Positions 1-64,000 of a DNA stretch of 64,000 nt are shown here, in pieces; position 1 is the first letter of the stretch; the number at the start of each line of letters is the position of its first letter. The DNA comes from a bacterium (GTDB lineage Bacteria > Myxococcota_A > Bradymonadia > UBA7976 > UBA1532): contig JAUHYW010000017.1 of NCBI GenBank assembly GCA_030426085.1, positions 1-64,000 on the forward strand, given 5' to 3'. Below the pieces are notes generated by a model that saw only the letters and a program-made list of their open reading frames with translations, was not told where the DNA came from and made no database searches. The position numbers were made by a program, and so were the translations under genes.

Positions 1-482
1 GCCGGTCGGATCCGAGCGGCGTAGGGTGGCTCCAGCGGGCGCGTCGGTCGACTTTGCGCGGCGCAGGTGCTCCGGGAGCGGCGCGCGGGCCGGGATCGCG
101 CGGCGTAGGGTCGACGGCGATGGGCGGCGGTCGGGTGTCGGGCGGCGTCGGGTGACCCTCGATGGCCCCGGGGGTCGGCGTCGGGCGCTGTCGATCGAGC
201 GGCGGTGGGCGAGGGGCCGGGATCGGTCGGGGCCGGGTGGCGCGCGAGGCGCCGCGGGCCGGGATCGGTCGGGCGGCGCAGGGTGAGCGGCGATACGCGG
301 CGGGTGGGGATCGGGTGGTGCCGGGTGGCGCGCGCGGAGGCGTCGTCCGGCTTCGCGCGGCGCAGGGTCGCCGACGCGGCGCGGTCGGCGGCGCTCGGGC
401 GGCGCAGGGTCGCCGAAGGGGCGTCATGGGTCGGCTCGGGGCCGCGTCTGGTGGCCGAGGCGTGGCGGCTGGAGCGCGCGGC
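1..482. repeat. Degenerate 42-bp tandem repeat array (minisatellite), cut by the left window edge
   Basis: A recurring GCGGCG(T/C)AGGGT-like core starts at 16, 58, 100, 142 and 184 (exactly 42 bp apart), slips near 227, and resumes at 273, 315, 357, 399 and 441, again exactly 42 bp apart. 42 bp is 14 codons. Read on the plus strand, each unit translates in one unit phase to about 14 residues beginning RRRV (RRRVADAARS, RRRVAEGASW). The slip between 184 and 273 adds 5 bp and shifts the reading frame, so the array is a decayed coding repeat, a frameshifted gene, or a non-coding minisatellite. The later frame stays open to 825 but then runs antisense into the 3' end of the nuclease gene, so I do not call it a CDS. 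Units are imperfect and have no spacers, so this is not CRISPR. Confidence 0.75.
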
Positions 483-522
483 CGATGCGCCGCGGCGTCT
501 GGATCCGGCGGGCGGCCGGGGC

Positions 523-591
523 AAGGTGCCCAAGGTGCCCAAGGTGCCCGGCACCTGGGCCGGCACCTGGGCCGCTTCCGGCACCTGGGCC
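523..591. repeat. Short direct repeats with inverted relationship (AAGGTGCCC x3, GGCACCTGGGCC x3)
   Basis: AAGGTGCCC occurs three times head to tail at 523-531, 532-540 and 541-549. GGCACCTGGGCC follows at 550-561, 562-573 and 580-591. The second motif is nearly the reverse complement of the first (GGTGCC against GGCACC), so the region can fold into several alternative stem-loops. It lies about 85 bp beyond the stop of the minus-strand ParA-like/NACHT gene and could end or stabilise that transcript, but it has no T-tract. In the plus frame it reads KVP KVP KVP then GTWA units. Confidence 0.6.
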
Positions 592-676
592 GCGTTCTGG
601 CCTCCCGGGTCGAGAGCGGGGCGGGGCGTCAGTCACCTGATGTGGACATGCGGTCGAGGCGGTCGCGTTGCCTCTG

Positions 677-3600
677 TTATTGCTCGTCTTCGAGCGCAGG
701 CGGGCTCTTCGATACACGCAGTACGACACTTCGTACATCGCGGCCCGTATTCTGGGCGACCGCGCGAGCTTTGCGTCTCAGTACGTCCGCGAGATGGTCG
801 GGGTTGTCGCGATAGTCGCTCCTGACCTTTCGTTTGCGGCTGTCGGTGTCATCGGTCCAGTTGGCGGAATCGAACCACCAGACGACGTATACCCCTGAAG
901 CGTCGGGCATACGAGCGAGGTATTCGACCGCGAGCTGGTCTTGCACCGAGCTGATGACCTCGCGGTGCCAGCAGCCCTTGGCTTCGATGATCACTGTCAT
1001 GGGGCTTCGACCTGTCGCCAGACCGACCCGGATGTCCGCACGGCGCTGTCCGCTGGCGATGTCCGTCTCCCGGTCGACCGTCGACCTCGCCGATCGGGGG
1101 AGCCGCTCTTCGAGTCGGTTGCGTAGCCAATACGACAGCTCGTCTTCCGATTTGGGCCTCCGTTTCTCGTCCTCCCTTCGGCCTCGCGGGCCTTGTCGAT
1201 CCCAGAAGCTGGCGGTCTCCGCGTGCGCCCCGTCGATCAACTCCCATTGGATCAGCTCGAGGGCGCGCAGGACAGCATCCGCGAGCTCGGTCGAAGTCCT
1301 CGGTGGTCGGATGAGGGTCTCGAGGTCGGCCGGTGCAAAGGGCTCCCAATCGCGGGCATCGGCGTTGCGTTCGGCACGCGTCAGCCGGTCTGCCATGTGC
1401 GGGCTCGGATCGAGCTCCACCAGCCGACGGAGACCGTCGACCTCACCTGTCTGGACCATCGTTTGGATGAGACGGGCGGCCTCGCTGTGGAGCCAGTCGG
1501 CCGGCGTCATCGAATACGCGACGCCTTCAGGCACCTGGGTGGGCTCGAAGTGTTGCAAGAGCCACCAGGCGAGCTCCGCTCTCGCCTCGGGGGGAAGGCT
1601 ATCGGTGAAGGCGAAGTCCCGGCCGAGCACCCCGCCGTCGAGCCAGAGTCGCCGGCCCCAGGCTGCGTCGTCTCCCAGGCGCGACCAGACTCGGGGCCAG
1701 ACGCCATCTGGATCGTCACGCAGCAGTTCGAACGCGATCCGGGTCTCGTCGAAGTGAGCTTCGGCCCACTGCCGGGCCGCTTGGACCCGCTTGGGAAGAA
1801 GAAGGCACAGCAGAGGAGCACGCTCCAGGAGCGGCAGGGATGGCTCATCGAGAAGTTCGACGGCGGCTGTTTCCAGCGTGGCAGTGTAGACGTTGGCGGC
1901 CAACCCGAGGAGTCGCCGAAGCTCGAGGTCACCGTCGGTTCTGGCGCAGATGGCTGCGCGGTAGCGGTCGAGCCAAGCCTGACACCACGCTCCTGGTGCA
2001 TGCCGCTGGGCCAGCCGGTGAAGCTGACTCGTCATCTGAGTCGGGCGGGCCATCAGAAGCGGCAGCCATGCTCGCCACCTCTCGGCCGACACCGAGGCAA
2101 GGCGTTCGGGCGCACAGGTCGACAGAACCTCCCACGCTCGCAGCGTCCGACGATCGAGGTCGTGGCTCCCGTCGGAGGGGTCGCGTTGGATCTCCGCGCC
2201 GGCAAAGCTCAGGAGTCGCTCCCCCTGTTCAGCGGTGAGAGCTTCGAGTGCGTGGCCATCGAGCGACCACCACGAGCCCAGCCTGGTCTCCATCGCGATG
2301 TCGAGCAGCAACCAGCCGTGGTCGGCGTCGACTTCGATCGTCTCGAGCGCCACCTCGACGGTTGGGCTGTCGGCTCTCTTGGAGCGGGCTCTCCAGCGTC
2401 GGCGTTGTGCGATTCGCTCCTTGTGTCGATGGACGTAGGGCCCGGGGTCGAGTCGCCCGGCAATGGTTCGCTCGTAGGCCTCGATGTATGCGCTGAATCC
2501 TGGCAGCGCGCGGGCCCGGTCGATCAAGTCGTCGTGCTCGGGGCGCCGGAAGATCTGGCGCAGCATCTCGCCCCATCGGACCTTGTCGTCACCGTCGGCG
2601 TCCTCACCTGAGCCGAGGATGAATGGCGCGTCCTCGGGCCTAAGCAGCCCGAGCGGGTAGAGGCGGCGCCAGCCCCAGCGTAGGCCCGCGGGCTCTGACA
2701 AGATGTGACGCAGGACCATCTGGCGCCGGGCTTCGTCACCCGACCAGTCGATCTGGAGGCTGTTGCCGCGGGATTGGATGGCCCTGCTCAGAGCTGTGAG
2801 GATCGCCCCGGGCCGCAGGAACTCCCAGCATCGTCGGGCCACGCTGTCGGTGAACCGCTCGAGGTCGCTCCGGGGGCCGCGTCGGTCGAGATCGTTCAGC
2901 GCCCAATCGACGACGAGTGGCAACTGCTCTGGCGTGAATGAGTCGACGAGCCGATGCCGGTCATAGCGCCAACGGCCGAGCCCTCTGGGAGGGCGGAGGT
3001 GCCCGAGCAGCTCTTCGAGCGAGATGTACTCTGGCCACAGGATGGGGAGCGCCGCCGCGACGATGTCTTCCGAGTAGCGACCGGCCCCCGGGATGTCTTC
3101 GCCGTCGGGGTCGGGCAGCAGCGTGCGGAGGGCAGCCCGGTCGAAGTCCCCGTCGATATCGGCGAGAGCGTCGAGCGCCGAGGTCCTCGACCGATGCGAG
3201 CGGTCGCTGTCGAGCGCGATCGAGGCGAGACGGGGGGCGAGAGACGAGTAGCCGCTGTACTGGGCGATGTAGGCCGCCGCCTCCACCAGCTGGTCATCTC
3301 GATCGTCCAGCAGGGCGCCGACCTCGACTTCCATGCCGGGCCCGGCGAGGTTCAGCAAGGCGCGGTACTGTACGGCCAGCGACAGCTGGCCACCCCGGTG
3401 CCGCCTGACCAACCGGGCCAGCAGCGCCCGGCGAGCGTTCTGATCCAGGAAGGGGGCCCGCTCCAATACGCGGAGCGGCTCCTCACGGTGCAGTCGATCC
3501 TCGATCCAGCCGACGCGTTGGCCCAGCCAGGAGATCATCTCGAAGAGGGCCTCGGGGATGCGTCCGCGTCGGTTGCACGCGGCATCCCACGTCGCCTTGG

Positions 3601-5548
3601 GTTCGAGAGACGCGGCGGCATAGCGGGCGGCGAGGAAGTCGGCGAAGCTCTCGTGCACGAAGCGTCGACGGTCACCGCCACCGGCGAACAGGGGGCAGTC
3701 CAGGGCCTCGCGAATGTCGGAGAGGTCGTAGAGTCCCGCGTCTGTCAGGTCGTCGGCGCTCAGCCCGGGGCCGGGTCCAGGGGATGTGCTGAAGGTGGTG
3801 CGAGCGGTCATCACCCGAGCGAAGGCGATGAACGAGCTCACATCGAGTCGCTCCCCACTGCTCAGTTGTCGAGGGGGATGATCGTGCTGGTCGTGCGCCG
3901 GAGATCGGCACAGAGCCAGCGCCGCCCGCTCCTGGAGGTCCCACGGCGTCGAGTCCAGGGCGGCGGGCGGCTGACCTTCGGGCAGGTACAATCGGGTGAG
4001 GGAGAAGGGGTGGGCGGCCGACGGGCCCAGACGCAGCGCGTCGATGCGTGCCAGCCACTGCTCCGCGTCGTCGATCCGCTCGGCCGCATAGGCCCTGACG
4101 TCGGCTCGGGTCAGCGGCGCGAGAACGAAGGCCGGATGAGATGGCTCCTCGAAGAGTCGGGCGGGGACCGACCGGGCAAACATCTGCTCGATGCTCGAGG
4201 TCCAATATGCGGTCCGGCAGGTCAGGCGGAGCGTCGGCGTCGTGGCGCGCTTCACGGCCTCGCCGAGCATCCTGAAGAAGCGCCGGGGGCTCTGTCGGAA
4301 CAAGCCGGATTCGTCCAGACCGTCGATGTGCAGCGGTGGGTCACCGGTCCACTGATCGAGCTCTGCGCCCAGGTCCGCGCGCTCATCGATCTCGGCGCCG
4401 TAGACGAGGTGCACCGCCCCGGGTACGCCCCATGATTCGAGTTCCGTCGTCTTCCCGATGCCCGGTTCACCGAGCAGGATCGAGCAGCGGTAGGTGTCGA
4501 GGTCGCTTCGGTCGAAGAGGGCGTCCGCTCGGTAGCGACCCTCCGGGCTCCCCGGCTCGATGAGGTAGCCGCCTGCGATGACCGATTGCGGATCCACACC
4601 CGTCGCCGGCAGCCAATAGCGGTGCCACTGAGTAGGGGAGCCGGAGCGAACGGGCCGCTGAGCGGTCTGCGGTCCGGGGGGAGTCTCCGTCAGACTGAGC
4701 CGCGCGGCCATTGAGCGGAGGAGCGTGCTCTGTCGCCGGGCAGCCTTGGCCAGCAGCGGGTCGAGGCCATCGGCCGCCGACAGACGGGAGACGGGGCGAT
4801 GGCTCGTGCGGGACACGTCCATGAGCCCGGGGTGGTGGAGCAGGCGCCCGATGCACAACGGGTCGTTGACGATCTCGACGCCGAACTCTTCGGGGCGGCC
4901 AAGGACCTCTTGCCGGTACACTGCGGGCAAGGCCTTGGCCCAGTCGGCCGGCGCCAGATCGCGGACCACGGCCGTCGCGGGGTCGGCGCCGTTCAGCTCG
5001 AGGTACCCGGTGTCGTCCTCTTGCATCGGGACGCGACCGCGCAGCTCCTGCCCCAGCCTGCGGAGTTGCTGGATGCCTTCGTGGCTTGATCGGGCGGCGA
5101 CGACGACCCGATCGGCCAATCCCAACAGCGGCCAGAGCTGCGCGCGGTGCCGCCGACCCGTCGCGAGCAATACGGCCGCGGCGTCGACCTCCTCGATGAG
5201 GGTCTCCAGGCCCAGGCGCAGCTGCTCGGCCGGGGCATATCCGATCCCATCGCCTGCGGCGGGCGTCGCAGGGAGGAGCCACAGATCACGGTCGACCTCG
5301 CGGGCCGCATCCCTGGGCAGGGCGTTCATCAGCCACGCTCGTACGCCAGCGACCTGAGCCTGCCACTCCAGCTCTCGACGGTCCGCGTCGTCGAGTACGA
5401 GTCGGGTCAGGGCTCCGCTCTCGGTGAGGTCCAGGACGAGTACGGTCTGCCCCTCGTCCGCGACGACGCCGGCGAGGTTCCATGTCAGGAGCCCGAGCGG
5501 CTCGTCGTCGACCGCGCCAACGCAGGCGATGATCACTGGCCGGTTCAT
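677..5548 (-). CDS. Giant ParA-like / NACHT-type STAND NTPase / HEAT-like / PD-(D/E)XK nuclease protein (putative defence)
   Basis: 1623 residues. Residues 1-170 resemble the ParA/MinD fold, with a VLVLDLTESGALT strand where ParA has LLIDLDPQGN, but the deviant Walker A lysine motif is replaced by DDEPLGLLTW, so this domain probably cannot hydrolyse ATP. A STAND/NACHT-type ATPase follows, with P-loop GEPGIGKTT at 360-368 and Walker B-like LHIDGLDE at 406-413. Residues about 700-1400 are helical and HEAT-like, the usual sensor layout. The C-terminus carries a PD-(D/E)XK nuclease signature: D1505 in RADIRV, then VIIEAKG with E1522 and K1524, and a downstream Q-rich helix. The ATG overlaps the stop of the upstream AlbA_2/HATPase gene by 4 bp (ATGA), so the two are translationally coupled. 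NTPase sensors fused to nucleases are typical of Avs/NLR-like antiphage proteins, but here the nuclease is C-terminal. The exact family is not recognised, and the defence role is inferred. Confidence 0.8.
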   Translation of the reverse strand: MNRPVIIACVGAVDDEPLGLLTWNLAGVVADEGQTVLVLDLTESGALTRLVLDDADRRELEWQAQVAGVRAWLMNALPRDAAREVDRDLWLLPATPAAGDGIGYAPAEQLRLGLETLIEEVDAAAVLLATGRRHRAQLWPLLGLADRVVVAARSSHEGIQQLRRLGQELRGRVPMQEDDTGYLELNGADPATAVVRDLAPADWAKALPAVYRQEVLGRPEEFGVEIVNDPLCIGRLLHHPGLMDVSRTSHRPVSRLSAADGLDPLLAKAARRQSTLLRSMAARLSLTETPPGPQTAQRPVRSGSPTQWHRYWLPATGVDPQSVIAGGYLIEPGSPEGRYRADALFDRSDLDTYRCSILLGEPGIGKTTELESWGVPGAVHLVYGAEIDERADLGAELDQWTGDPPLHIDGLDESGLFRQSPRRFFRMLGEAVKRATTPTLRLTCRTAYWTSSIEQMFARSVPARLFEEPSHPAFVLAPLTRADVRAYAAERIDDAEQWLARIDALRLGPSAAHPFSLTRLYLPEGQPPAALDSTPWDLQERAALALCRSPAHDQHDHPPRQLSSGERLDVSSFIAFARVMTARTTFSTSPGPGPGLSADDLTDAGLYDLSDIREALDCPLFAGGGDRRRFVHESFADFLAARYAAASLEPKATWDAACNRRGRIPEALFEMISWLGQRVGWIEDRLHREEPLRVLERAPFLDQNARRALLARLVRRHRGGQLSLAVQYRALLNLAGPGMEVEVGALLDDRDDQLVEAAAYIAQYSGYSSLAPRLASIALDSDRSHRSRTSALDALADIDGDFDRAALRTLLPDPDGEDIPGAGRYSEDIVAAALPILWPEYISLEELLGHLRPPRGLGRWRYDRHRLVDSFTPEQLPLVVDWALNDLDRRGPRSDLERFTDSVARRCWEFLRPGAILTALSRAIQSRGNSLQIDWSGDEARRQMVLRHILSEPAGLRWGWRRLYPLGLLRPEDAPFILGSGEDADGDDKVRWGEMLRQIFRRPEHDDLIDRARALPGFSAYIEAYERTIAGRLDPGPYVHRHKERIAQRRRWRARSKRADSPTVEVALETIEVDADHGWLLLDIAMETRLGSWWSLDGHALEALTAEQGERLLSFAGAEIQRDPSDGSHDLDRRTLRAWEVLSTCAPERLASVSAERWRAWLPLLMARPTQMTSQLHRLAQRHAPGAWCQAWLDRYRAAICARTDGDLELRRLLGLAANVYTATLETAAVELLDEPSLPLLERAPLLCLLLPKRVQAARQWAEAHFDETRIAFELLRDDPDGVWPRVWSRLGDDAAWGRRLWLDGGVLGRDFAFTDSLPPEARAELAWWLLQHFEPTQVPEGVAYSMTPADWLHSEAARLIQTMVQTGEVDGLRRLVELDPSPHMADRLTRAERNADARDWEPFAPADLETLIRPPRTSTELADAVLRALELIQWELIDGAHAETASFWDRQGPRGRREDEKRRPKSEDELSYWLRNRLEERLPRSARSTVDRETDIASGQRRADIRVGLATGRSPMTVIIEAKGCWHREVISSVQDQLAVEYLARMPDASGVYVVWWFDSANWTDDTDSRKRKVRSDYRDNPDHLADVLRRKARAVAQNTGRDVRSVVLRVSKSPPALEDEQ

Positions 5549-6765
5549 GTCGCTGGGCGCAGTCTGACCAGGACCCGGCCGGATTCGGGCAGCAGCTCCA
5601 ACGGCGGGTTGCCGTTGTCTTCGAGCGCCTTCCGGGCGACGCTCAGACCCATGCCGAAGCGCTGCACATAGCGGAGGTCCTTGAGCGCGCCGGCGAGGTG
5701 GGGGTTGCGATAGTCGGTGACGCCATCGGTGCCGAAGTTGGCCTGCGTCACCTGACCATACGGACCGCCCGGGTTGCTGATCTCGACGCGGTCAGCGAAC
5801 CACCGAACCATCACAGGCGCGTTGGAATGCTCGTAGTCACGGTGCATGACCGCGTTGCGCAGCAGCTCGCGCAGGGCGATGAACGGGTACGTCGACTGCC
5901 GGTGTTCGAGGTCGGCGCTGATGTCTACGCGCTGCTCGATACTCAGCTTGAGCTTCTCTTCCACCCGCTGGATCACGTCGGGGATGGGTCCCTGCAGTTC
6001 GCTGGCATCGCGGATCGCTGTCGTGACGCTGTTGCCCTCATGGCGGATGAACTGGAGGTATGCGCCGGGGATGAAGGTCGTTGGAATCCGGGCGAACAGC
6101 AGCACGGCGAGCGCTGTCGGATGATCGGGCGCTTCGGGCGCGACCATCCGGGTCGCCATCAGCTGGTGCAGTTCGGAGCGGTGATTCTCGGCCAATACGC
6201 GCCGGGAGAAGGCATTGGGCAAGTACTCTTCATTGAACCGTTCGATGTCGATGTCTGTCAGAGTGGCATGGTGGAGTGGGCGCGCGTCGAAGGGGAGGTC
6301 GCGTGCCCGGCGCCGTTCGATCAGCTGCTGCTCCTGAGCGGGTGTGGCTCGGTCGACGCCAGGGCCCGTTCGGACCCAGACCTCGCGGTTCAATGCGACT
6401 GGGGGCGCGGCGTGAGGCAGCACCTGCATGACGGCCAGCGTCGCGTCGTCCAACTCGAAGCGCTCGACGAGCACTGTGGGCTTGGGCACGATCGAGCCGT
6501 CGGTCGACAGGTTGTTGAGCTGGTTGAGCAGCTTGTCGGTCACCTCCAGTCCCGACGAGCTGCCATCGTCTCCCTGACCGATGATGATCAAGCCGGGCTT
6601 CCGGTAGTTGGCCAGGTCGTTGGCGAAAGCACAGATGGCCCTGCGTACTTTCTTCGTCGCTGACGGTGAGAGTCGGGCCTTCCGTTCGACGCGGATCGAT
6701 TCATGATCGCGGGTCAGCGCGACAAGCGCCTCACGGTCCAGGAACTCGGGTCGGGTGCTGTGCAT
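5545..6765 (-). CDS. AlbA_2 (Schlafen-like) domain protein with HATPase_c_4-type ATPase domain
   Basis: 406 residues. The N-terminal ~140 residues match the AlbA_2 putative DNA-binding domain (ESIRVERKARLS, then FANDLANYRKPGLIIIGQGDDG). Residues about 290-400 form a GHKL ATP-binding fold: N-box RELLRNAVMHRDY at 299-311 with N304, a G1-like SNPGG at 330-334, and a QRFGMGL glycine-rich loop at 368-374. This architecture is common in proteins annotated as RecG-like or transcriptional regulators near restriction and defence genes. It is the first gene of a two-gene operon with the ParA-like/NACHT nuclease. No good Shine-Dalgarno precedes the ATG at 6765. It may act as DNA sensor or regulator for the nuclease partner; that role is inference. 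Confidence 0.85.
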   Translation of the reverse strand: MHSTRPEFLDREALVALTRDHESIRVERKARLSPSATKKVRRAICAFANDLANYRKPGLIIIGQGDDGSSSGLEVTDKLLNQLNNLSTDGSIVPKPTVLVERFELDDATLAVMQVLPHAAPPVALNREVWVRTGPGVDRATPAQEQQLIERRRARDLPFDARPLHHATLTDIDIERFNEEYLPNAFSRRVLAENHRSELHQLMATRMVAPEAPDHPTALAVLLFARIPTTFIPGAYLQFIRHEGNSVTTAIRDASELQGPIPDVIQRVEEKLKLSIEQRVDISADLEHRQSTYPFIALRELLRNAVMHRDYEHSNAPVMVRWFADRVEISNPGGPYGQVTQANFGTDGVTDYRNPHLAGALKDLRYVQRFGMGLSVARKALEDNGNPPLELLPESGRVLVRLRPAT

Positions 6766-6967
6766 GCTGCGGAGTATGCCGGCCGGCTCGATGCGCGGAC
6801 AAGACGACGGCGCGGCTGATCACGGCGAAGCATCGGGATCTCGTCGACCCGGTGGACATATCGAGGTTCAGGGGAGTTGGTCGATGCGACCGTTGCTGAC
6901 CCCGCGGGCCGTGCTGGCCTACGTCCGCATCTCGCGCTCGACGTCGGGTCGCGGTGAGCCGGGCCCC

Positions 6968-7000
6968 TGTGTACGGCCTGTGTACACTGTGTGTACGCGG
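6968..7000. promoter_or_regulatory. Three TGTGTAC boxes in exact 11-bp phase (candidate operator)
   Basis: TGTGTAC occurs at 6968-6974, 6979-6985 and 6990-6996, each exactly 11 bp after the previous one, so all three lie on the same face of the helix. They sit in the 260-bp gap between the VWA lipoprotein gene and the AlbA_2/NACHT operon, about 203 bp upstream of the latter's start. The spacing suggests cooperative binding of a regulator. The rest of the gap (6766-6967) shows nothing I can name. Confidence 0.5.
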
Positions 7001-7025
7001 GCTCGGGGGTGAAGAGGCAAGACCC

Positions 7026-8489
<1,464 letters not shown>

Positions 8490-8598
8490 GGGGGCCTCCG
8501 TGTGGGTGCGACGGCGGGCTTGCACGGGGGCTGGAAAGAAACGATCTGTGGACCGACGATTTTTCTGAATATCGGCCGGGCGGCCGGAGGAGCGCGGC

Positions 8599-8991
8599 GT
8601 GAGCGGGACGAAGACCTACACCGGCGGCTGCCATTGCGGGGCGGTGCGCTTCGCGGTCGAGGTGGCCGATGACGCGCACGTCGCCCGGGCGTGCAACTGC
8701 TCGATCTGCTTCAAGCTGGGCTTCCTGCACGTCATCGTCGACCGGGACGCCTTCACGCTGGTGCAGGGGGCCGAGGCGCTGACGACCTACACCTTCAACA
8801 CCGGGGTGGCTCAGCACACGTTCTGCGCGGTGTGCGGGGTCAAGCCGTTCTACGTGCCGCGGTCGCATCCGGAGGGCGTCAGCACCAACCTGCGCTGCTT
8901 CGACGGGGTCGAGGACGGGGTGATGGCGCGGTTCGAGGTCACCGACTTCGACGGCCGCAACTGGGAGAAGATGGTCGACACCATCCGCTGA
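8599..8991 (+). CDS. GFA family glutathione-dependent formaldehyde-activating-like protein
   Basis: 130 residues, GTG start at 8599 with GGAGG 6-8 bp upstream. The family zinc-binding pattern is complete: GCHCGAV near the N-terminus, CNCSIC in the middle, and CAVCGVK followed by FYVPRSHP. GFA proteins (Pfam Glu-GSH_GFA) were first linked to condensing formaldehyde with glutathione, although many members act on other substrates or have unclear activity. Here the context supports the name: the opposite strand next door carries the class III alcohol dehydrogenase and S-formylglutathione hydrolase that finish formaldehyde oxidation. It ends 3 bp from the convergent small lipoprotein gene. Confidence 0.9.
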   Translation: MSGTKTYTGGCHCGAVRFAVEVADDAHVARACNCSICFKLGFLHVIVDRDAFTLVQGAEALTTYTFNTGVAQHTFCAVCGVKPFYVPRSHPEGVSTNLRCFDGVEDGVMARFEVTDFDGRNWEKMVDTIR

Positions 8992-8994
8992 CGG

Positions 8995-9219
8995 TCAGTG
9001 CTGGGGGGTGCAGGCGTAGCCGGTGCCGTCGGGGCGGGCGTGGCAGACGCCGAGCGCGCCGCCCTCGCCGAGCCGGCACTGCTGGCCGGTCTTCTTGCAC
9101 GCCGCGGCGCTGGGGGCGATGCCTTCGCCCTCGGCCGGCGGGGGCGGGCTGCATGCCATCGACGCAGCCATGGCCATCGATGCCGTCGCGAGCAGGGCCG
9201 TGGCGACGAGGTGTCTCAT
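8995..9219 (-). CDS. Small Cys-containing lipoprotein (74 residues)
   Basis: 74 residues with a lipoprotein-type signal ending AASMAC (Cys23), a Pro-rich linker, then a small domain with four cysteines (CKKTGQQC, GVCHAR, GYACTPQH) that could form two disulfides. Its ATG overlaps the stop of the upstream S-formylglutathione hydrolase gene by 4 bp (ATGA), so it is the last gene of the formaldehyde operon. No function is recognised. It resembles the small Cys-rich lipoproteins common in Myxococcota. Confidence 0.75.
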   Translation of the reverse strand: MRHLVATALLATASMAMAASMACSPPPPAEGEGIAPSAAACKKTGQQCRLGEGGALGVCHARPDGTGYACTPQH

Positions 9220-10064
9220 GTCAGTCGCTCCGCGTGCCACGCGATGTGATCGCCGATCACGCTCTGCACGAAGTAGTAGCTGTGGTCGTAGTCGGCGTGG
9301 GTCCGCAGGGTGAGCGGCACCTTCGCCTCGGCGCAGGCGGCGGCGAACCACTCCGGGCGCAGGCCTTCGAAGAAGCCGTCGGCGAGGCCCTGGTCGAGCA
9401 GGATGTCGGCCGGCCAGCCCCGGTCGGCGACCAGGGCGCAGGCGTCGTGGGCGGCCCAGGCGTCGCGGTCGTCGCCGAGGTAGGCCGCCAGCGCCTTCTG
9501 GCCCCACTCGACCCGGCTCGGCGCCACGATGGCCGCCATGCCCGAGACCGAGCGGAAGCGGTCGGGGTGGCGCATCGCGAGGGTCAGCGCGCCGTGGCCG
9601 CCCATGGAGTGGCCGGTCAACCCCATGCGCGCGTAGTCGAAGCCGAACGCCTCGCACACCAGCCGGGGCAGCTCGTCGGCGCAGTAGGCCTCCATGGCGA
9701 AGTGCGGGGCCCACGGCTTCTCGGTGGCGTCGAGGTAGAACCCGGCGCCCTGGCCCATCTGCCAGTCCTCGTCGTCGGCGACGTCGTCGCCCCGGGGGCT
9801 GGTGTCGGGGAAGACGAGCGCCAGGCCGTGCTCGGCGGCGTAGCGCTGGGCGCCGGCCTTGGTGGTGGCGTTCTCCCAGGTGCAGGTCAGGCCCGAGAGG
9901 TAGAACAGCACCGGCGGCTTCTCGACCCCCCGCGGGCGCCAGACCGAGAAGGTCATCTCGCTGCCGGTGGCCCGCGAGGGGTGGCGGTAGACCCCGTGGG
10001 TGCCGCCGTGGCAGCCCTTCTCTTCGATGACGGTCAGGACGTCGTGGGGGGTGCCATCGGCCAT
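9216..10064 (-). CDS. fghA: S-formylglutathione hydrolase
   Basis: 282 residues, esterase D family, the usual length. It hydrolyses S-formylglutathione to formate and glutathione, the last step of glutathione-dependent formaldehyde detoxification. Visible are FYLSGLTCTWENA around the oxyanion hole, the nucleophile motif GHSMGGHGAL, an acid-containing segment (LLDQGLADGFF) and the histidine segment DYDHSYYF. ATG at 10064 overlaps the dehydrogenase stop by 4 bp, and its own stop overlaps the small lipoprotein start by 4 bp, so the three genes are translationally coupled. Confidence 0.95.
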   Translation of the reverse strand: MADGTPHDVLTVIEEKGCHGGTHGVYRHPSRATGSEMTFSVWRPRGVEKPPVLFYLSGLTCTWENATTKAGAQRYAAEHGLALVFPDTSPRGDDVADDEDWQMGQGAGFYLDATEKPWAPHFAMEAYCADELPRLVCEAFGFDYARMGLTGHSMGGHGALTLAMRHPDRFRSVSGMAAIVAPSRVEWGQKALAAYLGDDRDAWAAHDACALVADRGWPADILLDQGLADGFFEGLRPEWFAAACAEAKVPLTLRTHADYDHSYYFVQSVIGDHIAWHAERLT

Positions 10065-11173
10065 CAGAACGTCACCACGGATCGGATCGACTTGCCCTCG
10101 TGCATGAGGTCGAAGGCATGGTTGATGTCTTCCAGCGGCATGGTGTGGGTGATCATCGAGTCGATGTCGATCTTGCCCTGCATGTACCAGTCGACGATCT
10201 TCGGGACGTCGGTGCGCCCCCGGGCCCCGCCGAACGCGCTGCCCCGCCACGAGCGGCCGGTGACGAGCTGGAACGGGCGGGTGCTGATCTCTTCGCCGGC
10301 CCCGGCGACGCCGATGATGATCGACTCGCCCCAGCCCTTGTGGGCGCACTCGAGCGCCTGGCGCATGACCTCGACCTTGCCGATGCATTCGAAGCTGTAG
10401 TCGGCCCCGCCGCCGGTCAGCTCGACGAGGTGGGCGACGATGTCGCCGTCGACCTCCTTCGGGTTGACGAAGTCGGTCATGCCGTACTGCTCGGCGAGCG
10501 CGCGCTTGGCGGGGTTGATGTCGACGCCCACGATCTGGTCGGCCCCGACCATGCGGGCCCCCTGCACGACGTTGAGCCCGATGCCGCCGAGCCCGAAGAC
10601 GACCACCCGGCTGCCCGGCTCGACCTTGGCGGTGTTGGTGACCGCGCCGATGCCGGTGGTGACCCCGCAGCCGATGTAGCAGACCTTGTCGAACGGGGCG
10701 TCTTCGCGGATCTTGGCCACCGCGATCTCGGGCAGCACGGTGTAGTTCGAGAAGGTCGAGGTGCCCATGTAGTGGTAGACCGGGTCGCCCTTGTACGAGA
10801 AGCGGCTGCTCCCGTCGGGCATCAGGCCCTTGCCCTGGGTCGCCCGCAGGGTCTGGCACAGGTTGGTCTTGGGGTTGAGGCAGTAGTCGCACTGCCGACA
10901 CTCGGGGGTGTACAGCGGGATGACGTGATCCCCGACCGACACCGAGGTGACGCCCTCGCCGACCTCGCGCACGATGCCGGCGCCCTCGTGGCCGAGCACC
11001 GCCGGGAACAGGCCCTCGGGGTCGATGCCCGACAGCGTGTAGGCGTCGGTGTGGCAGACGCCGGTCGCCACGATCTCGACGAGCACTTCGCCCGCCTGGG
11101 GGCCTTCCAGATCGAGCTCGACGACTTCGAGGGGCTTCTTGGCTTCGAATGCGACGGCGGCGCGGACCTTCAT
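10064..11173 (-). CDS. frmA: S-(hydroxymethyl)glutathione dehydrogenase / class III alcohol dehydrogenase
   Basis: 369 residues from the ATG at 11173, preceded by AGGAGGA. This zinc- and NAD-dependent enzyme oxidises S-hydroxymethylglutathione to S-formylglutathione. Visible are the catalytic-zinc segment [20 protein letters not shown], the structural-zinc cysteines ([15 protein letters not shown]), [12 protein letters not shown] and the nucleotide-binding GLGGIGLNV. The C-terminal region has the class III hallmark [17 protein letters not shown]. First gene of the operon with fghA and the small lipoprotein, divergent from the cupin gene with about 140 bp between starts. Confidence 0.96.
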
Positions 11174-11315
11174 CGGTGTCCTCCTGGGTGGGTTCGGGTT
11201 CGGCGCGTCACGGCGCGGGTCGACCGCGCCGCTTGAACGCACATCGGATGAGCGGCAGGCTGCTCCGGTCGCCGAGTAATCGATGCCGGGCCCCCGGCCC
11301 GGGAGGAGTCGCCCC

Positions 11316-11678
11316 GTGCCCGAGTTGATCGCCGCCCCGAAGACCATCCCCGCCGCCGGCAGCAAGCCCAAGCGCATCGACGAGTACGTCGGCGCGGTGA
11401 GCACCGGCGAGACGGGGATCAGCGTGGCCCACATGCGCTCTCCGGCCGGGTGGGTCGAGCCGGGGCAGCGCCCGGACTTCACCGAGTACACCCTGGTGCT
11501 GAAGGGCGAGCTGCGGGTCGAGAGCGAGCAGGGCGAGCTGTGGGTGAAGGCGGGGCAGGCGGTGGTTCAGCGCCCGGGGGAGTGGGTCCGCTACTCGACG
11601 CCCAACGGGGACTGCGAGTACGTGGCGATCTGCTCGCCGGCCTTCAGCCCGGACGCGGTGCATCGGGATCCGGAGTGA
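11316..11678 (+). CDS. Small cupin-domain protein
   Basis: 120 residues if started at the GTG at 11316, which has GGGAGGAG seven bases upstream; an ATG at 11283 gives a longer frame with a Pro/Arg-rich head. The sequence reads as one double-stranded beta-helix: [18 protein letters not shown] then [17 protein letters not shown] and a [11 protein letters not shown] strand. The first cupin motif lacks the usual HxH histidines, so metal binding is doubtful. Its stop overlaps the next gene's GTG start (GTGA). Function unknown; nearby formaldehyde genes are on the other strand. Confidence 0.82.
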
Positions 11679-12466
11679 GCGGTCGCCGGCGATGGTGGGG
11701 GCTCGCGGCGCTGGCGCTCGTGGTCTGCGGGTGCAGCGATCGGCCGCCGCCGCAGGCCCCGCCGGCTGCGGCCGAGGCCGCGCGGGTCGAGGCGCCGGCC
11801 GCCGACGCCCCGCCCGCCGCCGCGCCGCTGGAGTTCGTCGAGCGGGTGACCGCGGGCGCCGAGTCGGCCAAGGCGCTGCCTCTGATCATCGCGGTGCACG
11901 GGCTGGGCGATCAGCCGGAGAACTTCGTGCGGCTCTTCGAGGGGCTGCCGTTCCCCGCGCGGGTCGTGGCGCCGCGGGGGCCCATCGCGCACGGGCGGGG
12001 GCGCTCGTGGTTCCCGATCCGCATCCCGGTGCGGGCGGACGATCCCGAGATGGAGGCCGGCTTGCGGGCCTCGGCGGCGAAGCTGGCCGATCTGGCCCGG
12101 TGGCTCACCCGGCGCCGGCCGACGGTGGGGCGGCCGGTCATCACCGGCTTCTCGCAGGGCGGCATGCTGAGCTTCGCGGTGGCCATCGCCCACCCCGACG
12201 TCATCGCCGGGGCGGTGCCGGTGGCCGGCGCGCTGCCGACGGCGCTGTGGCGGGGCCCCGGCCCGACGTCGCCGGTGGTGGCGCTGCACGGCAGCGATGA
12301 TCGGGTGGTGCCGTACGCCGGGGCTGAGCGGCTGGTCGAGGCGCTGGTCGAGGAGGGGGCGGCAGCCCGGCTGGAGACGTTCCCCGGGGTGGCCCACCGG
12401 GTCCCGCCCGCGGTGCGGCGCGCGCTGTACGGGGCGCTGGCCGAGCTGGCGCCCGCTGTGCCCTGA
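11675..12466 (+). CDS. Alpha/beta-hydrolase lipoprotein, phospholipase/carboxylesterase family
   Basis: 263 residues. GTG start at 11675 overlaps the cupin stop by 4 bp. The signal peptide ends LVVCGCSD, a lipoprotein box, so the enzyme should be tethered outside the cytoplasm. An Ala/Pro linker leads to the hydrolase: IIAVHGLGDQPENF (HG oxyanion motif), nucleophile GFSQGGMLSFAVA, acid segment ALHGSDDRVVPY and terminal FPGVAHRVP histidine. GFSQGG is the signature of the small carboxylesterase/lysophospholipase family. Substrate unknown. Confidence 0.88.
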   Translation: MSGRRRWWGLAALALVVCGCSDRPPPQAPPAAAEAARVEAPAADAPPAAAPLEFVERVTAGAESAKALPLIIAVHGLGDQPENFVRLFEGLPFPARVVAPRGPIAHGRGRSWFPIRIPVRADDPEMEAGLRASAAKLADLARWLTRRRPTVGRPVITGFSQGGMLSFAVAIAHPDVIAGAVPVAGALPTALWRGPGPTSPVVALHGSDDRVVPYAGAERLVEALVEEGAAARLETFPGVAHRVPPAVRRALYGALAELAPAVP

Positions 12467-12515
12467 GGGCCGCGGCGCGCTTGCATCGCGGGCGGTCGAC
12501 GGTCATGATCCCGCC

Positions 12516-12836
12516 ATGGCTGATTCTCGAGACATGTCGAAGAGTGGACCGCAGGCCACCGCCCCGGTGACCCCGGTGCAGCGGCCCGCGGACGAGTCGG
12601 ACACCGCCCTCGAGCGCGCGGTGGAGTTCGACGACGATCACCTGCCCCGGGACACCGCGCCGCTCGATCGGGCCGATCTGGACGCCCTGCGGGCGCTGGC
12701 CGACAGCGAGGGCGACGCGGGCCTCGGCGGCCCGACCGACGAGCTCGACCTGAGCGAGTTCGAGGTGGACGAGGACGGCCCGGACGATACGATGAACGAC
12801 ACCGTCGCCTCGGTGGCCGTGCCCGACGACGAGTGA
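12516..12836 (+). CDS. Small acidic hypothetical protein
   Basis: 106 residues, strongly acidic, with many Asp/Glu in the last 60 residues (DELDLSEFEVDEDGPDD) and no hydrophobic segment. I chose the ATG at 12516, after which the composition becomes protein-like. High third-position GC in this frame supports coding. It is probably cytoplasmic and disordered. No family recognised. It ends 20 bp from the convergent lipoprotein gene. Confidence 0.6.
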   Translation: MADSRDMSKSGPQATAPVTPVQRPADESDTALERAVEFDDDHLPRDTAPLDRADLDALRALADSEGDAGLGGPTDELDLSEFEVDEDGPDDTMNDTVASVAVPDDE

Positions 12837-12856
12837 TGCCCGCGGCCTGCGGCCTG

Positions 12857-13699
12857 TCAGGGCGCGGGGATGCGCACGCAGCCGACCTCGACCGCCACCC
12901 CGACGCACTCGCCGAGGCTCAGGGCGCCGTCGTCCAGCATCAGCGTCCGACCCGGCGCGCCGCCCTCTTCGAGCAGCACCGCCTGCGCCGCCACGAAGCG
13001 GGCCCGGGCCGCCGACAGCCGGTCCTGCGGGATGCCCCGCATCTGGAGGTCGGGCGCGCCGTACTTGGGGTTGCCCCGGGTCAGCAGCATCACCCCGCCC
13101 TCGGGTCCGATCCGGCGGATCAGCCGCACCTGGGCCCCCGACAGCACCGCCCCGCTCAGCTCGGATGCCCAGCCGGCGGCGCTCCACGCCCGGCGGGCGA
13201 GCAGGTCGAGCACGATGCCGTCGTGGCGGTCGGCGGCGAACAGGGCGGCGGTGCCCACCAGCCGGATCTGACCTCCGCGGGGCAGCGGCGGCGCGGCGCT
13301 GCGGATCGAGACGGCGAAGGTGGCCTTCTCGGCCCGGGCCCGATCGGCGGGCGGCAGGTCTTCGATGAGCCCGGCGAGGGCCTCGGCGGGCAGCATCGGG
13401 TGGGGCAGGTCGGCGTAGTCCAGCTCGACGTCGACCTCGTAGCCCCCGGGCACGCCTTGCAGCCGGGATTGGATCGGGGCGTACTTCGCGGTCCGCCCGT
13501 GCACCGCGTCCCACATGGCCTCGACGGCGCCTTCGCCCTGCATCGCCTGGGGGTCGTCGGTGAGCACCAGATACATCTGCAGCGTCGGGCGCTCGGAGGG
13601 CAGCAGCGGGGTCTGGTCGATCGGCGCCGGGCGGGGGGCGCCGCCGCAGCCGGCGAGCAGGGCCAGGGCGGCCAGGGCGGCGAGGGCGGACGGGCGCAT
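12857..13699 (-). CDS. Lipoprotein of unknown function
   Basis: 280 residues. Lipoprotein signal MRPSALAALAALALLAGC (Cys18), then a mixed alpha/beta domain with repeated PLPRGGQIRLVG and QMRGIPQDRL-like segments; no family recognised. The kinase gene stop overlaps this ATG by one base (TGATG), so the two are co-translated and the lipoprotein may be part of the same signalling unit. Two cysteines close together near the C-terminus (ECVGVAVEVGC) could form a disulfide. Confidence 0.8.
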   Translation of the reverse strand: MRPSALAALAALALLAGCGGAPRPAPIDQTPLLPSERPTLQMYLVLTDDPQAMQGEGAVEAMWDAVHGRTAKYAPIQSRLQGVPGGYEVDVELDYADLPHPMLPAEALAGLIEDLPPADRARAEKATFAVSIRSAAPPLPRGGQIRLVGTAALFAADRHDGIVLDLLARRAWSAAGWASELSGAVLSGAQVRLIRRIGPEGGVMLLTRGNPKYGAPDLQMRGIPQDRLSAARARFVAAQAVLLEEGGAPGRTLMLDDGALSLGECVGVAVEVGCVRIPAP

Positions 13700-15288
13700 C
13701 AGCGGGGCTCCGGGGGCCGGGATCGCCGGCGGGCGCCGCGGTGGGCCTGCCGGTCGATGGTGAAGTAGAACGCGAGCAGGCAGGCGACCGGCACCGCCAC
13801 CGAGTAGGCCAGCACGACCGCCCGGGGCTCGATCAGCGCGGCTACGGTCCCCAGGCCGAGCAGGGCCGCCAGCCAGCGGAACCAGCGGGCGATCGTGGCG
13901 GCGGCCAGCGCCGAGAGGGCGGTCAGCGCGATCAGCTCGGCGGTGAAGATGCCGAGCGGGTCACCCCCCCGGGACCAGCCGAGCAGCCGCCCGACGAGCA
14001 CGACCCCGATGGCGCTGAAGAAGAACGCGGTGATGCGCCGGTTGAAGGCGCTGGTCAGCACCGCCCGCCGGCCGACGAGCAGGGCCACGAGCGCCGCCCC
14101 CTGGACCAGCAGGGCGAACAGCAGCATCTGCTCGAGCGTGGGCGGCGACCAGCCGTGGGACAGGCGGCCGACGATGGTGTTGGCCAGCACCACCAGCCCC
14201 ACCGCGCCGATGAAGAGCAGCCGCGGCCCGCGGCCGGTGGAGGGGTCGGTCTCCCGGTCCCGGCTCAGCTCGGCGAGCAGGTCGGTCATCGACGGCCAGC
14301 GGGCGTCGGGGTCGGGGTGCAGGCCCCGCTTCAGCACGTCGAACAGCCAGCTCGGGGCGTCGGTGGCGCCCGGTGGGGCGACGGCGTGGCGCTCGAGCGC
14401 GGCGAGCAGCGGGCCCAGCTCGGTGCGGGGGTAGGGGGCCCGGCCGTAGAGCGCCTCGTAGAGCGAGACGCAGAACGCGAACTGGTCGGTGCGGGCGTCG
14501 AGCGGCTGGCCCCGGAACTGCTCGAGGGCCATGTAGGCCGGCGTGCCGACGACCGTGCCCACCCGGGTCAGGGGCTCGTCGAGGCGCACGTCCTCGTCCC
14601 GCTCCACCGGCGGGCGCCCGCTGGCGCCGGGGGCTCGGGCCAGCCCGAAGTCGATGACCCGCGGGCGCCCGTCGGCCCCGATGAGCACGTTGTGCGGCTT
14701 GAAGTCCCGGTGCAGGATGCCCGCCGCGTGGGCCGCCGCGAGCCCCTCGCCGACCTGGAGGTACATCGCCAGCGTCTCGCTCCACGGCCGGCGGGTCGCC
14801 TGCTGCCACGCCTGGAGGTCGTCGCCGGGCACGAACTCCATCGCCATGTACAGCCGCCCGCCGACCTCGCCCGCCTCGTAGATCTGGGCCACGTTGGGGT
14901 GGGAGAGCCGGGCCATCGCCTGGGCCTCGCGCCGGATGCGCAGGCGATCCTCGGCGATGCCCGCATCGCGGATGAGCTTGATGGCCACCTTGCGGTCGAG
15001 GGTCTCGTCGTAGGCCGAGAAGACGACCCCCATCGCGCCCTCGCCCTCCCGATCGAGCAGGACGAAGCGCCCCAGGCGGGTGCCGTCGGCGGCGAGCGCG
15101 AGCACGAAGCCGTCGCTCTGGAGCAGCGCGTCGGGGCCGTACGCCGCCAGCGGGGAGGGGCGGTCGCTCGGGGCGGCCCCCGTCGGCGGGGCGGACTCGG
15201 GCCCGGGGCTCACGCCGGGCGACCCGCCGGCCGGGCGCCGGGTGATGGGGTGGATGGAGCGGTGGGCATCATCGGCCGATGGTCCCAC
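13699..15288 (-). CDS. Membrane Ser/Thr protein kinase
   Basis: 529 residues from a GTG start. After a Pro-rich 60-residue head comes a complete Hanks-type kinase: glycine loop region DREGEGAMGVVFSAY, VAIKLI lysine, catalytic loop HRDFKPHN, DFG motif (VIDFGLARAP), and GTPAYMALEQF in place of the APE motif. The C-terminal third has five or six hydrophobic helices (LLFIGAVGLVVLANTIV, LLFALLVQGAALVALLV, ITAFFFSAIGVVLVG and others). An atypical feature is that the membrane module is larger than a single anchor, so it could itself sense a signal. Kinases of this group are numerous in myxobacteria. It is followed by a coupled lipoprotein gene. Confidence 0.9.
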   Translation of the reverse strand: MGPSADDAHRSIHPITRRPAGGSPGVSPGPESAPPTGAAPSDRPSPLAAYGPDALLQSDGFVLALAADGTRLGRFVLLDREGEGAMGVVFSAYDETLDRKVAIKLIRDAGIAEDRLRIRREAQAMARLSHPNVAQIYEAGEVGGRLYMAMEFVPGDDLQAWQQATRRPWSETLAMYLQVGEGLAAAHAAGILHRDFKPHNVLIGADGRPRVIDFGLARAPGASGRPPVERDEDVRLDEPLTRVGTVVGTPAYMALEQFRGQPLDARTDQFAFCVSLYEALYGRAPYPRTELGPLLAALERHAVAPPGATDAPSWLFDVLKRGLHPDPDARWPSMTDLLAELSRDRETDPSTGRGPRLLFIGAVGLVVLANTIVGRLSHGWSPPTLEQMLLFALLVQGAALVALLVGRRAVLTSAFNRRITAFFFSAIGVVLVGRLLGWSRGGDPLGIFTAELIALTALSALAAATIARWFRWLAALLGLGTVAALIEPRAVVLAYSVAVPVACLLAFYFTIDRQAHRGARRRSRPPEPR

Positions 15289-15330
15289 AACCCGGCGGGA
15301 CCGTCGACCCCGGGGCGGGCAGCGGGTCGA

Positions 15331-16500
<1,170 letters not shown>

Positions 16501-16723
16501 CGGACTCTCGGCGGTGTCGGGGCGGACCGGGGCCCGCGGGTTCCAGACGATTTCGGGGGCTCGAGCCGACGGCCACCGTCGCCGAATCCCGGGTCGGACG
16601 CAAGCAGATGCCTCGCCGGCTCTGCCGGTGACGGTCGGGCGTATTCTGGATCCGGTTCAGTGACTACCGAATAATGCACTCGCACGGGATCACGGGTCGC
16701 TCGGCGGCCGAAGGCGGAGGCTC

Positions 16724-19693
16724 ATGGGTCACGCACGCGCTCTGGGGCTGATCGTGGTGGGGCTGCTCGCGGCCGGGGCCGCCGGCTGCACCCGGGAGAA
16801 CCCGGACTACGTCGATCGGGCCGACGCCGAGGCCGATCCGGTCCACGACGCCGGGGCCGAGGTGGGGCTCGCCGACGGCGGGGTGCCGGGCGACGACGCG
16901 GGTGATCCCGACGTCGGCGATCCGGTGGTGGATCCCGACGTCGGGGCGTCCGATCGGGGGCCGGACGGGGCGCTGCCCGAGGACGGCGACGGGGACGGGG
17001 TGCCGGCGGGCGAGGACTGCGACGACGGTGATCGGGCGGTGCGCCCCGGGGCGCCCGAGCGGTGCAACGGGGTCGACGACGACTGCGACGACGCCGTCGA
17101 CGAGGCCTTCCCCACGCTGGGCGCGCCGTGCGCCGCGGGGGTGGGCGCCTGCGCGGCGGATGGGGTCCGGGTCTGCCTCGACGACGGGTCGGTGGGCTGC
17201 GGCGCGGTCCCCGGGGCGCCGCGGGACGAGGTCTGCGACGAGGTCGACGACGACTGCGACGGGGCGGTGGACGAGCAGGTCGCCGGCTGCTGCGCGCCGG
17301 GGGACGAGCGGGCCTGCGGGCTGGACGTCGGCGCGTGCCGGCCGGGCGGGCAGGTCTGCGGCGCCGACGGGGTCTTCGGGCCGTGCATCGGCGGGGTGGC
17401 GCCCGGGCCCGAGCGGTGCGACGGCAGCGACGCCGACTGCGACGGCGCGGTGGACGAGGGCTTCGAAGTCGGCGCGCCGTGCGAGGAGGGGGTCGGCGCC
17501 TGCCGCGCGTCGGGGGTGACGGTCTGCGTCGGCGGCGCGGTGGCGTGCGACGCGGCGTCGGGTGATCCGGCGGACGAGCTGTGCAACGGGCTGGACGACG
17601 ACTGCGATGGGGCGGTGGACGAGCCGTTCCCCGGCGTGGGCGGGCCGTGCGTGGCGGGGCAGGGGGCCTGCGCCCGGGAGGGCCGCACGGTCTGCGCCGG
17701 GGACGCGGTGGCCTGCGACGCCGAGCCGGGGCGGCCGGCGGACGAGGTGTGCGACGGGGTCGACGACGACTGCGACGGCGCGATCGACGAGGCGGTGGGC
17801 GGGGGCATGCCGTGCGTGGTGGGCGTCGGCGCCTGCCGGCGGGAGGGCGTGATGCTGTGCAACGCGGCGGGTGATCCGGCGTGCGACGTGGCGCCCGGCC
17901 CCCGCGCGGCGGAGCGGTGCAACGGGCTGGACGACGACTGCGACGGGGCGGTGGACGAGCCGTTCCCCGAGCTGGGCGAGGACTGCGTCGTGCAGGCCGG
18001 CGGCTGCGCGTCGCCCGGGGCCTGGGTCTGCGCCGACGACGGCGAGGGGGCCACCTGCGCCGCGCCGCCGATCGAGGGCGCCGACGAGCGGTGCAACGGG
18101 GCGGACGACGACTGCGACGGGGCGGTGGACGAGGGCTTCGGCGTGGGCGAGGCCTGCGTCGCCGGGCGCGGGGCGTGCGGGGCGCAGGGGCGGCAGGTCT
18201 GCGCCGACGGGGGCGAGGCGGTCGAGTGCGACGCGGCGCCCGGCGCGCCGGCCGACGAGCGGTGCAACGGGATCGACGACGACTGCGACGGCACGCCCGA
18301 CGAGGGCTTCGGCCTGGGCCAGCCGTGCCGGGCCGGGCTCGGGGCGTGCGCGGTCGACGGGGTCGGGATCTGCCGCGACGGCGAGCCGGCGTGCGAAGGC
18401 GAGCCCGGCCCGCCGGGCGACGAGGTGTGCGACGCGGTCGACAACGACTGCGACGGGGCGGTCGACGAGGGGCTGGACGACGCCTGCGGGGGCTGCGGCC
18501 CGCCGCCGCCGGAGACCTGCGATGGCACGGACGAGGACTGCGACGGGCAGGTGGACGAGGGGGTCGGGATCTGCGCGGTGCTCGTCGGCACGCTGGACGC
18601 GCCGGCCGATACGGCGGGCTTCGGGGCGGTGCTGGCCGCGGCGGGTGATCTGGACGGGGACGGGGTGGGCGACGCCCTGGTGGGCGCGCCGGAGGGGGCC
18701 GCGGGGGCCGCGGCGCTGGTGAGCGGGGCCGACGGGGGCCTGATCTGGTCCGCGCCCGGTGAGGTGACCTTCGGCACGGCGGTCGCCGCGGGCGACACCG
18801 ACGGGGACGGCGTGCGCGAGCTGTTCGTCGGCGTGCCGGGGGTCGCGAACGGGGTCGTCGTCCAGCTCGATCCGGCCGGCGACGAGGTGCGGCGCTTCGA
18901 GGGCGGCCCCGGCTTCCGGGCCGGGCGGGCGCTGGTGGCCGTAGACGGCGCGCCGTGGCTGGCCATGGGTGATCGCGACGCCCGGGCGACCGCCTTCGGG
19001 CCCGCCGGCGCGCTGCGCTTCATCGTCTTCGGCGAGGGGGTCATCGAGGAGATCACCCTCGAAGGTCAGGCCGGCGAGGCGCTGGGCGATCGGCTCTTCG
19101 AGGCCCCCAACCGGGGCGCGGTGGGCGTGCCCGACATCGTCGCCACCGCCGAGGACTTCCTCGACCGCACCGTCCGGGTCCTCGTCGATCCGCCCGGCGG
19201 CGGCGCGGGCGAGCTGCTGGCGGCGCCCTTCACCAACGGCAGCTTCGGCGAGGGCTTCGCTTTCGGTCGGCTGCTGGCCGGCGAGCCGGTGATCTCGGCG
19301 TTCGGCGCGCCGCTGGCCGGCAATCGGCAGGGCGGGGGAGTCTACCTCTACGACGCCGACGGGGTGGGTGTCGGGGGCCTGCTGAGCAACGGCGGACGGG
19401 GTGATCGGCTGGGCCACCGGCTGGCGGCGCTGCCCCGCCCCGACGCCGACCGGGACGCGCTGATCCTGACCGGCGAGGCGATGCGCGAGCTGCGCATCTG
19501 GGAGCTGCTGCGGGGGGCCGACGGCCGCCCGGTCATCGCCACCTCGACCCCGGTTCGGGCGGACGGCGCCCGGGATGGCTTCGGCAAGGGGCTGGCCTTG
19601 GGTGATGTGGGGGCCGATGGCACCCGGCGTCTCTTCGTCGGCGAGCCCGGGGCGATGGGTGGTGGCCGGGTCTACGTCTTCTCGGTCCGGTGA
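16724..19693 (+). CDS. MopE-like lipoprotein with ten Cys/Asp metal-binding repeats and an FG-GAP-like C-terminal half
   Basis: 989 residues, ATG with GGAGG just upstream. The signal peptide ends GAAGC, a lipoprotein box. After an Asp-rich linker, a DGDGVPAGEDCDDGD calcium-type motif opens a series of ten units of the pattern C(N/D)GxDDDCDGAVDE, spaced about 45-60 residues with other paired cysteines between them. These are the putative metal-binding repeats named after MopE and abundant in Myxococcota secreted proteins. The C-terminal ~380 residues contain FG-GAP-like blades (AAAGDLDGDGVGDALVGAPE, then GDTDGDGVRELFVGVPG), suggesting a beta-propeller. It is probably a surface adhesion or scaffold protein stabilised by calcium and disulfides. 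Upstream gap 16501-16723 holds only the likely promoter region. Confidence 0.88.
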   Translation: MGHARALGLIVVGLLAAGAAGCTRENPDYVDRADAEADPVHDAGAEVGLADGGVPGDDAGDPDVGDPVVDPDVGASDRGPDGALPEDGDGDGVPAGEDCDDGDRAVRPGAPERCNGVDDDCDDAVDEAFPTLGAPCAAGVGACAADGVRVCLDDGSVGCGAVPGAPRDEVCDEVDDDCDGAVDEQVAGCCAPGDERACGLDVGACRPGGQVCGADGVFGPCIGGVAPGPERCDGSDADCDGAVDEGFEVGAPCEEGVGACRASGVTVCVGGAVACDAASGDPADELCNGLDDDCDGAVDEPFPGVGGPCVAGQGACAREGRTVCAGDAVACDAEPGRPADEVCDGVDDDCDGAIDEAVGGGMPCVVGVGACRREGVMLCNAAGDPACDVAPGPRAAERCNGLDDDCDGAVDEPFPELGEDCVVQAGGCASPGAWVCADDGEGATCAAPPIEGADERCNGADDDCDGAVDEGFGVGEACVAGRGACGAQGRQVCADGGEAVECDAAPGAPADERCNGIDDDCDGTPDEGFGLGQPCRAGLGACAVDGVGICRDGEPACEGEPGPPGDEVCDAVDNDCDGAVDEGLDDACGGCGPPPPETCDGTDEDCDGQVDEGVGICAVLVGTLDAPADTAGFGAVLAAAGDLDGDGVGDALVGAPEGAAGAAALVSGADGGLIWSAPGEVTFGTAVAAGDTDGDGVRELFVGVPGVANGVVVQLDPAGDEVRRFEGGPGFRAGRALVAVDGAPWLAMGDRDARATAFGPAGALRFIVFGEGVIEEITLEGQAGEALGDRLFEAPNRGAVGVPDIVATAEDFLDRTVRVLVDPPGGGAGELLAAPFTNGSFGEGFAFGRLLAGEPVISAFGAPLAGNRQGGGVYLYDADGVGVGGLLSNGGRGDRLGHRLAALPRPDADRDALILTGEAMRELRIWELLRGADGRPVIATSTPVRADGARDGFGKGLALGDVGADGTRRLFVGEPGAMGGGRVYVFSVR

Positions 19694-19785
19694 ACCGGGC
19701 GCGGGCGAGATCCACGGCGCCCGCTTGTCGCACCGCGGGGGATGACCTACGCTGGTCCCCGTAGCCTGCGACTGGAGTCCCGTCG

Positions 19786-21534
19786 ATGGCCCAGGGGCCT
19801 CCCCCCGACGTGCACGTCTTGCGGCCAGGGGAGAAGTTCGAATTCCAGGGCACCCGCTTCCTGGGCAAGGCCATGCCGATGCCGGTGGTGGCGACGTGCG
19901 GCTATGTCTGCGTCGTGGCGCCGAGCCCCTGGCTGCCCCTGGCCCTGAGCCTGCTCTACCTGGGCGGCAACCTCGCTCTGCGGGGCTATATCTGGCGCCG
20001 GCTGGACGATCGGCAGGAGCTGTCTCCGCTGCTCGGTGTGATGCGGGGCGCGCTCTCGCTGCTGATGGTGCCCCCGCTCGTCGCGATGGCCGGCACCGCG
20101 CCGGGGGGCTGGGTGCCCACGGTGCCCGGGCTGCTGGCGTTGCCGTTCGTGATGACCGCCGGATCGGCCACGGCGGCGTCGTTCGGGCTCATCGGGCTGG
20201 TCGGGCTCGCCCGGTGGATGGTGGGCGTGCCGGTCGAGACGGTGGGGGTCGAGCTGCTGGCCCTGGGCGCGATCGCTCTCGTGACGCTGCCGGTGGCCGC
20301 GGCCATGCGGCGCTACGTCGAGGCGCTGCGCGCGCTCCAGATCGAGCTGCGGACCCAGATCGAGCGGGCCGAGGCGTCGAGCCGGGCCAAGAGCAGCTTC
20401 CTGGCCCAGATGAGCCACGAGATCCGGACCCCGCTCAACGGCATCATCGGCTCGCTGGATCTGCTCGTGCGGGCCCCGGCCGACGACAGCCGCTCGCTGC
20501 TCGACGCCGCCCGCACCAGCGCCGATGGCCTGCTCGATCTGGTGGACGACATCCTCGATCTGTCGAAGGTCGAGGCCGGCCGCATGGAGGTCGATCTGCG
20601 GCCGACCCACGCCCCGACGCTGATGGTGCAGGTGAACAACGCCTTCGGCGCGGTGGCCGCCGAGCGGGGCATCGAGCTGCGGTTGGAGGGCGCCGAGGCG
20701 GTGTCGCCGTGGGCGTCGTGTGATCCGGTGCGGCTGCGGCAGGTCGTGTTCAACTTGGTCAGCAACGCGGTCAAGTTCACCCGCCGGGGCTGGGTCGCCG
20801 TGCGGCTGCGCGAGGCCGACGGCGCGCTGACGGTGACCGTGGAGGACACCGGGCAGGGCATGGCCCCCGATGTGCTGGACCGGGTCTTCGATCCGTTCGA
20901 GCAGGCCGAGCCGGGGCAGGAGGGCACCGGCCTCGGGCTGAGCCTCGTGCTGCGGCTGACCCGGCTGCTCGAAGGGCACCTCGACGCCCACAGCACGCCG
21001 GGGAAGGGCAGCCGGTTCGATGTCACCGTGCCCTGGCCCCCGTGCGACCCGCCGCCCCGGATCACCGCCGAGCGCCCGGCCGTCGAGGACCGCCCGCTGC
21101 GGGTGCTCGTCGTCGAGGACAACCCGATCAACCAGCGGGTGGTGCGGGCGATGCTCGGCCGGCTCAACTGCGAGTCGGCGCTGGCCGAGACGGCCGGTGA
21201 GGCGGTCGAGCAGGCCGACGGCAGCTTCGACCTCATCCTGATGGACGTGCACCTGCCCGACTTCGACGGCTTCAACGCCACGATGCGCATCCGGCGCAAC
21301 GGTGTCGACACTCCCATCTGGGCCCTCACCGCCGGGGCGCTCGTCGAGGATCAGGCCCGGGCCCGGGAGGCGGGCATGGACGGCTTCTTGACCAAGCCGC
21401 TGCGGCTCGACGAACTCGAGGAGACGTTGGGCGTCGTGCGGGGCGAGGGCGGTGAGTCCGAGGTGTCGGGCGGCGGGTCGGAAGTCGACGTCTCGCAGGC
21501 CGATCCGCCGGCCCGGTCGTCGGTCACCGGCTGA
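19786..21534 (+). CDS. Hybrid sensor histidine kinase/response regulator
   Basis: 582 residues. Hydrophobic helices between about 30 and 175 form a multi-pass membrane sensor without a large periplasmic loop. A coiled linker leads to the HisKA box FLAQMSHEIRTPLNGII with phospho-acceptor H211, an ATPase domain with N-box NLVSNAVKFT, G1 DTGQGM and G2 GTGLGLSLV, and a receiver domain starting VLVVEDNPINQRVV with phospho-acceptor Asp487 (LILMDVHLPDFDGF) and the conserved Lys in FLTKPL. No output domain or Hpt is attached, so the signal must go to another protein. No partner regulator is adjacent. Confidence 0.95.
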   Translation: MAQGPPPDVHVLRPGEKFEFQGTRFLGKAMPMPVVATCGYVCVVAPSPWLPLALSLLYLGGNLALRGYIWRRLDDRQELSPLLGVMRGALSLLMVPPLVAMAGTAPGGWVPTVPGLLALPFVMTAGSATAASFGLIGLVGLARWMVGVPVETVGVELLALGAIALVTLPVAAAMRRYVEALRALQIELRTQIERAEASSRAKSSFLAQMSHEIRTPLNGIIGSLDLLVRAPADDSRSLLDAARTSADGLLDLVDDILDLSKVEAGRMEVDLRPTHAPTLMVQVNNAFGAVAAERGIELRLEGAEAVSPWASCDPVRLRQVVFNLVSNAVKFTRRGWVAVRLREADGALTVTVEDTGQGMAPDVLDRVFDPFEQAEPGQEGTGLGLSLVLRLTRLLEGHLDAHSTPGKGSRFDVTVPWPPCDPPPRITAERPAVEDRPLRVLVVEDNPINQRVVRAMLGRLNCESALAETAGEAVEQADGSFDLILMDVHLPDFDGFNATMRIRRNGVDTPIWALTAGALVEDQARAREAGMDGFLTKPLRLDELEETLGVVRGEGGESEVSGGGSEVDVSQADPPARSSVTG

Positions 21535-21547
21535 GCGGCGGCCGCGA

Positions 21548-22366
21548 TCAGAGCAGGCGGGACCAGAGCGGGTGGGCGGCCCGCAGCGCGAGGAACATCG
21601 CCGCCGGCTGCCACTTCTTCTTGCTGCGCAGGAATCGGTACTGGGCCATCAGGAACGGCGGGCTGAGGAAGGCGGTCGCCAGGGCCTCGCTCTCTTCGGC
21701 GTTGACCGCCCGCAGCTCGTCGGCGGTGACCCCGCCCCGGTACTGTCGGCCGGTGCGCTCGGCGGCCCAGCCGGCGGCGACGCGCTGTGCTTCGTCCATC
21801 AGGTCGTCGTGGGGCACCGCCCGATCGACGAGCCCCACCTCGACCGCTTCGGCGGCGTTCGGCACCCAGCCCTCGTCCCCCAGCATGCGCCGGGCGTCGT
21901 CGCCCATCAGCCGGGGGAAGAGCAGCGACGAGCCGCCCTCGGGGGGGATGCCCAGCCGGGCGAAGGGGGTCGAGAAGGTGGCCTCCTCGGAGGCGATGAT
22001 GCCGTCGCAGAGGGTGGCCGAGGTGACCGCGGCCCCGATGCACGGGCCGTTGACCGCCGCGAGCAGGGGCTTGGGGAAGTCGATGAAGGTCTCGAACCAG
22101 GACTGGTTGTGCTCGCGGATGAAGGCGTGCAGCTTGCGCGGGTGCTGGAGCTGGATGGCCGCGCTCAGGTTGACCCCGGCGCAGTAGTAGGGGTCGGTGC
22201 CGGTGAGCACGACCGCCCGGGTGGCGTCGTCGGCGGCGGCCGCCTCGAAGGCGGACCTCAAGGCCCGCATCATGGGCTCGGTCCAGCCGTTGAGCCGGCG
22301 GGGGTTGTTAATCCGCAGGGTGGTGACCCCGTCGGCGTGGGTCCGGACGACGAGTTCGGTCGACAT
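21548..22366 (-). CDS. Enoyl-CoA hydratase/isomerase family protein
   Basis: 272 residues, crotonase fold. Visible are LRINNPRRLNGWT, the oxyanion segment GTDPYYCAGVNLSA, and the second oxyanion region AAVNGPCIGAAVTSATLCD. The GVNLSA spacing and the EGGSSLLFPRLMG segment match the family. Likely adds water to or isomerises an enoyl-CoA in fatty acid breakdown; substrate not assignable. Stands alone, 13 bp from the convergent histidine kinase. Confidence 0.9.
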   Translation of the reverse strand: MSTELVVRTHADGVTTLRINNPRRLNGWTEPMMRALRSAFEAAAADDATRAVVLTGTDPYYCAGVNLSAAIQLQHPRKLHAFIREHNQSWFETFIDFPKPLLAAVNGPCIGAAVTSATLCDGIIASEEATFSTPFARLGIPPEGGSSLLFPRLMGDDARRMLGDEGWVPNAAEAVEVGLVDRAVPHDDLMDEAQRVAAGWAAERTGRQYRGGVTADELRAVNAEESEALATAFLSPPFLMAQYRFLRSKKKWQPAAMFLALRAAHPLWSRLL

Positions 22367-22441
22367 GGGCAGTCCGTGCGCGGTCGATGAGCTGCGAGGG
22401 TGGGCTGGGCAACGCGCCGCGTCAAGGGGGCGAGCGGCCGC

Positions 22442-22675
22442 TCAGGCGAGGGCGCGGTCGAGGTCGGGGGCGGTGAGGATCTGGTCGGCCCAGCGCTCGA
22501 GGGTGGGGATGTCGGCCCGCTCGACGCGGGCCCGGACGTCGTCGGGCAGATCGCCGAACTTGAGTGCGAGCTGGCGGAGCAGCAGGGCCGCCCGCCCCCG
22601 GGCCTCGCCCTGCGCGATGCCCTTCTCGATGCCCTTCTCGATGCCCTTCTCGATCAATCGGTCGGCGGCGGTCAT
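22442..22675 (-). CDS. Possible intragenic small protein (RpnS-like) from an internal start in the Rpn gene
   Basis: In the same frame as the Rpn gene, Met253 (ATG, 22675-22673) is preceded by AGGAG (complement of 22682-22686) with a 6-base spacer, a better ribosome site than most true starts in this window. Translation from it gives 77 residues: MTAADRLIEKG, the EKGI repeats, an Ala/Leu-rich helix, and the C-terminal helical domain. Escherichia coli Rpn genes make such C-terminal products that neutralise the nuclease. Seen: start, spacing and position. Inferred: that it is used. Confidence 0.5.
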   Translation of the reverse strand: MTAADRLIEKGIEKGIEKGIAQGEARGRAALLLRQLALKFGDLPDDVRARVERADIPTLERWADQILTAPDLDRALA

Positions 22676-23431
22676 GATCAACTCCTGGAGTCGAGGATCG
22701 GGCGAAGACTCGGCGAGGCGGGCTCGGACCCGATCGGGATCGAATTCGCCCACAGTGTACAGGTAGCGGAGGGCGCGTTCGACCGACTTGCGGCCCACCT
22801 CGTGCTGCATGGCGGCGGCGAGGTGGCCCATGAGCCGCGCGTTGAGCGGGTCGGGCACATATGCGCCGTTCTTGAGGGTGAGCAGGGCGACGGTGGCGAG
22901 GGCGAAGGCGGTCGAGCCCTCGATCTCCTCGTCGGTGGCCCGGGAGAGATCGTCGAGGACCAGCTCGACATCGGGCAGATGGCGGGCGAGGGGTTCGAGC
23001 AGCTCGGGGGGCAGGTCGAGCATCTCGTGCAGCGAGACGGGCCCCGCCCAGGGGCGCTCGCCGTGATGGAGCACGACGGGGATGACGGCGGGCAGGCGGC
23101 GGGCGCCGGGGTGCTCGCGCAGCCAGCTCTCCCAGATGCGGACGATGTAGACCAGGGCCCGGAAGGGCATGAGCGGGTCGCTGGAGGACTGGTGCTCGTA
23201 GAGCACGAAGATGAAGGCGTCCTGCCCGGCGAGGGGCGCGCGGAAGACGAGGTCGGCCCGCCGATCGGTGAGGTCTTCGCCGACGAACTCGGCCGGCACG
23301 CGCTCGAGGCGGGCCCAGTCGATGCGGCGGGCGACGGCGGCGGGCAGGCTGCGGCGCAGGGCGTCGGCGGCGACGCGCAGATCGGCGAAGGTCGCCTTGA
23401 AGTACGCGTCGTGGGGGTTGGCTCGGCTCAT
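22442..23431 (-). CDS. Rpn family recombination-promoting nuclease / putative transposase
   Basis: 329 residues. The N-terminus has the Rpn/YhgA-like PD-(D/E)XK core: HDAYFKATF, then D60 in RRADLVFR and E79/Q81 in VLYEHQSS. The middle (VIPVVLHHGERPW) is typical of the family. The C-terminal part starts with a short tandem repeat EKGIEKGIEKGI encoded by 12-bp DNA repeats. Rpn proteins in Escherichia coli are toxic nucleases that can limit phage and are held in check by a small protein translated from inside the same gene. An ATG with a strong ribosome site lies just before the repeats here (see the separate entry). The Rpn assignment is firm; the antiphage role is transferred from family knowledge. 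Confidence 0.9.
   Translation of the reverse strand: MSRANPHDAYFKATFADLRVAADALRRSLPAAVARRIDWARLERVPAEFVGEDLTDRRADLVFRAPLAGQDAFIFVLYEHQSSSDPLMPFRALVYIVRIWESWLREHPGARRLPAVIPVVLHHGERPWAGPVSLHEMLDLPPELLEPLARHLPDVELVLDDLSRATDEEIEGSTAFALATVALLTLKNGAYVPDPLNARLMGHLAAAMQHEVGRKSVERALRYLYTVGEFDPDRVRARLAESSPDPRLQELIMTAADRLIEKGIEKGIEKGIAQGEARGRAALLLRQLALKFGDLPDDVRARVERADIPTLERWADQILTAPDLDRALA
22616..22651. repeat. Three tandem 12-bp repeats (GATGCCCTTCTC) within the Rpn gene
   Basis: Exact copies at 22616-22627, 22628-22639 and 22640-22651, encoding KGIE units on the minus strand. Because the unit is a multiple of three, copy number can change by slippage without shifting the frame, giving variable linker length between the nuclease and its C-terminal domain. 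Confidence 0.85.
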
Positions 23432-23498
23432 ACCGAGAATAGGGGACGACCGGGGCGAAGTGTCCGAAAGAGCGGGTTTTCGAGCGGGGTCTGTGGGG

Positions 23499-26225
23499 TC
23501 AGAGCGTCGACAGGTAGGCGGTCAGGTCGCGGATCTCGCTCGCCGAGAGGTGGGACGTGCGGCCGTGGGCGTCGCCCCCGCCGCAGGTGGGGTCGAAGCG
23601 ATCGGTCAGGGCGACGCCGCAGCCGTCGTGCATCAGGCTGCCCCGGCGGCCGATGCCCAGCAGGGTCGGGGTGACGAACGCCCCGCCGGTGCCCACGTCG
23701 TAGACCGCGTCGTCGGTCAGGCGGGGGCCGCCGTGGCAGGCGGTGCAGCCCACGGTGGGATCGGCGAACAGGACCTCACCAGCGATGACGTCCCCATCCG
23801 CGATGGGATCGACGACCTCCACCGGCTGGGCGTCGATCCAGCGCACGAGCACCCGGGTGTAGCCTTCAGGGATCGCGGGGCCGCCCATGCGGCGGGTCAT
23901 CACCTCGTCCATGAGGTGCTGCATGTCGCTCAGATCCCCGGTCCAGTGGAACGGCGCGCTGCCGGCGATGCCGCCCCGCAGCTCCTGCGTACGGCGCAGG
24001 CCGTGCCCTTCGAAGAGCCAGGCGTGCCCGTCCTCGCTGCCTTCGGGGTGGCACGAGGCGCAGGCGATGCCCCGGCCGGCGTCGGTGTGGAACAGGCGGT
24101 GGCCCGCGTCGTGGATGGCATCCCCCGACAATGACACGATGACATCTCCCCGGGCGTCGAGCAGCTCGGGCACATCCCGGCGGAAGGCGATGACATCGCC
24201 CCCCCGGACGGCCACGGCGGTCACCTGGGCCGCGTCGTCCCGCACCAGGGGGCGCGTCGGGTTCAGGCAGTCGGCCCAGGTGGCGGGATCGGTGGGATCG
24301 AGCTCGACGACGCCGTGGGTCCACCGGTGGCTCACCCCGGCGTTGCCCGCCGCGGCCAGGGCGACCCCGTCGTCGGTGATCGCCACGTCGACCGCCAGGG
24401 TGGCCCGGCCGGCGAGCCCCATCGATCGGGGGGCGGGATCCGCGGCGTCGAGCGGGGGGAAGCGGGTCAGCTCGGCGGCGACGATGCTCTCGCCGCAGCC
24501 GGAGAAGCCGCCGCCCCCGTATCCGCCCTCGGTCGTGGTGCGCACGGTCGACAGGCGGGCCCGCTGGTGCAGCATCACGACGTCGCCCGAGGGCAGGCCG
24601 ACGGTGCGCCAGGCCACGGTCGGCGCGCTGGGATCGGCGTGGCGCAGCGCGTCCCGGGTCGGCGGCGCGCGGCGGGCGACGACGGCGCCGTCCCGATCGA
24701 GGGTGATCAGCTCGGGCCGGCGGAAGCGGCTGACGTGCACCCGATCGCCCGCCACCACCACGTCCCGCAGGTCGGGCGCGAGCGGCAGGCGGCGCTGGAC
24801 CGCGCCCTCGGCGTCGAGGGTCACGAGCTGGCCGCCGGCGCACGCGACGTGGATCCGCTCGCCGTGCACCGCGACGCCCCGGGGCGCGGCGCAGACCGGG
24901 TGTCGCCCGCGCTCGGCGCCGTCGTCGAGATCGAGCACGAGGAGCTGCCCGTCGGCCCGCAGCGTGACGTAGGCCCGGTCTTCGGTCAGAGCGACCCGGC
25001 CCGGCTGGCCGCCGGTGTGGCTGGCGACGACTTGCCGGCGGTCGAGGTCGACGACGTGGATCGTGTCGCGGTCGGGGTCGCCGACGACGGCCCGGGTGGG
25101 CGTGGCCGCCAGCGCGCCGCCGAAGATCGGCGGGGGGATCTCTTCGCCGTAGGCCAGGGGCGGCAGGCCCTCCGGCGCGGGGCAGTCGAGGCACGACGGG
25201 GGCAGCGATCCGTCGTCGGCGGGGTCGTCGCAGCCGGCGAGGCCGAACAGGCACAGCGCCGCCCCCGCGGCGAGCGCGCGCCGGCGCCGACCCAGCCCGA
25301 GCAGGAGCATCAAGGCCCACCACGGCACCGATCCGCCGCCGCTGGCGTCGCACCCGCCGTCGGCCGGCTCGGACGGCGGCGCCTCGGTCGCGATGTCGTA
25401 GCGGCTGGGGTCGGGCGCGTCGAAGCAGCGGGCGTCGCGCAGGATCTCGGCCCCGGTGTGATCGAGGACCTGCACCGCGGCGCAGGCGGTGGTCGATGGC
25501 CAGGCGTCGAGGGCGCCGGCTCGGACGGTGCGGCTGGTCGGCCCGCCGTCCCCGAAGGCGTGCGGCGGCGTGCGGGCGAGGACGGCGTAGGCTTCGTCGG
25601 CGTCGACCCCCAGCGCGACGCGGGCGGTGTGGGCCCGGGCGTAGGGCCCGCGGGGTGCCTCGAAGGTCACTTCGACCTTCCATTGCATCTCGTGGCCGAG
25701 CACCTCGTGCTCGCAGCCGCCGCACGAGTCGATGATCTCGCGGCACTCGCCCCGGATCGCCTCCTCGAAGACCTGGGCCGTGGCGGACGACAGCGCCGCG
25801 CCGGCGGACGGAGCCCGGGGGGCGGCGGCCTCGACGATGCGCTCGAAGGGGTGGATATCGACGACCCACGGGTCGCCGACGCTGGCCACCGCGAGGTCGT
25901 AGATCTGCCCCGGCTCCAGCGGCGCGTCCGGCCACCAGACGAGGTCCGAGCCCACCGCGCTGCGCTCGAGCGCCCCGGGCACGGGCGCGCCGTCGGCGTC
26001 GAGCAGGGTCAGCTCGACGTGCTCGATGATCTGATCGAAGTCGATGGGGAACAGGCTCTCGCCCTGGAGGATGATCGGGCCGTCGGCGGGCAGGGGGTCG
26101 CCGTCGGCGGGCAGGACGCCGCTGAGGAACCAGCCTTCGGGCGGCGGGCTGCACGCCGCGCTCGGCGCGGGGCGGAGGGCGAGGGCGGAGGAAGCGAGGA
26201 GCAGGGCGACGAGGCAGTGACGCAT
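23499..26225 (-). CDS. Fusion of a MYXO-CTERM surface protein with a lipoprotein-like beta-propeller/di-haem cytochrome c
   Basis: 908 residues from the ATG at 26225. Residues 1-25 are a signal peptide (ALALRPAPSAAC). The first 290 residues contain paired cysteines (CREIIDSCGGCEHE). At about 291-316 lies a textbook MYXO-CTERM sorting signal: Cys292, Gly/Ser-rich spacer, hydrophobic PWWALMLLLGLG and an RRRR stop. Normally such a protein ends there. Here the frame runs straight on into ALCLFGLAGC, a second lipoprotein signal with Cys332, then a beta-propeller-like region (THVVDLDRRQVV type strands) and two c-type haem sites, CASCH and CTACH. Met306 (ATG 25310) lies inside the sorting signal and would start a clean lipoprotein. 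Either two genes overlap in the same frame or a stop codon was lost. Confidence 0.82.
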   Translation of the reverse strand: MRHCLVALLLASSALALRPAPSAACSPPPEGWFLSGVLPADGDPLPADGPIILQGESLFPIDFDQIIEHVELTLLDADGAPVPGALERSAVGSDLVWWPDAPLEPGQIYDLAVASVGDPWVVDIHPFERIVEAAAPRAPSAGAALSSATAQVFEEAIRGECREIIDSCGGCEHEVLGHEMQWKVEVTFEAPRGPYARAHTARVALGVDADEAYAVLARTPPHAFGDGGPTSRTVRAGALDAWPSTTACAAVQVLDHTGAEILRDARCFDAPDPSRYDIATEAPPSEPADGGCDASGGGSVPWWALMLLLGLGRRRRALAAGAALCLFGLAGCDDPADDGSLPPSCLDCPAPEGLPPLAYGEEIPPPIFGGALAATPTRAVVGDPDRDTIHVVDLDRRQVVASHTGGQPGRVALTEDRAYVTLRADGQLLVLDLDDGAERGRHPVCAAPRGVAVHGERIHVACAGGQLVTLDAEGAVQRRLPLAPDLRDVVVAGDRVHVSRFRRPELITLDRDGAVVARRAPPTRDALRHADPSAPTVAWRTVGLPSGDVVMLHQRARLSTVRTTTEGGYGGGGFSGCGESIVAAELTRFPPLDAADPAPRSMGLAGRATLAVDVAITDDGVALAAAGNAGVSHRWTHGVVELDPTDPATWADCLNPTRPLVRDDAAQVTAVAVRGGDVIAFRRDVPELLDARGDVIVSLSGDAIHDAGHRLFHTDAGRGIACASCHPEGSEDGHAWLFEGHGLRRTQELRGGIAGSAPFHWTGDLSDMQHLMDEVMTRRMGGPAIPEGYTRVLVRWIDAQPVEVVDPIADGDVIAGEVLFADPTVGCTACHGGPRLTDDAVYDVGTGGAFVTPTLLGIGRRGSLMHDGCGVALTDRFDPTCGGGDAHGRTSHLSASEIRDLTAYLSTL

Positions 26226-26389
26226 GACGGACTCCGGAGAAGGTGGCCCGCGCGACGGCCACCCGGGATCGGTCTTACACATCGGGCGGCGCGTCGCGAA
26301 GCGCAGCGGGCGCGCCGGGCTTGCCCTTCGAGCCCGGGCGGCGTATGTCCGCTCACGAACCCCCCAATCACCCCGCAGCGGAGCGCGCA

Positions 26390-27811
26390 ATGGACACCCT
26401 CGACGGCTTCTTCAGCGGCGACGACGCCGGAGAGGGCGCCCCGCCGGCCCTCGTGCGCCCGGTGGAGAACCCCCGGCTGCCGGCAGACGGCGGGCTGGCC
26501 ACCCTCGGCCTGCTCATGGACACGACGGGCAAGGCCCTGGCGCTGGTGGCGGTCACCTACACCATCGTCGCGCTGATGGCGCCCCACATGCCGGGCCTCA
26601 TCGCCCTGGTCGCGCTGCTCTCGGTCGGCCGCTCGTGGGTGCATTCGCGAGCCGGGCGGCAGCTCGTCGACGAGGGCCCCCGGGGTGTCGGCGGGCTGGG
26701 CCTCTACGCCTCGGTGGCCGGGGTGCACACCGCCCTGTGCGTCATCATCGTCGCGGTCAACCTGCCCGATCCGCCCATCGTGGGGCTGATCCTGGGCGCG
26801 GTGATGCTGATGGCCTGGCCCCTGCTGCTGCTGGTGCTCGTCCGGCGGGCCGAGATCAAGGCCGCGGTGCAGGCGGCCCATCAGGTCGACCGCATCCTCG
26901 TCAGCGAGGACCGGGGGCTGACCGCGCTGGGCATCCTGATGGTGCTCGGCGGGGTGATGATGCTGGCCGTCTGGGGGGCCGGCGCGCTGGCGCTGCTCAT
27001 CTCGGGGGCGCTGAAGCTGGGCTTCTTCGCGGTCATCTCGCTGATGCTGTGCGGCCTGTTCGGCGTGCGGGCGTGGTTCGGCCTCCAGGCCGGGCGCATC
27101 GCCGCCCGCACCCGCGACCCGCAGCGGTTCATGCAGGCGTTCGACCGCTACAACACCATGGCCACCATCTCGATCGCGCTCTCGGCGCTGCTCATCGTGG
27201 TCTTCGGGCTCTTCGCCGGCTTGCAGGGCCTGCTGGGGGCGCTGGTGGTCTTCCCCGCGCTGGCCGCGGGGCTGGTCTGGCCCCGGGCCATCCGCCAGTA
27301 CGCCGACCGCATGCTGCCCGAGGTGACCTTCACCGACGACCCGCTGCCCGCCATCCGCCGCCCGCGGGACGCCGGCCTGACCGGCCTGGGGGTGGTGCTG
27401 CTCGGCATCTCGCTGCCCGGGCTGTTCATCGCGCTGATCGCCTTCGCCTTCGTCGGCGGCATGTTCGGACAGCTCGGCGGGCTGGGCGAGTGGGCCGACT
27501 ACCGCACCGTGGCCAGCTCGGCGGTGGCCTTCGTCGCCGGCTGGTGCCTGTTCACCATGAACGCCCGCTTCCAGCCGGCGGCCGTGCTCTACGGCGTCAT
27601 CGCCTCGGGGCTCGCCATCTGGGCCGGTATCGAGACCATCGGCGAGCTGCAGACGCAGCTCGCGTTCGCCGGGCCTCAACTCGTGCTGCTGGCGGTGGTG
27701 CAGTCGGTGCTCGCGCTGACCCTGCCCCTCGCGACGCTGTGGCTCGCCCTGCGCCACGAAGAGGTGGGCGACGACGCGGTCGACGCCGACCTCGCCCGCG
27801 CGTTCGACTGA
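26390..27811 (+). CDS. Multi-pass integral membrane protein of unknown function
   Basis: 473 residues from the ATG at 26390, which has GGAG seven bases upstream; an in-frame ATG at 26345 lacks a ribosome site. After a 40-residue cytoplasmic head there are about ten to eleven hydrophobic helices (GKALALVAVTYTIVALM, TALGILMVLGGVMMLAVW, GVVLLGISLPGLFIALIAF and others) and a short acidic tail. No transporter motif or catalytic residue is recognised. It is 34 bp upstream of the nitronate monooxygenase gene and could share its transcript. The gap before it (26226-26389) shows no clear element. Confidence 0.8.
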   Translation: MDTLDGFFSGDDAGEGAPPALVRPVENPRLPADGGLATLGLLMDTTGKALALVAVTYTIVALMAPHMPGLIALVALLSVGRSWVHSRAGRQLVDEGPRGVGGLGLYASVAGVHTALCVIIVAVNLPDPPIVGLILGAVMLMAWPLLLLVLVRRAEIKAAVQAAHQVDRILVSEDRGLTALGILMVLGGVMMLAVWGAGALALLISGALKLGFFAVISLMLCGLFGVRAWFGLQAGRIAARTRDPQRFMQAFDRYNTMATISIALSALLIVVFGLFAGLQGLLGALVVFPALAAGLVWPRAIRQYADRMLPEVTFTDDPLPAIRRPRDAGLTGLGVVLLGISLPGLFIALIAFAFVGGMFGQLGGLGEWADYRTVASSAVAFVAGWCLFTMNARFQPAAVLYGVIASGLAIWAGIETIGELQTQLAFAGPQLVLLAVVQSVLALTLPLATLWLALRHEEVGDDAVDADLARAFD

Positions 27812-27845
27812 GCCTTCGCAGACCTGCCATGTTCGGAGAACGGCC

Positions 27846-28841
27846 ATGATCGAGACGCCGCTGACCCGCGACGCGGGCATCGAGATCCCCCTGATCTGCG
27901 GGGCGATGTACCCCTGCTCCAACCCCGAGCTGATCGCCGCCGTCTCGGGCGCCGGCGGGCTGGGCATCATCCAGCCCATCTCGATGATGTACGTGCACAA
28001 GCACGACCTGCGGGACGGCATCCGCCTCATCCGCTCGCTGACCGACAAGCCCATCGGCTTCAACGCGCTCGTCGAGCAGTCGTCGAAGGTCTACGAGGAG
28101 CGCATGCGGCGCTGGGTCGACGTGGCGCTCGAAGAGGGCGTGCGCTTCTTCGTGACCGCCCTGGGCAACCCCCGGTGGGTCGTCGAGGCGGTGCACGCGG
28201 TGGGCGGGGTGGTCTACCACGACGTCACCGAGCGCAAGTGGGCCGACAAGGCCATCGAGCACGGGGTCGACGGGCTCATCTGCGTCAACGCCCGCGCCGG
28301 GGGCCACGCCGGGCAGCGCCCCGCCGAGCGGCTCTACGGCGAGCTGGCCGACCTGGGGCTGCCGCTGATCTGCGCCGGCGGGATCGGCGACGAGCAGGCG
28401 TTCGTCGACGCCATCGGGGTGGGCTACGCCGGCTGCCAGCTCGGGACCCGGTTCATCGCGACCGCCGAGTGCCGGGCCCACGCCGACTACAAGCAGGCCA
28501 TCGTTGACGCCGAGGCCGACGACATCGTGCTCACCGAGCGCATCTCGGGGGTGCCGGTGGCGGTGATCGAGACCGAGTACGTGCGCCGGGTGGGCACCCA
28601 GGCCGGCCCGATCACCGGGCGCATGCTGCGCCACCCCAAGCTCAAGCACTACGCCCGCATGCTGTTCAGCCTGCGCTCGATCTGGCAGCTCCGCAAAGCG
28701 TCGCTCGAAGGCGGAGGTTATCGGGACTACTGGCAGGCGGGGCGCAGCGTGGGGGGCATCCACGACGTCGAGCCGGCCGGCGACATCGTGCGCCGCTTCG
28801 GGGCGGCGCTGGACGCGTCCGGGCGGGCGGCGGGCGCCTGA
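27846..28841 (+). CDS. Nitronate monooxygenase family (2-nitropropane dioxygenase-like) flavoprotein
   Basis: 331 residues. FMN-dependent TIM-barrel oxygenase that detoxifies alkyl nitronates such as propionate 3-nitronate; some relatives are enoyl reductases. Visible: PLICGAMYPCSNPELIAAVS, the GGLGIIQ turn, GLICVNARAGGHAG with the conserved HAG, LICAGGIGDEQAFVDAI (phosphate binding) and GTRFIATAEC. The residues before HAG lack the exact class I signature, so substrate is uncertain. It ends 6 bp from the convergent CNNM/CBS gene. Confidence 0.88.
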   Translation: MIETPLTRDAGIEIPLICGAMYPCSNPELIAAVSGAGGLGIIQPISMMYVHKHDLRDGIRLIRSLTDKPIGFNALVEQSSKVYEERMRRWVDVALEEGVRFFVTALGNPRWVVEAVHAVGGVVYHDVTERKWADKAIEHGVDGLICVNARAGGHAGQRPAERLYGELADLGLPLICAGGIGDEQAFVDAIGVGYAGCQLGTRFIATAECRAHADYKQAIVDAEADDIVLTERISGVPVAVIETEYVRRVGTQAGPITGRMLRHPKLKHYARMLFSLRSIWQLRKASLEGGGYRDYWQAGRSVGGIHDVEPAGDIVRRFGAALDASGRAAGA

Positions 28842-28847
28842 GCCCGC

Positions 28848-29915
28848 TCAGTCCTGGGGCGCGGGCTTCTCGGTCGGCAGCAGCCCCAGCCGCCGGGCCC
28901 GCTTGCGCCACTGCTCCCGGGCGAGCGCCTGCATGTCGCGCACCCCGTCGGCCTCGTCGACGATCTCCATGCCCAGCAGCGTCTCGACCAGATCCTCGAG
29001 GGTGATGACCCCCGCGGTGCCCCCGTACTGATCGACCGCCAGCGCGATGTGCTCCCGGGCCTTGAGCAGCGACTCGAAGACATCCCACAGCAGCTCGTCG
29101 ACCGGCACCACCGTGATCGGGCGCAGCAGCGTGTTGATGGGGGTCTCGGGCGCGCCCTCGGCGGCCTTGAGCAGCAGCGAGTCCTTGAGCACGTAGCCCA
29201 GGATCTCGTCCGGCCCGTGCCCCCGCACCGGCAGCCGGGAGAACTGAAGGTCGGGCAGGCTCTCGATGACCCCGCCCACCGTGCTGTCTTCGGGCACGGT
29301 GACCATGACCGTGCGGGGGGTCATCGCGTCGCCCACCCGCAGCCGGCCGAAGCGCAGCAGGTGCTTGAGGGTCTTCGACTCGGTCTCGTCGATCAGCCCC
29401 TCTTCCCGGCCGATGTCGGCCAGCGCCTCGAACTCCTGGCGGCTCATGCGCCCATGGGCCTCGCCCCGGGCCAAGGCCTCGGTGACGAACTCGGAGAGCT
29501 TCACCAGGGGCCAGGTGATGATCATCACCCCGCCCAGCAGCCGCCCGACGAACGGCCCCAGCGTGCGCCAGCCGACCGCGCCCAGCGTCTTGGGGATGAT
29601 CTCGGAGACGATGAGGATCAGCAGCGTCAGCACCGCCGAGGCCACCGCGAACCACGCCTCGCCGAAGACGACCTGGGCCTGGGCCCCGGCCCCCGCCGCG
29701 CCGACGGTGTGGGCCACCGTGTTCAGGCTCAGGATCGCCGCCAGCGGCCGGTCGACGTTCTCCTTGTAGGCCTGGAGCCGCCCCGCCATCGGGTGCGCCT
29801 CGGCCTGGAGCGCGGCGATATAGGCCGGCGTCAGCGAGAGCAGGACCGCTTCCATCAGCGAGCAGAGGAACGAGACGCCCAGCGCGAGCAGGACGTAGGC
29901 GAGCAGCAGGGCCAC
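28848..29915 (-). CDS. CNNM/HlyC-type membrane protein with paired CBS domains
   Basis: 355 residues, GTG start at 29915 with GGGAG upstream. Residues 1-145 form the DUF21/CNNM transmembrane domain (about four helices, LNTVAHTVGAAG conserved). After a cytoplasmic linker (RQEFEALADIGREEGLI) come two CBS modules beginning MTPRTVMVTVPEDSTVG and ending with the DQYGGTAGVITLEDLVE signature. The family transports or senses divalent cations such as magnesium or cobalt. The C-terminal CorC/HlyC domain found in many members is absent here. Confidence 0.93.
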   Translation of the reverse strand: MALLLAYVLLALGVSFLCSLMEAVLLSLTPAYIAALQAEAHPMAGRLQAYKENVDRPLAAILSLNTVAHTVGAAGAGAQAQVVFGEAWFAVASAVLTLLILIVSEIIPKTLGAVGWRTLGPFVGRLLGGVMIITWPLVKLSEFVTEALARGEAHGRMSRQEFEALADIGREEGLIDETESKTLKHLLRFGRLRVGDAMTPRTVMVTVPEDSTVGGVIESLPDLQFSRLPVRGHGPDEILGYVLKDSLLLKAAEGAPETPINTLLRPITVVPVDELLWDVFESLLKAREHIALAVDQYGGTAGVITLEDLVETLLGMEIVDEADGVRDMQALAREQWRKRARRLGLLPTEKPAPQD

Positions 29916-30008
29916 GCGGGACTCCCGGCGAGAAGCGGCGACATTCAGTAACCGTCGGACGCCCGGGAGGCAAGCGCCGTCGCGCCCCGGGCTCTGGCGG
30001 GCGGCGGC

Positions 30009-30554
30009 TCAGCCCCGCTTGGTGACCCGATCACCGACCCGGATGGCGCCGCTCTTCACCGTGCGGGCGTAGACCCCGCGCAGCCGCAGCGCCCGGCCGG
30101 CCTCGCTGTTGACGAAGACCATCGCGTCCATGCCGTAGCGCTCGACGAACTTCTTGCAGCCGGTGTGGGCCTTGGCGGTGATCTCGATCTCGGCCTCGCC
30201 GATCGCCAGCCGGGCGCCCACCGGCAGGTTCCCGGCCGAGAGGTCGAGGTCGACGTAGAGCTGATCGCCGGCCAGCGCCCACCGGTCGCGCGCCCCGGCC
30301 ACGAGCTGCGCCAGGCGGGTGTTGATCAGCGTCAGCTCGGCCTCGGGGTTCGGATCCCGCTTCTTCGCGAGAGAGCGGGCCTTCCAGTTGTCGCCCGCCA
30401 GCCCCTCGTCGACCTCCAGCCGGCCGGCCTCGAGCGACTCCCGCCCGTCGACCGCGGGCCGGCGCACGATCATGAGCAGCGGGCCCCCGTCGGCGGGCGA
30501 CGCCTGGACGTCGGGCAGCCCGGCTTCGAGTTCGGCGGTGTCGAGGTGGCGCAT
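30009..30554 (-). CDS. MOSC domain protein
   Basis: 181 residues from the ATG at 30554, which follows AGGAG; a longer frame to 30623 has no ribosome site. The MOSC beta-barrel is clear: GRLEVDEGLAGDNWK, LINTRLAQLVAG, DQLYVDLDLSAGNLPVG, and the conserved cysteine in AHTGCKKFVERYG. MOSC proteins bind sulfur or molybdenum cofactor and act in thiol or N-hydroxy compound reduction; standalone members are mostly uncharacterised. No molybdenum genes are adjacent. Confidence 0.92.
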   Translation of the reverse strand: MRHLDTAELEAGLPDVQASPADGGPLLMIVRRPAVDGRESLEAGRLEVDEGLAGDNWKARSLAKKRDPNPEAELTLINTRLAQLVAGARDRWALAGDQLYVDLDLSAGNLPVGARLAIGEAEIEITAKAHTGCKKFVERYGMDAMVFVNSEAGRALRLRGVYARTVKSGAIRVGDRVTKRG

Positions 30555-30666
30555 GGCGGCTCCTGTCTCGCTGAGCGGGCCCGCACGGTAGCAGAACCGG
30601 GCCCCGCCGGGCAGCCGATCCACCCGCCGCTTGGGCTGCCCCCGCGCCTCGCGCTACAACGGGGCC

Positions 30667-31641
30667 ATGAGCCGCTTCCGACCGCCGTGGTGGGCCCGCA
30701 GCCCGCACACCCAGACCATCGTCGCAGCGTACGCCCCCGGGCCCCGGCCCGCGCTGCGCCACGAGACCTTCGAACTGCCCGACGGCGACTTCGTGCAGCT
30801 GAGCTGGGCCGGCGAGCCGGCGCCCGACCGCCCGCTTCTGGTCTTGATCCACGGCCTCGACGGCAGCGCCGGGTCGGCCTACATCCGGCGGATGATCACC
30901 GCCGCCGCCGCGCGGGGCATCACCACGGTCACCCACCACCACCGGGGCTGCGGCGCGCGCCTCAACCGCCTGCCGCGGGCCTATCACAGCGGCGACACCG
31001 CCGACATCGGCCGGGTCTTCGCCGCCCTCGCCGAGCGTACGCCCGGGGCCCCGCTGTGGGCCGTCGGCTACAGCCTGGGCGGCAACCAGCTCGTCAAGTA
31101 CCTCGGCGAGCGGGGCGGCGACACCCCGCTCGCCCGGGCCGCCGCCGTCTCGGCCCCGCTCGATCTCGCCGCCTGCGTCGAGCGCCTCGACCGCGGGTTC
31201 TCCCGGATCTACCAGCGGCACCTGCTCGACGGCCTGCGGGCCAAGGCCCGGCGCAAGCTGGCCGACCCGGCGGTGGCCGACGCCTGCCCGTTCGACGCCG
31301 CCGACCTGGATCGGGCCCGCGACTTCCGGGCCTACGACGACCTCGTCACCGCCCCGCTGCACGGCTTCGCCGACGCCGACGACTACTATGCCCGCTCGAG
31401 CGGCCTGCCCTACCTCGCCCGGGTCGAGCGCCCCCTGCTCGTCCTGCACGCGGCCGACGACCCGTTCATGGGCCCCGCCGTCATCCCCCGCCCCGACCAG
31501 CTCGCCCCGGCGGTGACCTACGAGCTGTGCCCCCGCGGCGGGCATATCGGCTTCATCGAAGGCGGCAGCCCCTGGCGTCCGCGGCACTACCTCGAGCGGC
31601 GGCTGCTGGGCTTCCTCGAGGCGCCGATGGGGACACCGTGA
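30667..31641 (+). CDS. yheT: YheT family alpha/beta-hydrolase
   Basis: 324 residues from the ATG at 30667. The family signature is full length: RPPWWARSPHTQTIVAAY at the N-terminus, LIHGLDGSAGSAYIR (oxyanion), HHRGCGARLNRLPRAYHSG, nucleophile GYSLGGNQLVKYLGE, acid segment HAADDPFMG and the histidine in RGGHIGFIEGG. Homologues are predicted esterases of unknown substrate. Ends one base from the convergent small reading frame at the tail of the CBASS-like operon. Confidence 0.95.
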   Translation: MSRFRPPWWARSPHTQTIVAAYAPGPRPALRHETFELPDGDFVQLSWAGEPAPDRPLLVLIHGLDGSAGSAYIRRMITAAAARGITTVTHHHRGCGARLNRLPRAYHSGDTADIGRVFAALAERTPGAPLWAVGYSLGGNQLVKYLGERGGDTPLARAAAVSAPLDLAACVERLDRGFSRIYQRHLLDGLRAKARRKLADPAVADACPFDAADLDRARDFRAYDDLVTAPLHGFADADDYYARSSGLPYLARVERPLLVLHAADDPFMGPAVIPRPDQLAPAVTYELCPRGGHIGFIEGGSPWRPRHYLERRLLGFLEAPMGTP

Positions 31642-31642
31642 G

Positions 31643-31873
31643 CTACTCGTCGTCGGTCGGTCGCCAGTCGACATCCTCGAGATAGGTGACGCGCGACTTG
31701 ATGACCTCCAGCGCCGCGTTGTCGGGATCGACTTCACGGACGAGAGCGAGCCATTCACGATAGTGGCCCAGCGCCTCGTCGTATGCCTGGTTCGTCATCG
31801 CACGATCGCCGTGGCTCAGCATCGTATCGAGCCTTCGCTGGTGGATCGAAGAGCCTCGTAGGTTGGCGACCAC
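31643..31873 (-). CDS. Small TPR-like protein or 3' remnant at the end of the CBASS-like operon
   Basis: 76 residues from a GTG at 31873 without a good ribosome site. The core GDRAMTNQAYDEALGHYREW looks like one TPR unit, and the tail is acidic (LEDVDWRPTDDE). It is in the same frame as the 52-residue frame just upstream, separated by one stop codon (31892) and about 20 bp, so the two may be halves of one broken gene. A third frame (31816-31998) is also open here, suggesting frameshift decay. Coding is moderately likely, function unknown. Confidence 0.45.
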   Translation of the reverse strand: MVANLRGSSIHQRRLDTMLSHGDRAMTNQAYDEALGHYREWLALVREVDPDNAALEVIKSRVTYLEDVDWRPTDDE

Positions 31874-31891
31874 CGAGACCCAGGGAAGCGC

Positions 31892-32050
31892 TCAAGGAGC
31901 AGAGGGGCGTCTTGCACCAGTATCCCAGTAGCTCGGCGGCTGCTGGCCTCTCCGTCTCTCGTGCTGGTGCTGGTCACGTTGCCGCTGGACCAATACACGC
32001 ATGATGTCCCGGCGGAACCGCTCGAAGGCCTGTGCGATGGTCGAGGTCAT
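31892..32050 (-). CDS. Small protein (52 residues) downstream of the Cap2-like gene
   Basis: Starts at the ATG at 32050, preceded by a very strong ribosome site (AGGAGGA, 7-base spacer), 17 bp after the E2-E1 gene. The peptide is basic and helical (AFERFRRDIMRVLVQRQRD) and ends soon after a QPPSYWD segment. Codon quality falls after that point, and the frame continues beyond the stop as the TPR-like frame, so this may be the 5' part of a longer disrupted gene rather than a complete small protein. It occupies the place where Cap3 often lies, but shows no JAB motif (no HxH or downstream Asp pattern). Confidence 0.5.
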   Translation of the reverse strand: MTSTIAQAFERFRRDIMRVLVQRQRDQHQHERRRGQQPPSYWDTGARRPSAP

Positions 32051-32067
32051 GGCTTGGTCCTCCTCGG

Positions 32068-33834
32068 TCACCGGCCGCACGCCGGGCAGTCGACGGCGCG
32101 TGGCACGTCGACGGCGCGCACCGCGTAGGCACTGTCGTCGAACATCCAGCCGCCGTGTTGGGTACAGATGAGGTGGTCGACGCCCGGGTCGGGGTACTCG
32201 ATCATCGGCTCGGTGCGGGCGAGCGTGCTCAACGCCATCCGAGCGACGAGCAGAGCGATCCGTCCCACGTCGATCGACACGCCCGGCAGGCTCGGCTGGC
32301 GATAGCGGTCACCGGGCAGCGCCGGCATCTGCTCGGCCGGCGGCGGGTCGAACCGTGGCGAGCGTTTCGGATCACGGCTCTGGCTCAGAGCAACGCATTG
32401 AAGACACGCCGTCTGCTCGGAGATCACCCGAAACACCCGGCCGTGCGCCGCCGGGCCCAGCACGCTGCCGTAGATCGCCGTGGCACCGGCTTCGAGCGCC
32501 AATCGGTTGATCTCCGCTTCACTGTGACGCTCGGCGGTGGTGACGATGACCAGCGTCCTGGGCCGGCTCATAGCCTCGCGGAAGATGTGGGCGTTGCCAC
32601 GGCACTGCGGCGCGGGCAGCGCATGCCCTTCGACTCGCGCCAGCGGGTTGTGCGCCAGAACCCGATCGGCGACCGCCTCGACCTTCGGCCGGAACAGCGC
32701 CTCGACGCCGCCGACGTGCCGCGAGAGGTTCTCCGGCTGAAGCAGGTCGGGATCGAAGAGCGTGAAGTTGCGGGCACCCGCCTTGGCCAACTCGACGGCA
32801 ACCGTCGAACCGAGCGAACCCAGGCCCACCATGATGATATGCACCTGCGCCCAAGCCTCGTCCGCCGACCCCCCGGTGACGGGCCGGTTGCGGGCGCCAA
32901 GGCGCTCGACATCGTCCAAGATGTGGGTGTCGGCCCGCATCAGGCCCGCGTCGGGCAGCAGAGCAGCCATCAGGGCGCCGAATCGGCCAGGGTTCTCGAA
33001 GACGACGCGCCGCTCCCGACCGGCCTCGGGCCAACTCAACAAGATGTATGGCGCGCCCTCGAGCCGGGCGCGGGCGCCGCGGCCCACGCCCCGGGCGACC
33101 ATGCCGACCAGGGTCTCGAAGTCCGCTTCGAGCGCCCACAGCGCCTTCGGGCGGCGTGGACAGCGAACCCAGACACCATCGACGGGCAGGCCCATGGGCA
33201 TGAGCATGCCTTCGCCGTCGGTCGGCTCGTGGGTCACCGAGCCCGGCAGGGTCAGGCTGTGCACCCGGATGGTCGATCGCAGCCGAGCGTCGAAGGCGAG
33301 CGACGCGCGCATCGCGCCCAGCGAAGGCTTGCCGGTCTGCATCAGCGACAGCCTGTCGGCCAGCGAGCGCGGGACGACCGCGAGGCTGCGTCCCAGGCGA
33401 CCCGGAAGCGCTGGGGTGCCCGAGGTGTAGACCGGGACGTGCCCGTCGCGCTCGGCGAGCTGCACGAACTCGACGAAGCGATCGAGGGCGTCGGCGGCGG
33501 TGTAGTTCTTGTGCCAGCCGTCGGGTCCGTCGTCGTGGGTGAAGACGCACGGGCGACCGTCTTCGGGCCAGATGTGCATCGTCCCGGTGTAGTCGATGGG
33601 CGTGCCGGTGTCGTCGAGGGCCATGATGCGCGGCGGCTGATCGGGGTACCACTCGGGATAGACGACCTGGACGTCGAGGCGATCCTCACCGACGGCCAGC
33701 TCGCCCCGCCAGAAGCGCAGGTCGGGCTCGGCGTCATCGCGGCAGAACTTCATGTCGGGGTGGCGCAGCATCGCGTCCTGCTCGCGTTCGACGCGCTGCC
33801 GGTCCTGGCGCCACCAAGGATTCGTGCGGGTCAT
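32068..33834 (-). CDS. E2-E1 fusion ubiquitin-transfer-like protein (Cap2-like, CBASS)
   Basis: 588 residues. Residues 1-130 are an E2-like conjugation domain (VYPEWYPDQPP, then HIWPEDGRPCVF with candidate catalytic Cys96). Residues about 320-580 are a ThiF/E1 adenylation domain: nucleotide motif MVGLGSLGSTVAVELAKAG, LFDPDLLQPENLSRH, and Cys pairs CLQC and CPAC that can bind zinc. This architecture matches Cap2 of type II CBASS, which attaches the C-terminus of the CD-NTase to targets and primes the enzyme. The ATG overlaps the CD-NTase stop by 4 bp. The usual partner Cap3 (JAB protease) is not visible downstream. Related E2-E1 fusions also occur in other ubiquitin-like operons, but the adjacent CD-NTase makes the CBASS assignment strong. 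Confidence 0.9.
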   Translation of the reverse strand: MTRTNPWWRQDRQRVEREQDAMLRHPDMKFCRDDAEPDLRFWRGELAVGEDRLDVQVVYPEWYPDQPPRIMALDDTGTPIDYTGTMHIWPEDGRPCVFTHDDGPDGWHKNYTAADALDRFVEFVQLAERDGHVPVYTSGTPALPGRLGRSLAVVPRSLADRLSLMQTGKPSLGAMRASLAFDARLRSTIRVHSLTLPGSVTHEPTDGEGMLMPMGLPVDGVWVRCPRRPKALWALEADFETLVGMVARGVGRGARARLEGAPYILLSWPEAGRERRVVFENPGRFGALMAALLPDAGLMRADTHILDDVERLGARNRPVTGGSADEAWAQVHIIMVGLGSLGSTVAVELAKAGARNFTLFDPDLLQPENLSRHVGGVEALFRPKVEAVADRVLAHNPLARVEGHALPAPQCRGNAHIFREAMSRPRTLVIVTTAERHSEAEINRLALEAGATAIYGSVLGPAAHGRVFRVISEQTACLQCVALSQSRDPKRSPRFDPPPAEQMPALPGDRYRQPSLPGVSIDVGRIALLVARMALSTLARTEPMIEYPDPGVDHLICTQHGGWMFDDSAYAVRAVDVPRAVDCPACGR

Positions 33835-34787
33835 CCGAACCGACTCCCGGCCTCGTCGATGGCCGGCGCAGGCACGATGAGCGGCCGGCTGGCCGGCTTG
33901 CGCCCCTTCTCGGGGTAGATGTCACCGAGCAGATCTCGCCAGAGCCAGTGCGCGCCGGGCAGGTCGGTCGGCGCCAGCTCGATGGCCCGGTTGGCCTGAT
34001 CGGCGGCGGCGTCGAAGACCTCGGTCAGTCGGTTGCGATCGGCGAGGGTCAGGCGCTCGTCCACGTCTGGCCCGACCTTCGCGGGATCGGGGAACGGTCG
34101 CTGCACCCGGCGGCCCAGCTCGATGAAGAGATCGCGCAACCCGGTCGGGTAGTCGGCCGGCCGACTCACCAGCAGCTCGCAGATCATCATCTCCAGGTGG
34201 AACGACGCGATCTTCCCGCGGTCGCCGATGACACGCTTGAAGTGCTTGGCCAGCTTGACCATCACCGACGCCGCGCCCGACGTGCGGCGGTTGGCCTCGC
34301 GCAGGATGGCGGCGTGGGCGTCGGGGCTGCTCTCGATCCAGCGGCTCGTCGTCTTCTGCGGGATGGCGTAGATACCGTTGCCCCGCGGCAGCGCCGGCAC
34401 CACCTCGAAGATCGTGCCCGAGTTGACGAAGTCCACCCGCACCGTGTGGTCCTGGGTGATGGGCGCCCTCTTGTTGGGGTACATCTGGTCGAGCACCTGA
34501 TGCAGCATGGACAGCGCCTTCAGCGGGGGCATGGCGAGCAACACGGCGTACTCGTCCGGGTCGAGCACGGCGAAGAGGTCGATGTCCTTCAGCTTGCGGA
34601 TCGCCGTCCCGCGCGCGAACGAGCCGGTGAGGAAAGTGGGCCGCCCGCGGTCGAGGCTGAGGCGCTGCTGCAGCCGCTCCCGCACGGCGAGCTGCTGTCG
34701 GTCGGCCTCCGCCCGCTGGGCTTCGGTCATCTCCAGGCGCTCGACGAGCGTCTGGAAGGTGGAGGGAATCGGGGGCATGCCGGACAT
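33831..34787 (-). CDS. CD-NTase (cGAS/DncV-like nucleotidyltransferase) of a CBASS-like system
   Basis: 318 residues from the ATG at 34787, which has AGGAG seven bases upstream (a longer frame to 34835 lacks one). The nucleotidyltransferase core is complete: TGSFARGT at 54-61, DID (Asp68, Asp70) and a third acidic residue, Asp119, in VRVDFVNSGTIFEVVPA. Such enzymes make cyclic di- or trinucleotides on phage infection. The last 20 or so residues look unstructured and the protein ends in Gly (AGSRFG), as expected for a CD-NTase whose C-terminus is conjugated by Cap2. The product cannot be told from sequence, but the SAVED partner argues for a cyclic oligonucleotide. Coupled to the Cap2-like gene by a 4-bp overlap. 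Confidence 0.92.
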   Translation of the reverse strand: MSGMPPIPSTFQTLVERLEMTEAQRAEADRQQLAVRERLQQRLSLDRGRPTFLTGSFARGTAIRKLKDIDLFAVLDPDEYAVLLAMPPLKALSMLHQVLDQMYPNKRAPITQDHTVRVDFVNSGTIFEVVPALPRGNGIYAIPQKTTSRWIESSPDAHAAILREANRRTSGAASVMVKLAKHFKRVIGDRGKIASFHLEMMICELLVSRPADYPTGLRDLFIELGRRVQRPFPDPAKVGPDVDERLTLADRNRLTEVFDAAADQANRAIELAPTDLPGAHWLWRDLLGDIYPEKGRKPASRPLIVPAPAIDEAGSRFG

Positions 34788-34925
34788 GGCAGTACTCCTG
34801 GACGACGGCGCCAACCCGGCGCCGAACGGCCGCAACTGGCCGTCCTTCCCCCGTGTCTTGCGGGGGGGCTCGAGGTGTGACGCGATTTCTCGACTTTTTT
34901 CGTTCCGGGCGCCGCAACGCCCGGT
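34788..34925 (-). promoter_or_regulatory. Leader with four consecutive perfect stem-loops before the CD-NTase gene
   Basis: In 138 bp between the membrane/sigma-like gene and the CD-NTase there are four perfect inverted repeats: 34905-34924 (CCGGGCG/CGCCCGG, 6-nt loop), 34848-34866 (CCCCCG/CGGGGG, 7-nt loop), 34826-34843 (ACGGCC/GGCCGT, 6-nt loop) and 34806-34824 (CGGCGCC/GGCGCCG, 5-nt loop). The last stem ends shortly before the CD-NTase ribosome site. On the minus strand, an A-run (complement of T6 at 34895-34900) rather than a T-run follows the first stem, so none is a standard intrinsic terminator. An RNA-processing, attenuation or protein-binding leader is plausible. Confidence 0.55.
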
Positions 34926-36323
34926 TCAGCCGCGTTCGAGCGCGGCCCTGAGCTTCTGGCGGGCCCGGCTGAGGCGCTTGCGGGCGTTGGCCTTCGACAG
35001 CCCCATGTGCTCGGCGATCTCGGGGCCGGTCAGCCCTTGGGCCGCGAGCCGGAGCACGTTCTGATCCGCCGGATCGAGCGTGCACATCGCCGCCAGCGCG
35101 GCCTTGAGTTGGTGTACGACCTCGGGTGATGGATCGGCATAGCGATCACGGACCGCATCGAGGCTGCAACCGCGGCTGTCCCACCGCCTGAACTCATACG
35201 CGGCAGCCTTCTTGACCACGGCGTTGAAGTACCGCACGACACCGCGGTTCACCTTGCCGAGCGAGTACTTCTCGCAGGTGGTCAGGACCGCGAAGTAGGC
35301 GATGTCGACGGCTGTCGATGGTCGTGTGCCTCTCCGTTGCAAGCGGATGACCGCGTCGTCGAGCCGCGAGCGGCCGTCCCCGCCCGACATGAGATCGCGC
35401 ACACACTGATCGAACAGTGTCTGATCTGGCGCGGAGAATCCGCTGCTCGCCGAGACGTACAGGCGCTCGCTGGCCTCCTCGAAGGCCTCATGGACCGCGT
35501 CGACGCCCGCCTCGCTGGATGCGGCGTCGGTTGCATCGACCCACGTCTCGGCGACGAGGGAGAGCTGCTCGCTGGCATGCTCACCGAGGCTCACGCCGTC
35601 GAGGCCGGGCAGCTCCAACGTCCAGTTCAGCCCGGAGACGAGGGCCATGCCGAGGGCCAGCCCGGTCCAGAGTCCCGCTTGCCACCGCGGGCCGGTTCGA
35701 CTGCGCCACGCGCGTCGCGCGGTCCGCCAGACCACCCGCCCGAGCTGCACTGGCAGGACTGCGACCGCCCCGAAGATCGCCAGCAGAATCAGAGCAGCGA
35801 CCAATGTGTCGGGTAGATCGGTGCCCGAACTCTCCCAGGAGACGACGCCGAGGACGGCTACTGATGTGCCGAGCGTCAGAGTCAGGCCCGGTCGGCCGAG
35901 CAGGCCTCGGCCGCGTCCCGGGTCACGAAGACGCTGGATGGCCCGCCAGCCGGCCGCCCCGAGCACCACGCCGAGAGCACTGACCGCGACCCAGAAGGCA
36001 CCGCCGAAGGTCGTCGGCCGCAGGCCGCCAGCCTCCTGCATCAGCTCGGCACCGGCCGCCGGTGCCAGGAACAGGGCGCACAGCCAGATCCCGAGAGCGA
36101 AGGGCACCGCCCACAGGAAGGTCATCGCGACGATCGACGCCCCGAGCAGCAAACGGGCTCGCCCGGACAACTCGCCCGGCTCGCTCCCGGAGGGTGGGGG
36201 CGGCGGCGCCGGCGCGGCGGGGACGACCTCGACGACCGCTTGGGGCTCGGTGCGCTCGGCAGGCAACTCGTCGGGCTTGGCCAGCTCGAGGTCGGCGAGC
36301 TCCCGTTCGATGTCATTGCTCAC
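34926..36323 (-). CDS. Multi-pass membrane protein with C-terminal ECF sigma-like domain
   Basis: 465 residues, GTG start overlapping the SAVED gene stop by 4 bp. Residues 1-55 are Pro/Glu-rich and cytoplasmic-looking. About five hydrophobic helices follow (near 57-87, 107-127, 147-164, 173-196, 216-236). Residues 245-330 are a helical linker. Residues 335-465 resemble an ECF sigma factor: a region 2-like block (AYFAVLTTCEKYSLGKVNRG, VKKAAAYEFRRW) and a region 4 helix-turn-helix (LRLAAQGLTGPEIAEHMGL, KANARKRLSRARQKLRA). A sigma factor joined to its own membrane module inside a CBASS-like operon is unusual; it could be released or activated by SAVED sensing. An alternative is that only the DNA-binding fold is kept and it acts as an ordinary membrane effector. 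Confidence 0.82.
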   Translation of the reverse strand: MSNDIERELADLELAKPDELPAERTEPQAVVEVVPAAPAPPPPPSGSEPGELSGRARLLLGASIVAMTFLWAVPFALGIWLCALFLAPAAGAELMQEAGGLRPTTFGGAFWVAVSALGVVLGAAGWRAIQRLRDPGRGRGLLGRPGLTLTLGTSVAVLGVVSWESSGTDLPDTLVAALILLAIFGAVAVLPVQLGRVVWRTARRAWRSRTGPRWQAGLWTGLALGMALVSGLNWTLELPGLDGVSLGEHASEQLSLVAETWVDATDAASSEAGVDAVHEAFEEASERLYVSASSGFSAPDQTLFDQCVRDLMSGGDGRSRLDDAVIRLQRRGTRPSTAVDIAYFAVLTTCEKYSLGKVNRGVVRYFNAVVKKAAAYEFRRWDSRGCSLDAVRDRYADPSPEVVHQLKAALAAMCTLDPADQNVLRLAAQGLTGPEIAEHMGLSKANARKRLSRARQKLRAALERG

Positions 36324-37408
36324 CGCACCGGCTCCGGTGCCAGCAGCCGCGCCCGGCCGCCCTCGAACGCGACGGCTGGCCAGTAGGTCCCATCGACCCC
36401 CCGGTCATGAACGACGATCCGCGCCTTCGGCTGGTGCAGCTTGCCTGCCGCCCTCTGCAAGACAGCCAGAGGGCCGTTGAAGAAGACGTGCAGCGCCTCG
36501 ATTCCGGGTCGCCGGACCTGTTGGTCCATCGCCGCTTCGAGATCTCGCACCGCCCGCTCGACATCAGCCGGATCCGGCAGGGCTTGGTGTCCCGGCTCGG
36601 CGGGGCCGATCTCCACCCGGGTTGCACCTTCGGCACCCGCGACACTCAGACCGTGCTCGATCTGGTCGGTCTCGGGATGCCACGTAACGCCGCATATGAG
36701 CGCCACATGGTCCTCGCGCCCGTCGGTGGTCGACAGGTGAGTCAGAACCGGAGTCGGCCGGGGCTTCACGTCCATTCGCGGCCCGTAGTCGACCCACCGG
36801 ATGTCGTGGACGGGTCCCTCGGCCTGAAAGAATCGGCATCGGCCGTGGAGTTCGTTCAACAGGGCGCTGCCGAGGACGGCCCCCAGGCTGTACGGCATCG
36901 AGCTGTAGACTGCGGTCGGCCGCGGGTCGCCCTTCACCGCAGCGGCGATGCGCTCGACCTCCGCGAAAGCTCGAACCCACGCCTCTCGGCCCGGCCGCTC
37001 GCTTCGGTGCCATGGGCCGCTCGGGACATCTGCGGCGATGCCCTCGGCGCCGGGGTGGATCTTCCGCCAGTCTGTCACCTCGCGCGGACAGAAGAGCACG
37101 ACCCAGGTCGGTCCACGCCTGATGCGTGCAGCCAGGCGCTGGCACCGTTCGGCCGCAGGCTGCGAGCCGAGGAGCCGCGCGGCGTTCTCCAGATAGATGG
37201 CCAGCGCAGACTCATCGCTGTTCGTCTTGGCGCCCCGCAGCGTTTGCAGGTCGGAGCGATATTGATCGATGACGGCGCGTTGCTGGGGCACGCTCCCCCA
37301 GAGCCTTGGGGGGATCCGATCGACGAGCAGGGAGCGGATGGCGCGGTCCGGGCTGCGCACGCAGAGGGCCTCGGCAACCTCCTCGACTTCTTCGGGGCTC
37401 AACGCCAT
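36320..37408 (-). CDS. EAD-like/SAVED domain cyclic-oligonucleotide sensor protein
   Basis: 362 residues. Residues about 100-350 match the SAVED fold, a two-Rossmann nucleotide sensor of CBASS effectors, most clearly in the C-terminal motif LHVFFNGPLAVLQRAAGKL followed by the YWPAVAF strand. Residues 1-95 form a compact helical domain (EEVEEVAEALCVRSPDRAIR, then ALAIYLENAARL) that resembles effector-associated (EAD) adaptor domains used for partner recruitment. There is no nuclease, protease or membrane domain on this chain, so the output must be on another protein, most simply the membrane/sigma-like protein whose start overlaps this stop. First gene of the operon. SAVED is clear; the EAD assignment is tentative. 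Confidence 0.8.
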   Translation of the reverse strand: MALSPEEVEEVAEALCVRSPDRAIRSLLVDRIPPRLWGSVPQQRAVIDQYRSDLQTLRGAKTNSDESALAIYLENAARLLGSQPAAERCQRLAARIRRGPTWVVLFCPREVTDWRKIHPGAEGIAADVPSGPWHRSERPGREAWVRAFAEVERIAAAVKGDPRPTAVYSSMPYSLGAVLGSALLNELHGRCRFFQAEGPVHDIRWVDYGPRMDVKPRPTPVLTHLSTTDGREDHVALICGVTWHPETDQIEHGLSVAGAEGATRVEIGPAEPGHQALPDPADVERAVRDLEAAMDQQVRRPGIEALHVFFNGPLAVLQRAAGKLHQPKARIVVHDRGVDGTYWPAVAFEGGRARLLAPEPVR

Positions 37409-37944
37409 CGGCCGACCATCTCACCAGGGCTGCGCTCGGCGCACACCGCGAGCGCCGGGCAGAGACGATTGCGAATTGCCGGGCGGTACGCAAGGGCTTG
37501 GAGGGGCATGTAATGACGGTGCAATCGGGCACCCGTGCTCGTCGTCGCTGGCGGTCGCCGCAGTACGGATCGATCCGAAGAGCGTGACCATCTGTCGGAC
37601 AAAGGCTCACGTCGTCCGTCAGGATACCGGCGATGACAGTGGGGGCAGAATCGGTGCATGCTGGAAGTCTACCCCCGAATGCGGCGAGGGCAAAGCCGGG
37701 CGAGCTCTGGGGCTCTGGCAGGTGACCGGAGCCCCTCTGGCGAGTGTGTCAGGAGGCGTGCGGGGCAGACAGCCCGGGGCGCCGTCACCCGCCGAACGGC
37801 CGACGACGGCGGGTGGGGATGGATGCTGCCATACCTGCCCCCCCGGGACCCGCCAGCTTCCAGGGGATGTGGCCTGCTGCCGTAATGCTCCTGACATGTG
37901 CGCGGTCTTCTACAACTCGGGGCGCTTGCGGTAGGGTCGAGGGC
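37409..37944. promoter_or_regulatory. Divergent intergenic region between the CBASS-like operon and the TIR-kinase gene, with inverted repeats
   Basis: 536 bp without a convincing gene. Two good inverted repeats are present: GGGGCTC/GAGCCCC at 37709-37735 (13-nt loop) and a 9-bp perfect repeat CACCCGCCG/CGGCGGGTG at 37786-37815 (12-nt loop), the second about 130 bp upstream of the TIR-kinase start. The part nearest the SAVED gene (about 37440-37620) is lower in GC than its surroundings and must contain that operon's promoter. I could not place -35/-10 boxes with confidence. Confidence 0.45.
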
Positions 37945-40272
37945 GTGAGCGCCACCTCGCCTGCGATCGATGTCTTCGTCATCCACACCCCCGGTGATGG
38001 CACGCGGGCGGCGCGGCTGGCCGATGCCCTCCGTCGACACGGCCTGCGATCTTTCTCCCGGCGCGATCTGCGGCCGGGTGATGTGTGGGACGTCGCGCTG
38101 CCCGCGGCGATGGCGCGGTCGCGGGCGCTGGCGATCTTGATCAGCGACCACTGGCCCCAGCCGGGCCAGATGGGCGAGGCGTGGTACGCCCCCGACGAAG
38201 TGGCCCGAGCCATCGAGCTGGCCCGGGGAGCCACGCCGGCGCCCCGGATCATCCCGGTCTGGCTCGATGGCGCGGTCGACCGCACGCCCTATGGCCTGCG
38301 GCGGGTCATCGGCATCCACGTCACCGGGGACGCGCTCGTCGCGGCCGCCGCGGACATCGCCGCGGTGGTCGAGCCCGCACCGGCCTCGGGGGCCGCCGAG
38401 GATCGCGCCGCGCCCGCCGACGGCCCGCTCCGGATCGGGCAGATGTTCGCCGACCGCTATCGGCTGGAGGCGCGCCTGGGTGAAGGCGGGTTCGCGAGCG
38501 TATGGGCGGTCGAAGACTGCCGAAGCGGGGTCGGGGTCGCGCTCAAGATCCTCCACGCTCGATGGACGGCGGACGAGGGCCGCGTCGAGCGCTTCCGCCG
38601 CGGCGCCGAGTACATGGCGGCGCTGAGCCATCCGTCGGTGGTGCGTGTGCTCGCGCCGCCGGCGGTCCACCGGGGGTGGCACTTCTACCCGATGGAGCGG
38701 CTGTCTGGCGGTGATCTGCGCGTCGCGCGCACCCGACAGCGGGACCCGTTGACGCCGGGGCGGACGCTCGCCGCGATCCTGGCGGTGGCCGACGCTCTGG
38801 CCGCGCTGCATCGGCGCGGTCTGGTTCATCGAGACGTCAAGCCGACCAACATCCTGCTCGACGCCCAGGGCCAGGCGAAGCTGGCCGACTTCGATCTCGT
38901 GCGCAGCGATGCGGCGGGGGCCCGGACGGGCGAGCTCGGCACCTTCCTCTATTGCGCGCCCGAGGTGCTCGCCGGCGAGACGCGCCCGACGCCCGCCGCC
39001 GATGTCTACGCTCTGGGCGTGTGCGCGGTGTTCGCGCTCTTGGGGCGGGTGCCGCCCGAGGTGATGCGGTCGTCGGCCCGGGTCCTGGCCGGGATCGAGG
39101 TGTCGGGCGCGCTCGGGGGCGTCTTGCGGCGCGCGTTGGATTGGGAGCCGACCCGAAGGCAGCCCGACGCCGGTGTCTTCGCCGCCGAAGTCCGGGCTGC
39201 GCTGGTGCAGCCGGCGCCCCCGCCTGATCCGAGCTGTGGCCCCGAGGCTGTCGACCTGCCCTCTGCGCCGACCCGACCCACCCCGGCGCGTCGCTGGCTG
39301 GCGGTCGGGCTCGCTGTGGCGGTGGGCCTCGGGGCGGTGATGTTCGTGGTCCGAACCGTCGCCCCGTCCGAGGGTCGGCGTCCGCTGGGGGCGCAGGGCC
39401 ATCCGCCCGCGTCGGAGCGGCCATCGGGGCCGTCGGGGGCGGCCGAGACTGCGGGCGCACGGCCCGCCGGGCGCGCCCTCGACCACCCTCCAGACGGGTT
39501 CGTGCGGGTCGAGCCGGGTGCGTTCGAGATGGGTACGCCCGCCGAAGAGGCGGGGCGCGCACCGGACGAGGGCCCGGTGCACGTCGTCCGGTCGGCCCGG
39601 CCCCTCTGGGTGCAGGCCCACGAGGTGACCCAGGCCGAGTGGCGGGCGCTCATGCGGACCGACCCCTCTGCGCACGAGGGCTGTGATGCGTGCCCCGTCG
39701 AGCGGGTCAACTGGTACGAAGCGGCGGCCTACGCCAACGCGCTGTCCCGACGGCACGGCCTGACGCCGTGCTATCCACTCACCCGATGCGACGGGGCCCC
39801 CGGGCGGGATATGACCTGCGCGAGCGACGTCGTGCCTCAGCCCCGGTGTGATGGCTACCGGTTGCCCACCGAAGCCGAGTGGGCCTACTTCGCCCGCGCC
39901 GGCACCCGGACCCGCTTCTGGTCCGGCGACGAGCGGGTGGATCTGATGGGCGCCGGCTGGTTCGAGGGCAACAGCGGGGGGCGGACCCACCCCGTCGGCG
40001 AGAAGGCGGCGAACCCGTGGGGGCTGTACGACGTTCACGGCAACGTCGCGGAGTGGTGTCAGGATTGGTTCGGCCCCTACCGGGCGGGTGACCAGGGCGC
40101 TGGCGGGCCGGCGCGGGGGCACTACCGGGTGGTGCGCGGCGGAGGCCACGGGGATCCCGAGGACTGGAGCCGGTCGGGCCGTCGCAGCCGGCGGCATCCG
40201 GGCGATCGCCGGGATGCCCTCGGATTCCGCCTGGTCCGGCGCCCCCCGCTGCCGCTGGCTCAGCATCGCTGA
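37945..40272 (+). CDS. TIR / Ser-Thr kinase / formylglycine-generating-enzyme-like fusion membrane protein
   Basis: 775 residues from the GTG at 37945 (weak GAGG upstream). Residues 5-140 are a TIR domain: DVFVIHTPGDGTRAARLADA, RPGDVWDVALPAAMARSRAL, a candidate catalytic Glu85 in WYAPDEVARAIELA, and RIIPVWLDG. Residues about 170-430 are a Ser/Thr kinase with Gly loop GEGGFASVW, Lys201 (VALKIL) and HRDVKPTN (Asp297), but DFD (315-317) in place of DFG. One membrane helix lies near 448-470 (WLAVGLAVAVGLGAVMFVV). The C-terminal ~270 residues are an FGE/SUMF1-like domain (RVEPGAFEMGTP, YRLPTEAEWAYFARAGT, GLYDVHGNVAEWCQDW, LGFRLVRR), predicted outside. It combines an NAD-cleaving or scaffold TIR with a kinase across the membrane; a stress or defence role is inferred. 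Confidence 0.88.
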   Translation: MSATSPAIDVFVIHTPGDGTRAARLADALRRHGLRSFSRRDLRPGDVWDVALPAAMARSRALAILISDHWPQPGQMGEAWYAPDEVARAIELARGATPAPRIIPVWLDGAVDRTPYGLRRVIGIHVTGDALVAAAADIAAVVEPAPASGAAEDRAAPADGPLRIGQMFADRYRLEARLGEGGFASVWAVEDCRSGVGVALKILHARWTADEGRVERFRRGAEYMAALSHPSVVRVLAPPAVHRGWHFYPMERLSGGDLRVARTRQRDPLTPGRTLAAILAVADALAALHRRGLVHRDVKPTNILLDAQGQAKLADFDLVRSDAAGARTGELGTFLYCAPEVLAGETRPTPAADVYALGVCAVFALLGRVPPEVMRSSARVLAGIEVSGALGGVLRRALDWEPTRRQPDAGVFAAEVRAALVQPAPPPDPSCGPEAVDLPSAPTRPTPARRWLAVGLAVAVGLGAVMFVVRTVAPSEGRRPLGAQGHPPASERPSGPSGAAETAGARPAGRALDHPPDGFVRVEPGAFEMGTPAEEAGRAPDEGPVHVVRSARPLWVQAHEVTQAEWRALMRTDPSAHEGCDACPVERVNWYEAAAYANALSRRHGLTPCYPLTRCDGAPGRDMTCASDVVPQPRCDGYRLPTEAEWAYFARAGTRTRFWSGDERVDLMGAGWFEGNSGGRTHPVGEKAANPWGLYDVHGNVAEWCQDWFGPYRAGDQGAGGPARGHYRVVRGGGHGDPEDWSRSGRRSRRHPGDRRDALGFRLVRRPPLPLAQHR

Positions 40273-40353
40273 GGCATGGCGCGCGTCGCGGGCGGCTGGC
40301 TCCGCGGGCTGGCGGTCGGGCATCATGCGCCCGTCACCGACCGAGGAGGCCCC

Positions 40354-41595
40354 GTGAACCCGACCGACACCGCCCGCCTCGACCTCGCCGGCCTGCCCGA
40401 CAACGCCCGGATCATCGCCGGGCCCGACGTGTGGCTCGAGACCAACGCCGTCGACCAGCTCGCCCGGGTGGCCGGGCTGCCGGCGTGCCGGCGGGCGGTG
40501 GGGCTGCCCGACCTGCACGCGGGGCGGGGCATCCCCATCGGGGCCGCGTTCGCCTTCGAAGGCGAGATCCGGCCGCGGCTGGTGGGCGGGGACGCCGGGT
40601 GCGGGGTGCGGGTGGTGGCGGTGCGCAAGCTCAAGGCGAAGGGCGACGCGCTGCTGCGGCGGCTGGACGGGGCCATGCGGGGGCCGGCGCTGCCCGAGTG
40701 CGACCCCCGGGCGCTGCTCGACGCGGTGTGGCGGGCGGGGCCGCGGGGGCTCGCCGCGGTCGACGGCGCGCCCCGATCGCTGGCCGAGTGGGCGGCGGGT
40801 GAGCCCGAGTTCGAGGCCCCGGAGGGTCCCCCGCCGGATGATCCCCCCTTCGCCCGCCAGATCGGGACCGTCGGGGGCGGCAACCACTTCGTCGAGCTGA
40901 GCCGGGTCGATCAGGTGGTCGACAAGGCCGCCGGGCGGGCGCTGGGGCTGAGCGCGGGGGGCTGGGCGGTGGTGGCCCACTCCGGATCGCGGGGGCTGGG
41001 TGGGGCGCTGGCCCGTGAGTGGGGCGGCGAGGCCCTGACCGATCCCGCCCGGCAGGCGGCCTACCTCGACCGGCTGCGCGGCGCGCTGAACTATGCCCGG
41101 GCCAACCGGATGGTGCTCGCCTGGCGCATCCTGAGTGTGGTGGGGGCGGCGAAGGCGTCCCGCATCACCGGGGACTTCGACCTGGTGCACAACACCGTGT
41201 GCCATGCGCCCGATGGCTCCGGGGCGTGGCTGCATCGCAAGGGCGCGGCGCCGGCGGCGGCCGATCAGCCCACGGTGGTGCTCGGCAGCCGGGGCGCGCC
41301 GAGCTGGGTCATGCTGGGCGCCGGCTCGAGCGACAGCTTGTGGTCGGTGGCCCACGGCGCGGGGCGCAAGATGGCCCGGGGCGAGGCGGTGGCCAAGCTG
41401 CGGACCCGCTACGACCGCCGCTCGCTGTCCCGCACGTCGAGCGGGGGCCATGTCTTCTGCGACGACGCGCAGCTCCTCTACGCCGAGCACCCCGACGCCT
41501 ACAAGCCGGTCGAGCCGGTGGTCGAGAGCCTGGAGGCGGCCGGCTGCGCCCGCCGGGTGGCGGCGCTGGTGCCGTTCGCCAACTTCAAGCAGTAG
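40354..41595 (+). CDS. RtcB family RNA ligase
   Basis: 413 residues from the GTG at 40354, which has GAGGAGG 4 bases upstream (the longer ATG at 40276 gives an unrelated head). RtcB joins RNA 2',3'-cyclic phosphate or 3'-phosphate ends to 5'-OH ends with GTP and manganese. Visible are GLPDLHAGRGIPIGAAF, GGDAGCGVRVVA with the metal Cys, GTVGGGNHFVELS, AHSGSRGLGG, DLVHNTVCHAPDG and the C-terminal RTSSGGHVFCDD. It is shorter than Escherichia coli RtcB and resembles the RtcB2-type paralogues associated with RNA repair. It follows the TIR-kinase by about 80 bp and may share its transcript. Confidence 0.93.
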   Translation: MNPTDTARLDLAGLPDNARIIAGPDVWLETNAVDQLARVAGLPACRRAVGLPDLHAGRGIPIGAAFAFEGEIRPRLVGGDAGCGVRVVAVRKLKAKGDALLRRLDGAMRGPALPECDPRALLDAVWRAGPRGLAAVDGAPRSLAEWAAGEPEFEAPEGPPPDDPPFARQIGTVGGGNHFVELSRVDQVVDKAAGRALGLSAGGWAVVAHSGSRGLGGALAREWGGEALTDPARQAAYLDRLRGALNYARANRMVLAWRILSVVGAAKASRITGDFDLVHNTVCHAPDGSGAWLHRKGAAPAAADQPTVVLGSRGAPSWVMLGAGSSDSLWSVAHGAGRKMARGEAVAKLRTRYDRRSLSRTSSGGHVFCDDAQLLYAEHPDAYKPVEPVVESLEAAGCARRVAALVPFANFKQ

Positions 41596-41600
41596 TCACC

Positions 41601-41630
41601 GGATGCCACGGGTGGCAGGGGGTGCCATCC
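41601..41630. other. Imperfect hairpin in a convergent gap (possible bidirectional terminator)
   Basis: GGATGCCA at 41601-41608 pairs with TGCCATCC at 41623-41630 (one mismatch), and GCCAC/GTGGC at 41605-41616 forms an alternative stem. It lies in the 54-bp gap between the convergent rtcB-like and PlsC genes, where a terminator is expected, but no T-tract follows on either strand. Confidence 0.3.
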
Positions 41631-41649
41631 GTCGAGCCATGTCGATGGC

Positions 41650-42474
41650 TCAGGCCACCTCGTCCCGCATCTCGTCCAGCCCCCGCTGGACCGTCTCCCG
41701 CACCCGATCGGCGAAGTCGCCCAGCGTGTCCACGGTCAGCCCGTCGGTCGGGATGGGGGGCAGGAACCGCACCCGCACCAGCCCCGGGTTCGAGACCGGC
41801 GAGCCGAGCGGGTGGATGTCGTGGGCCCCGTCGACCAGCATCGGCACCACCGGCGCGCCGCTGACCCGGGCGATGTGGAAGGCGCCCTTCTTGAACCCCT
41901 TCAGCTCGCCGTCGGGGCTGCGGGTGCCCTCGGGGGCGATCATGACCGTGAGCTGCTCCCGCTCCATGCGATCGGCGGCCCGGGCCAGCACCCGCTTGGC
42001 CCGCTCGGTGCGCCCCCGGTCGATGAGCAGGAAGCCCAGGGCCCACAGGGCGATGCCCACCAGCGGGATGTAGAGCACCTCGCGCTTGATGACCGGCACC
42101 CCGCCGACCGGCTGCACCGCGGTGACGATCATCGCGTCGAGCAGCGAGGTGTGGTTGAAGACCACCACCCGCTTGGCCCGGGGGCGGATGTGGGCGTCCC
42201 CCTCGACGATGATGTCGACCCGCTGGATGAACAGCATCACCCGGGCCCACACCCGCAGGAAGAGCGGGGTCAGCCAGGTCGAGAACCGCCCGAGCGTCAG
42301 CAGGCTGATGGCGATGGCGATGAGCGCGTAGGTGAAGGTGAAGCCCCAGCCGAAGAACATCTGCACCAGCGTGCCGATCGGCCCGATGCGGGACGTGGCC
42401 CCGGCTCGGGGTGGCGCGTCGGCGATGACGGTCGATACGGAGATGAGAGGCCTCCCTGGGCGATGCGCGGCCAT
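41650..42474 (-). CDS. 1-acyl-sn-glycerol-3-phosphate acyltransferase (PlsC family)
   Basis: 274 residues. Transfers an acyl chain to lysophosphatidic acid in phospholipid synthesis at the inner membrane. Two N-terminal hydrophobic helices (MFFGWGFTFTYALIAIAISLL and following) precede the acyltransferase domain with FNHTSLLDAMIV (the HX4D catalytic motif), VIKREVLYIPLVGIALWALG, and IAPEGTRSPDGELKGFKKGA (block III). Length fits the family. It is divergent from the MoeB-like gene. Confidence 0.93.
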   Translation of the reverse strand: MAAHRPGRPLISVSTVIADAPPRAGATSRIGPIGTLVQMFFGWGFTFTYALIAIAISLLTLGRFSTWLTPLFLRVWARVMLFIQRVDIIVEGDAHIRPRAKRVVVFNHTSLLDAMIVTAVQPVGGVPVIKREVLYIPLVGIALWALGFLLIDRGRTERAKRVLARAADRMEREQLTVMIAPEGTRSPDGELKGFKKGAFHIARVSGAPVVPMLVDGAHDIHPLGSPVSNPGLVRVRFLPPIPTDGLTVDTLGDFADRVRETVQRGLDEMRDEVA

Positions 42475-42561
42475 CCTGCACGAAGGGCGGGGGTCGATCC
42501 ACCGGGACTATACCCGAGGACGGGCGTCGCTCGGGGGGCGCAGCGGTGGTACAACGACCCC

Positions 42562-43713
42562 ATGATGTCCAACGCGATGACCGACCGCCCGCTGCCCGCG
42601 CTCGACGCCGCCGAGCAGGCCCGCTACGGGCGCCACCTGCTGCTCGGCGAGGTGGGCGAGGCGGGTCAGCGGCGACTCAAGGCGGCCCGGGTGCTGCTGG
42701 TGGGCGCCGGCGGGCTGGGGGCGCCGGCCGCGCTGTACCTCGCCGCGGCCGGCGTCGGGCGGCTGGGGATGGTCGACTTCGACGTGGTCGACCGCAGCAA
42801 CCTCCAGCGGCAGGTGCTCTATCGGGACGCCGACGTGGGCCGGCCCAAGGTCGAGGTCGCCGCCGAGGTGCTGCGGGCCCGCAACCCGCACGTCGAGATC
42901 GTGCCCCACCGGCTGCGGCTCGACGCGGACAACGCCGCGGAGCTGGCCGCCGAGTACGATCTCATCGTCGACGGGGCCGACAACTTCGCCACCCGCTACC
43001 TGACCAACGATCTGGCGGTGCTCTCGGGCGTGCCGCTGGTCTACGCCGCGATCTTCCAGTTCGACGGGCAGGCGTCGGTCTTCGCCCACGGCGGCGGGCC
43101 CTGCTATCGCTGCCTGTACCCCGAGCCGCCGCCGCCGGCCCTGGCCCCCAACTGCGCCGAGGCGGGGGTGCTCGGCGTGCTGCCGGGGATCCTGGGGCTG
43201 GTGCAGGCGACCGAGGCCATCAAGCTCATCCTCGGGCGGGGGGCGCCGCTGAGCGGGCGGCTGTTGACGGTCGACGCGCTGTCGATGCGGTTCCGCGAGC
43301 TGCGCGTCGCGCGCGATCCGGGCTGCCCGGCGTGCGGCGATACGCCGAGCATCACCTCGCTGGCCGACACCGCGGCGACCTGCGCCGCGCCCGGTGAGGC
43401 GCCCCAGAGCGCGTGGGACGTGACCGCCGCCGACTACGCCGCCGAGCGGGGCGCGCCCCATGTGCTGCTCGACGTGCGCACGCCCTCCGAGGCGGCGGCC
43501 GAGACGCTGGACGGGCTGCTGATCCCGATCGACGCGCTGCCCGATCGGATCGACGAGGTGCCGCCCGACGGGCGGGTGATCGTGCACTGCCGCAGCGGCA
43601 TCCGCAGCGCGAAGGCGGTCGAGCTGCTGCGGGGGCGGGGCGTCGACGCGTGGAACCTGCGGGGCGGGCTGCTGGCGTGGAAGGCCGCCGGCCACCCGGT
43701 GGGCACACCGTGA
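42562..43713 (+). CDS. MoeB/MoeZ-type sulfur-carrier adenylyltransferase with C-terminal rhodanese domain
   Basis: 383 residues. The N-terminal ThiF/MoeB domain (YGRHLLLGEVGEAGQRRLKA, nucleotide motif LLVGAGGLGAPAALYLAAAG, DFDVVDRSNLQRQ) adenylates the C-terminal Gly of a ubiquitin-like sulfur carrier such as MoaD or ThiS. Cys pairs (CYRCLYP and CPACG) bind structural zinc. The last ~110 residues are a rhodanese domain with active-site loop HCRSGIRS carrying the persulfide Cys. This fusion corresponds to MoeZ of actinobacteria, which serves molybdopterin and thio-transfer pathways. Its TGA overlaps the P450 GTG. Confidence 0.94.
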   Translation: MMSNAMTDRPLPALDAAEQARYGRHLLLGEVGEAGQRRLKAARVLLVGAGGLGAPAALYLAAAGVGRLGMVDFDVVDRSNLQRQVLYRDADVGRPKVEVAAEVLRARNPHVEIVPHRLRLDADNAAELAAEYDLIVDGADNFATRYLTNDLAVLSGVPLVYAAIFQFDGQASVFAHGGGPCYRCLYPEPPPPALAPNCAEAGVLGVLPGILGLVQATEAIKLILGRGAPLSGRLLTVDALSMRFRELRVARDPGCPACGDTPSITSLADTAATCAAPGEAPQSAWDVTAADYAAERGAPHVLLDVRTPSEAAAETLDGLLIPIDALPDRIDEVPPDGRVIVHCRSGIRSAKAVELLRGRGVDAWNLRGGLLAWKAAGHPVGTP

Positions 43714-45041
43714 GCGCGCCGCCGCTGATGCCGGGCGACGGCAAGTGGTCCCACGCGCTGCCGCTGGTGCGCGACCCGCTGACGCTGTGTGAGCAGGCCC
43801 GGCCCCACGGCCCGGTCGTCGCGCTGCGGGTCGGCTGGGCCCGGATGTACATGGTCAACGCGCCCGAGGCGGTGCGCCGGGTGCTCGTCGAGAACGTCGG
43901 CAGCTACCTCAAGACGACCCGGGGCTACGACAAGCTGCGGCTGAGCCTGGGCAACGGGCTGGTGACCAGCGAGGGCGACTTCTGGCTCCGGCAGCGGCGC
44001 ATCGCCCAGCCGGCGTTTCGCAAGAAGGCCCTGGCCGGGTTCGCCGGGATCATGGGGCGCCACGTCGAGCGCGCCGCCGGGCTGTTCGCGGCGCGGGCGG
44101 CCGAGGGCCCGGTGGACGTCGTCTCGCCGCTCAACCGCATGGCGCTCGAGATCGTCGCCGAGGCGCTGTTCGGGGCCGACGTGGCCGATGTCTCCCCCCG
44201 CGTCGAGCAGGGGGTCAACGACCTCGTCGAGCCGTTCTGGCTGTATACGACCGCGCCCTATCCGTGGCCCGAGTGGGTGCCACGCCCGCTGAACTGGCGC
44301 TTCTGGCGGGGGCGGCGGGTGGTGCGCCGGGAGACCCGGCGGCTGGTGGCCGAGGCCCGCCGCTCGCCCGAGCGGGAGGGCGACCTGCTGACCATGCTGA
44401 TGGGGGCGACCGACCCCGAGACGGGCGAGGCGATGAGCGACGCCCAGCTCATCGACGAGTCGCTGACGCTGCTCGGCGCGGGGCACGAGACCACCGCCAA
44501 CGCGATGGCCTTCGCCCTGGACCTGCTCGCCCGCCACCCGGAGATCGCCGATCGGGTCGCCGCCGAGGCCGAGGCGGTCTGCGGCGACGGCCCCCCGGAC
44601 GCCGCGCAGATCGGGCGGCTGGTCTACACCCGGCAGGTGCTCGACGAGACGCTGCGGCTGTATCCGCCGGTGTGGATGATCGCCCGCCGGGCCGAGGCCG
44701 ACGATACGCTGGCCGGCTACGCGATCGATCAGGGCGCGTTCATCCTGCTGCCGATCTGGTCCATCCACCGCGACCCCGACCTGTGGCCCGACCCCGAGCG
44801 CTTCGACCCCGATCGCTTCGCGCCCGACGCGCCGACGCCCGACCGGGGGGCCTACCTGCCGTTCAGCCGCGGCCGGCGACAGTGCATCGGTGATCGCTTC
44901 GCCATCATGGAGGCCGTCTCGGCGCTCGCCGTCTTCTGTCGGCGGTTCGCTCTGACGCCGGTGGGCGCGCTGCCGCGCCTCAAGCCGGCGCTGACGCTGC
45001 GCCCGGCGGATGGCATCTCGGTGGGCATGCGGCCCCGCTGA
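43710..45041 (+). CDS. Cytochrome P450
   Basis: 443 residues, GTG start overlapping the MoeB-like stop by 4 bp. Signature parts are present: I-helix oxygen-binding LLGAGHETTANAMAF, ExxR in LDETLRLYPPVW, the PERF-like region DPERFDPDRFAPDA and heme-thiolate loop LPFSRGRRQCIGDRF with the axial Cys. There is no fused reductase and no ferredoxin gene nearby, so electron partners are elsewhere. The ETTANA/ETLRLYPP pattern resembles CYP102/CYP110-like fatty-acid hydroxylases, but substrate is not assignable. Confidence 0.95.
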   Translation: MSAPPLMPGDGKWSHALPLVRDPLTLCEQARPHGPVVALRVGWARMYMVNAPEAVRRVLVENVGSYLKTTRGYDKLRLSLGNGLVTSEGDFWLRQRRIAQPAFRKKALAGFAGIMGRHVERAAGLFAARAAEGPVDVVSPLNRMALEIVAEALFGADVADVSPRVEQGVNDLVEPFWLYTTAPYPWPEWVPRPLNWRFWRGRRVVRRETRRLVAEARRSPEREGDLLTMLMGATDPETGEAMSDAQLIDESLTLLGAGHETTANAMAFALDLLARHPEIADRVAAEAEAVCGDGPPDAAQIGRLVYTRQVLDETLRLYPPVWMIARRAEADDTLAGYAIDQGAFILLPIWSIHRDPDLWPDPERFDPDRFAPDAPTPDRGAYLPFSRGRRQCIGDRFAIMEAVSALAVFCRRFALTPVGALPRLKPALTLRPADGISVGMRPR

Positions 45042-45057
45042 GCCGCCGCGAGGCGCT

Positions 45058-46455
45058 TCAGAGCGCCGCGACCAGCGCCTTCATGGCATCCCGATAGCCA
45101 TCGATGATGGCGTCTTCGTCGGCGTGCCGCCCGCCCCGCACGATGTGCTCGCCGGCGACCCACACGTCGCGCACCGCGCGCGGGCTGGCGCCCAGGGTCA
45201 GATCGGCCAGCAGCGTCTCGGCGGTCGTGCCGGCCAGGGCCGGATCGCGCAGGTCGATCGCGAGCATGTCCGCCGGGTGCCCCCGGGCGAGCACCCCGCA
45301 GTCGAGGCCGAGGCTGCGGGCGCCGTGCTCGGTCGCCATCGGCCACAGGACCTCGGCGGTGTGGCGCCGGCCCTCGCGCTCGGGCGCGAAGCGGGCGAGC
45401 ACGTTGCGCCGCTCGTCGCGCAGCCGCAGGTTGTTCTCGATCTGGGCCAGCTCGCCCCAGGGGTCGATGCGCGACTGGCCGTCGCTGCCGATGGCGATGT
45501 GGGCCGACCGCTGCAAGAGCCGGCGGGCGGGCAGCACGCCGTCGCCCAGGTTGGCCTCGGTCAGCGGGCAGGCGACGACCGTCGGGCCCCGCTCGGCGAT
45601 GAGGTCGACCGCCCGCCGGTCGAGGTGGGTGGCGTGGATCAGGCTGACCCGGGGCCCGAGCAGCTCCTCGTCGGCGAGGACCTCGATCGGCAGCCGGCCG
45701 TACTCGGCCTTGCACGCCTCGAGCTCGGCCCGCTGCTCGCACGCGTGCACGTGCACCGGCAGCTTCATGACCCGCTGGTGCTCGCCGATGGCCCACAGCC
45801 ACTTGTCGGTGACCGCCCGCACGCTGTGGGGCGCCATGCCGATCTCGACGAGCGGGTCGTCGCGCCAGGCGGCCTCGAGCGCGCTCACCCGGCCGAGGTA
45901 GGTGTAGACGTCGGGCTCGATGAACCGCCGCTGCAAGGGGTTGGGCGGCTCGCGGAAGCCGGCCCGGCCGTAGGCCACCCGCAGCAGCACGATGCGCAGG
46001 CCGATCCGGCGGGCGGCGCGCACGACGTGGTGGGCCAGGGCGTTGGGGTCGTCGTAGGGCGCGCCGTCGGGCTGATTGTGCAGGTAGTGGAACTCGCCGA
46101 CGGTGGTGAAGCCGGCCCGGGCCATCTCGAGGAAGGCCATCGCCGAGACGGCCTCGAGCTGCGCGGGGGTCAGCGCGTTGGCCATGCCGTACATGACCGT
46201 GCGCCAGCTCCAGAAGTCGTCCCGGCCGGTGGTCAGGTGCTCGGCGCGGCCCTTGAGCGCCCGCTGGAAGGCGTGGCTGTGGGCGTTGACGAGGCCCGGC
46301 ACGAGCGCCACGTCGCCGTGCTCGATGGCCTCGGGGTGGCGCGCGGGATCGTAGGGGTCCACGCCCACGACCCGGCCCCGGTCGATGGTGACGACGCCGT
46401 CTTCGATGACCGCCTGATGACGTACGACGAACCGGGCGCGATGATGGTCGGGCAT
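45058..46455 (-). CDS. hutF: Formimidoylglutamate deiminase-like amidohydrolase
   Basis: 465 residues, amidohydrolase superfamily. HutF releases ammonia from N-formimidoyl-L-glutamate in histidine breakdown. Support: metal site NAHSHAFQRALKGRAEHL, the DFWSWRTVMYGMANALTP segment characteristic of HutF, metal His in VHVHACEQRAELE, LIHATHLDRRAVDLI, and the late Asp in GSDGQSRIDPWGELAQIE. AGGAAGG lies upstream of the ATG. No other hut genes are adjacent, so the pathway context is not confirmed. It is divergent from the SDR operon with 174 bp between, which should hold both promoters. Confidence 0.9.
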   Translation of the reverse strand: MPDHHRARFVVRHQAVIEDGVVTIDRGRVVGVDPYDPARHPEAIEHGDVALVPGLVNAHSHAFQRALKGRAEHLTTGRDDFWSWRTVMYGMANALTPAQLEAVSAMAFLEMARAGFTTVGEFHYLHNQPDGAPYDDPNALAHHVVRAARRIGLRIVLLRVAYGRAGFREPPNPLQRRFIEPDVYTYLGRVSALEAAWRDDPLVEIGMAPHSVRAVTDKWLWAIGEHQRVMKLPVHVHACEQRAELEACKAEYGRLPIEVLADEELLGPRVSLIHATHLDRRAVDLIAERGPTVVACPLTEANLGDGVLPARRLLQRSAHIAIGSDGQSRIDPWGELAQIENNLRLRDERRNVLARFAPEREGRRHTAEVLWPMATEHGARSLGLDCGVLARGHPADMLAIDLRDPALAGTTAETLLADLTLGASPRAVRDVWVAGEHIVRGGRHADEDAIIDGYRDAMKALVAAL

Positions 46456-46629
46456 CGGGCCTTCCTTTGCGCGCGGCGCACGGCAGCGGGCGCCGAGGGT
46501 GCGTCACAGCATAGCGCGGCCCGGCGGTCGATGCATGGGGCGCGCAGGGCTCCTGACATTTCGTGGGGGCCGGGGGCGGCCGGCGTCGGGGCGGTTGATC
46601 GGGCACCGGCCGTCGGGCAGGCTGTCGCC

Positions 46630-47415
46630 ATGTCGTCACCCGCGCCCGCCGACGCCTGCCCCGCGCCCCGCATCGCGCTCGTCACCGGCGCCTCCCGGGG
46701 CATCGGCGCGGCCATCGCCCGCCGGCTCGCCGCCGACGGCCTGCGGGTCGTCTGCGCCGCCCGCGCGCTGGGGTCGGTGCAGGCGCTCGCCGACGAACTG
46801 GGCGGGCTGCCCCTCGCGCTCGACGTCACCGACGGCGCGGCGGTGGCCGACGTCGGCGCCCGGGTCGAGGCGATGGCCGGCCCGATCGACGTGCTGGTCA
46901 ACAACGCCGGCGTCAGCGCGAGCGCGCCGCTGGCCCGGCACAGCGACGATGACTGGGATCACATGCTCGCGGTCAACCTCACCGGACCGTTCCGCCTGTG
47001 CCGGGCGCTGGTGCCGGGCATGGTCGAGCGGGGCCGGGGGCGGGTGGTCTTCGTGGCCAGCAACGCCGGGCTGGCGGGCTACCCCTACACCACCGGCTAC
47101 TGCGCCTCGAAGCACGGGGTGGTGGGCCTGATGCGGGCGATGGCCGCCGAGCTGGCCCGCAGCGGGGTGACGGTCAACGCGGTGTGCCCCGGCTTCGTCG
47201 AGACCGACATGGCCCGCGAGGCGATCGACCGCATCGTGCGCTCGACGGGGCGCGACGCGGCGGCGGCCCGGGAGGCCCTGGCCCGGCTCAACCCCCAGAA
47301 GCGGCTGGTGCAGCCCGACGAGGTGGCGTTCCTGGTGGCCTCGCTGGTGCGCCCCGAGGCCCGGGGCATCAACGGGCAGGCGCTGGCGTTGGACGGCGGA
47401 CAGGTGATGCATTGA
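46630..47415 (+). CDS. Short-chain dehydrogenase/reductase (SDR)
   Basis: 261 residues, classical SDR. NAD(P) motif LVTGASRGIGAAIA, VLVNNAGVSASAPL, and active-site Ser/Tyr/Lys with YCASKHGVVGLMRAMA. The tail GINGQALALDGGQ matches 3-hydroxyacyl-CoA or beta-hydroxy dehydrogenase-like members. First of four overlapping genes (SDR, RidA, enoyl-CoA hydratase, acyl-CoA dehydrogenase), so a CoA-thioester hydroxyl intermediate is a likely substrate. Confidence 0.93.
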   Translation: MSSPAPADACPAPRIALVTGASRGIGAAIARRLAADGLRVVCAARALGSVQALADELGGLPLALDVTDGAAVADVGARVEAMAGPIDVLVNNAGVSASAPLARHSDDDWDHMLAVNLTGPFRLCRALVPGMVERGRGRVVFVASNAGLAGYPYTTGYCASKHGVVGLMRAMAAELARSGVTVNAVCPGFVETDMAREAIDRIVRSTGRDAAAAREALARLNPQKRLVQPDEVAFLVASLVRPEARGINGQALALDGGQVMH

Positions 47416-47873
47416 GCCATCCGAAGAGCCACCCGAAGGGCGCGTACATCCCATCCGAGCGCGTCGTGCAGCCGGAGGGCTGGGCGCGGCCCCGGGGCTA
47501 CAGCAACGGCGTCGTCGCCGAGGGCCGGGTGCTGGCCATCGGGGGGCAGGTGGGCTGGAACGCCGCGCAGGTGTTCGAGGCTCATGACTTCGTGGGTCAA
47601 TTCGAGCAGACGCTGGCCAACATCCGGGCCATCCTCGACGCGGCGGGCGCCTCGCCGACCGATCTGGTCTCGATGACGTGCTACGTGACCGATCTGGACG
47701 CCTACCGCAGCAGCCTGAAGGCGCTGGGCCCCATCTGGCGCATGCACCTGGGGCGGGCCTTCCCCGCGATGGCGCTGGTGGGGGTCACCGGGCTGGTCGA
47801 GCCCGAGGCGCTGGTCGAGATCCAGGCGCTGGCGGTCGTCGCGCAGGGGCCCGACGCAAAGGGAGATCCATGA
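47412..47873 (+). CDS. RidA family protein (Rid deaminase-like)
   Basis: 153 residues from a TTG start that overlaps the SDR stop (TTGA). The chorismate-mutase-like fold is clear: GYSNGVVAEGRVLAIGGQVG, QFEQTLANIRAILDAAGA, LVSMTCYVTDLDAYRSSLK, and FPAMALVGVTGLVEPEALVE. RidA hydrolyses reactive enamine/imine intermediates, but this subgroup replaces the usual catalytic Arg region (canonical CxRVxV) with ALVGVTGL, so activity may differ. Its place inside a CoA-ester operon suggests deamination of an enamine thioester intermediate. Confidence 0.9.
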   Translation: MSHPKSHPKGAYIPSERVVQPEGWARPRGYSNGVVAEGRVLAIGGQVGWNAAQVFEAHDFVGQFEQTLANIRAILDAAGASPTDLVSMTCYVTDLDAYRSSLKALGPIWRMHLGRAFPAMALVGVTGLVEPEALVEIQALAVVAQGPDAKGDP

Positions 47874-48679
47874 CACCGGAACACTTCGACTTCGCGGTGA
47901 CCGACGGGGTGGGGGTCATCACCCTGAACCGGCCGGATCGGCTCAACGCGCTGACCTTCGCCAGCTACGAAGAGCTGCGGGACTTCTTCGCGCACCTCGA
48001 CGGGCGGGCCGACGTGCGGGCGCTCGTGCTGCAAGGCGAGGGGCGCGCGTTCTGCTCGGGCGGCGACGTCGAGGACATCATCGGCGAGCTGTTCGCCCGC
48101 GACATGAAGGGGCTGCTGGCCTTCACCCGGGTGACCGGGGCGCTCATCCGCAACATCCGCCGGGTGGGCAAGCCGGTGGTGGCGGCGGTGCACGGGGTCG
48201 CGGTGGGCGCCGGCGCGGTGATGGCCCTGGCCTGCGACATGCGGGTGGCCGGGCCCAAGGCCCGGTTCGGGTTCATCTTCCCCCAGGTGGGGCTGTGCGG
48301 GGCCGACATGGGCGCGGCGTACCTGCTGCCTCGGATCGTCGGCCTGGGGCACGCCTCGGAGCTGCTGTTCACCGGGGACATCGTCGGCGCGGAGCACGCC
48401 GCCCGCATCGGGCTGGTGAACCGGGTGGTCGATGATCCCCGGGCCGAGGCGCTGGCGCTGGCCCGCACGCTGGCCCGGGGGCCGGCGTTCGCCCACGGGA
48501 TGACCAAGAAGATGCTCGAGGACGAGGCGCCGCTGTCGCTCGAGGCGGCCATCGAGGCCGAGGCCCAGGCCCAGGCGATCTGCATGGCCCACCCCGACTT
48601 CCGCGAGGCGTACGACGCGTGGGTCGAGAAGCGGGCGCCGGCCTTCGAGGGGCTGGCGGCCGCCGAGGAGGCCGAGTGA
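47870..48679 (+). CDS. Enoyl-CoA hydratase family protein
   Basis: 269 residues, crotonase fold, ATG overlapping the RidA stop by 4 bp. Visible are ITLNRPDRLNALTFASYEEL, the oxyanion segment GRAFCSGGDVEDII, VHGVAVGAGAVMALACDMRV, and FPQVGLCGADMGAAYLLPR, which lies where catalytic Glu residues usually stand, so the mechanism may differ from standard hydration. Downstream stop overlaps the acyl-CoA dehydrogenase start (GTGA). Confidence 0.92.
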   Translation: MTPEHFDFAVTDGVGVITLNRPDRLNALTFASYEELRDFFAHLDGRADVRALVLQGEGRAFCSGGDVEDIIGELFARDMKGLLAFTRVTGALIRNIRRVGKPVVAAVHGVAVGAGAVMALACDMRVAGPKARFGFIFPQVGLCGADMGAAYLLPRIVGLGHASELLFTGDIVGAEHAARIGLVNRVVDDPRAEALALARTLARGPAFAHGMTKKMLEDEAPLSLEAAIEAEAQAQAICMAHPDFREAYDAWVEKRAPAFEGLAAAEEAE

Positions 48680-49851
48680 AGCCGGGCAGCTCGGTCGACG
48701 ATCTGGGGGTCTTCTTCGAGGGCTGGCACGCCGAGGTGGCTACGCGGGCGGCGGCGGTGGCCGGTGATTGGGCGGTGGATCTCGACGCCGACGACCGGGC
48801 CCGGACCCACGAGGCGGCGCAGGCGCTGGCCGCGGCGGGGCTGCTGGCCTACTGCGTGCCCCAGCGCTTCGGCGGGGCGGCGGTGGGCCGGCCGGACGGG
48901 GTCGACGCCCGCGCGCTGACGCTCATCCGCGAGGCGCTGGGCTGGGCCGACGGGCTGCTCGACACGGCGTTCGCGATGCAGGGGCTGGGCAGTCATCCCA
49001 TCACCCTGGCCGGCAGCGAGGCCCAGAAGGCGCGCTACCTGCCGGGGGTGATGGCCGGGGCGCGCCTGGGCGCCTTCTGCCTGACCGAGCCCGAGGCGGG
49101 CAGCGACGTGGCGTCGATGCGATGCCGCGCCCGGCGGGACGGCGATCGCTATGTCATCGACGGCGAGAAGGCGTGGATCAGCAACGCGGGGGTCGCCGGG
49201 CAGTACGTGGTCTTCGCGACGGTCGATCCGGCGGCGGGGCGGCGGGGCATCACGGCGTTCGTGGTCGAGCCGGACGACCCCGGGCTGACGGTCGAGCCGA
49301 TGGAGGTCATCGCGCCCCATCCCATCGGCCGGCTGCGCTTCGCGGGGTGCGCGATCCCGGTCGAGCGCCGGCTGGGGGCCGAGGGCGCGGGCTTCAAGCT
49401 GGCGATGCGCACGCTGGACGTCTTCCGCACGACGGTGGGCGGCGCGGCGCTGGGCATGGCCCGCCGGGCGCTGGACGAGGGGCTGGCCCGGGCCTTGGGG
49501 CGGGTGCAGTTCGGCGAGCCGATCTTCGAGCAGCAGCAGATCGCGGCGTATCTGGCCGAGAGCGCGACCGAGCTGGACGCGGCCCGGCTGCTGGTCTTCC
49601 GGGCGGCGCACCTGCGGGATACGGCCGATCGGCGGGTGAGCACCGAGGTGGCGATGGGCAAGCTGTTCGCCACCGAGGCCGCCCAGCGCATCATCGACCG
49701 GGCGGTGCAGATCCACGGCGGGCTGGGGGTGACCCGGGGGTCGGCGGTGGAGCGGCTGTATCGCGAGATCCGGGCGCTGCGGATCTACGAGGGCACCAGC
49801 GAGATTCAGCGCGTCGTGATCGCGGCGGGGTTGAAGGCCGGGCGCGGCTGA
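48676..49851 (+). CDS. Acyl-CoA dehydrogenase
   Basis: 391 residues, GTG start overlapping the hydratase stop. FAD/acyl-CoA dehydrogenase family features: CLTEPEAGSDVASM, AWISNAGVAGQYVVF, FKLAMRTLDVFRTTVGGAALG, RVQFGEPIFEQQQ, and the C-terminal QIHGGLGVTRGSAVERLYR followed by ALRIYEGTSEIQR. Last gene of the SDR/RidA/hydratase set. The same gene order occurs in clusters for 2-aminobenzoyl-CoA (anthranilate) degradation, but the ligase and monooxygenase genes of that pathway are not in this window, so the role is only a suggestion. Confidence 0.94.
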   Translation: MKPGSSVDDLGVFFEGWHAEVATRAAAVAGDWAVDLDADDRARTHEAAQALAAAGLLAYCVPQRFGGAAVGRPDGVDARALTLIREALGWADGLLDTAFAMQGLGSHPITLAGSEAQKARYLPGVMAGARLGAFCLTEPEAGSDVASMRCRARRDGDRYVIDGEKAWISNAGVAGQYVVFATVDPAAGRRGITAFVVEPDDPGLTVEPMEVIAPHPIGRLRFAGCAIPVERRLGAEGAGFKLAMRTLDVFRTTVGGAALGMARRALDEGLARALGRVQFGEPIFEQQQIAAYLAESATELDAARLLVFRAAHLRDTADRRVSTEVAMGKLFATEAAQRIIDRAVQIHGGLGVTRGSAVERLYREIRALRIYEGTSEIQRVVIAAGLKAGRG

Positions 49852-49870
49852 GTGGGCGAGCGTGCGCGGC

Positions 49871-52800
49871 TCAGCGGGGTGGGCGGCCGTGGAGCAGGAC
49901 CAGCGCGTCGAGCGCTTCGCGGGCGGGGCCCGGGTCCCGGTCGAGGCCCTCGAGCTGGGCGATGACGAGCTTCCAGGCGTAGGCCGCCCGCTTCGGCTGG
50001 CCGGCGGCGGCGGCGAAGCGGGCGGCGCGCTCGACGGTGCGGGCCACGTCGGGCTCGACGAGGCGGCCGTCGCGCAGCGGGTCGAGGTGGGCGAAGGTCG
50101 CGTCCCAGCCCTTCCAGTCGCCGTCGGTGGCGAGGCACGGCAGCAGGCACGCCCTGAAGATCGCGCCCAGCTCGCGGTTGTGGGTCGCGTCGGCCCGCTC
50201 GATGACCCGCTCGAAGTGGCGCCGGGCCTCGGCGATGCGGTTGGTCTCGACCAGCACCAGCCCCAGGTTGCCGTCGGCGGCGATCGCGTCGTTCGAGCCC
50301 AGGCCCCCGTAGAGCCGGCAGCTCTCCCGATAGCGGGCCTCGGCCCGGTCGAGGTCGCCTTCGAACCGGTCGAGGTCGCCCAGCAGGTTGGCCGCGTGGG
50401 CCCGGCCCCAGCGGCTGTCGGCGGCGGTGTAGCCGTCGAGGGCGTCGAGCGCGTGGCGCCGGGCGCGGCGGTGGTCGCCGGTCCGCCGGGCGAGGTCGGC
50501 CATCGCCGCGTGCACGCTGGCCTGCTTCTGCACCTCGCCGGTGCCCGCGAAGCGCTCGAGCGCGATCTGGTAGGCCCGGTCGGCGCCGGCCGCGTCGCCC
50601 GAGGCCATGCGCATGCTGCCCTCGATGAGCCGGGTCGAGCCTTCGAGCCCGGCGTCCGCGGCGGCGGCGGCCCGGCGGGCGGCGGCCACGATGAGCGGCA
50701 GGCCCCGCTCCAGGCCGCTGCGGGTGGCGACGGCCCGCCCCCGGACCAGCAGCGCCTCGGCCAGCAGGCGGTCGTCGCCCAGGCGCTCGGCGTGCACCGT
50801 GGCGTGGCGGGCGTGGCGGGCGGCGGCCCGGGTGTCGCCCCGGATGCGGCAGAGCTGGGCCCAGCGGATGGTGGTCGTCAGCCAGCCGCGGTCGCCCCGG
50901 GGTCGGCGCAGGCGGCGCAGGGCCCGCAGGCGGGCGATGATGGCCCGGTGGGCGGTGGCGGCCTGCTTGCGGTCGATGGCCTGATCGGCGGCGACCCGCA
51001 GCGGCTCGAGGCTCTCGGCCCAGGCCCCGGCCTGCATCAGGTGGTGGGCCCGCCGGGCAGGGGGCGCGGCCCGCTCGGCGAGGGCTTCGGCGCAGGCCCG
51101 GTGCCCGGCGGCGAACCGCCCCGCCCGGCGGGCGTCTTCGAGCAGCACCCCCCGCACCATCGGGTGGCAGAACGACCACCGGGTCCCGGCCTGCCCCGCG
51201 ATCAGGCCCGCGTCGAGCAGCGCGTCGACGGTGGCCGGGGGGCAGTCGACCCCGTCGAGCCGGGCGCAGACCGCGCGCCACTCGCGCGCGTCGACCGTCT
51301 GCCCGAGCATGGCGGCGACCTCGAGCGCCGGAGCGTGGGCCGCCTCGTAGGCGTCGTGCAGCCGCTCGCGCCAGATCGAGCGGGCGTCGACGGGCAGGGC
51401 CTCACCCGCGCCGGGGCGCAGCCGGAAGCCGTCGGGCCCCTCTTCGAGCGCGCCGTGCCGGATCCAGCGCTCGACCAGCGACTCGGCCGAGTGGGGGTTG
51501 CCCCCCGACCACTCCACGATCCAGCGCACGAGCGGCTCGGCCAGCGGGAGCTGGCTCCGGATCTGGTCGGCGAGGGCGTCCGCCGGCAGCGGCCCGAGGA
51601 CCAGCCGGCGGGTGGGGGGCAGCCCGGCGAGGCGGTCGAGCACCGCCCGGACCTCGCCGTCTTCGACGAGCCCCGCCTCGCGCACGGTGCACACGAAGAG
51701 CAGCGGCAGCTCGCGGCGGGCGGTCAGCACCGAGTCGACGAAGCCGAGGGTGTCGCTCGACCAGTGGGCGTCGTCGAGGCGCAGCACCAGCGGCCGGCGG
51801 TGGGCCAGCCGGGCGAGGGCGTCGACGAGCACCGCGTCCCGCTCGCGGGCCGAGGCGATGTAGCGGTCGCCGCTGCGCCAGATGTCGTGGGGGGCGAGCA
51901 GCGCCGAGAGCGCCTCGATCAGCGCCGGATCGGCGTCGGCCCCGAAGACCCACCGGAGCTGGCGCCGGCGGCGGCCGTCGTCGAGCCCCTCGCAGCGCCA
52001 CGCCCGGGCCAGCATCGGCCCCAGCCCGGTGTCGGGGCCGCCGACCGCGTCGTGGTGGGCGTCGAGCGTATCGGCCACCCCCAGCTCGTGGGCCCGGTGG
52101 CTCAGCCAGGTGGCCAGCCGGGACTTGCCGCTGCCCGACGGCCCGCTGATCAGGACCGCCCGGGCGCCGTCCCCCCGCGCCGTCTCGCGCAGGGCGGCCC
52201 ACAGGGCGTCCCGCTCGGCGACCCGCCCATGCACCGACGGCGGGCGCAGGCCGAAGAGGCTGCGCCCGACCCCCAGCAGCGGCGGGGGGGTCGCCGGGGG
52301 CACCGGGCGGCGCCACTCGGCCGGGACCGGGGGGCGCCCGAGCAGGTCGGGGCCGACGGCCCAGCTCTCGGCGGGGGTCGACAGGAAGACCGGGGGGGCG
52401 ACGACGGTGCGGTCGGCGTCGCCGAGGTCGATGTCGGGCAGGCTGCCGGTGCGCCGCTGGGTGAAGGGCAGGGGGGCCTCGTCGGGCAGCGCCATCAGCG
52501 CGACGGCGGCGTCGGCGGCGAAGCGGAACCGCTCGGCGGGGCGCTTGGCGAGCAGGCGGTGCAGCCAGCGTTCGAAGCCGACGGGCACCGGCAGCCCGGG
52601 GGTCAGCGTGGGCGGCGGCGCGAGGAGCTGGGCCCGGGCCACCCGGCTGGCGTCGCCCCCGGGGAACGGCGGCCGGCCGCGCACGAGGGTGCAGGTGAGG
52701 CAGCCGACGGCGTAGAGGTCGGACCACGGCCCCAGCGCGTGCAGGTCGCCGGTGACCTGCTCCGGCGACATGTAGTTGGGGGTGCCGGCGAACGCCTCGT

Positions 52801-53323
52801 CCCGGGCGTCGGCGGCCCGCTCGGCGGTGAAGGCGACGCCGAAGTCGGTCAGCACCGGGCCCCGCTCGGCGAGCAGGATGTTGTCCGGCTTCAGGTCGCG
52901 GTGGATGACCCCCCGGGCGTGGGCGTGCCCCAGCGCGTCGAGCAGCCCCAGCAGCGTCGCCCGCAGCGCGTGCCACGGCAGCCGCCCCGCCCGCCGGGTC
53001 AGGGTGCCGCCGTCGATCCACTCCATGACCAGGTACGGCGCGCCCGGGGGCAGATCGGTGGCCGCGGCGACCGCCTCGTCGAGGGCCCCGTGATCGTAGA
53101 TGCGCACGACGCCCGGGTGATCGAGGCGGGCGACCGCCCGCAGTTCGTGGGCGAACCACGAGCGGAAGGTCTGCTGCCGGCCGATGGGCGCGGTGACGAT
53201 CTTGACCGCCGCCGGGGTACCGCTGCCCCGATGGCGCGCCCGCCAGACCTCGGCCATGGCCCCCTGCCCCGCCGGCGCGAGGAGATCGAACGGGCCGAGG
53301 GGGATGGGGTCGACGGGCGACAT
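49871..53323 (-). CDS. Ser/Thr kinase fused to AAA-type ATPase and TPR-like repeats
   Basis: 1150 residues from the ATG at 53323, chosen because the kinase domain starts right after it (PLGPFDLLAPAGQGAMAEVW); an ATG at 53335 is also possible. The kinase is complete: VKIVTAP lysine region, HRDLKPDNILLAERG, TDFGVAFT and GTPNYMSPEQV. Around 400-600 is an ATPase module of the AAA_16 type (GRVAERDALWAALRE, P-loop LISGPSGSGKSRLATWL, Asp-rich LVLRLDDAHWSSD). The C-terminal half is about 14-20 helical pairs of TPR type (RRHALDALDGYTAADSRWGR, AEARRHFERVIERADATHNR). This matches large kinase/ATPase/TPR regulators abundant in myxobacteria, probably scaffolds for signalling; no effector is known. Confidence 0.93.
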   Translation of the reverse strand: MSPVDPIPLGPFDLLAPAGQGAMAEVWRARHRGSGTPAAVKIVTAPIGRQQTFRSWFAHELRAVARLDHPGVVRIYDHGALDEAVAAATDLPPGAPYLVMEWIDGGTLTRRAGRLPWHALRATLLGLLDALGHAHARGVIHRDLKPDNILLAERGPVLTDFGVAFTAERAADARDEAFAGTPNYMSPEQVTGDLHALGPWSDLYAVGCLTCTLVRGRPPFPGGDASRVARAQLLAPPPTLTPGLPVPVGFERWLHRLLAKRPAERFRFAADAAVALMALPDEAPLPFTQRRTGSLPDIDLGDADRTVVAPPVFLSTPAESWAVGPDLLGRPPVPAEWRRPVPPATPPPLLGVGRSLFGLRPPSVHGRVAERDALWAALRETARGDGARAVLISGPSGSGKSRLATWLSHRAHELGVADTLDAHHDAVGGPDTGLGPMLARAWRCEGLDDGRRRRQLRWVFGADADPALIEALSALLAPHDIWRSGDRYIASARERDAVLVDALARLAHRRPLVLRLDDAHWSSDTLGFVDSVLTARRELPLLFVCTVREAGLVEDGEVRAVLDRLAGLPPTRRLVLGPLPADALADQIRSQLPLAEPLVRWIVEWSGGNPHSAESLVERWIRHGALEEGPDGFRLRPGAGEALPVDARSIWRERLHDAYEAAHAPALEVAAMLGQTVDAREWRAVCARLDGVDCPPATVDALLDAGLIAGQAGTRWSFCHPMVRGVLLEDARRAGRFAAGHRACAEALAERAAPPARRAHHLMQAGAWAESLEPLRVAADQAIDRKQAATAHRAIIARLRALRRLRRPRGDRGWLTTTIRWAQLCRIRGDTRAAARHARHATVHAERLGDDRLLAEALLVRGRAVATRSGLERGLPLIVAAARRAAAAADAGLEGSTRLIEGSMRMASGDAAGADRAYQIALERFAGTGEVQKQASVHAAMADLARRTGDHRRARRHALDALDGYTAADSRWGRAHAANLLGDLDRFEGDLDRAEARYRESCRLYGGLGSNDAIAADGNLGLVLVETNRIAEARRHFERVIERADATHNRELGAIFRACLLPCLATDGDWKGWDATFAHLDPLRDGRLVEPDVARTVERAARFAAAAGQPKRAAYAWKLVIAQLEGLDRDPGPAREALDALVLLHGRPPR

Positions 53324-53444
53324 CGGCGGGAGCATACAGCAAGCGGCCGAGTCTGCGGCAGAAGTCCTGCCCCCCGGCGGGGGGAGGTACGGGCCTTGCT
53401 CGGTCTGTCGGTCGACGCCCACCCCGGCCCGGAACGGAGGCCCG

Positions 53445-55193
53445 ATGACCCGCTGGCTCGTCTTCCTGTGCCTCATCTTCACACCGCTCGCCGGCTGCCG
53501 GGCCCTGGTGGTTCAGCCCGACCTCGACATGCCCCTCGACCGATTCGAAGAGCGCCTGCGCCGGGAGGGCGGCCCGGGGGTCGAGCTGCGCCCGGTCTCC
53601 CCGGGGCGGGTCGCGTTCACCGTGCCCGCGCTCACGCCGCACGTCGTGGCCTGGAGCCGGGACGGCGGGCGGCTCGCGGTGGCCGACCGCCGCACCGTGC
53701 GGGTCGTCGACCCGGCCGCCGTGGAGCCGGTGGTGCGCCTGTCGCTGCCCGAGGTGCCGCCGAGCGTGGCGGACGAGGGCGCCGAGCAGGAGGGCCCCGA
53801 GGCGGTCGAGCCGACCCCCCGCCTGTTCTGGCTGGCCGATGGTCGCCTGTGGGTCGCGGTCGGGCCGACCCTGCTGGTCTGGCCCGGCAGCGGTGGCCAG
53901 TGGTCCGGCCCGCTGCCCGCGCTGCCGGCGGGGATCCGGGGCGTGGTGGACGTGGGCGAGCACGGGCGGCGGGTGCTGCTCCAGGCGCGGGTGGGGCTGC
54001 GGCTGGCGACGCCCGACGCCGAGGGCTGGACCGTGACGCCCCCCGCCTGGCTCGGGCCCTCGGCGGTGATCACGCCGTACGCGGTCCTGGCTGCGCGCGC
54101 CGGCCGGCTGGCCTATGCCGACTTCGATCTGGACCCGCTGCGCACCCGGCGCTGGCCCGGCGGAGGCGCGCCGATCCATCGCCCGTGGCCCGTCGGCGGC
54201 GGGGTGCACGTCGTCACCGGCGAGCGGCATGTGTACTTCCCGCCCGGCAGCGGGCCGCCGGTCGTCGAGCCGCTCGAGGACGCCGCCGCGGTGGTCCAGA
54301 TCACCGACGCCGGGATCGTCGGCGTCGACCGAGGCGGGGCGTGGCTGCGGCGGGACGGGCAGGTCACGCGGATCGATCCGGCGGCCCGGGCGGCGGCGAT
54401 CGACCCCGCCGGCCGTCGGCTGGCGCTCGTCCGCCCCGACGGGCTGGTGCTGCATCGGCTGGAGGACGGCTCGACGACCCCGCTGACGCCGCTCGACACG
54501 ACCCCTATCGAGGGGGTGGCGCTGGCCGACGGCGACCGGACCTGGGTGCTGGGGGTCGAGCGGGATGACGGGGTCGATCTGCCGGTGCTCGACGGGCTGG
54601 GGCGGGGCTACCGGGCCGACCTCGGGGTGGACGGCGTCGATCCCTTCATCGATATCCGCTTCGGCTGGCTCGGGGGCGGGGGGGCGGACGGCCCGATCGT
54701 CGAATACGGGGGCGGGGTCTCGTGGTACCCCTGGGCCCTCAGCGGCGGCCTGGGGGCGCCGGCGCGGGCGCACCTCTTCGGGCTGGGGATGCGGGGATCG
54801 GCGATGATCCTGGCCGACTCGGACACCGGGGCGCCGCTCTTCGATCTGCGGGTGGGGCTGCCGCTGATCTGGCGCACCCGGCGCCTCGCCCGGCTCGACG
54901 GCGTGCCGTACACCGACAGCCGGGCGTGGAGCGTATCGCTCGGGCCGGGGGTGGCGCCGATGCGGGGCGCGCTCGACGTGGAGCTGATGGTCTACAACGA
55001 GTCCTACGGGGGGATCTTCGCCCGGACCGAGCTGAGCGGCGACGGCGTCGATCGGGTGAGCGTGGGCTACGGCCTGAGCCCGCAGGCCGGCCCGACCGAG
55101 CTGGTCATCATCGCGCTCGCCGCGGGGGTCGGCCTCGCGCTCTCGCTCGTCGACGGGGCCTGCGATCGGTGCCCGACGCCGTTCGGCGGCTGA
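53445..55193 (+). CDS. Lipoprotein with WD40-like beta-propeller region, unknown function
   Basis: 582 residues. ATG with GGAACGGAGG upstream and a lipoprotein signal ending FTPLAGC (Cys18). Residues 60-360 form beta-rich repeats (VVAWSRDGGRLAVADRRTVR, DGLVLHRLEDGST) like a seven-bladed propeller. The C-terminal ~200 residues are Gly-rich beta strands (FIDIRFGWLGGGG, YGGGVSWYPWALSG), possibly an outer-membrane-associated barrel-like piece, and end with a short hydrophobic segment and a Cys pair. No family recognised. Promoter region 53324-53444 is shared with the divergent kinase gene. Confidence 0.8.
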   Translation: MTRWLVFLCLIFTPLAGCRALVVQPDLDMPLDRFEERLRREGGPGVELRPVSPGRVAFTVPALTPHVVAWSRDGGRLAVADRRTVRVVDPAAVEPVVRLSLPEVPPSVADEGAEQEGPEAVEPTPRLFWLADGRLWVAVGPTLLVWPGSGGQWSGPLPALPAGIRGVVDVGEHGRRVLLQARVGLRLATPDAEGWTVTPPAWLGPSAVITPYAVLAARAGRLAYADFDLDPLRTRRWPGGGAPIHRPWPVGGGVHVVTGERHVYFPPGSGPPVVEPLEDAAAVVQITDAGIVGVDRGGAWLRRDGQVTRIDPAARAAAIDPAGRRLALVRPDGLVLHRLEDGSTTPLTPLDTTPIEGVALADGDRTWVLGVERDDGVDLPVLDGLGRGYRADLGVDGVDPFIDIRFGWLGGGGADGPIVEYGGGVSWYPWALSGGLGAPARAHLFGLGMRGSAMILADSDTGAPLFDLRVGLPLIWRTRRLARLDGVPYTDSRAWSVSLGPGVAPMRGALDVELMVYNESYGGIFARTELSGDGVDRVSVGYGLSPQAGPTELVIIALAAGVGLALSLVDGACDRCPTPFGG

Positions 55194-55272
55194 CGACGCC
55201 GCGCCCCATCCGGGCGGGCCCGAGGGCAGTTGCGCGGTAGCGGGCGATCTCCGAGTCCGCTATCGTGCCGCG

Positions 55273-56847
55273 ATGCACCGCACGCCCCCCCGACTCGCCG
55301 CCCCGAACCTCGCCCGGAATGCCGGCCGGATCGTCTGCCTCTCGGCCGCCTTCTCTCTGGCGACCGCTGGACTCACCGCCGCCCAGGAGGCGCCCCCCGA
55401 GGCCGATCCACCGGTCGACGGGGGCCTGCCCGCCGTCGAGCGCGGCGGCCCGTCGCTGGGCGAGGTCCTGCGGCTGGCGGTCGAGCGCAGCCCCGAGCTG
55501 AAGGCCGCCGGGCTGCGGGTCGACGCCTCCGAGGCCGGGGTCCGCTCGGCGGAGGGGGCCTTCGATCTGGTGCTCACCGCCGGCATCGATTGGAGCACGT
55601 CCCGCCAGACCGGGGCCGATCTCATGGGCAACGAGCTGCAGTTCGACACCCAGCGGCTGGTCTACAGCGTGGGGCTCGTGCAGCCGCTGGTGTGGGGCAC
55701 CCGGGTCGGGCTGGACTTCGTCACCGACAACACCAGCACCAACAACCCGTTCCGCAACTGCATCCCCGGCCTCGACAGCCCGGAGTGCTTCGACACCCAG
55801 CTCCGGCTGTCGGTCAGCCAGCCGCTGCTGCGGGGTGCGGGGCGGGACGTGACCGAGGCCCAGGTGGCCCTCGCCCGGCAGGACGTCGAGCTGTCCCGCG
55901 TCGAGCGTCGGGACACCGCCCGCACCCGGGTCGAGGCGGTGGCCATCGCCTGGCTCGAGCTGGGCTACGCCGCCGAGTCGCTCGCCATCCAGCAGCAGGC
56001 GCTGCGGCTGGCCGAGGAGCAGCTCGCCGCCACCGACGCCCGCATCGAGGTGGGCCAGCTCGCCCCCGCCGATCGGCCGGTGGTGGCCCAGGCGGTCGCC
56101 CAGCGGCGGCGGGCGATCCTGCTCGCCGAGCAGGCCCTGGCCGATCAGCGGGATGTGGTCGCCACGGCGCTGGCGGTGCCCACGATCGAGCCCGGCCCGC
56201 TCGGCCCGCCGCCCCCGCTCGAGATGTCCGAGGCCCAGGCCCGCGCCGCGGCCGAGGAGACCAGCGTGGCCCTCGCCCGCAGCCGCATCGAGCAGACCCA
56301 GCTCGAGACCCGGTTGGCGGTGCAGGACGACTCGGGCCTGCCCCAGCTCGATCTGACGCTCTTCGCCGCCCAGTCGGGCATCGGGGGCACCTTCGGCGAC
56401 GCGCTGGGCAACCTGCCCGACAACCAGACCCACGCCTACGGGGCCACGCTCGACTTCGCCTGGGCCCCGGCCAACAACGCCGCCGAGGGCGAAGTGGCCC
56501 GCATCCGGGCCTCGCTGGCCGCCAACCGCCTCGCCCGGGAGGCCACCGAGCGCGAGCTGCGGCGGCAGGTCGACAGCGCGCTGCGGGCGGCGCGGCTGGC
56601 CGAGGGGCAGATCGAGCTGGACCGGCAGTCGGCCGCGCTCGCCGCCGAGGCGCTCGACGCCGAGAAGAAGAAGTTCGACTCGGGGCGGGCGACCAACCTC
56701 GACGTGCTCCAGGTGCAGCAGGATCTGGCCACCGCCCGGCTCCAGGTGGCCCGGACCCAGACCGACCGGGCCCTGGCCCGGGCCCGGCTGCTGCGGCTCA
56801 CCGGGGGTCTGCTCGACGCCTTCGGGCTGACGCTCGCCCCCCGGTGA
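55273..56847 (+). CDS. TolC family outer-membrane efflux protein
   Basis: 524 residues. Signal peptide (MHRTPPRLAAPNLARNAGRI, hydrophobic core, TAAQEAPPE). Two outer-membrane efflux repeats are visible: GEVLRLAVERSPELKAAGLR starts the first, and DRPVVAQAVAQRRRAILLAE and ALRAARLAEGQIELDRQSAA mark the helical barrel halves; SGRATNLDVLQVQQDLATAR is the typical late motif. It is the outer channel of a tripartite pump. The next genes encode an RHH-like protein and an RND pump, but no periplasmic adaptor. Confidence 0.93.
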   Translation: MHRTPPRLAAPNLARNAGRIVCLSAAFSLATAGLTAAQEAPPEADPPVDGGLPAVERGGPSLGEVLRLAVERSPELKAAGLRVDASEAGVRSAEGAFDLVLTAGIDWSTSRQTGADLMGNELQFDTQRLVYSVGLVQPLVWGTRVGLDFVTDNTSTNNPFRNCIPGLDSPECFDTQLRLSVSQPLLRGAGRDVTEAQVALARQDVELSRVERRDTARTRVEAVAIAWLELGYAAESLAIQQQALRLAEEQLAATDARIEVGQLAPADRPVVAQAVAQRRRAILLAEQALADQRDVVATALAVPTIEPGPLGPPPPLEMSEAQARAAAEETSVALARSRIEQTQLETRLAVQDDSGLPQLDLTLFAAQSGIGGTFGDALGNLPDNQTHAYGATLDFAWAPANNAAEGEVARIRASLAANRLAREATERELRRQVDSALRAARLAEGQIELDRQSAALAAEALDAEKKKFDSGRATNLDVLQVQQDLATARLQVARTQTDRALARARLLRLTGGLLDAFGLTLAPR

Positions 56848-56927
56848 ACCCGCCCGGGGGCCGCCTGCGCAGGGATCTTCCTGCCATGTTCGTTGTGCGG
56901 TAGACTCCGCGCAGTCTGGGAGGACAC

Positions 56928-57275
56928 ATGTCGGAATCCTTCGATCTGGACATCGATCGGGAGCGCATCCTGGTCGACGGCGAGTGGCTGTCGACCGACG
57001 ATCTGACCAACCGCATCACCGAGAAGGTCAAGGCCGGCGACTACCGGGTCGCCCGGCTGTCGATGGCCCTCGAGCAGCTCGAAGAGACGCTGTCGAACAT
57101 CGCCGCGGTCGAGATCAAGATCACCCCCGAGGTGCTCGAGACCTACCAGCAGCTCGCCGATCACGAGGAGCGGCCGGTGGCGATGGTCCTGCGCCGGGCG
57201 CTGGTGCACTACCTCGGCTCGGAGGACGCCGCCAACCGGCTCTTCGAGATGCGGCGGGCCGAGAAGGGCGCCTGA
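56928..57275 (+). CDS. Small protein with ribbon-helix-helix-like C-terminus (possible efflux regulator)
   Basis: 115 residues, strong ribosome site (GGGAGGA) upstream of ATG. The N-terminal half has alternating charged residues (DLDIDRERILVDGEWLSTDD) and a helix with Glu/Leu pattern (LSMALEQLEETLSNIAAVE). The C-terminal half IKITPEVLETYQQLA then RPVAMVLRRALVHYLG fits the strand-helix-helix layout of RHH DNA-binding proteins (CopG/Arc). It sits between the tolC-like and RND genes, 45 bp before the pump, so regulating the pump is a reasonable guess. The RHH assignment is by eye. Confidence 0.72.
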   Translation: MSESFDLDIDRERILVDGEWLSTDDLTNRITEKVKAGDYRVARLSMALEQLEETLSNIAAVEIKITPEVLETYQQLADHEERPVAMVLRRALVHYLGSEDAANRLFEMRRAEKGA

Positions 57276-57320
57276 TCGTCGGCGGCGCGGTCGCCCGCGC
57301 CGCCGACCGGGAAGCACGCC

Positions 57321-60300
57321 ATGTCCGACCCCCCCTCGCCGCCGCCCCCATCGGGTGGGGGCCTGCCCGGCCTCGCCGTCGCCCGCCCGGTGACGGTCGT
57401 GATGAGCCTCGCCGCGCTGCTGGTGGTGGGCCTCATCGCCCAGCTCGAGCTGCCGACCCAGCTCCTGCCCAGCGGCTTCGACCCGCCGTTCATGTGGGTC
57501 CACATCCCGACCCTGCCCAGCGCCCCGGCCGACAACGAGCGGGCGGTCGCCATCCCGGTCGAGGACGGCCTGGGCACCCTGCCGGGGCTCGCCGAGCAGC
57601 GCACCTTCGTGCGCAGCGACTCGGTGGGCTTCATGATCCGGCTGACCGACGACGTCGACGTCGACACCAGCTACCAGCAGGTGCGCGACCGGCTCGACCG
57701 CACGCTGCCGACCCTGCCCACCGGCTCCCGCTTCGCCTTCATCTGGCGCCACGATCCCAATTCGCGGCCGGTGGCGGTCTACGGGCTGACCTACCCCGAG
57801 GGCACCGACGACCCGCACTACATCCTCCAGGAGCGCATCGGCCGGGCGGTCGAGCGCATCCCCGGCGTCAGCCAGGTCGAGGTGTGGGGGGTGCCCAGCC
57901 GCTACGTGCGCATCGAGATCGACGACGGCGCCGCCCGGACCCACCGGGTCGACACCGCCTCGCTCGTGCAGCGGCTCGAGACCGACAACTTCACCATGGC
58001 CCTCGGCGCCATCGAGCCCGCCGGGCGGCGCATGCTGGTGCGGGCGGTGAGCCGCTTCGAAGACCTCGACGCCCTGCGCCGGCTGCCGGTGGGCGAGGGG
58101 GTCGTGCTCGATGACATCGCCGAGGTGTTCTTCGGGCCCGACCCCGAGCCGATCATCCACCGCATCGACGGGTCGCCGGCCGCCTCGCTGGCCATCTTCA
58201 AGGAGTCGACGGCCAACACCGTCTCCACCGCCGCGGCGGTCCGGGACACGCTGAACGAGATGCTCGGCGAGCAGACCGGCCTCGAGGGCTGGGGCGCCGA
58301 GCCGTTCTTCGACCAGGGGCAGATGATCGCCACCAGCATCGACCAGCTCGAGCGGTCGGCGCTCTACGGGGGGCTCATCGCGGTCGTCCTGCTGTTCCTC
58401 TTCTTGCGCTCGGTGGGCATGACCGTGCTGGTGGCGGTGGCCATCCCGCTGTGCCTGCTGGCCACCGTCATCGTGCTCTTCTTCAACGGCGACTCGCTCA
58501 ACGTCATGTCGATGATGGGCCTGATGCTGTCGGTGGGCATGGTCATCGACAACGCGATCGTGGTGCTCGAGAACATCGACCGCCACCGCCGCCTGGGCCA
58601 CGCCCGCCCGGCGGTGACCGGCGCCCGGGAGGTCTCGCTGGCCATCACCCTGGCCACGCTGACGTCGATGGTGGTCTTCCTGCCGATGGTGCTGCTCGGC
58701 GACCACCCGATGATCGCGTTCTACCTGGGCAAGATCGGCTTCCCGGTGTGCTACGCGCTCATCGCCAGCCTCTTCGTGGCGCTGGTCTACATCCCCAGCG
58801 GCGCCTTCGGCCTGATGAAGCACAGCGCCCGCCGGGCCGGCCCCTCGGCGGTGCGCATGAAGCCGCTGGGCCCGATCTTCCGCCGGATGCGGGGGCTCTA
58901 CGGCCGCCTGCTGGGGTGGTCGCTGAGCCACCGCCTGGCCTCGGCCCTGATCATCATCGGGGCGATCGTCAGCACCTCGGTGCCGTTCGGCGGGGTCAAG
59001 CGGGTGGATCAGGTCGACGGGGGGGTCGACAGCGTCGACGTGCGGATCTACGGCCCGCTGCAAGCCTCGGTCGAGCAGGTCGACGAGGTGCTGCGGGCGT
59101 ACGAGGCGAAGCTGTTCGCCCGCAAGGACGAGCTCGACATCCGGGCCGTGCTCACCCGCAAGGGCTGGCGGCCGGGGCAGTACCAGATCGAGATCTTCCT
59201 CGACCCGCCCGACGCGCGCACGACCTCGAAGGAGGCGCTGACCGAGGCCCTCGAAGAGATGTACCCCGAGCGGCCGGGCTACACCTTCCGCATCGGCTGG
59301 GGCCGGGGCGGGGGCGGCGAAGACGGGGGCATCGCGCTGCTGCTGACCGGGCCCGACACCCAGACCGCCACCCGGCTGGCCCAGGACTTCATCCAGGCGC
59401 TCGAGCGGCTGCCGGCGGTGCAGCAGGCCGAGGTCGAGGAGACCGACGAGACCCTCGAACTGCAGTTCCGGGTCGACCGCGACCGCACCCAGCGGGCCGG
59501 GCTGACCCCGTGGGCGGTGGGCAGCACCCTGGACTACACCTTGCGCGGGCGGCAGCTCGGCGAGTTCCACACCGCCGCCCGGCCGGTGCAGCTCAAGATC
59601 GAGATGGCCCCGGGCGACCGGACCGACGTGCAGCAGGTGGCCCAGATCCCGGTGGGCGCGCCCCGCTTCGGCGGCGGGGCCGACCTGCTCGACGCCGGGG
59701 GCCGGGTGTCCGATCTGGCCCCCGAGGCGGCGGGCGTCGCCGAGGCCGGCGCGGCGAGCGTGGCCACGCCCATCGGGCTGGTCGCGATCGCCGAGCAGAC
59801 CCCGGGCTACGGCCAGATCCGGCGCGAGAACCGCAAGTCGGCGGTGACCATCCGGGTCATCGGCGACGAGGCGGCCCTCTTCGGCGAGCTGCAGCGGGTC
59901 GTCGCCGGCTACAGCCTGCCCACCGGCTACGCCATCGACCTCGGGGCCCGCTTCCGCAGCCGCAACCAGAACGAGGAGGGCGGAGCCTTCGCCCTCGTGA
60001 TGGCGGTGGCGATGGTCTTCTTCCTGATGGGGGTGCTCTTCGAGAGCGTGATCCTGCCGTTCTCGATCCTGCTCTCGATCCCGCTGGCGTTCTGCGGGGT
60101 GTTCTGGACGCTCTACCTGACCTCGACCCCGCTGGACATCATGGCGATCGTCGGCTGCATCATCCTGGTGGGGGTGGTGGTCAACAACGGCATCGTGCTC
60201 ATCGACCAGGTGCAGCATCGGCGCACGGCGGGGGCCACCCGCACCGAGGCGCTCGTCGGCGCCGGGCGCGACCGGGTGCGGCCCATCCTGATGACGGCGC

Positions 60301-60551
60301 TGACGACGATCGGGGGGCTGGTGCCGATGGCGGCGGGCAACGCCTCGCTGCTCGGCATCGAGTACGCCCCGCTGGGGCGGGTGGTGATCGGAGGGCTGCT
60401 GACCGGGACCGTGCTGACGCTGTTCGCCGTGCCGCTGCTCTACAGCCTGCTCGACGACGCCCGCCACCTGCCGCGGCGGGCCCGGCTGATCGTCGCCGGC
60501 CGCCGCCGGGCGCCCGCGGGCGGGCCCACGCCGAGCGCAGGCCCCGGGTGA
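57321..60551 (+). CDS. RND-family (AcrB-like) efflux transporter
   Basis: 1076 residues, the full length of hydrophobe/amphiphile RND pumps. Expected parts: TM1 ARPVTVVMSLAALLVVGLIA, a docking/porter region, TM4 LMLSVGMVIDNAIVVLENID (a single Asp in the DD position), LGDHPMIAFYLGKIGFPVCY, and a second half with TM10 VGVVVNNGIVLIDQV, where AcrB has Lys. Proton relay residues are therefore not AcrB-like, as in many environmental RND proteins. No periplasmic adaptor gene is present. Stop overlaps a 43-residue membrane peptide gene. Confidence 0.93.
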   Translation: MSDPPSPPPPSGGGLPGLAVARPVTVVMSLAALLVVGLIAQLELPTQLLPSGFDPPFMWVHIPTLPSAPADNERAVAIPVEDGLGTLPGLAEQRTFVRSDSVGFMIRLTDDVDVDTSYQQVRDRLDRTLPTLPTGSRFAFIWRHDPNSRPVAVYGLTYPEGTDDPHYILQERIGRAVERIPGVSQVEVWGVPSRYVRIEIDDGAARTHRVDTASLVQRLETDNFTMALGAIEPAGRRMLVRAVSRFEDLDALRRLPVGEGVVLDDIAEVFFGPDPEPIIHRIDGSPAASLAIFKESTANTVSTAAAVRDTLNEMLGEQTGLEGWGAEPFFDQGQMIATSIDQLERSALYGGLIAVVLLFLFLRSVGMTVLVAVAIPLCLLATVIVLFFNGDSLNVMSMMGLMLSVGMVIDNAIVVLENIDRHRRLGHARPAVTGAREVSLAITLATLTSMVVFLPMVLLGDHPMIAFYLGKIGFPVCYALIASLFVALVYIPSGAFGLMKHSARRAGPSAVRMKPLGPIFRRMRGLYGRLLGWSLSHRLASALIIIGAIVSTSVPFGGVKRVDQVDGGVDSVDVRIYGPLQASVEQVDEVLRAYEAKLFARKDELDIRAVLTRKGWRPGQYQIEIFLDPPDARTTSKEALTEALEEMYPERPGYTFRIGWGRGGGGEDGGIALLLTGPDTQTATRLAQDFIQALERLPAVQQAEVEETDETLELQFRVDRDRTQRAGLTPWAVGSTLDYTLRGRQLGEFHTAARPVQLKIEMAPGDRTDVQQVAQIPVGAPRFGGGADLLDAGGRVSDLAPEAAGVAEAGAASVATPIGLVAIAEQTPGYGQIRRENRKSAVTIRVIGDEAALFGELQRVVAGYSLPTGYAIDLGARFRSRNQNEEGGAFALVMAVAMVFFLMGVLFESVILPFSILLSIPLAFCGVFWTLYLTSTPLDIMAIVGCIILVGVVVNNGIVLIDQVQHRRTAGATRTEALVGAGRDRVRPILMTALTTIGGLVPMAAGNASLLGIEYAPLGRVVIGGLLTGTVLTLFAVPLLYSLLDDARHLPRRARLIVAGRRRAPAGGPTPSAGPG

Positions 60552-60679
60552 GCCGCTTCGCCTATCAGGTGGTGCAGGCGGTCGGGTGGCTGGTGATGAC
60601 GGTCATCGGCGCGGTCTGGCGGGGCGTGGGCCGGGTGGTCGAGGGCGCGCTGCGGCTGCTGGGCTACGAGCCGCGCTGA
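60548..60679 (+). CDS. 43-residue membrane peptide coupled to the RND pump (AcrZ-like position)
   Basis: GTG start overlapping the pump stop (GTGA). The peptide is one amphipathic membrane-type helix (FAYQVVQAVGWLVMTVIGAV) followed by a basic/hydrophobic tail ending LLGYEPR. The frame stays GC-rich in the third position. Escherichia coli AcrZ is a 49-residue helix that binds AcrB; this is similar in size and membrane character, but sequence similarity is not claimed. If real, it would be translated in fixed proportion to the pump. Confidence 0.55.
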   Translation: MSRFAYQVVQAVGWLVMTVIGAVWRGVGRVVEGALRLLGYEPR

Positions 60680-60803
60680 CGGCGGTCGGTGTCCCACCAC
60701 TGGATCTCGATGGCCTCGGGCGAGGTGACGCGGGCGGAGTGACACCGCCAGCGCGTACATGGAGTCGCCGACCGCCAGATCCGTGACGGATGGGCCGGGG
60801 TCC
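60664..60803 (-). pseudogene. Possible frameshifted 3' gene remnant
   Basis: In the 124-bp gap after the lipoprotein gene, the minus strand has GC-rich third positions in one frame (SVTDLAVGDSMYALAV) and, after a one-base shift, in a second frame (HSARVTSPEAIEIQWWDTD, then RRQRGS and a stop at 60664). The switch looks like a frameshift inside old coding sequence. It slightly overlaps the end of the 43-residue membrane peptide gene. No upstream part or family could be identified. Confidence 0.3.
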
Positions 60804-61835
60804 TCAGGGACGGCCGACGCAGACGACCATGTCGGCCCGGCAGAACCACTCGAAGCCGCGCACGCTGTGGGGGCCCATCGCCGGGATCGTGACCGGGTCG
60901 AAGCCCGGGGGGCAGGTGCAGGCGCCGGTCAACGGGTTGGGCACGCAGCGGTCGCTGGGCGGCATCTCGTCCTGGCACACCCGGCTGGTGGGGCGGTAGC
61001 TGCGGTAGGCCCCGCCGAAGGTGAGCGGCGCCCGCGAGCCGCACAGGGTGGCCCGGCGGCTGCAATCCGGCTCGGGGTTTCGCCGGTAGCGCATGCCGTC
61101 GAAGGCGTAGACCTCGCTGCCCGCGGGGCACCCGCACGCGTCGGCTTCCGGCTGCTGAGTGCAACTCACCGGGCAGATCGGGTCGCGCACGGCGGTCTCT
61201 TCGCCGATGCTGGCTCGGAAGTCGCTCTCGGGCACGTCGATCCGCGGGCCGCAGACGTGGATTCGGGTGGGCCAGCCCGACCCCTCGTCGGTGTTGCCGT
61301 CGAGGTCTTCGAGCGCGTGGTCGACGAAGCCCTCGGGGCAGAGGCAGGCGCCGAACGCCAGCGGGTTGCCGGCGCAGAGGTCGTTGCCCGGCTCGCCGTA
61401 GATGGCCCAGACGCCGCCGAACTGCACGCAGACCCCGTCGATGCAGCCGCCGGTGAGGCAGGTGTCGCCGGGGCAGCAGACCTCGCCGTAGCGGCCGCAG
61501 TCGTCCGGTGGGCCCATGTCGGGGTCGGGCGGGGCCATGTCGGGGTCGGGCGGAGCCATGTCGGGGTCGGGCGGGGCCACGTCAGGGCTCATGTCGACCG
61601 GCGGGAGGGCGCCGTCGGGCTGCGCTGCGTCCCCCAGGGGATCCGTGTCGGCGAGCGGGGCGGCGTCTTCGGCGGCGGCGTCGGGGCGTGGCTCATCGAC
61701 CGGCTGACAGACGCCGGCGACGCACAGGCCTTCGGCGCAGGGTCGCTCGTCGTCGCAGGTCTCGCCGGTGGCCCGCACGCCGTCGGCGCAGCCCGCGGCG
61801 AGGAGCAGCAGCCCGTAGATCCAGGCTCGGGACAT
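60804..61835 (-). CDS. Cys-rich lipoprotein with PPDPDMA repeats
   Basis: 343 residues. Signal ends LLLLAAGC (Cys16). The first 45 residues contain paired cysteines (ETCDDERPCAEGLCVAGVC), then a Pro/Asp linker with three to four PPDPDMA units encoded by 21-bp DNA repeats (61515-61577). The rest is a Cys-rich globular region with many short CxC and CxxxC pairs (GRYGEVCCPGDTCLTGGC, ACGCPAGSEVY, CTCPPGFDPV) resembling EGF/dickkopf-like modules. Similar proteins are common in Myxococcota and related deltaproteobacteria as surface lipoproteins; function unknown. Confidence 0.85.
   Translation of the reverse strand: MSRAWIYGLLLLAAGCADGVRATGETCDDERPCAEGLCVAGVCQPVDEPRPDAAAEDAAPLADTDPLGDAAQPDGALPPVDMSPDVAPPDPDMAPPDPDMAPPDPDMGPPDDCGRYGEVCCPGDTCLTGGCIDGVCVQFGGVWAIYGEPGNDLCAGNPLAFGACLCPEGFVDHALEDLDGNTDEGSGWPTRIHVCGPRIDVPESDFRASIGEETAVRDPICPVSCTQQPEADACGCPAGSEVYAFDGMRYRRNPEPDCSRRATLCGSRAPLTFGGAYRSYRPTSRVCQDEMPPSDRCVPNPLTGACTCPPGFDPVTIPAMGPHSVRGFEWFCRADMVVCVGRP
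61515..61577. repeat. 21-bp in-frame repeats (three copies) in the Cys-rich lipoprotein gene
   Basis: Units begin at 61515, 61536 and 61557, each 21 bp, with a diverged fourth copy starting at 61578; they encode Pro/Asp-rich PPDPDMA blocks. Frame-preserving length change by slippage is likely. Confidence 0.8.
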
Positions 61836-61913
61836 GGTTCCCCTCCGGGTGTCGGGGTGAGTGACCGCATCATATGCCGCTCCAGCGGCCGCCCCGACCC
61901 CGGGGCGACGATG

Positions 61914-64000
61914 TCACCGAGGCGACACCTTCAGCGGCGCGGCGGGCGGCGCGGCGGGGGCGGGGGCCTTCACCGGCGGGGGAGCCTTCACCGGCCCGAG
62001 CGACTTCGGCGCGGGGTTCGGTGGGGCCGGCGTCGGCTTGGCCGGCTTCGGGGCCCGCGATCGGGGCTTCGGCTTCGCCCGGCGCGTCGGCCGGCTGCGC
62101 TTGCGGGCCTTGCTCCGGCTCTTCTTGCCCTTGTCGCTCTTCTTGCCCGGCGCCCCGGGGGGCAGCTTCGCCCCGGTGCGCCCCCGGCCGAGGTGATAGA
62201 GGTGGTGGTCCTCGTAGACCATCAGCTCGGCGGTCAGCGCGGCCGCCTCGGGGTGGCTGTCGAAGACGTTGTCCCGCTCCAGCGGGTCGGCGGCGAGGTC
62301 GTACAGCTCGAAGTAGTTGCGGTCGATGCGGTGGATCAGCTTCAGGTCGCCCCGCCGCACGCCCACCTGCCACGCGTCGTAGTTCGAGTCGGGGAAGACC
62401 TCGAAGAACACCGGCTCGACCGGCGCCGCCGGCCCGCCTCGGATCTCGTCGGCCCGGCTTCGCCCGACCCACGGCCCGGGGATGGGGCGCCCGAGCAGGT
62501 CGAGCAGCGTCGGCGCCAGCTCCATCTGGCCCATCGGGGCCTCGATGACCCGGTGGCCGACCCCGGGCACCTTCATGATCAGCGGCACGTGCACCATCTC
62601 TTCGTACAGCGTGCGCCCGTGGAACCGGTGCCCGTGGTCGAGGAACTCGTCCCCGTGGTCGGCGGTGAGCACGATGAGGGTGTCATCCCACAGGCCGCGC
62701 TGCTTCAGGCCGTCGAAGAGGCGCCCCAGCTCGGCGTCCAGGTAGCGGGTGATCGCGGCGTAGCGGGCGGCGTCGCTGTCGTCGTCGGCCGGGTAGCCGG
62801 GCACTTCGAAGTAGGGGTCGTGGGGGTCGTAATAGTGGGCCCAGACGAAGAAGCGGTCCCGCTTGGGGCGCAGGCGGCCCGCGGCGAACGCGTCGACGTG
62901 CTTGAGCAGGTTGTCGGTCATGTGCGCCGCGCCCGGCTTGTCGCCGTGCACGGTGTGGTCGCTCGTCGAGTAGTCGGCGACCTGGGCCCCCTGGCGCAGC
63001 CCGCGCACGAAGAAGACCGTCACGTTGGCGAAGAGCGCGGTGTGCCAGCCGGCGTCGCGCAGCACCTCGGGCAGCAGCTTCATGCCGCCCACCGGCGTCT
63101 GATCCCGCCCCATCTCGAGCCGGCTGGGCAGCGTGCTGGCCAGCAGCGCCGGGATGGACCAGTAGGTCGCCGCCCCGTGGCTGTAGGCGTTGCGCACGTC
63201 GATGGCCTCGTCGGCCAGCGCCTGGAGCCGGGGCATGTTCGCCGCCACCACGTCATGGCGCAGCGCGTCGATGGTCAGCAGCACGACGTTGTGATTGCGC
63301 TCGGCCACCGGGCTCGGCCGCTGCGGGCGACGGATGGGATCGTCGGCCAGCACCAGATCGGCCCCGGTGCAGTTCTGGTCGACCCCGTCATCGGGCGCGT
63401 CGTACACCCCCGGGCGGATGTCGGGGTCGTCGTCGTCGCAGTCGCCCCCGGCGAACAGCCGCGAGACGCCGTCCCCGTCGGCGTCCCCCAGGCGGTTGAG
63501 CTGCGCGGTGAGCGGCCCGGCGAGCAGCGTGTCCCGATCGAGCGTCAGCCGCCGCCGCTGGCTCTCGCCGAGCGACCCCAGGGACCACACCATGCCGATC
63601 GCGAACAGCGCCCCCAGCGCCAGCCCGGTTGCCAGCCCCCACCGGCCGGGCGGCCGCCGGCCGAGCAGCGCGTGCGCCCCGCCGAGCAGCAGCGCCCAGG
63701 CCAGCATCAGCCGGGCCGGGCGCAGGTCGACGGTGTGCAGCGGCTTGACGATGATCGGCGCCAGGATCGCGCCCAGGATCAGCAGCGCCACCGCCCCGCC
63801 GATGGCCACCGACGGCCGGGAGGGGTCGAGGATCGGCGGCACCCGGCGGCTGATCGCCCGCAGGATCCGCGCGCCGAGGCCCACCGCCGGCCCGGAGAGC
63901 GCGGCGAGCACCAGCACCGCCAGCGCGGCGACGAGGCCGGTGGCCAGCCCCTCGTAGACCGGCTTTCGGAAGGCCTTGACGAAGTAGATCGTGGCGTTCT
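61914..64000 (-). CDS. Membrane-anchored sulfatase-type hydrolase with internal MopE-like Ca-binding insert (5' end beyond window)
   Basis: At least 694 residues; the frame stays open to the right edge, so the N-terminus is missing. Several membrane helices (LATGLVAALAVLVLAALSG, VAIGGAVALLILGAILAPII, LMLAWALLLGGAHALLG) precede the insert DADGDGVSRLFAGGDCDDDD, which matches the Asp/Cys motif of the MopE-like protein at 16724. The sulfatase/phosphoglycerol transferase-type domain follows: NVVLLTIDALRHDVV (metal Asp), GAATYWSIPALLASTLPSRL, HYYDPHDPYFE, LTADHGDEFLDHG. The catalytic Cys/Ser formylglycine site CxPxR is not seen (SIPALLASTLPSR), so it may be a phosphoethanolamine- or glycerol-type transferase. 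The C-terminal tail is Lys/Pro/Ala-rich and low complexity. Confidence 0.9.
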   Translation of the reverse strand, partial: NATIYFVKAFRKPVYEGLATGLVAALAVLVLAALSGPAVGLGARILRAISRRVPPILDPSRPSVAIGGAVALLILGAILAPIIVKPLHTVDLRPARLMLAWALLLGGAHALLGRRPPGRWGLATGLALGALFAIGMVWSLGSLGESQRRRLTLDRDTLLAGPLTAQLNRLGDADGDGVSRLFAGGDCDDDDPDIRPGVYDAPDDGVDQNCTGADLVLADDPIRRPQRPSPVAERNHNVVLLTIDALRHDVVAANMPRLQALADEAIDVRNAYSHGAATYWSIPALLASTLPSRLEMGRDQTPVGGMKLLPEVLRDAGWHTALFANVTVFFVRGLRQGAQVADYSTSDHTVHGDKPGAAHMTDNLLKHVDAFAAGRLRPKRDRFFVWAHYYDPHDPYFEVPGYPADDDSDAARYAAITRYLDAELGRLFDGLKQRGLWDDTLIVLTADHGDEFLDHGHRFHGRTLYEEMVHVPLIMKVPGVGHRVIEAPMGQMELAPTLLDLLGRPIPGPWVGRSRADEIRGGPAAPVEPVFFEVFPDSNYDAWQVGVRRGDLKLIHRIDRNYFELYDLAADPLERDNVFDSHPEAAALTAELMVYEDHHLYHLGRGRTGAKLPPGAPGKKSDKGKKSRSKARKRSRPTRRAKPKPRSRAPKPAKPTPAPPNPAPKSLGPVKAPPPVKAPAPAAPPAAPLKVSPR

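Follow-up and report, generated by a model that had tools for sequence, protein, structure and literature searches.

The described systems closest to the locus analysed here are antiphage proteins built on a STAND or NACHT ATPase. Avs (AVAST) proteins combine a STAND ATPase with repeats and a nuclease, and their effectors are N-terminal. EruA, represented by the NCBIfam model NF058535 ("NACHT domain-containing antiphage protein EruA"), has a STAND ATPase, long repeats and a C-terminal nuclease region, and HyoA (NF058534) is another NACHT antiphage protein; neither of these two names was found in the open-access literature. DS-8 is an antiphage NACHT-metallophosphatase (PMC13092281).

We analysed a pair of genes on the minus strand of a 64,000-nucleotide stretch of DNA, here called the window, which opens at the start of a contig (C47) in a draft genome of 10.1 Mb and 178 contigs. 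The genes are coupled, as a preliminary description made from the letters had proposed: gene A (5545..6765; 406 aa), with a Schlafen AlbA_2 domain and a GHKL/HATPase_c_4 domain, overlaps gene B (677..5548; 1623 aa) by the four bases ATGA at 5545..5548, which hold the stop of the one and the start of the other. Gene B encodes a degenerate ParA head, a STAND ATPase, helical repeats and a C-terminal nuclease, and the residue numbers given for it earlier (K366, D1505, E1522 and K1524) all proved exact. No further defence genes were seen beside the pair in the window, where the end of gene B lies only 676 bases from the contig end. Short GC-rich tandem repeats occur at 214-334 and 522-574, between the contig end and gene B.

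We read the pair, with moderate confidence, as a phage defence of the abortive-infection type, in which an NLR-like immune nuclease carries a dead ParA head that would dock the product of gene A. A defence role is likely, and the pair is real, intact and probably functional. The core of gene B is of a known kind; what is new is that a dead ParA has been captured as its head, together with the cassette formed by gene A and ParA, the sister pairs in which ParA is coupled to SIR2, and an exchange of effectors between related fusions.

Gene B is built on an EruA-like core

Pfam recognised almost nothing in gene B, and the best guide to its core was NF058535, which matched with an E value of 3.1e-46 and 158.1 bits (best stretch, residues 346-1086), far from the NCBI curated cut-off of 1000; the C-terminal positions 1094-1278 of the model matched separately at window positions 854-1432 (E 4e-18). 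This match, together with conserved residues, placed a STAND/NACHT ATPase and winged-helix region at residues ~300-660 (3569..4651). The P-loop GEPGIGKTT occupies residues 360-368 (4445..4471), and because it begins at residue 360 its lysine is K366. In an alignment of 66 relatives, K366, D412, E413 and H632 were universal and R445 was 98% conserved, so that the NACHT/STAND motifs of EruA type (K366, D412 and E413) are present in gene B and in all 66 relatives. The STAND ATPase that had been read from the P-loop is thereby confirmed. The claim of HEAT-like repeats held in part: the helical region between the ATPase and the nuclease (residues ~660-1390; 1379..3571) was recognised from its position and from HEAT_2 matches in two relatives (L136 and L010), and Pfam found no such repeats in the window protein. 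This region is likely to be the ligand sensor.

As in EruA, the ATPase, the long repeats and the nuclease region follow one another, and all three align with gene B; gene B differs by the addition of a 295-aa ParA-derived head and by its coupling to gene A. Judged by sequence, gene B without this head (residues ~300-1620) is a distant homologue of EruA and, by the NCBI cut-off, not EruA itself. Avs proteins follow the same general plan (STAND ATPase, repeats, nuclease), but the nuclease of gene B is at the C-terminus, unlike the Avs effectors, and gene B matched no PADLOC family up to an E value of 1, AVAST included. HyoA was matched by three relatives of gene B (L003, L004 and L010) and weakly by one fusion described below (L135); for the window protein itself, HyoA was not among the NCBIfam matches listed.

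An alignment-based scan for relatives of gene B found them encoded in at least 164 of 596 candidate stretches from many phyla. Relatives were found on plasmids, on one viral contig and at 79 genome loci. Complete relatives are standalone proteins of ~1400 aa that begin near window residue 300, and none of the genome-scan relatives examined had a match to the head or to gene A nearby. The core of gene B thus belongs to a large and widespread family of ~1400-aa STAND-repeat-nuclease proteins, within which the window core sits on a long branch. The preliminary description had called the locus a defence candidate, a reading upheld by the homology of the core to antiphage EruA, and had added that its layout matched no named system. 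The latter does not stand, since the STAND-repeat-nuclease part matches EruA, and the standalone relatives share both its layout and its conserved residues, which makes the layout one of a known kind. Among the neighbours of these relatives we noted HKD-SNF2 and type IIG RM genes alongside the member on the viral contig (L010), a TIR gene near L003 and a NACHT gene near L005.

The C-terminus of gene B is modelled as a PD-(D/E)XK nuclease

The nuclease signature noted at the C-terminus (residues ~1460-1580; 809..1171) was examined with an AlphaFold2 model of residues 1358-1623, built on an alignment of 35 relatives. The model (mean pLDDT 86) indicated a restriction-endonuclease fold with elements in the order alpha-beta-beta-beta-alpha-beta (model elements 111-202): a helix at 1468-1482, strands at 1490-1496, 1503-1510 and 1517-1525, a helix at 1534-1546 and a strand at 1550-1559. 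The putative catalytic residues D1505, E1522-x-K1524, Q1538 and Y1543 (920..1036) fall on these elements as a D..ExK motif with a trailing Q..Y, D1505 being on the second strand, E1522 and K1524 on the third, and Q1538 and Y1543 on the helix that follows. They were 83-88% identical among the 66 relatives and invariant in the 35-sequence alignment (A7; D148, E165, K167, Q181 and Y186 in model numbering).

A plain Foldseek search with the model returned nothing significant (best E 0.035). Structural re-alignment placed BamHI on top (Z 9.0 over 160 residues, rmsd 4.7); the entries below it were mostly nucleases that share the fold, namely Can2, PaqCI, McrC, EndoMS, FokI, Hachiman HamA and Avs4 (Z 5.5 for the last). 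The Z values of 7-9 are modest, but in combination with the invariant motif they lead us to take the predicted PD-(D/E)XK fold as established and nuclease activity as likely.

Gene A is usually coupled to a standalone ParA

Both folds attributed to gene A scored above the Pfam cut-offs. The AlbA_2 domain (residues 22-140; 6346..6702) matched PF04326 with an E value of 1.4e-11 and 45.4 bits (cut-off 25.3), and the GHKL ATPase part, which runs from the N box to the G2 box (residues ~296-400; 5566..5880), matched PF13749 with an E value of 3.1e-16 and 59.6 bits (cut-off 26). Across 29 aligned homologues, E22, E27, N49 and D50 were 97% conserved and N304, H308, G333 and G373 were 100% conserved. 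As the Schlafen-type carboxylates E22 and E27 and the ATP-binding boxes of the GHKL part are kept in nearly all homologues, gene A could act either as a gate or as an additional effector.

We examined what follows gene A in its homologues at Myxococcota loci, some of which are cut by contig ends. For 21 of 33 homologues the next gene encodes a ParA, 17 times with an overlap of four bases like that between A and B, and for two further homologues it is a giant fusion, again with a 4-base overlap. In one locus (L134) the homologue is followed by a 213-aa protein that retains the ParA tail alone. For roughly one quarter to one third of the homologues no ParA was detected alongside, in part because contigs end there. 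These standalone partners are ATPases of the ParA family (AAA_31, E 3.7e-27) in which NKGGVGKT is intact and the long, conserved tail ends in KP(I/M)F.L..ADGA.G.H. We also considered gene A as a dedicated partner of the nuclease and rejected this, because it is absent near the EruA-like loci examined, whereas ParA adjoins it. Matches of ParA to PADLOC PDC-M28B were disregarded, as they are confined to the Walker A stretch.

The coupling of gene A to ParA also bears on whether gene A might be a transcriptional or RNA-binding regulator that silences gene B through the head, the two forming a toxin and its control protein. Plasmid relatives of gene A are indeed annotated as RNA-binding, DNA-binding or transcriptional regulators, and A and B are translationally coupled. 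The coupling of A to ParA is nevertheless conserved where there is no nuclease, and gene A is for that reason not an antitoxin dedicated to B; moreover, it matched no helix-turn-helix family in Pfam. We regard a regulator of this kind as quite improbable.

The head of gene B is a degenerate ParA

The first 295 residues of gene B (4664..5548) align with a profile of 14 standalone ParA proteins (hhalign Prob 97.5, E 8.5e-12, 258 columns, 30% identity). At the Walker A site the window head reads VGAVDDEPLGLLTW where standalone ParA reads NNKGGVGKTTLAYH, so that the head is homologous to ParA/MinD in fold and sequence but lacks the deviant Walker A motif KGGVGKT. A model of the head resembled the ParA family, Soj and MinD (Z ~21), as had been anticipated from the degenerate ParA-like N-terminus without a Walker A lysine; the domain had been placed in the first 170 residues, and the ParA likeness was right but the homology reaches to about residue 295. 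The model (pLDDT 67, pTM 0.69; pLDDT ~88-92 in the tail at about residues 241-280) was built with ParA relatives from viral contigs in its alignment, and for this reason it supports the homology and is no independent proof of it. With this model and that of the C-terminus, neither of the two outcomes named beforehand as speaking against the preliminary description, an N-terminus unlike ParA/MinD or a C-terminal motif outside a nuclease fold, was observed. The window head is thus like ParA, Soj and MinD in fold and sequence, including PDB 3pg5, but differs from them in having lost the P-loop lysine and in being fused to an immune nuclease.

The head alone had no Pfam match and no plasmid match by tblastn. 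When 379 genomes of the Myxococcota group, the phylum of the window, were searched, residues ~199-290 were weakly matched, for the most part by ORFs 320-450 aa long. Head-matching ORFs lay directly 3' of close gene A homologues, and on these matches we rejected the notion that no protein but that of the window has such a head. The best-kept part of the head is its C-terminal tail (residues ~199-283; 4700..4954), on which the preliminary description was silent and which carries the ParA-family motifs P..Y...VLG, DPLC and P(V/I)xxL..ADG. Since gene A is usually coupled to a standalone ParA, we conclude that the window carries the cassette of gene A and ParA with the ParA inactivated and fused to an EruA-like nuclease.

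Integrated decoys of plant NLRs lose their nucleotide site and keep their fold. The head has done the same, and it could be a decoy of this kind, meant for ParA-targeting factors of phages or plasmids, as the preliminary description hinted. The position of the family beside gene A accounts for the head without a decoy, and what is best conserved is the very tail that is common to the ParA partners of gene A; a decoy seems to us very improbable. We see in the head not simply a decoy but the ParA that normally partners gene A, in degenerate form. Because the fold and tail of that partner survive while the ATP site is gone, we propose that the head is a docking surface for gene A.

Related fusions in a sister genome exchange effectors

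Two homologues of gene A in another genome of the same family (G038) are followed by proteins of 1790 aa (L135) and 1470 aa (L136), which share 48% identity over ~1285 residues, a stretch that takes in the STAND ATPase and the repeats, and differ at their C-termini. In L135 the terminal part is a metallophosphoesterase (PF00149; NCBIfam DS8 and DS9_1; PADLOC PDC-S60) together with EAD1; in L136 it is an EruA-like nuclease. At the level of sequence, the effector has been swapped while the chassis is shared. Like DS-8, L135 joins a STAND ATPase to a DS8-like metallophosphoesterase, but it has this enzyme at its C-terminus and is coupled to gene A; the window protein has a nuclease in place of the phosphoesterase. 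The coupled fusion (L135:9022-14394) is followed by a NACHT-FGE-sulfatase gene (15975-18001).

The N-terminal ~190 residues of both proteins resemble ParA (hhalign E 7e-4 to 0.03) and the window head (E 7e-4) weakly. With such values, and with a basis that is mostly gene position and a short motif, we regard these N-termini as probable rather than proven ParA-derived heads. As to whether the fusions in the window and in G038 share an origin, the tree of gene A calls for two changes and that of the core for one, in both cases with weak support and long branches.

These fusions have to be weighed against another account, in which gene B is an ordinary EruA-type nuclease, the head is a passive leftover of a decayed ParA fused in frame, and gene A is irrelevant or merely co-transcribed. 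The standalone EruA relatives that do without head and gene A are in keeping with it, as are the missing Walker A and the long branch of the window core. But the reading frame is intact and the ParA fold and tail have been kept, the A-B overlap is identical to that of the A-ParA operons, G038 has two comparable fusions, and the short protein after gene A in L134 bears the tail. We consider a mere leftover unlikely and favor a head that docks gene A.

Proposed mechanism

In the docking mechanism that we favor as the most economical one, the repeats of gene B would sense a phage product, the STAND ATPase would bind ATP at K366 and oligomerise, and this clustering would switch on the C-terminal PD-(D/E)XK nuclease, which would then cut DNA. 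The usual partner of gene A is a separate ParA ATPase made from the next gene; in the window, this ParA has lost its nucleotide site but not its C-terminal tail, and it now forms the N-terminal head of the immune nuclease. The head most likely docks gene A on the nuclease, with the tail at ~199-283 as the proposed docking site, and gene A would serve either as a second effector, E22 and E27 being kept, or as a gate that is released upon activation. The EruA-like part may well sense and kill unaided, as its standalone relatives presumably do.

Tail-bearing ParA proteins in other defence contexts

Outside Myxococcota, the spread of the gene A and ParA cassette was followed on viral contigs and plasmids. 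Two viral contigs carry it (L189 and L190), and in the latter gene A and ParA lie inside a BREX operon (L190:2755-4981), with PglX on one side and PglZ-BrxL on the other. In a defence island (L127:2974-16001), SngB and SngC of Shango are accompanied by gene A, ParA, a Ppl-like ATPase, a second AlbA_2-like gene and a DNA methylase. Another homologue of gene A (L179), beside which no ParA was detected, precedes a gene for a BrxHI-type helicase.

Tail-bearing ParA is also coupled to a different partner, SIR2_2, in 18 viral contigs (L193-L197, L199-L210 and L216) and on three plasmids, from Salmonella, Spirosoma and Vibrio (L143, L145 and L146). These pairs usually have a 4-base overlap and often adjoin phage genes, such as that for an integrase. 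In the open-access literature we found no account of ParA paired with SIR2 or with AlbA_2, and ParA with SIR2_2 is an apparently unnamed two-gene defence candidate. The neighbours of the ParA pairs are typical of phage defence, which points to a ParA-based defence module that is unnamed and widespread.

More tentatively, and with slightly less than even confidence, we suggest that the tail-bearing ParA subfamily is a shared sensor or switch of unnamed two-gene phage defences with interchangeable partners, SIR2 or Schlafen-AlbA_2/GHKL, which are found in prophages, plasmids and BREX operons. NLR-type proteins would have captured this ParA as an inactive docking head and so become receptors that recruit a second effector. 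Bacterial NLR-like proteins would then be linked to a second, apparently unnamed module of ParA with AlbA_2/GHKL or SIR2. The capture would be modular, in that one partner gene occurs beside a live ParA in some loci and, in others, beside an immune receptor that has a dead ParA fused to it and an exchangeable C-terminal effector; it would parallel the helper or integrated-domain logic of plant NLRs and would allow direct tests of the part of ParA in defence.

Two standalone ParA genes, at L131:9550-10806 and L176:6315-7574, have a K-to-Q change in the P-loop (FLNSRGDVGQT and FLNSKGDVGQT), which suggests that ATP turnover has been lost repeatedly in the family. The standalone ParA profile (A5) matched PDB 3pg5, the Corynebacterium protein DIP2308, over its full length (E 3.3e-49); this uncharacterised structural-genomics structure represents the tail-bearing ParA family and could guide docking models.
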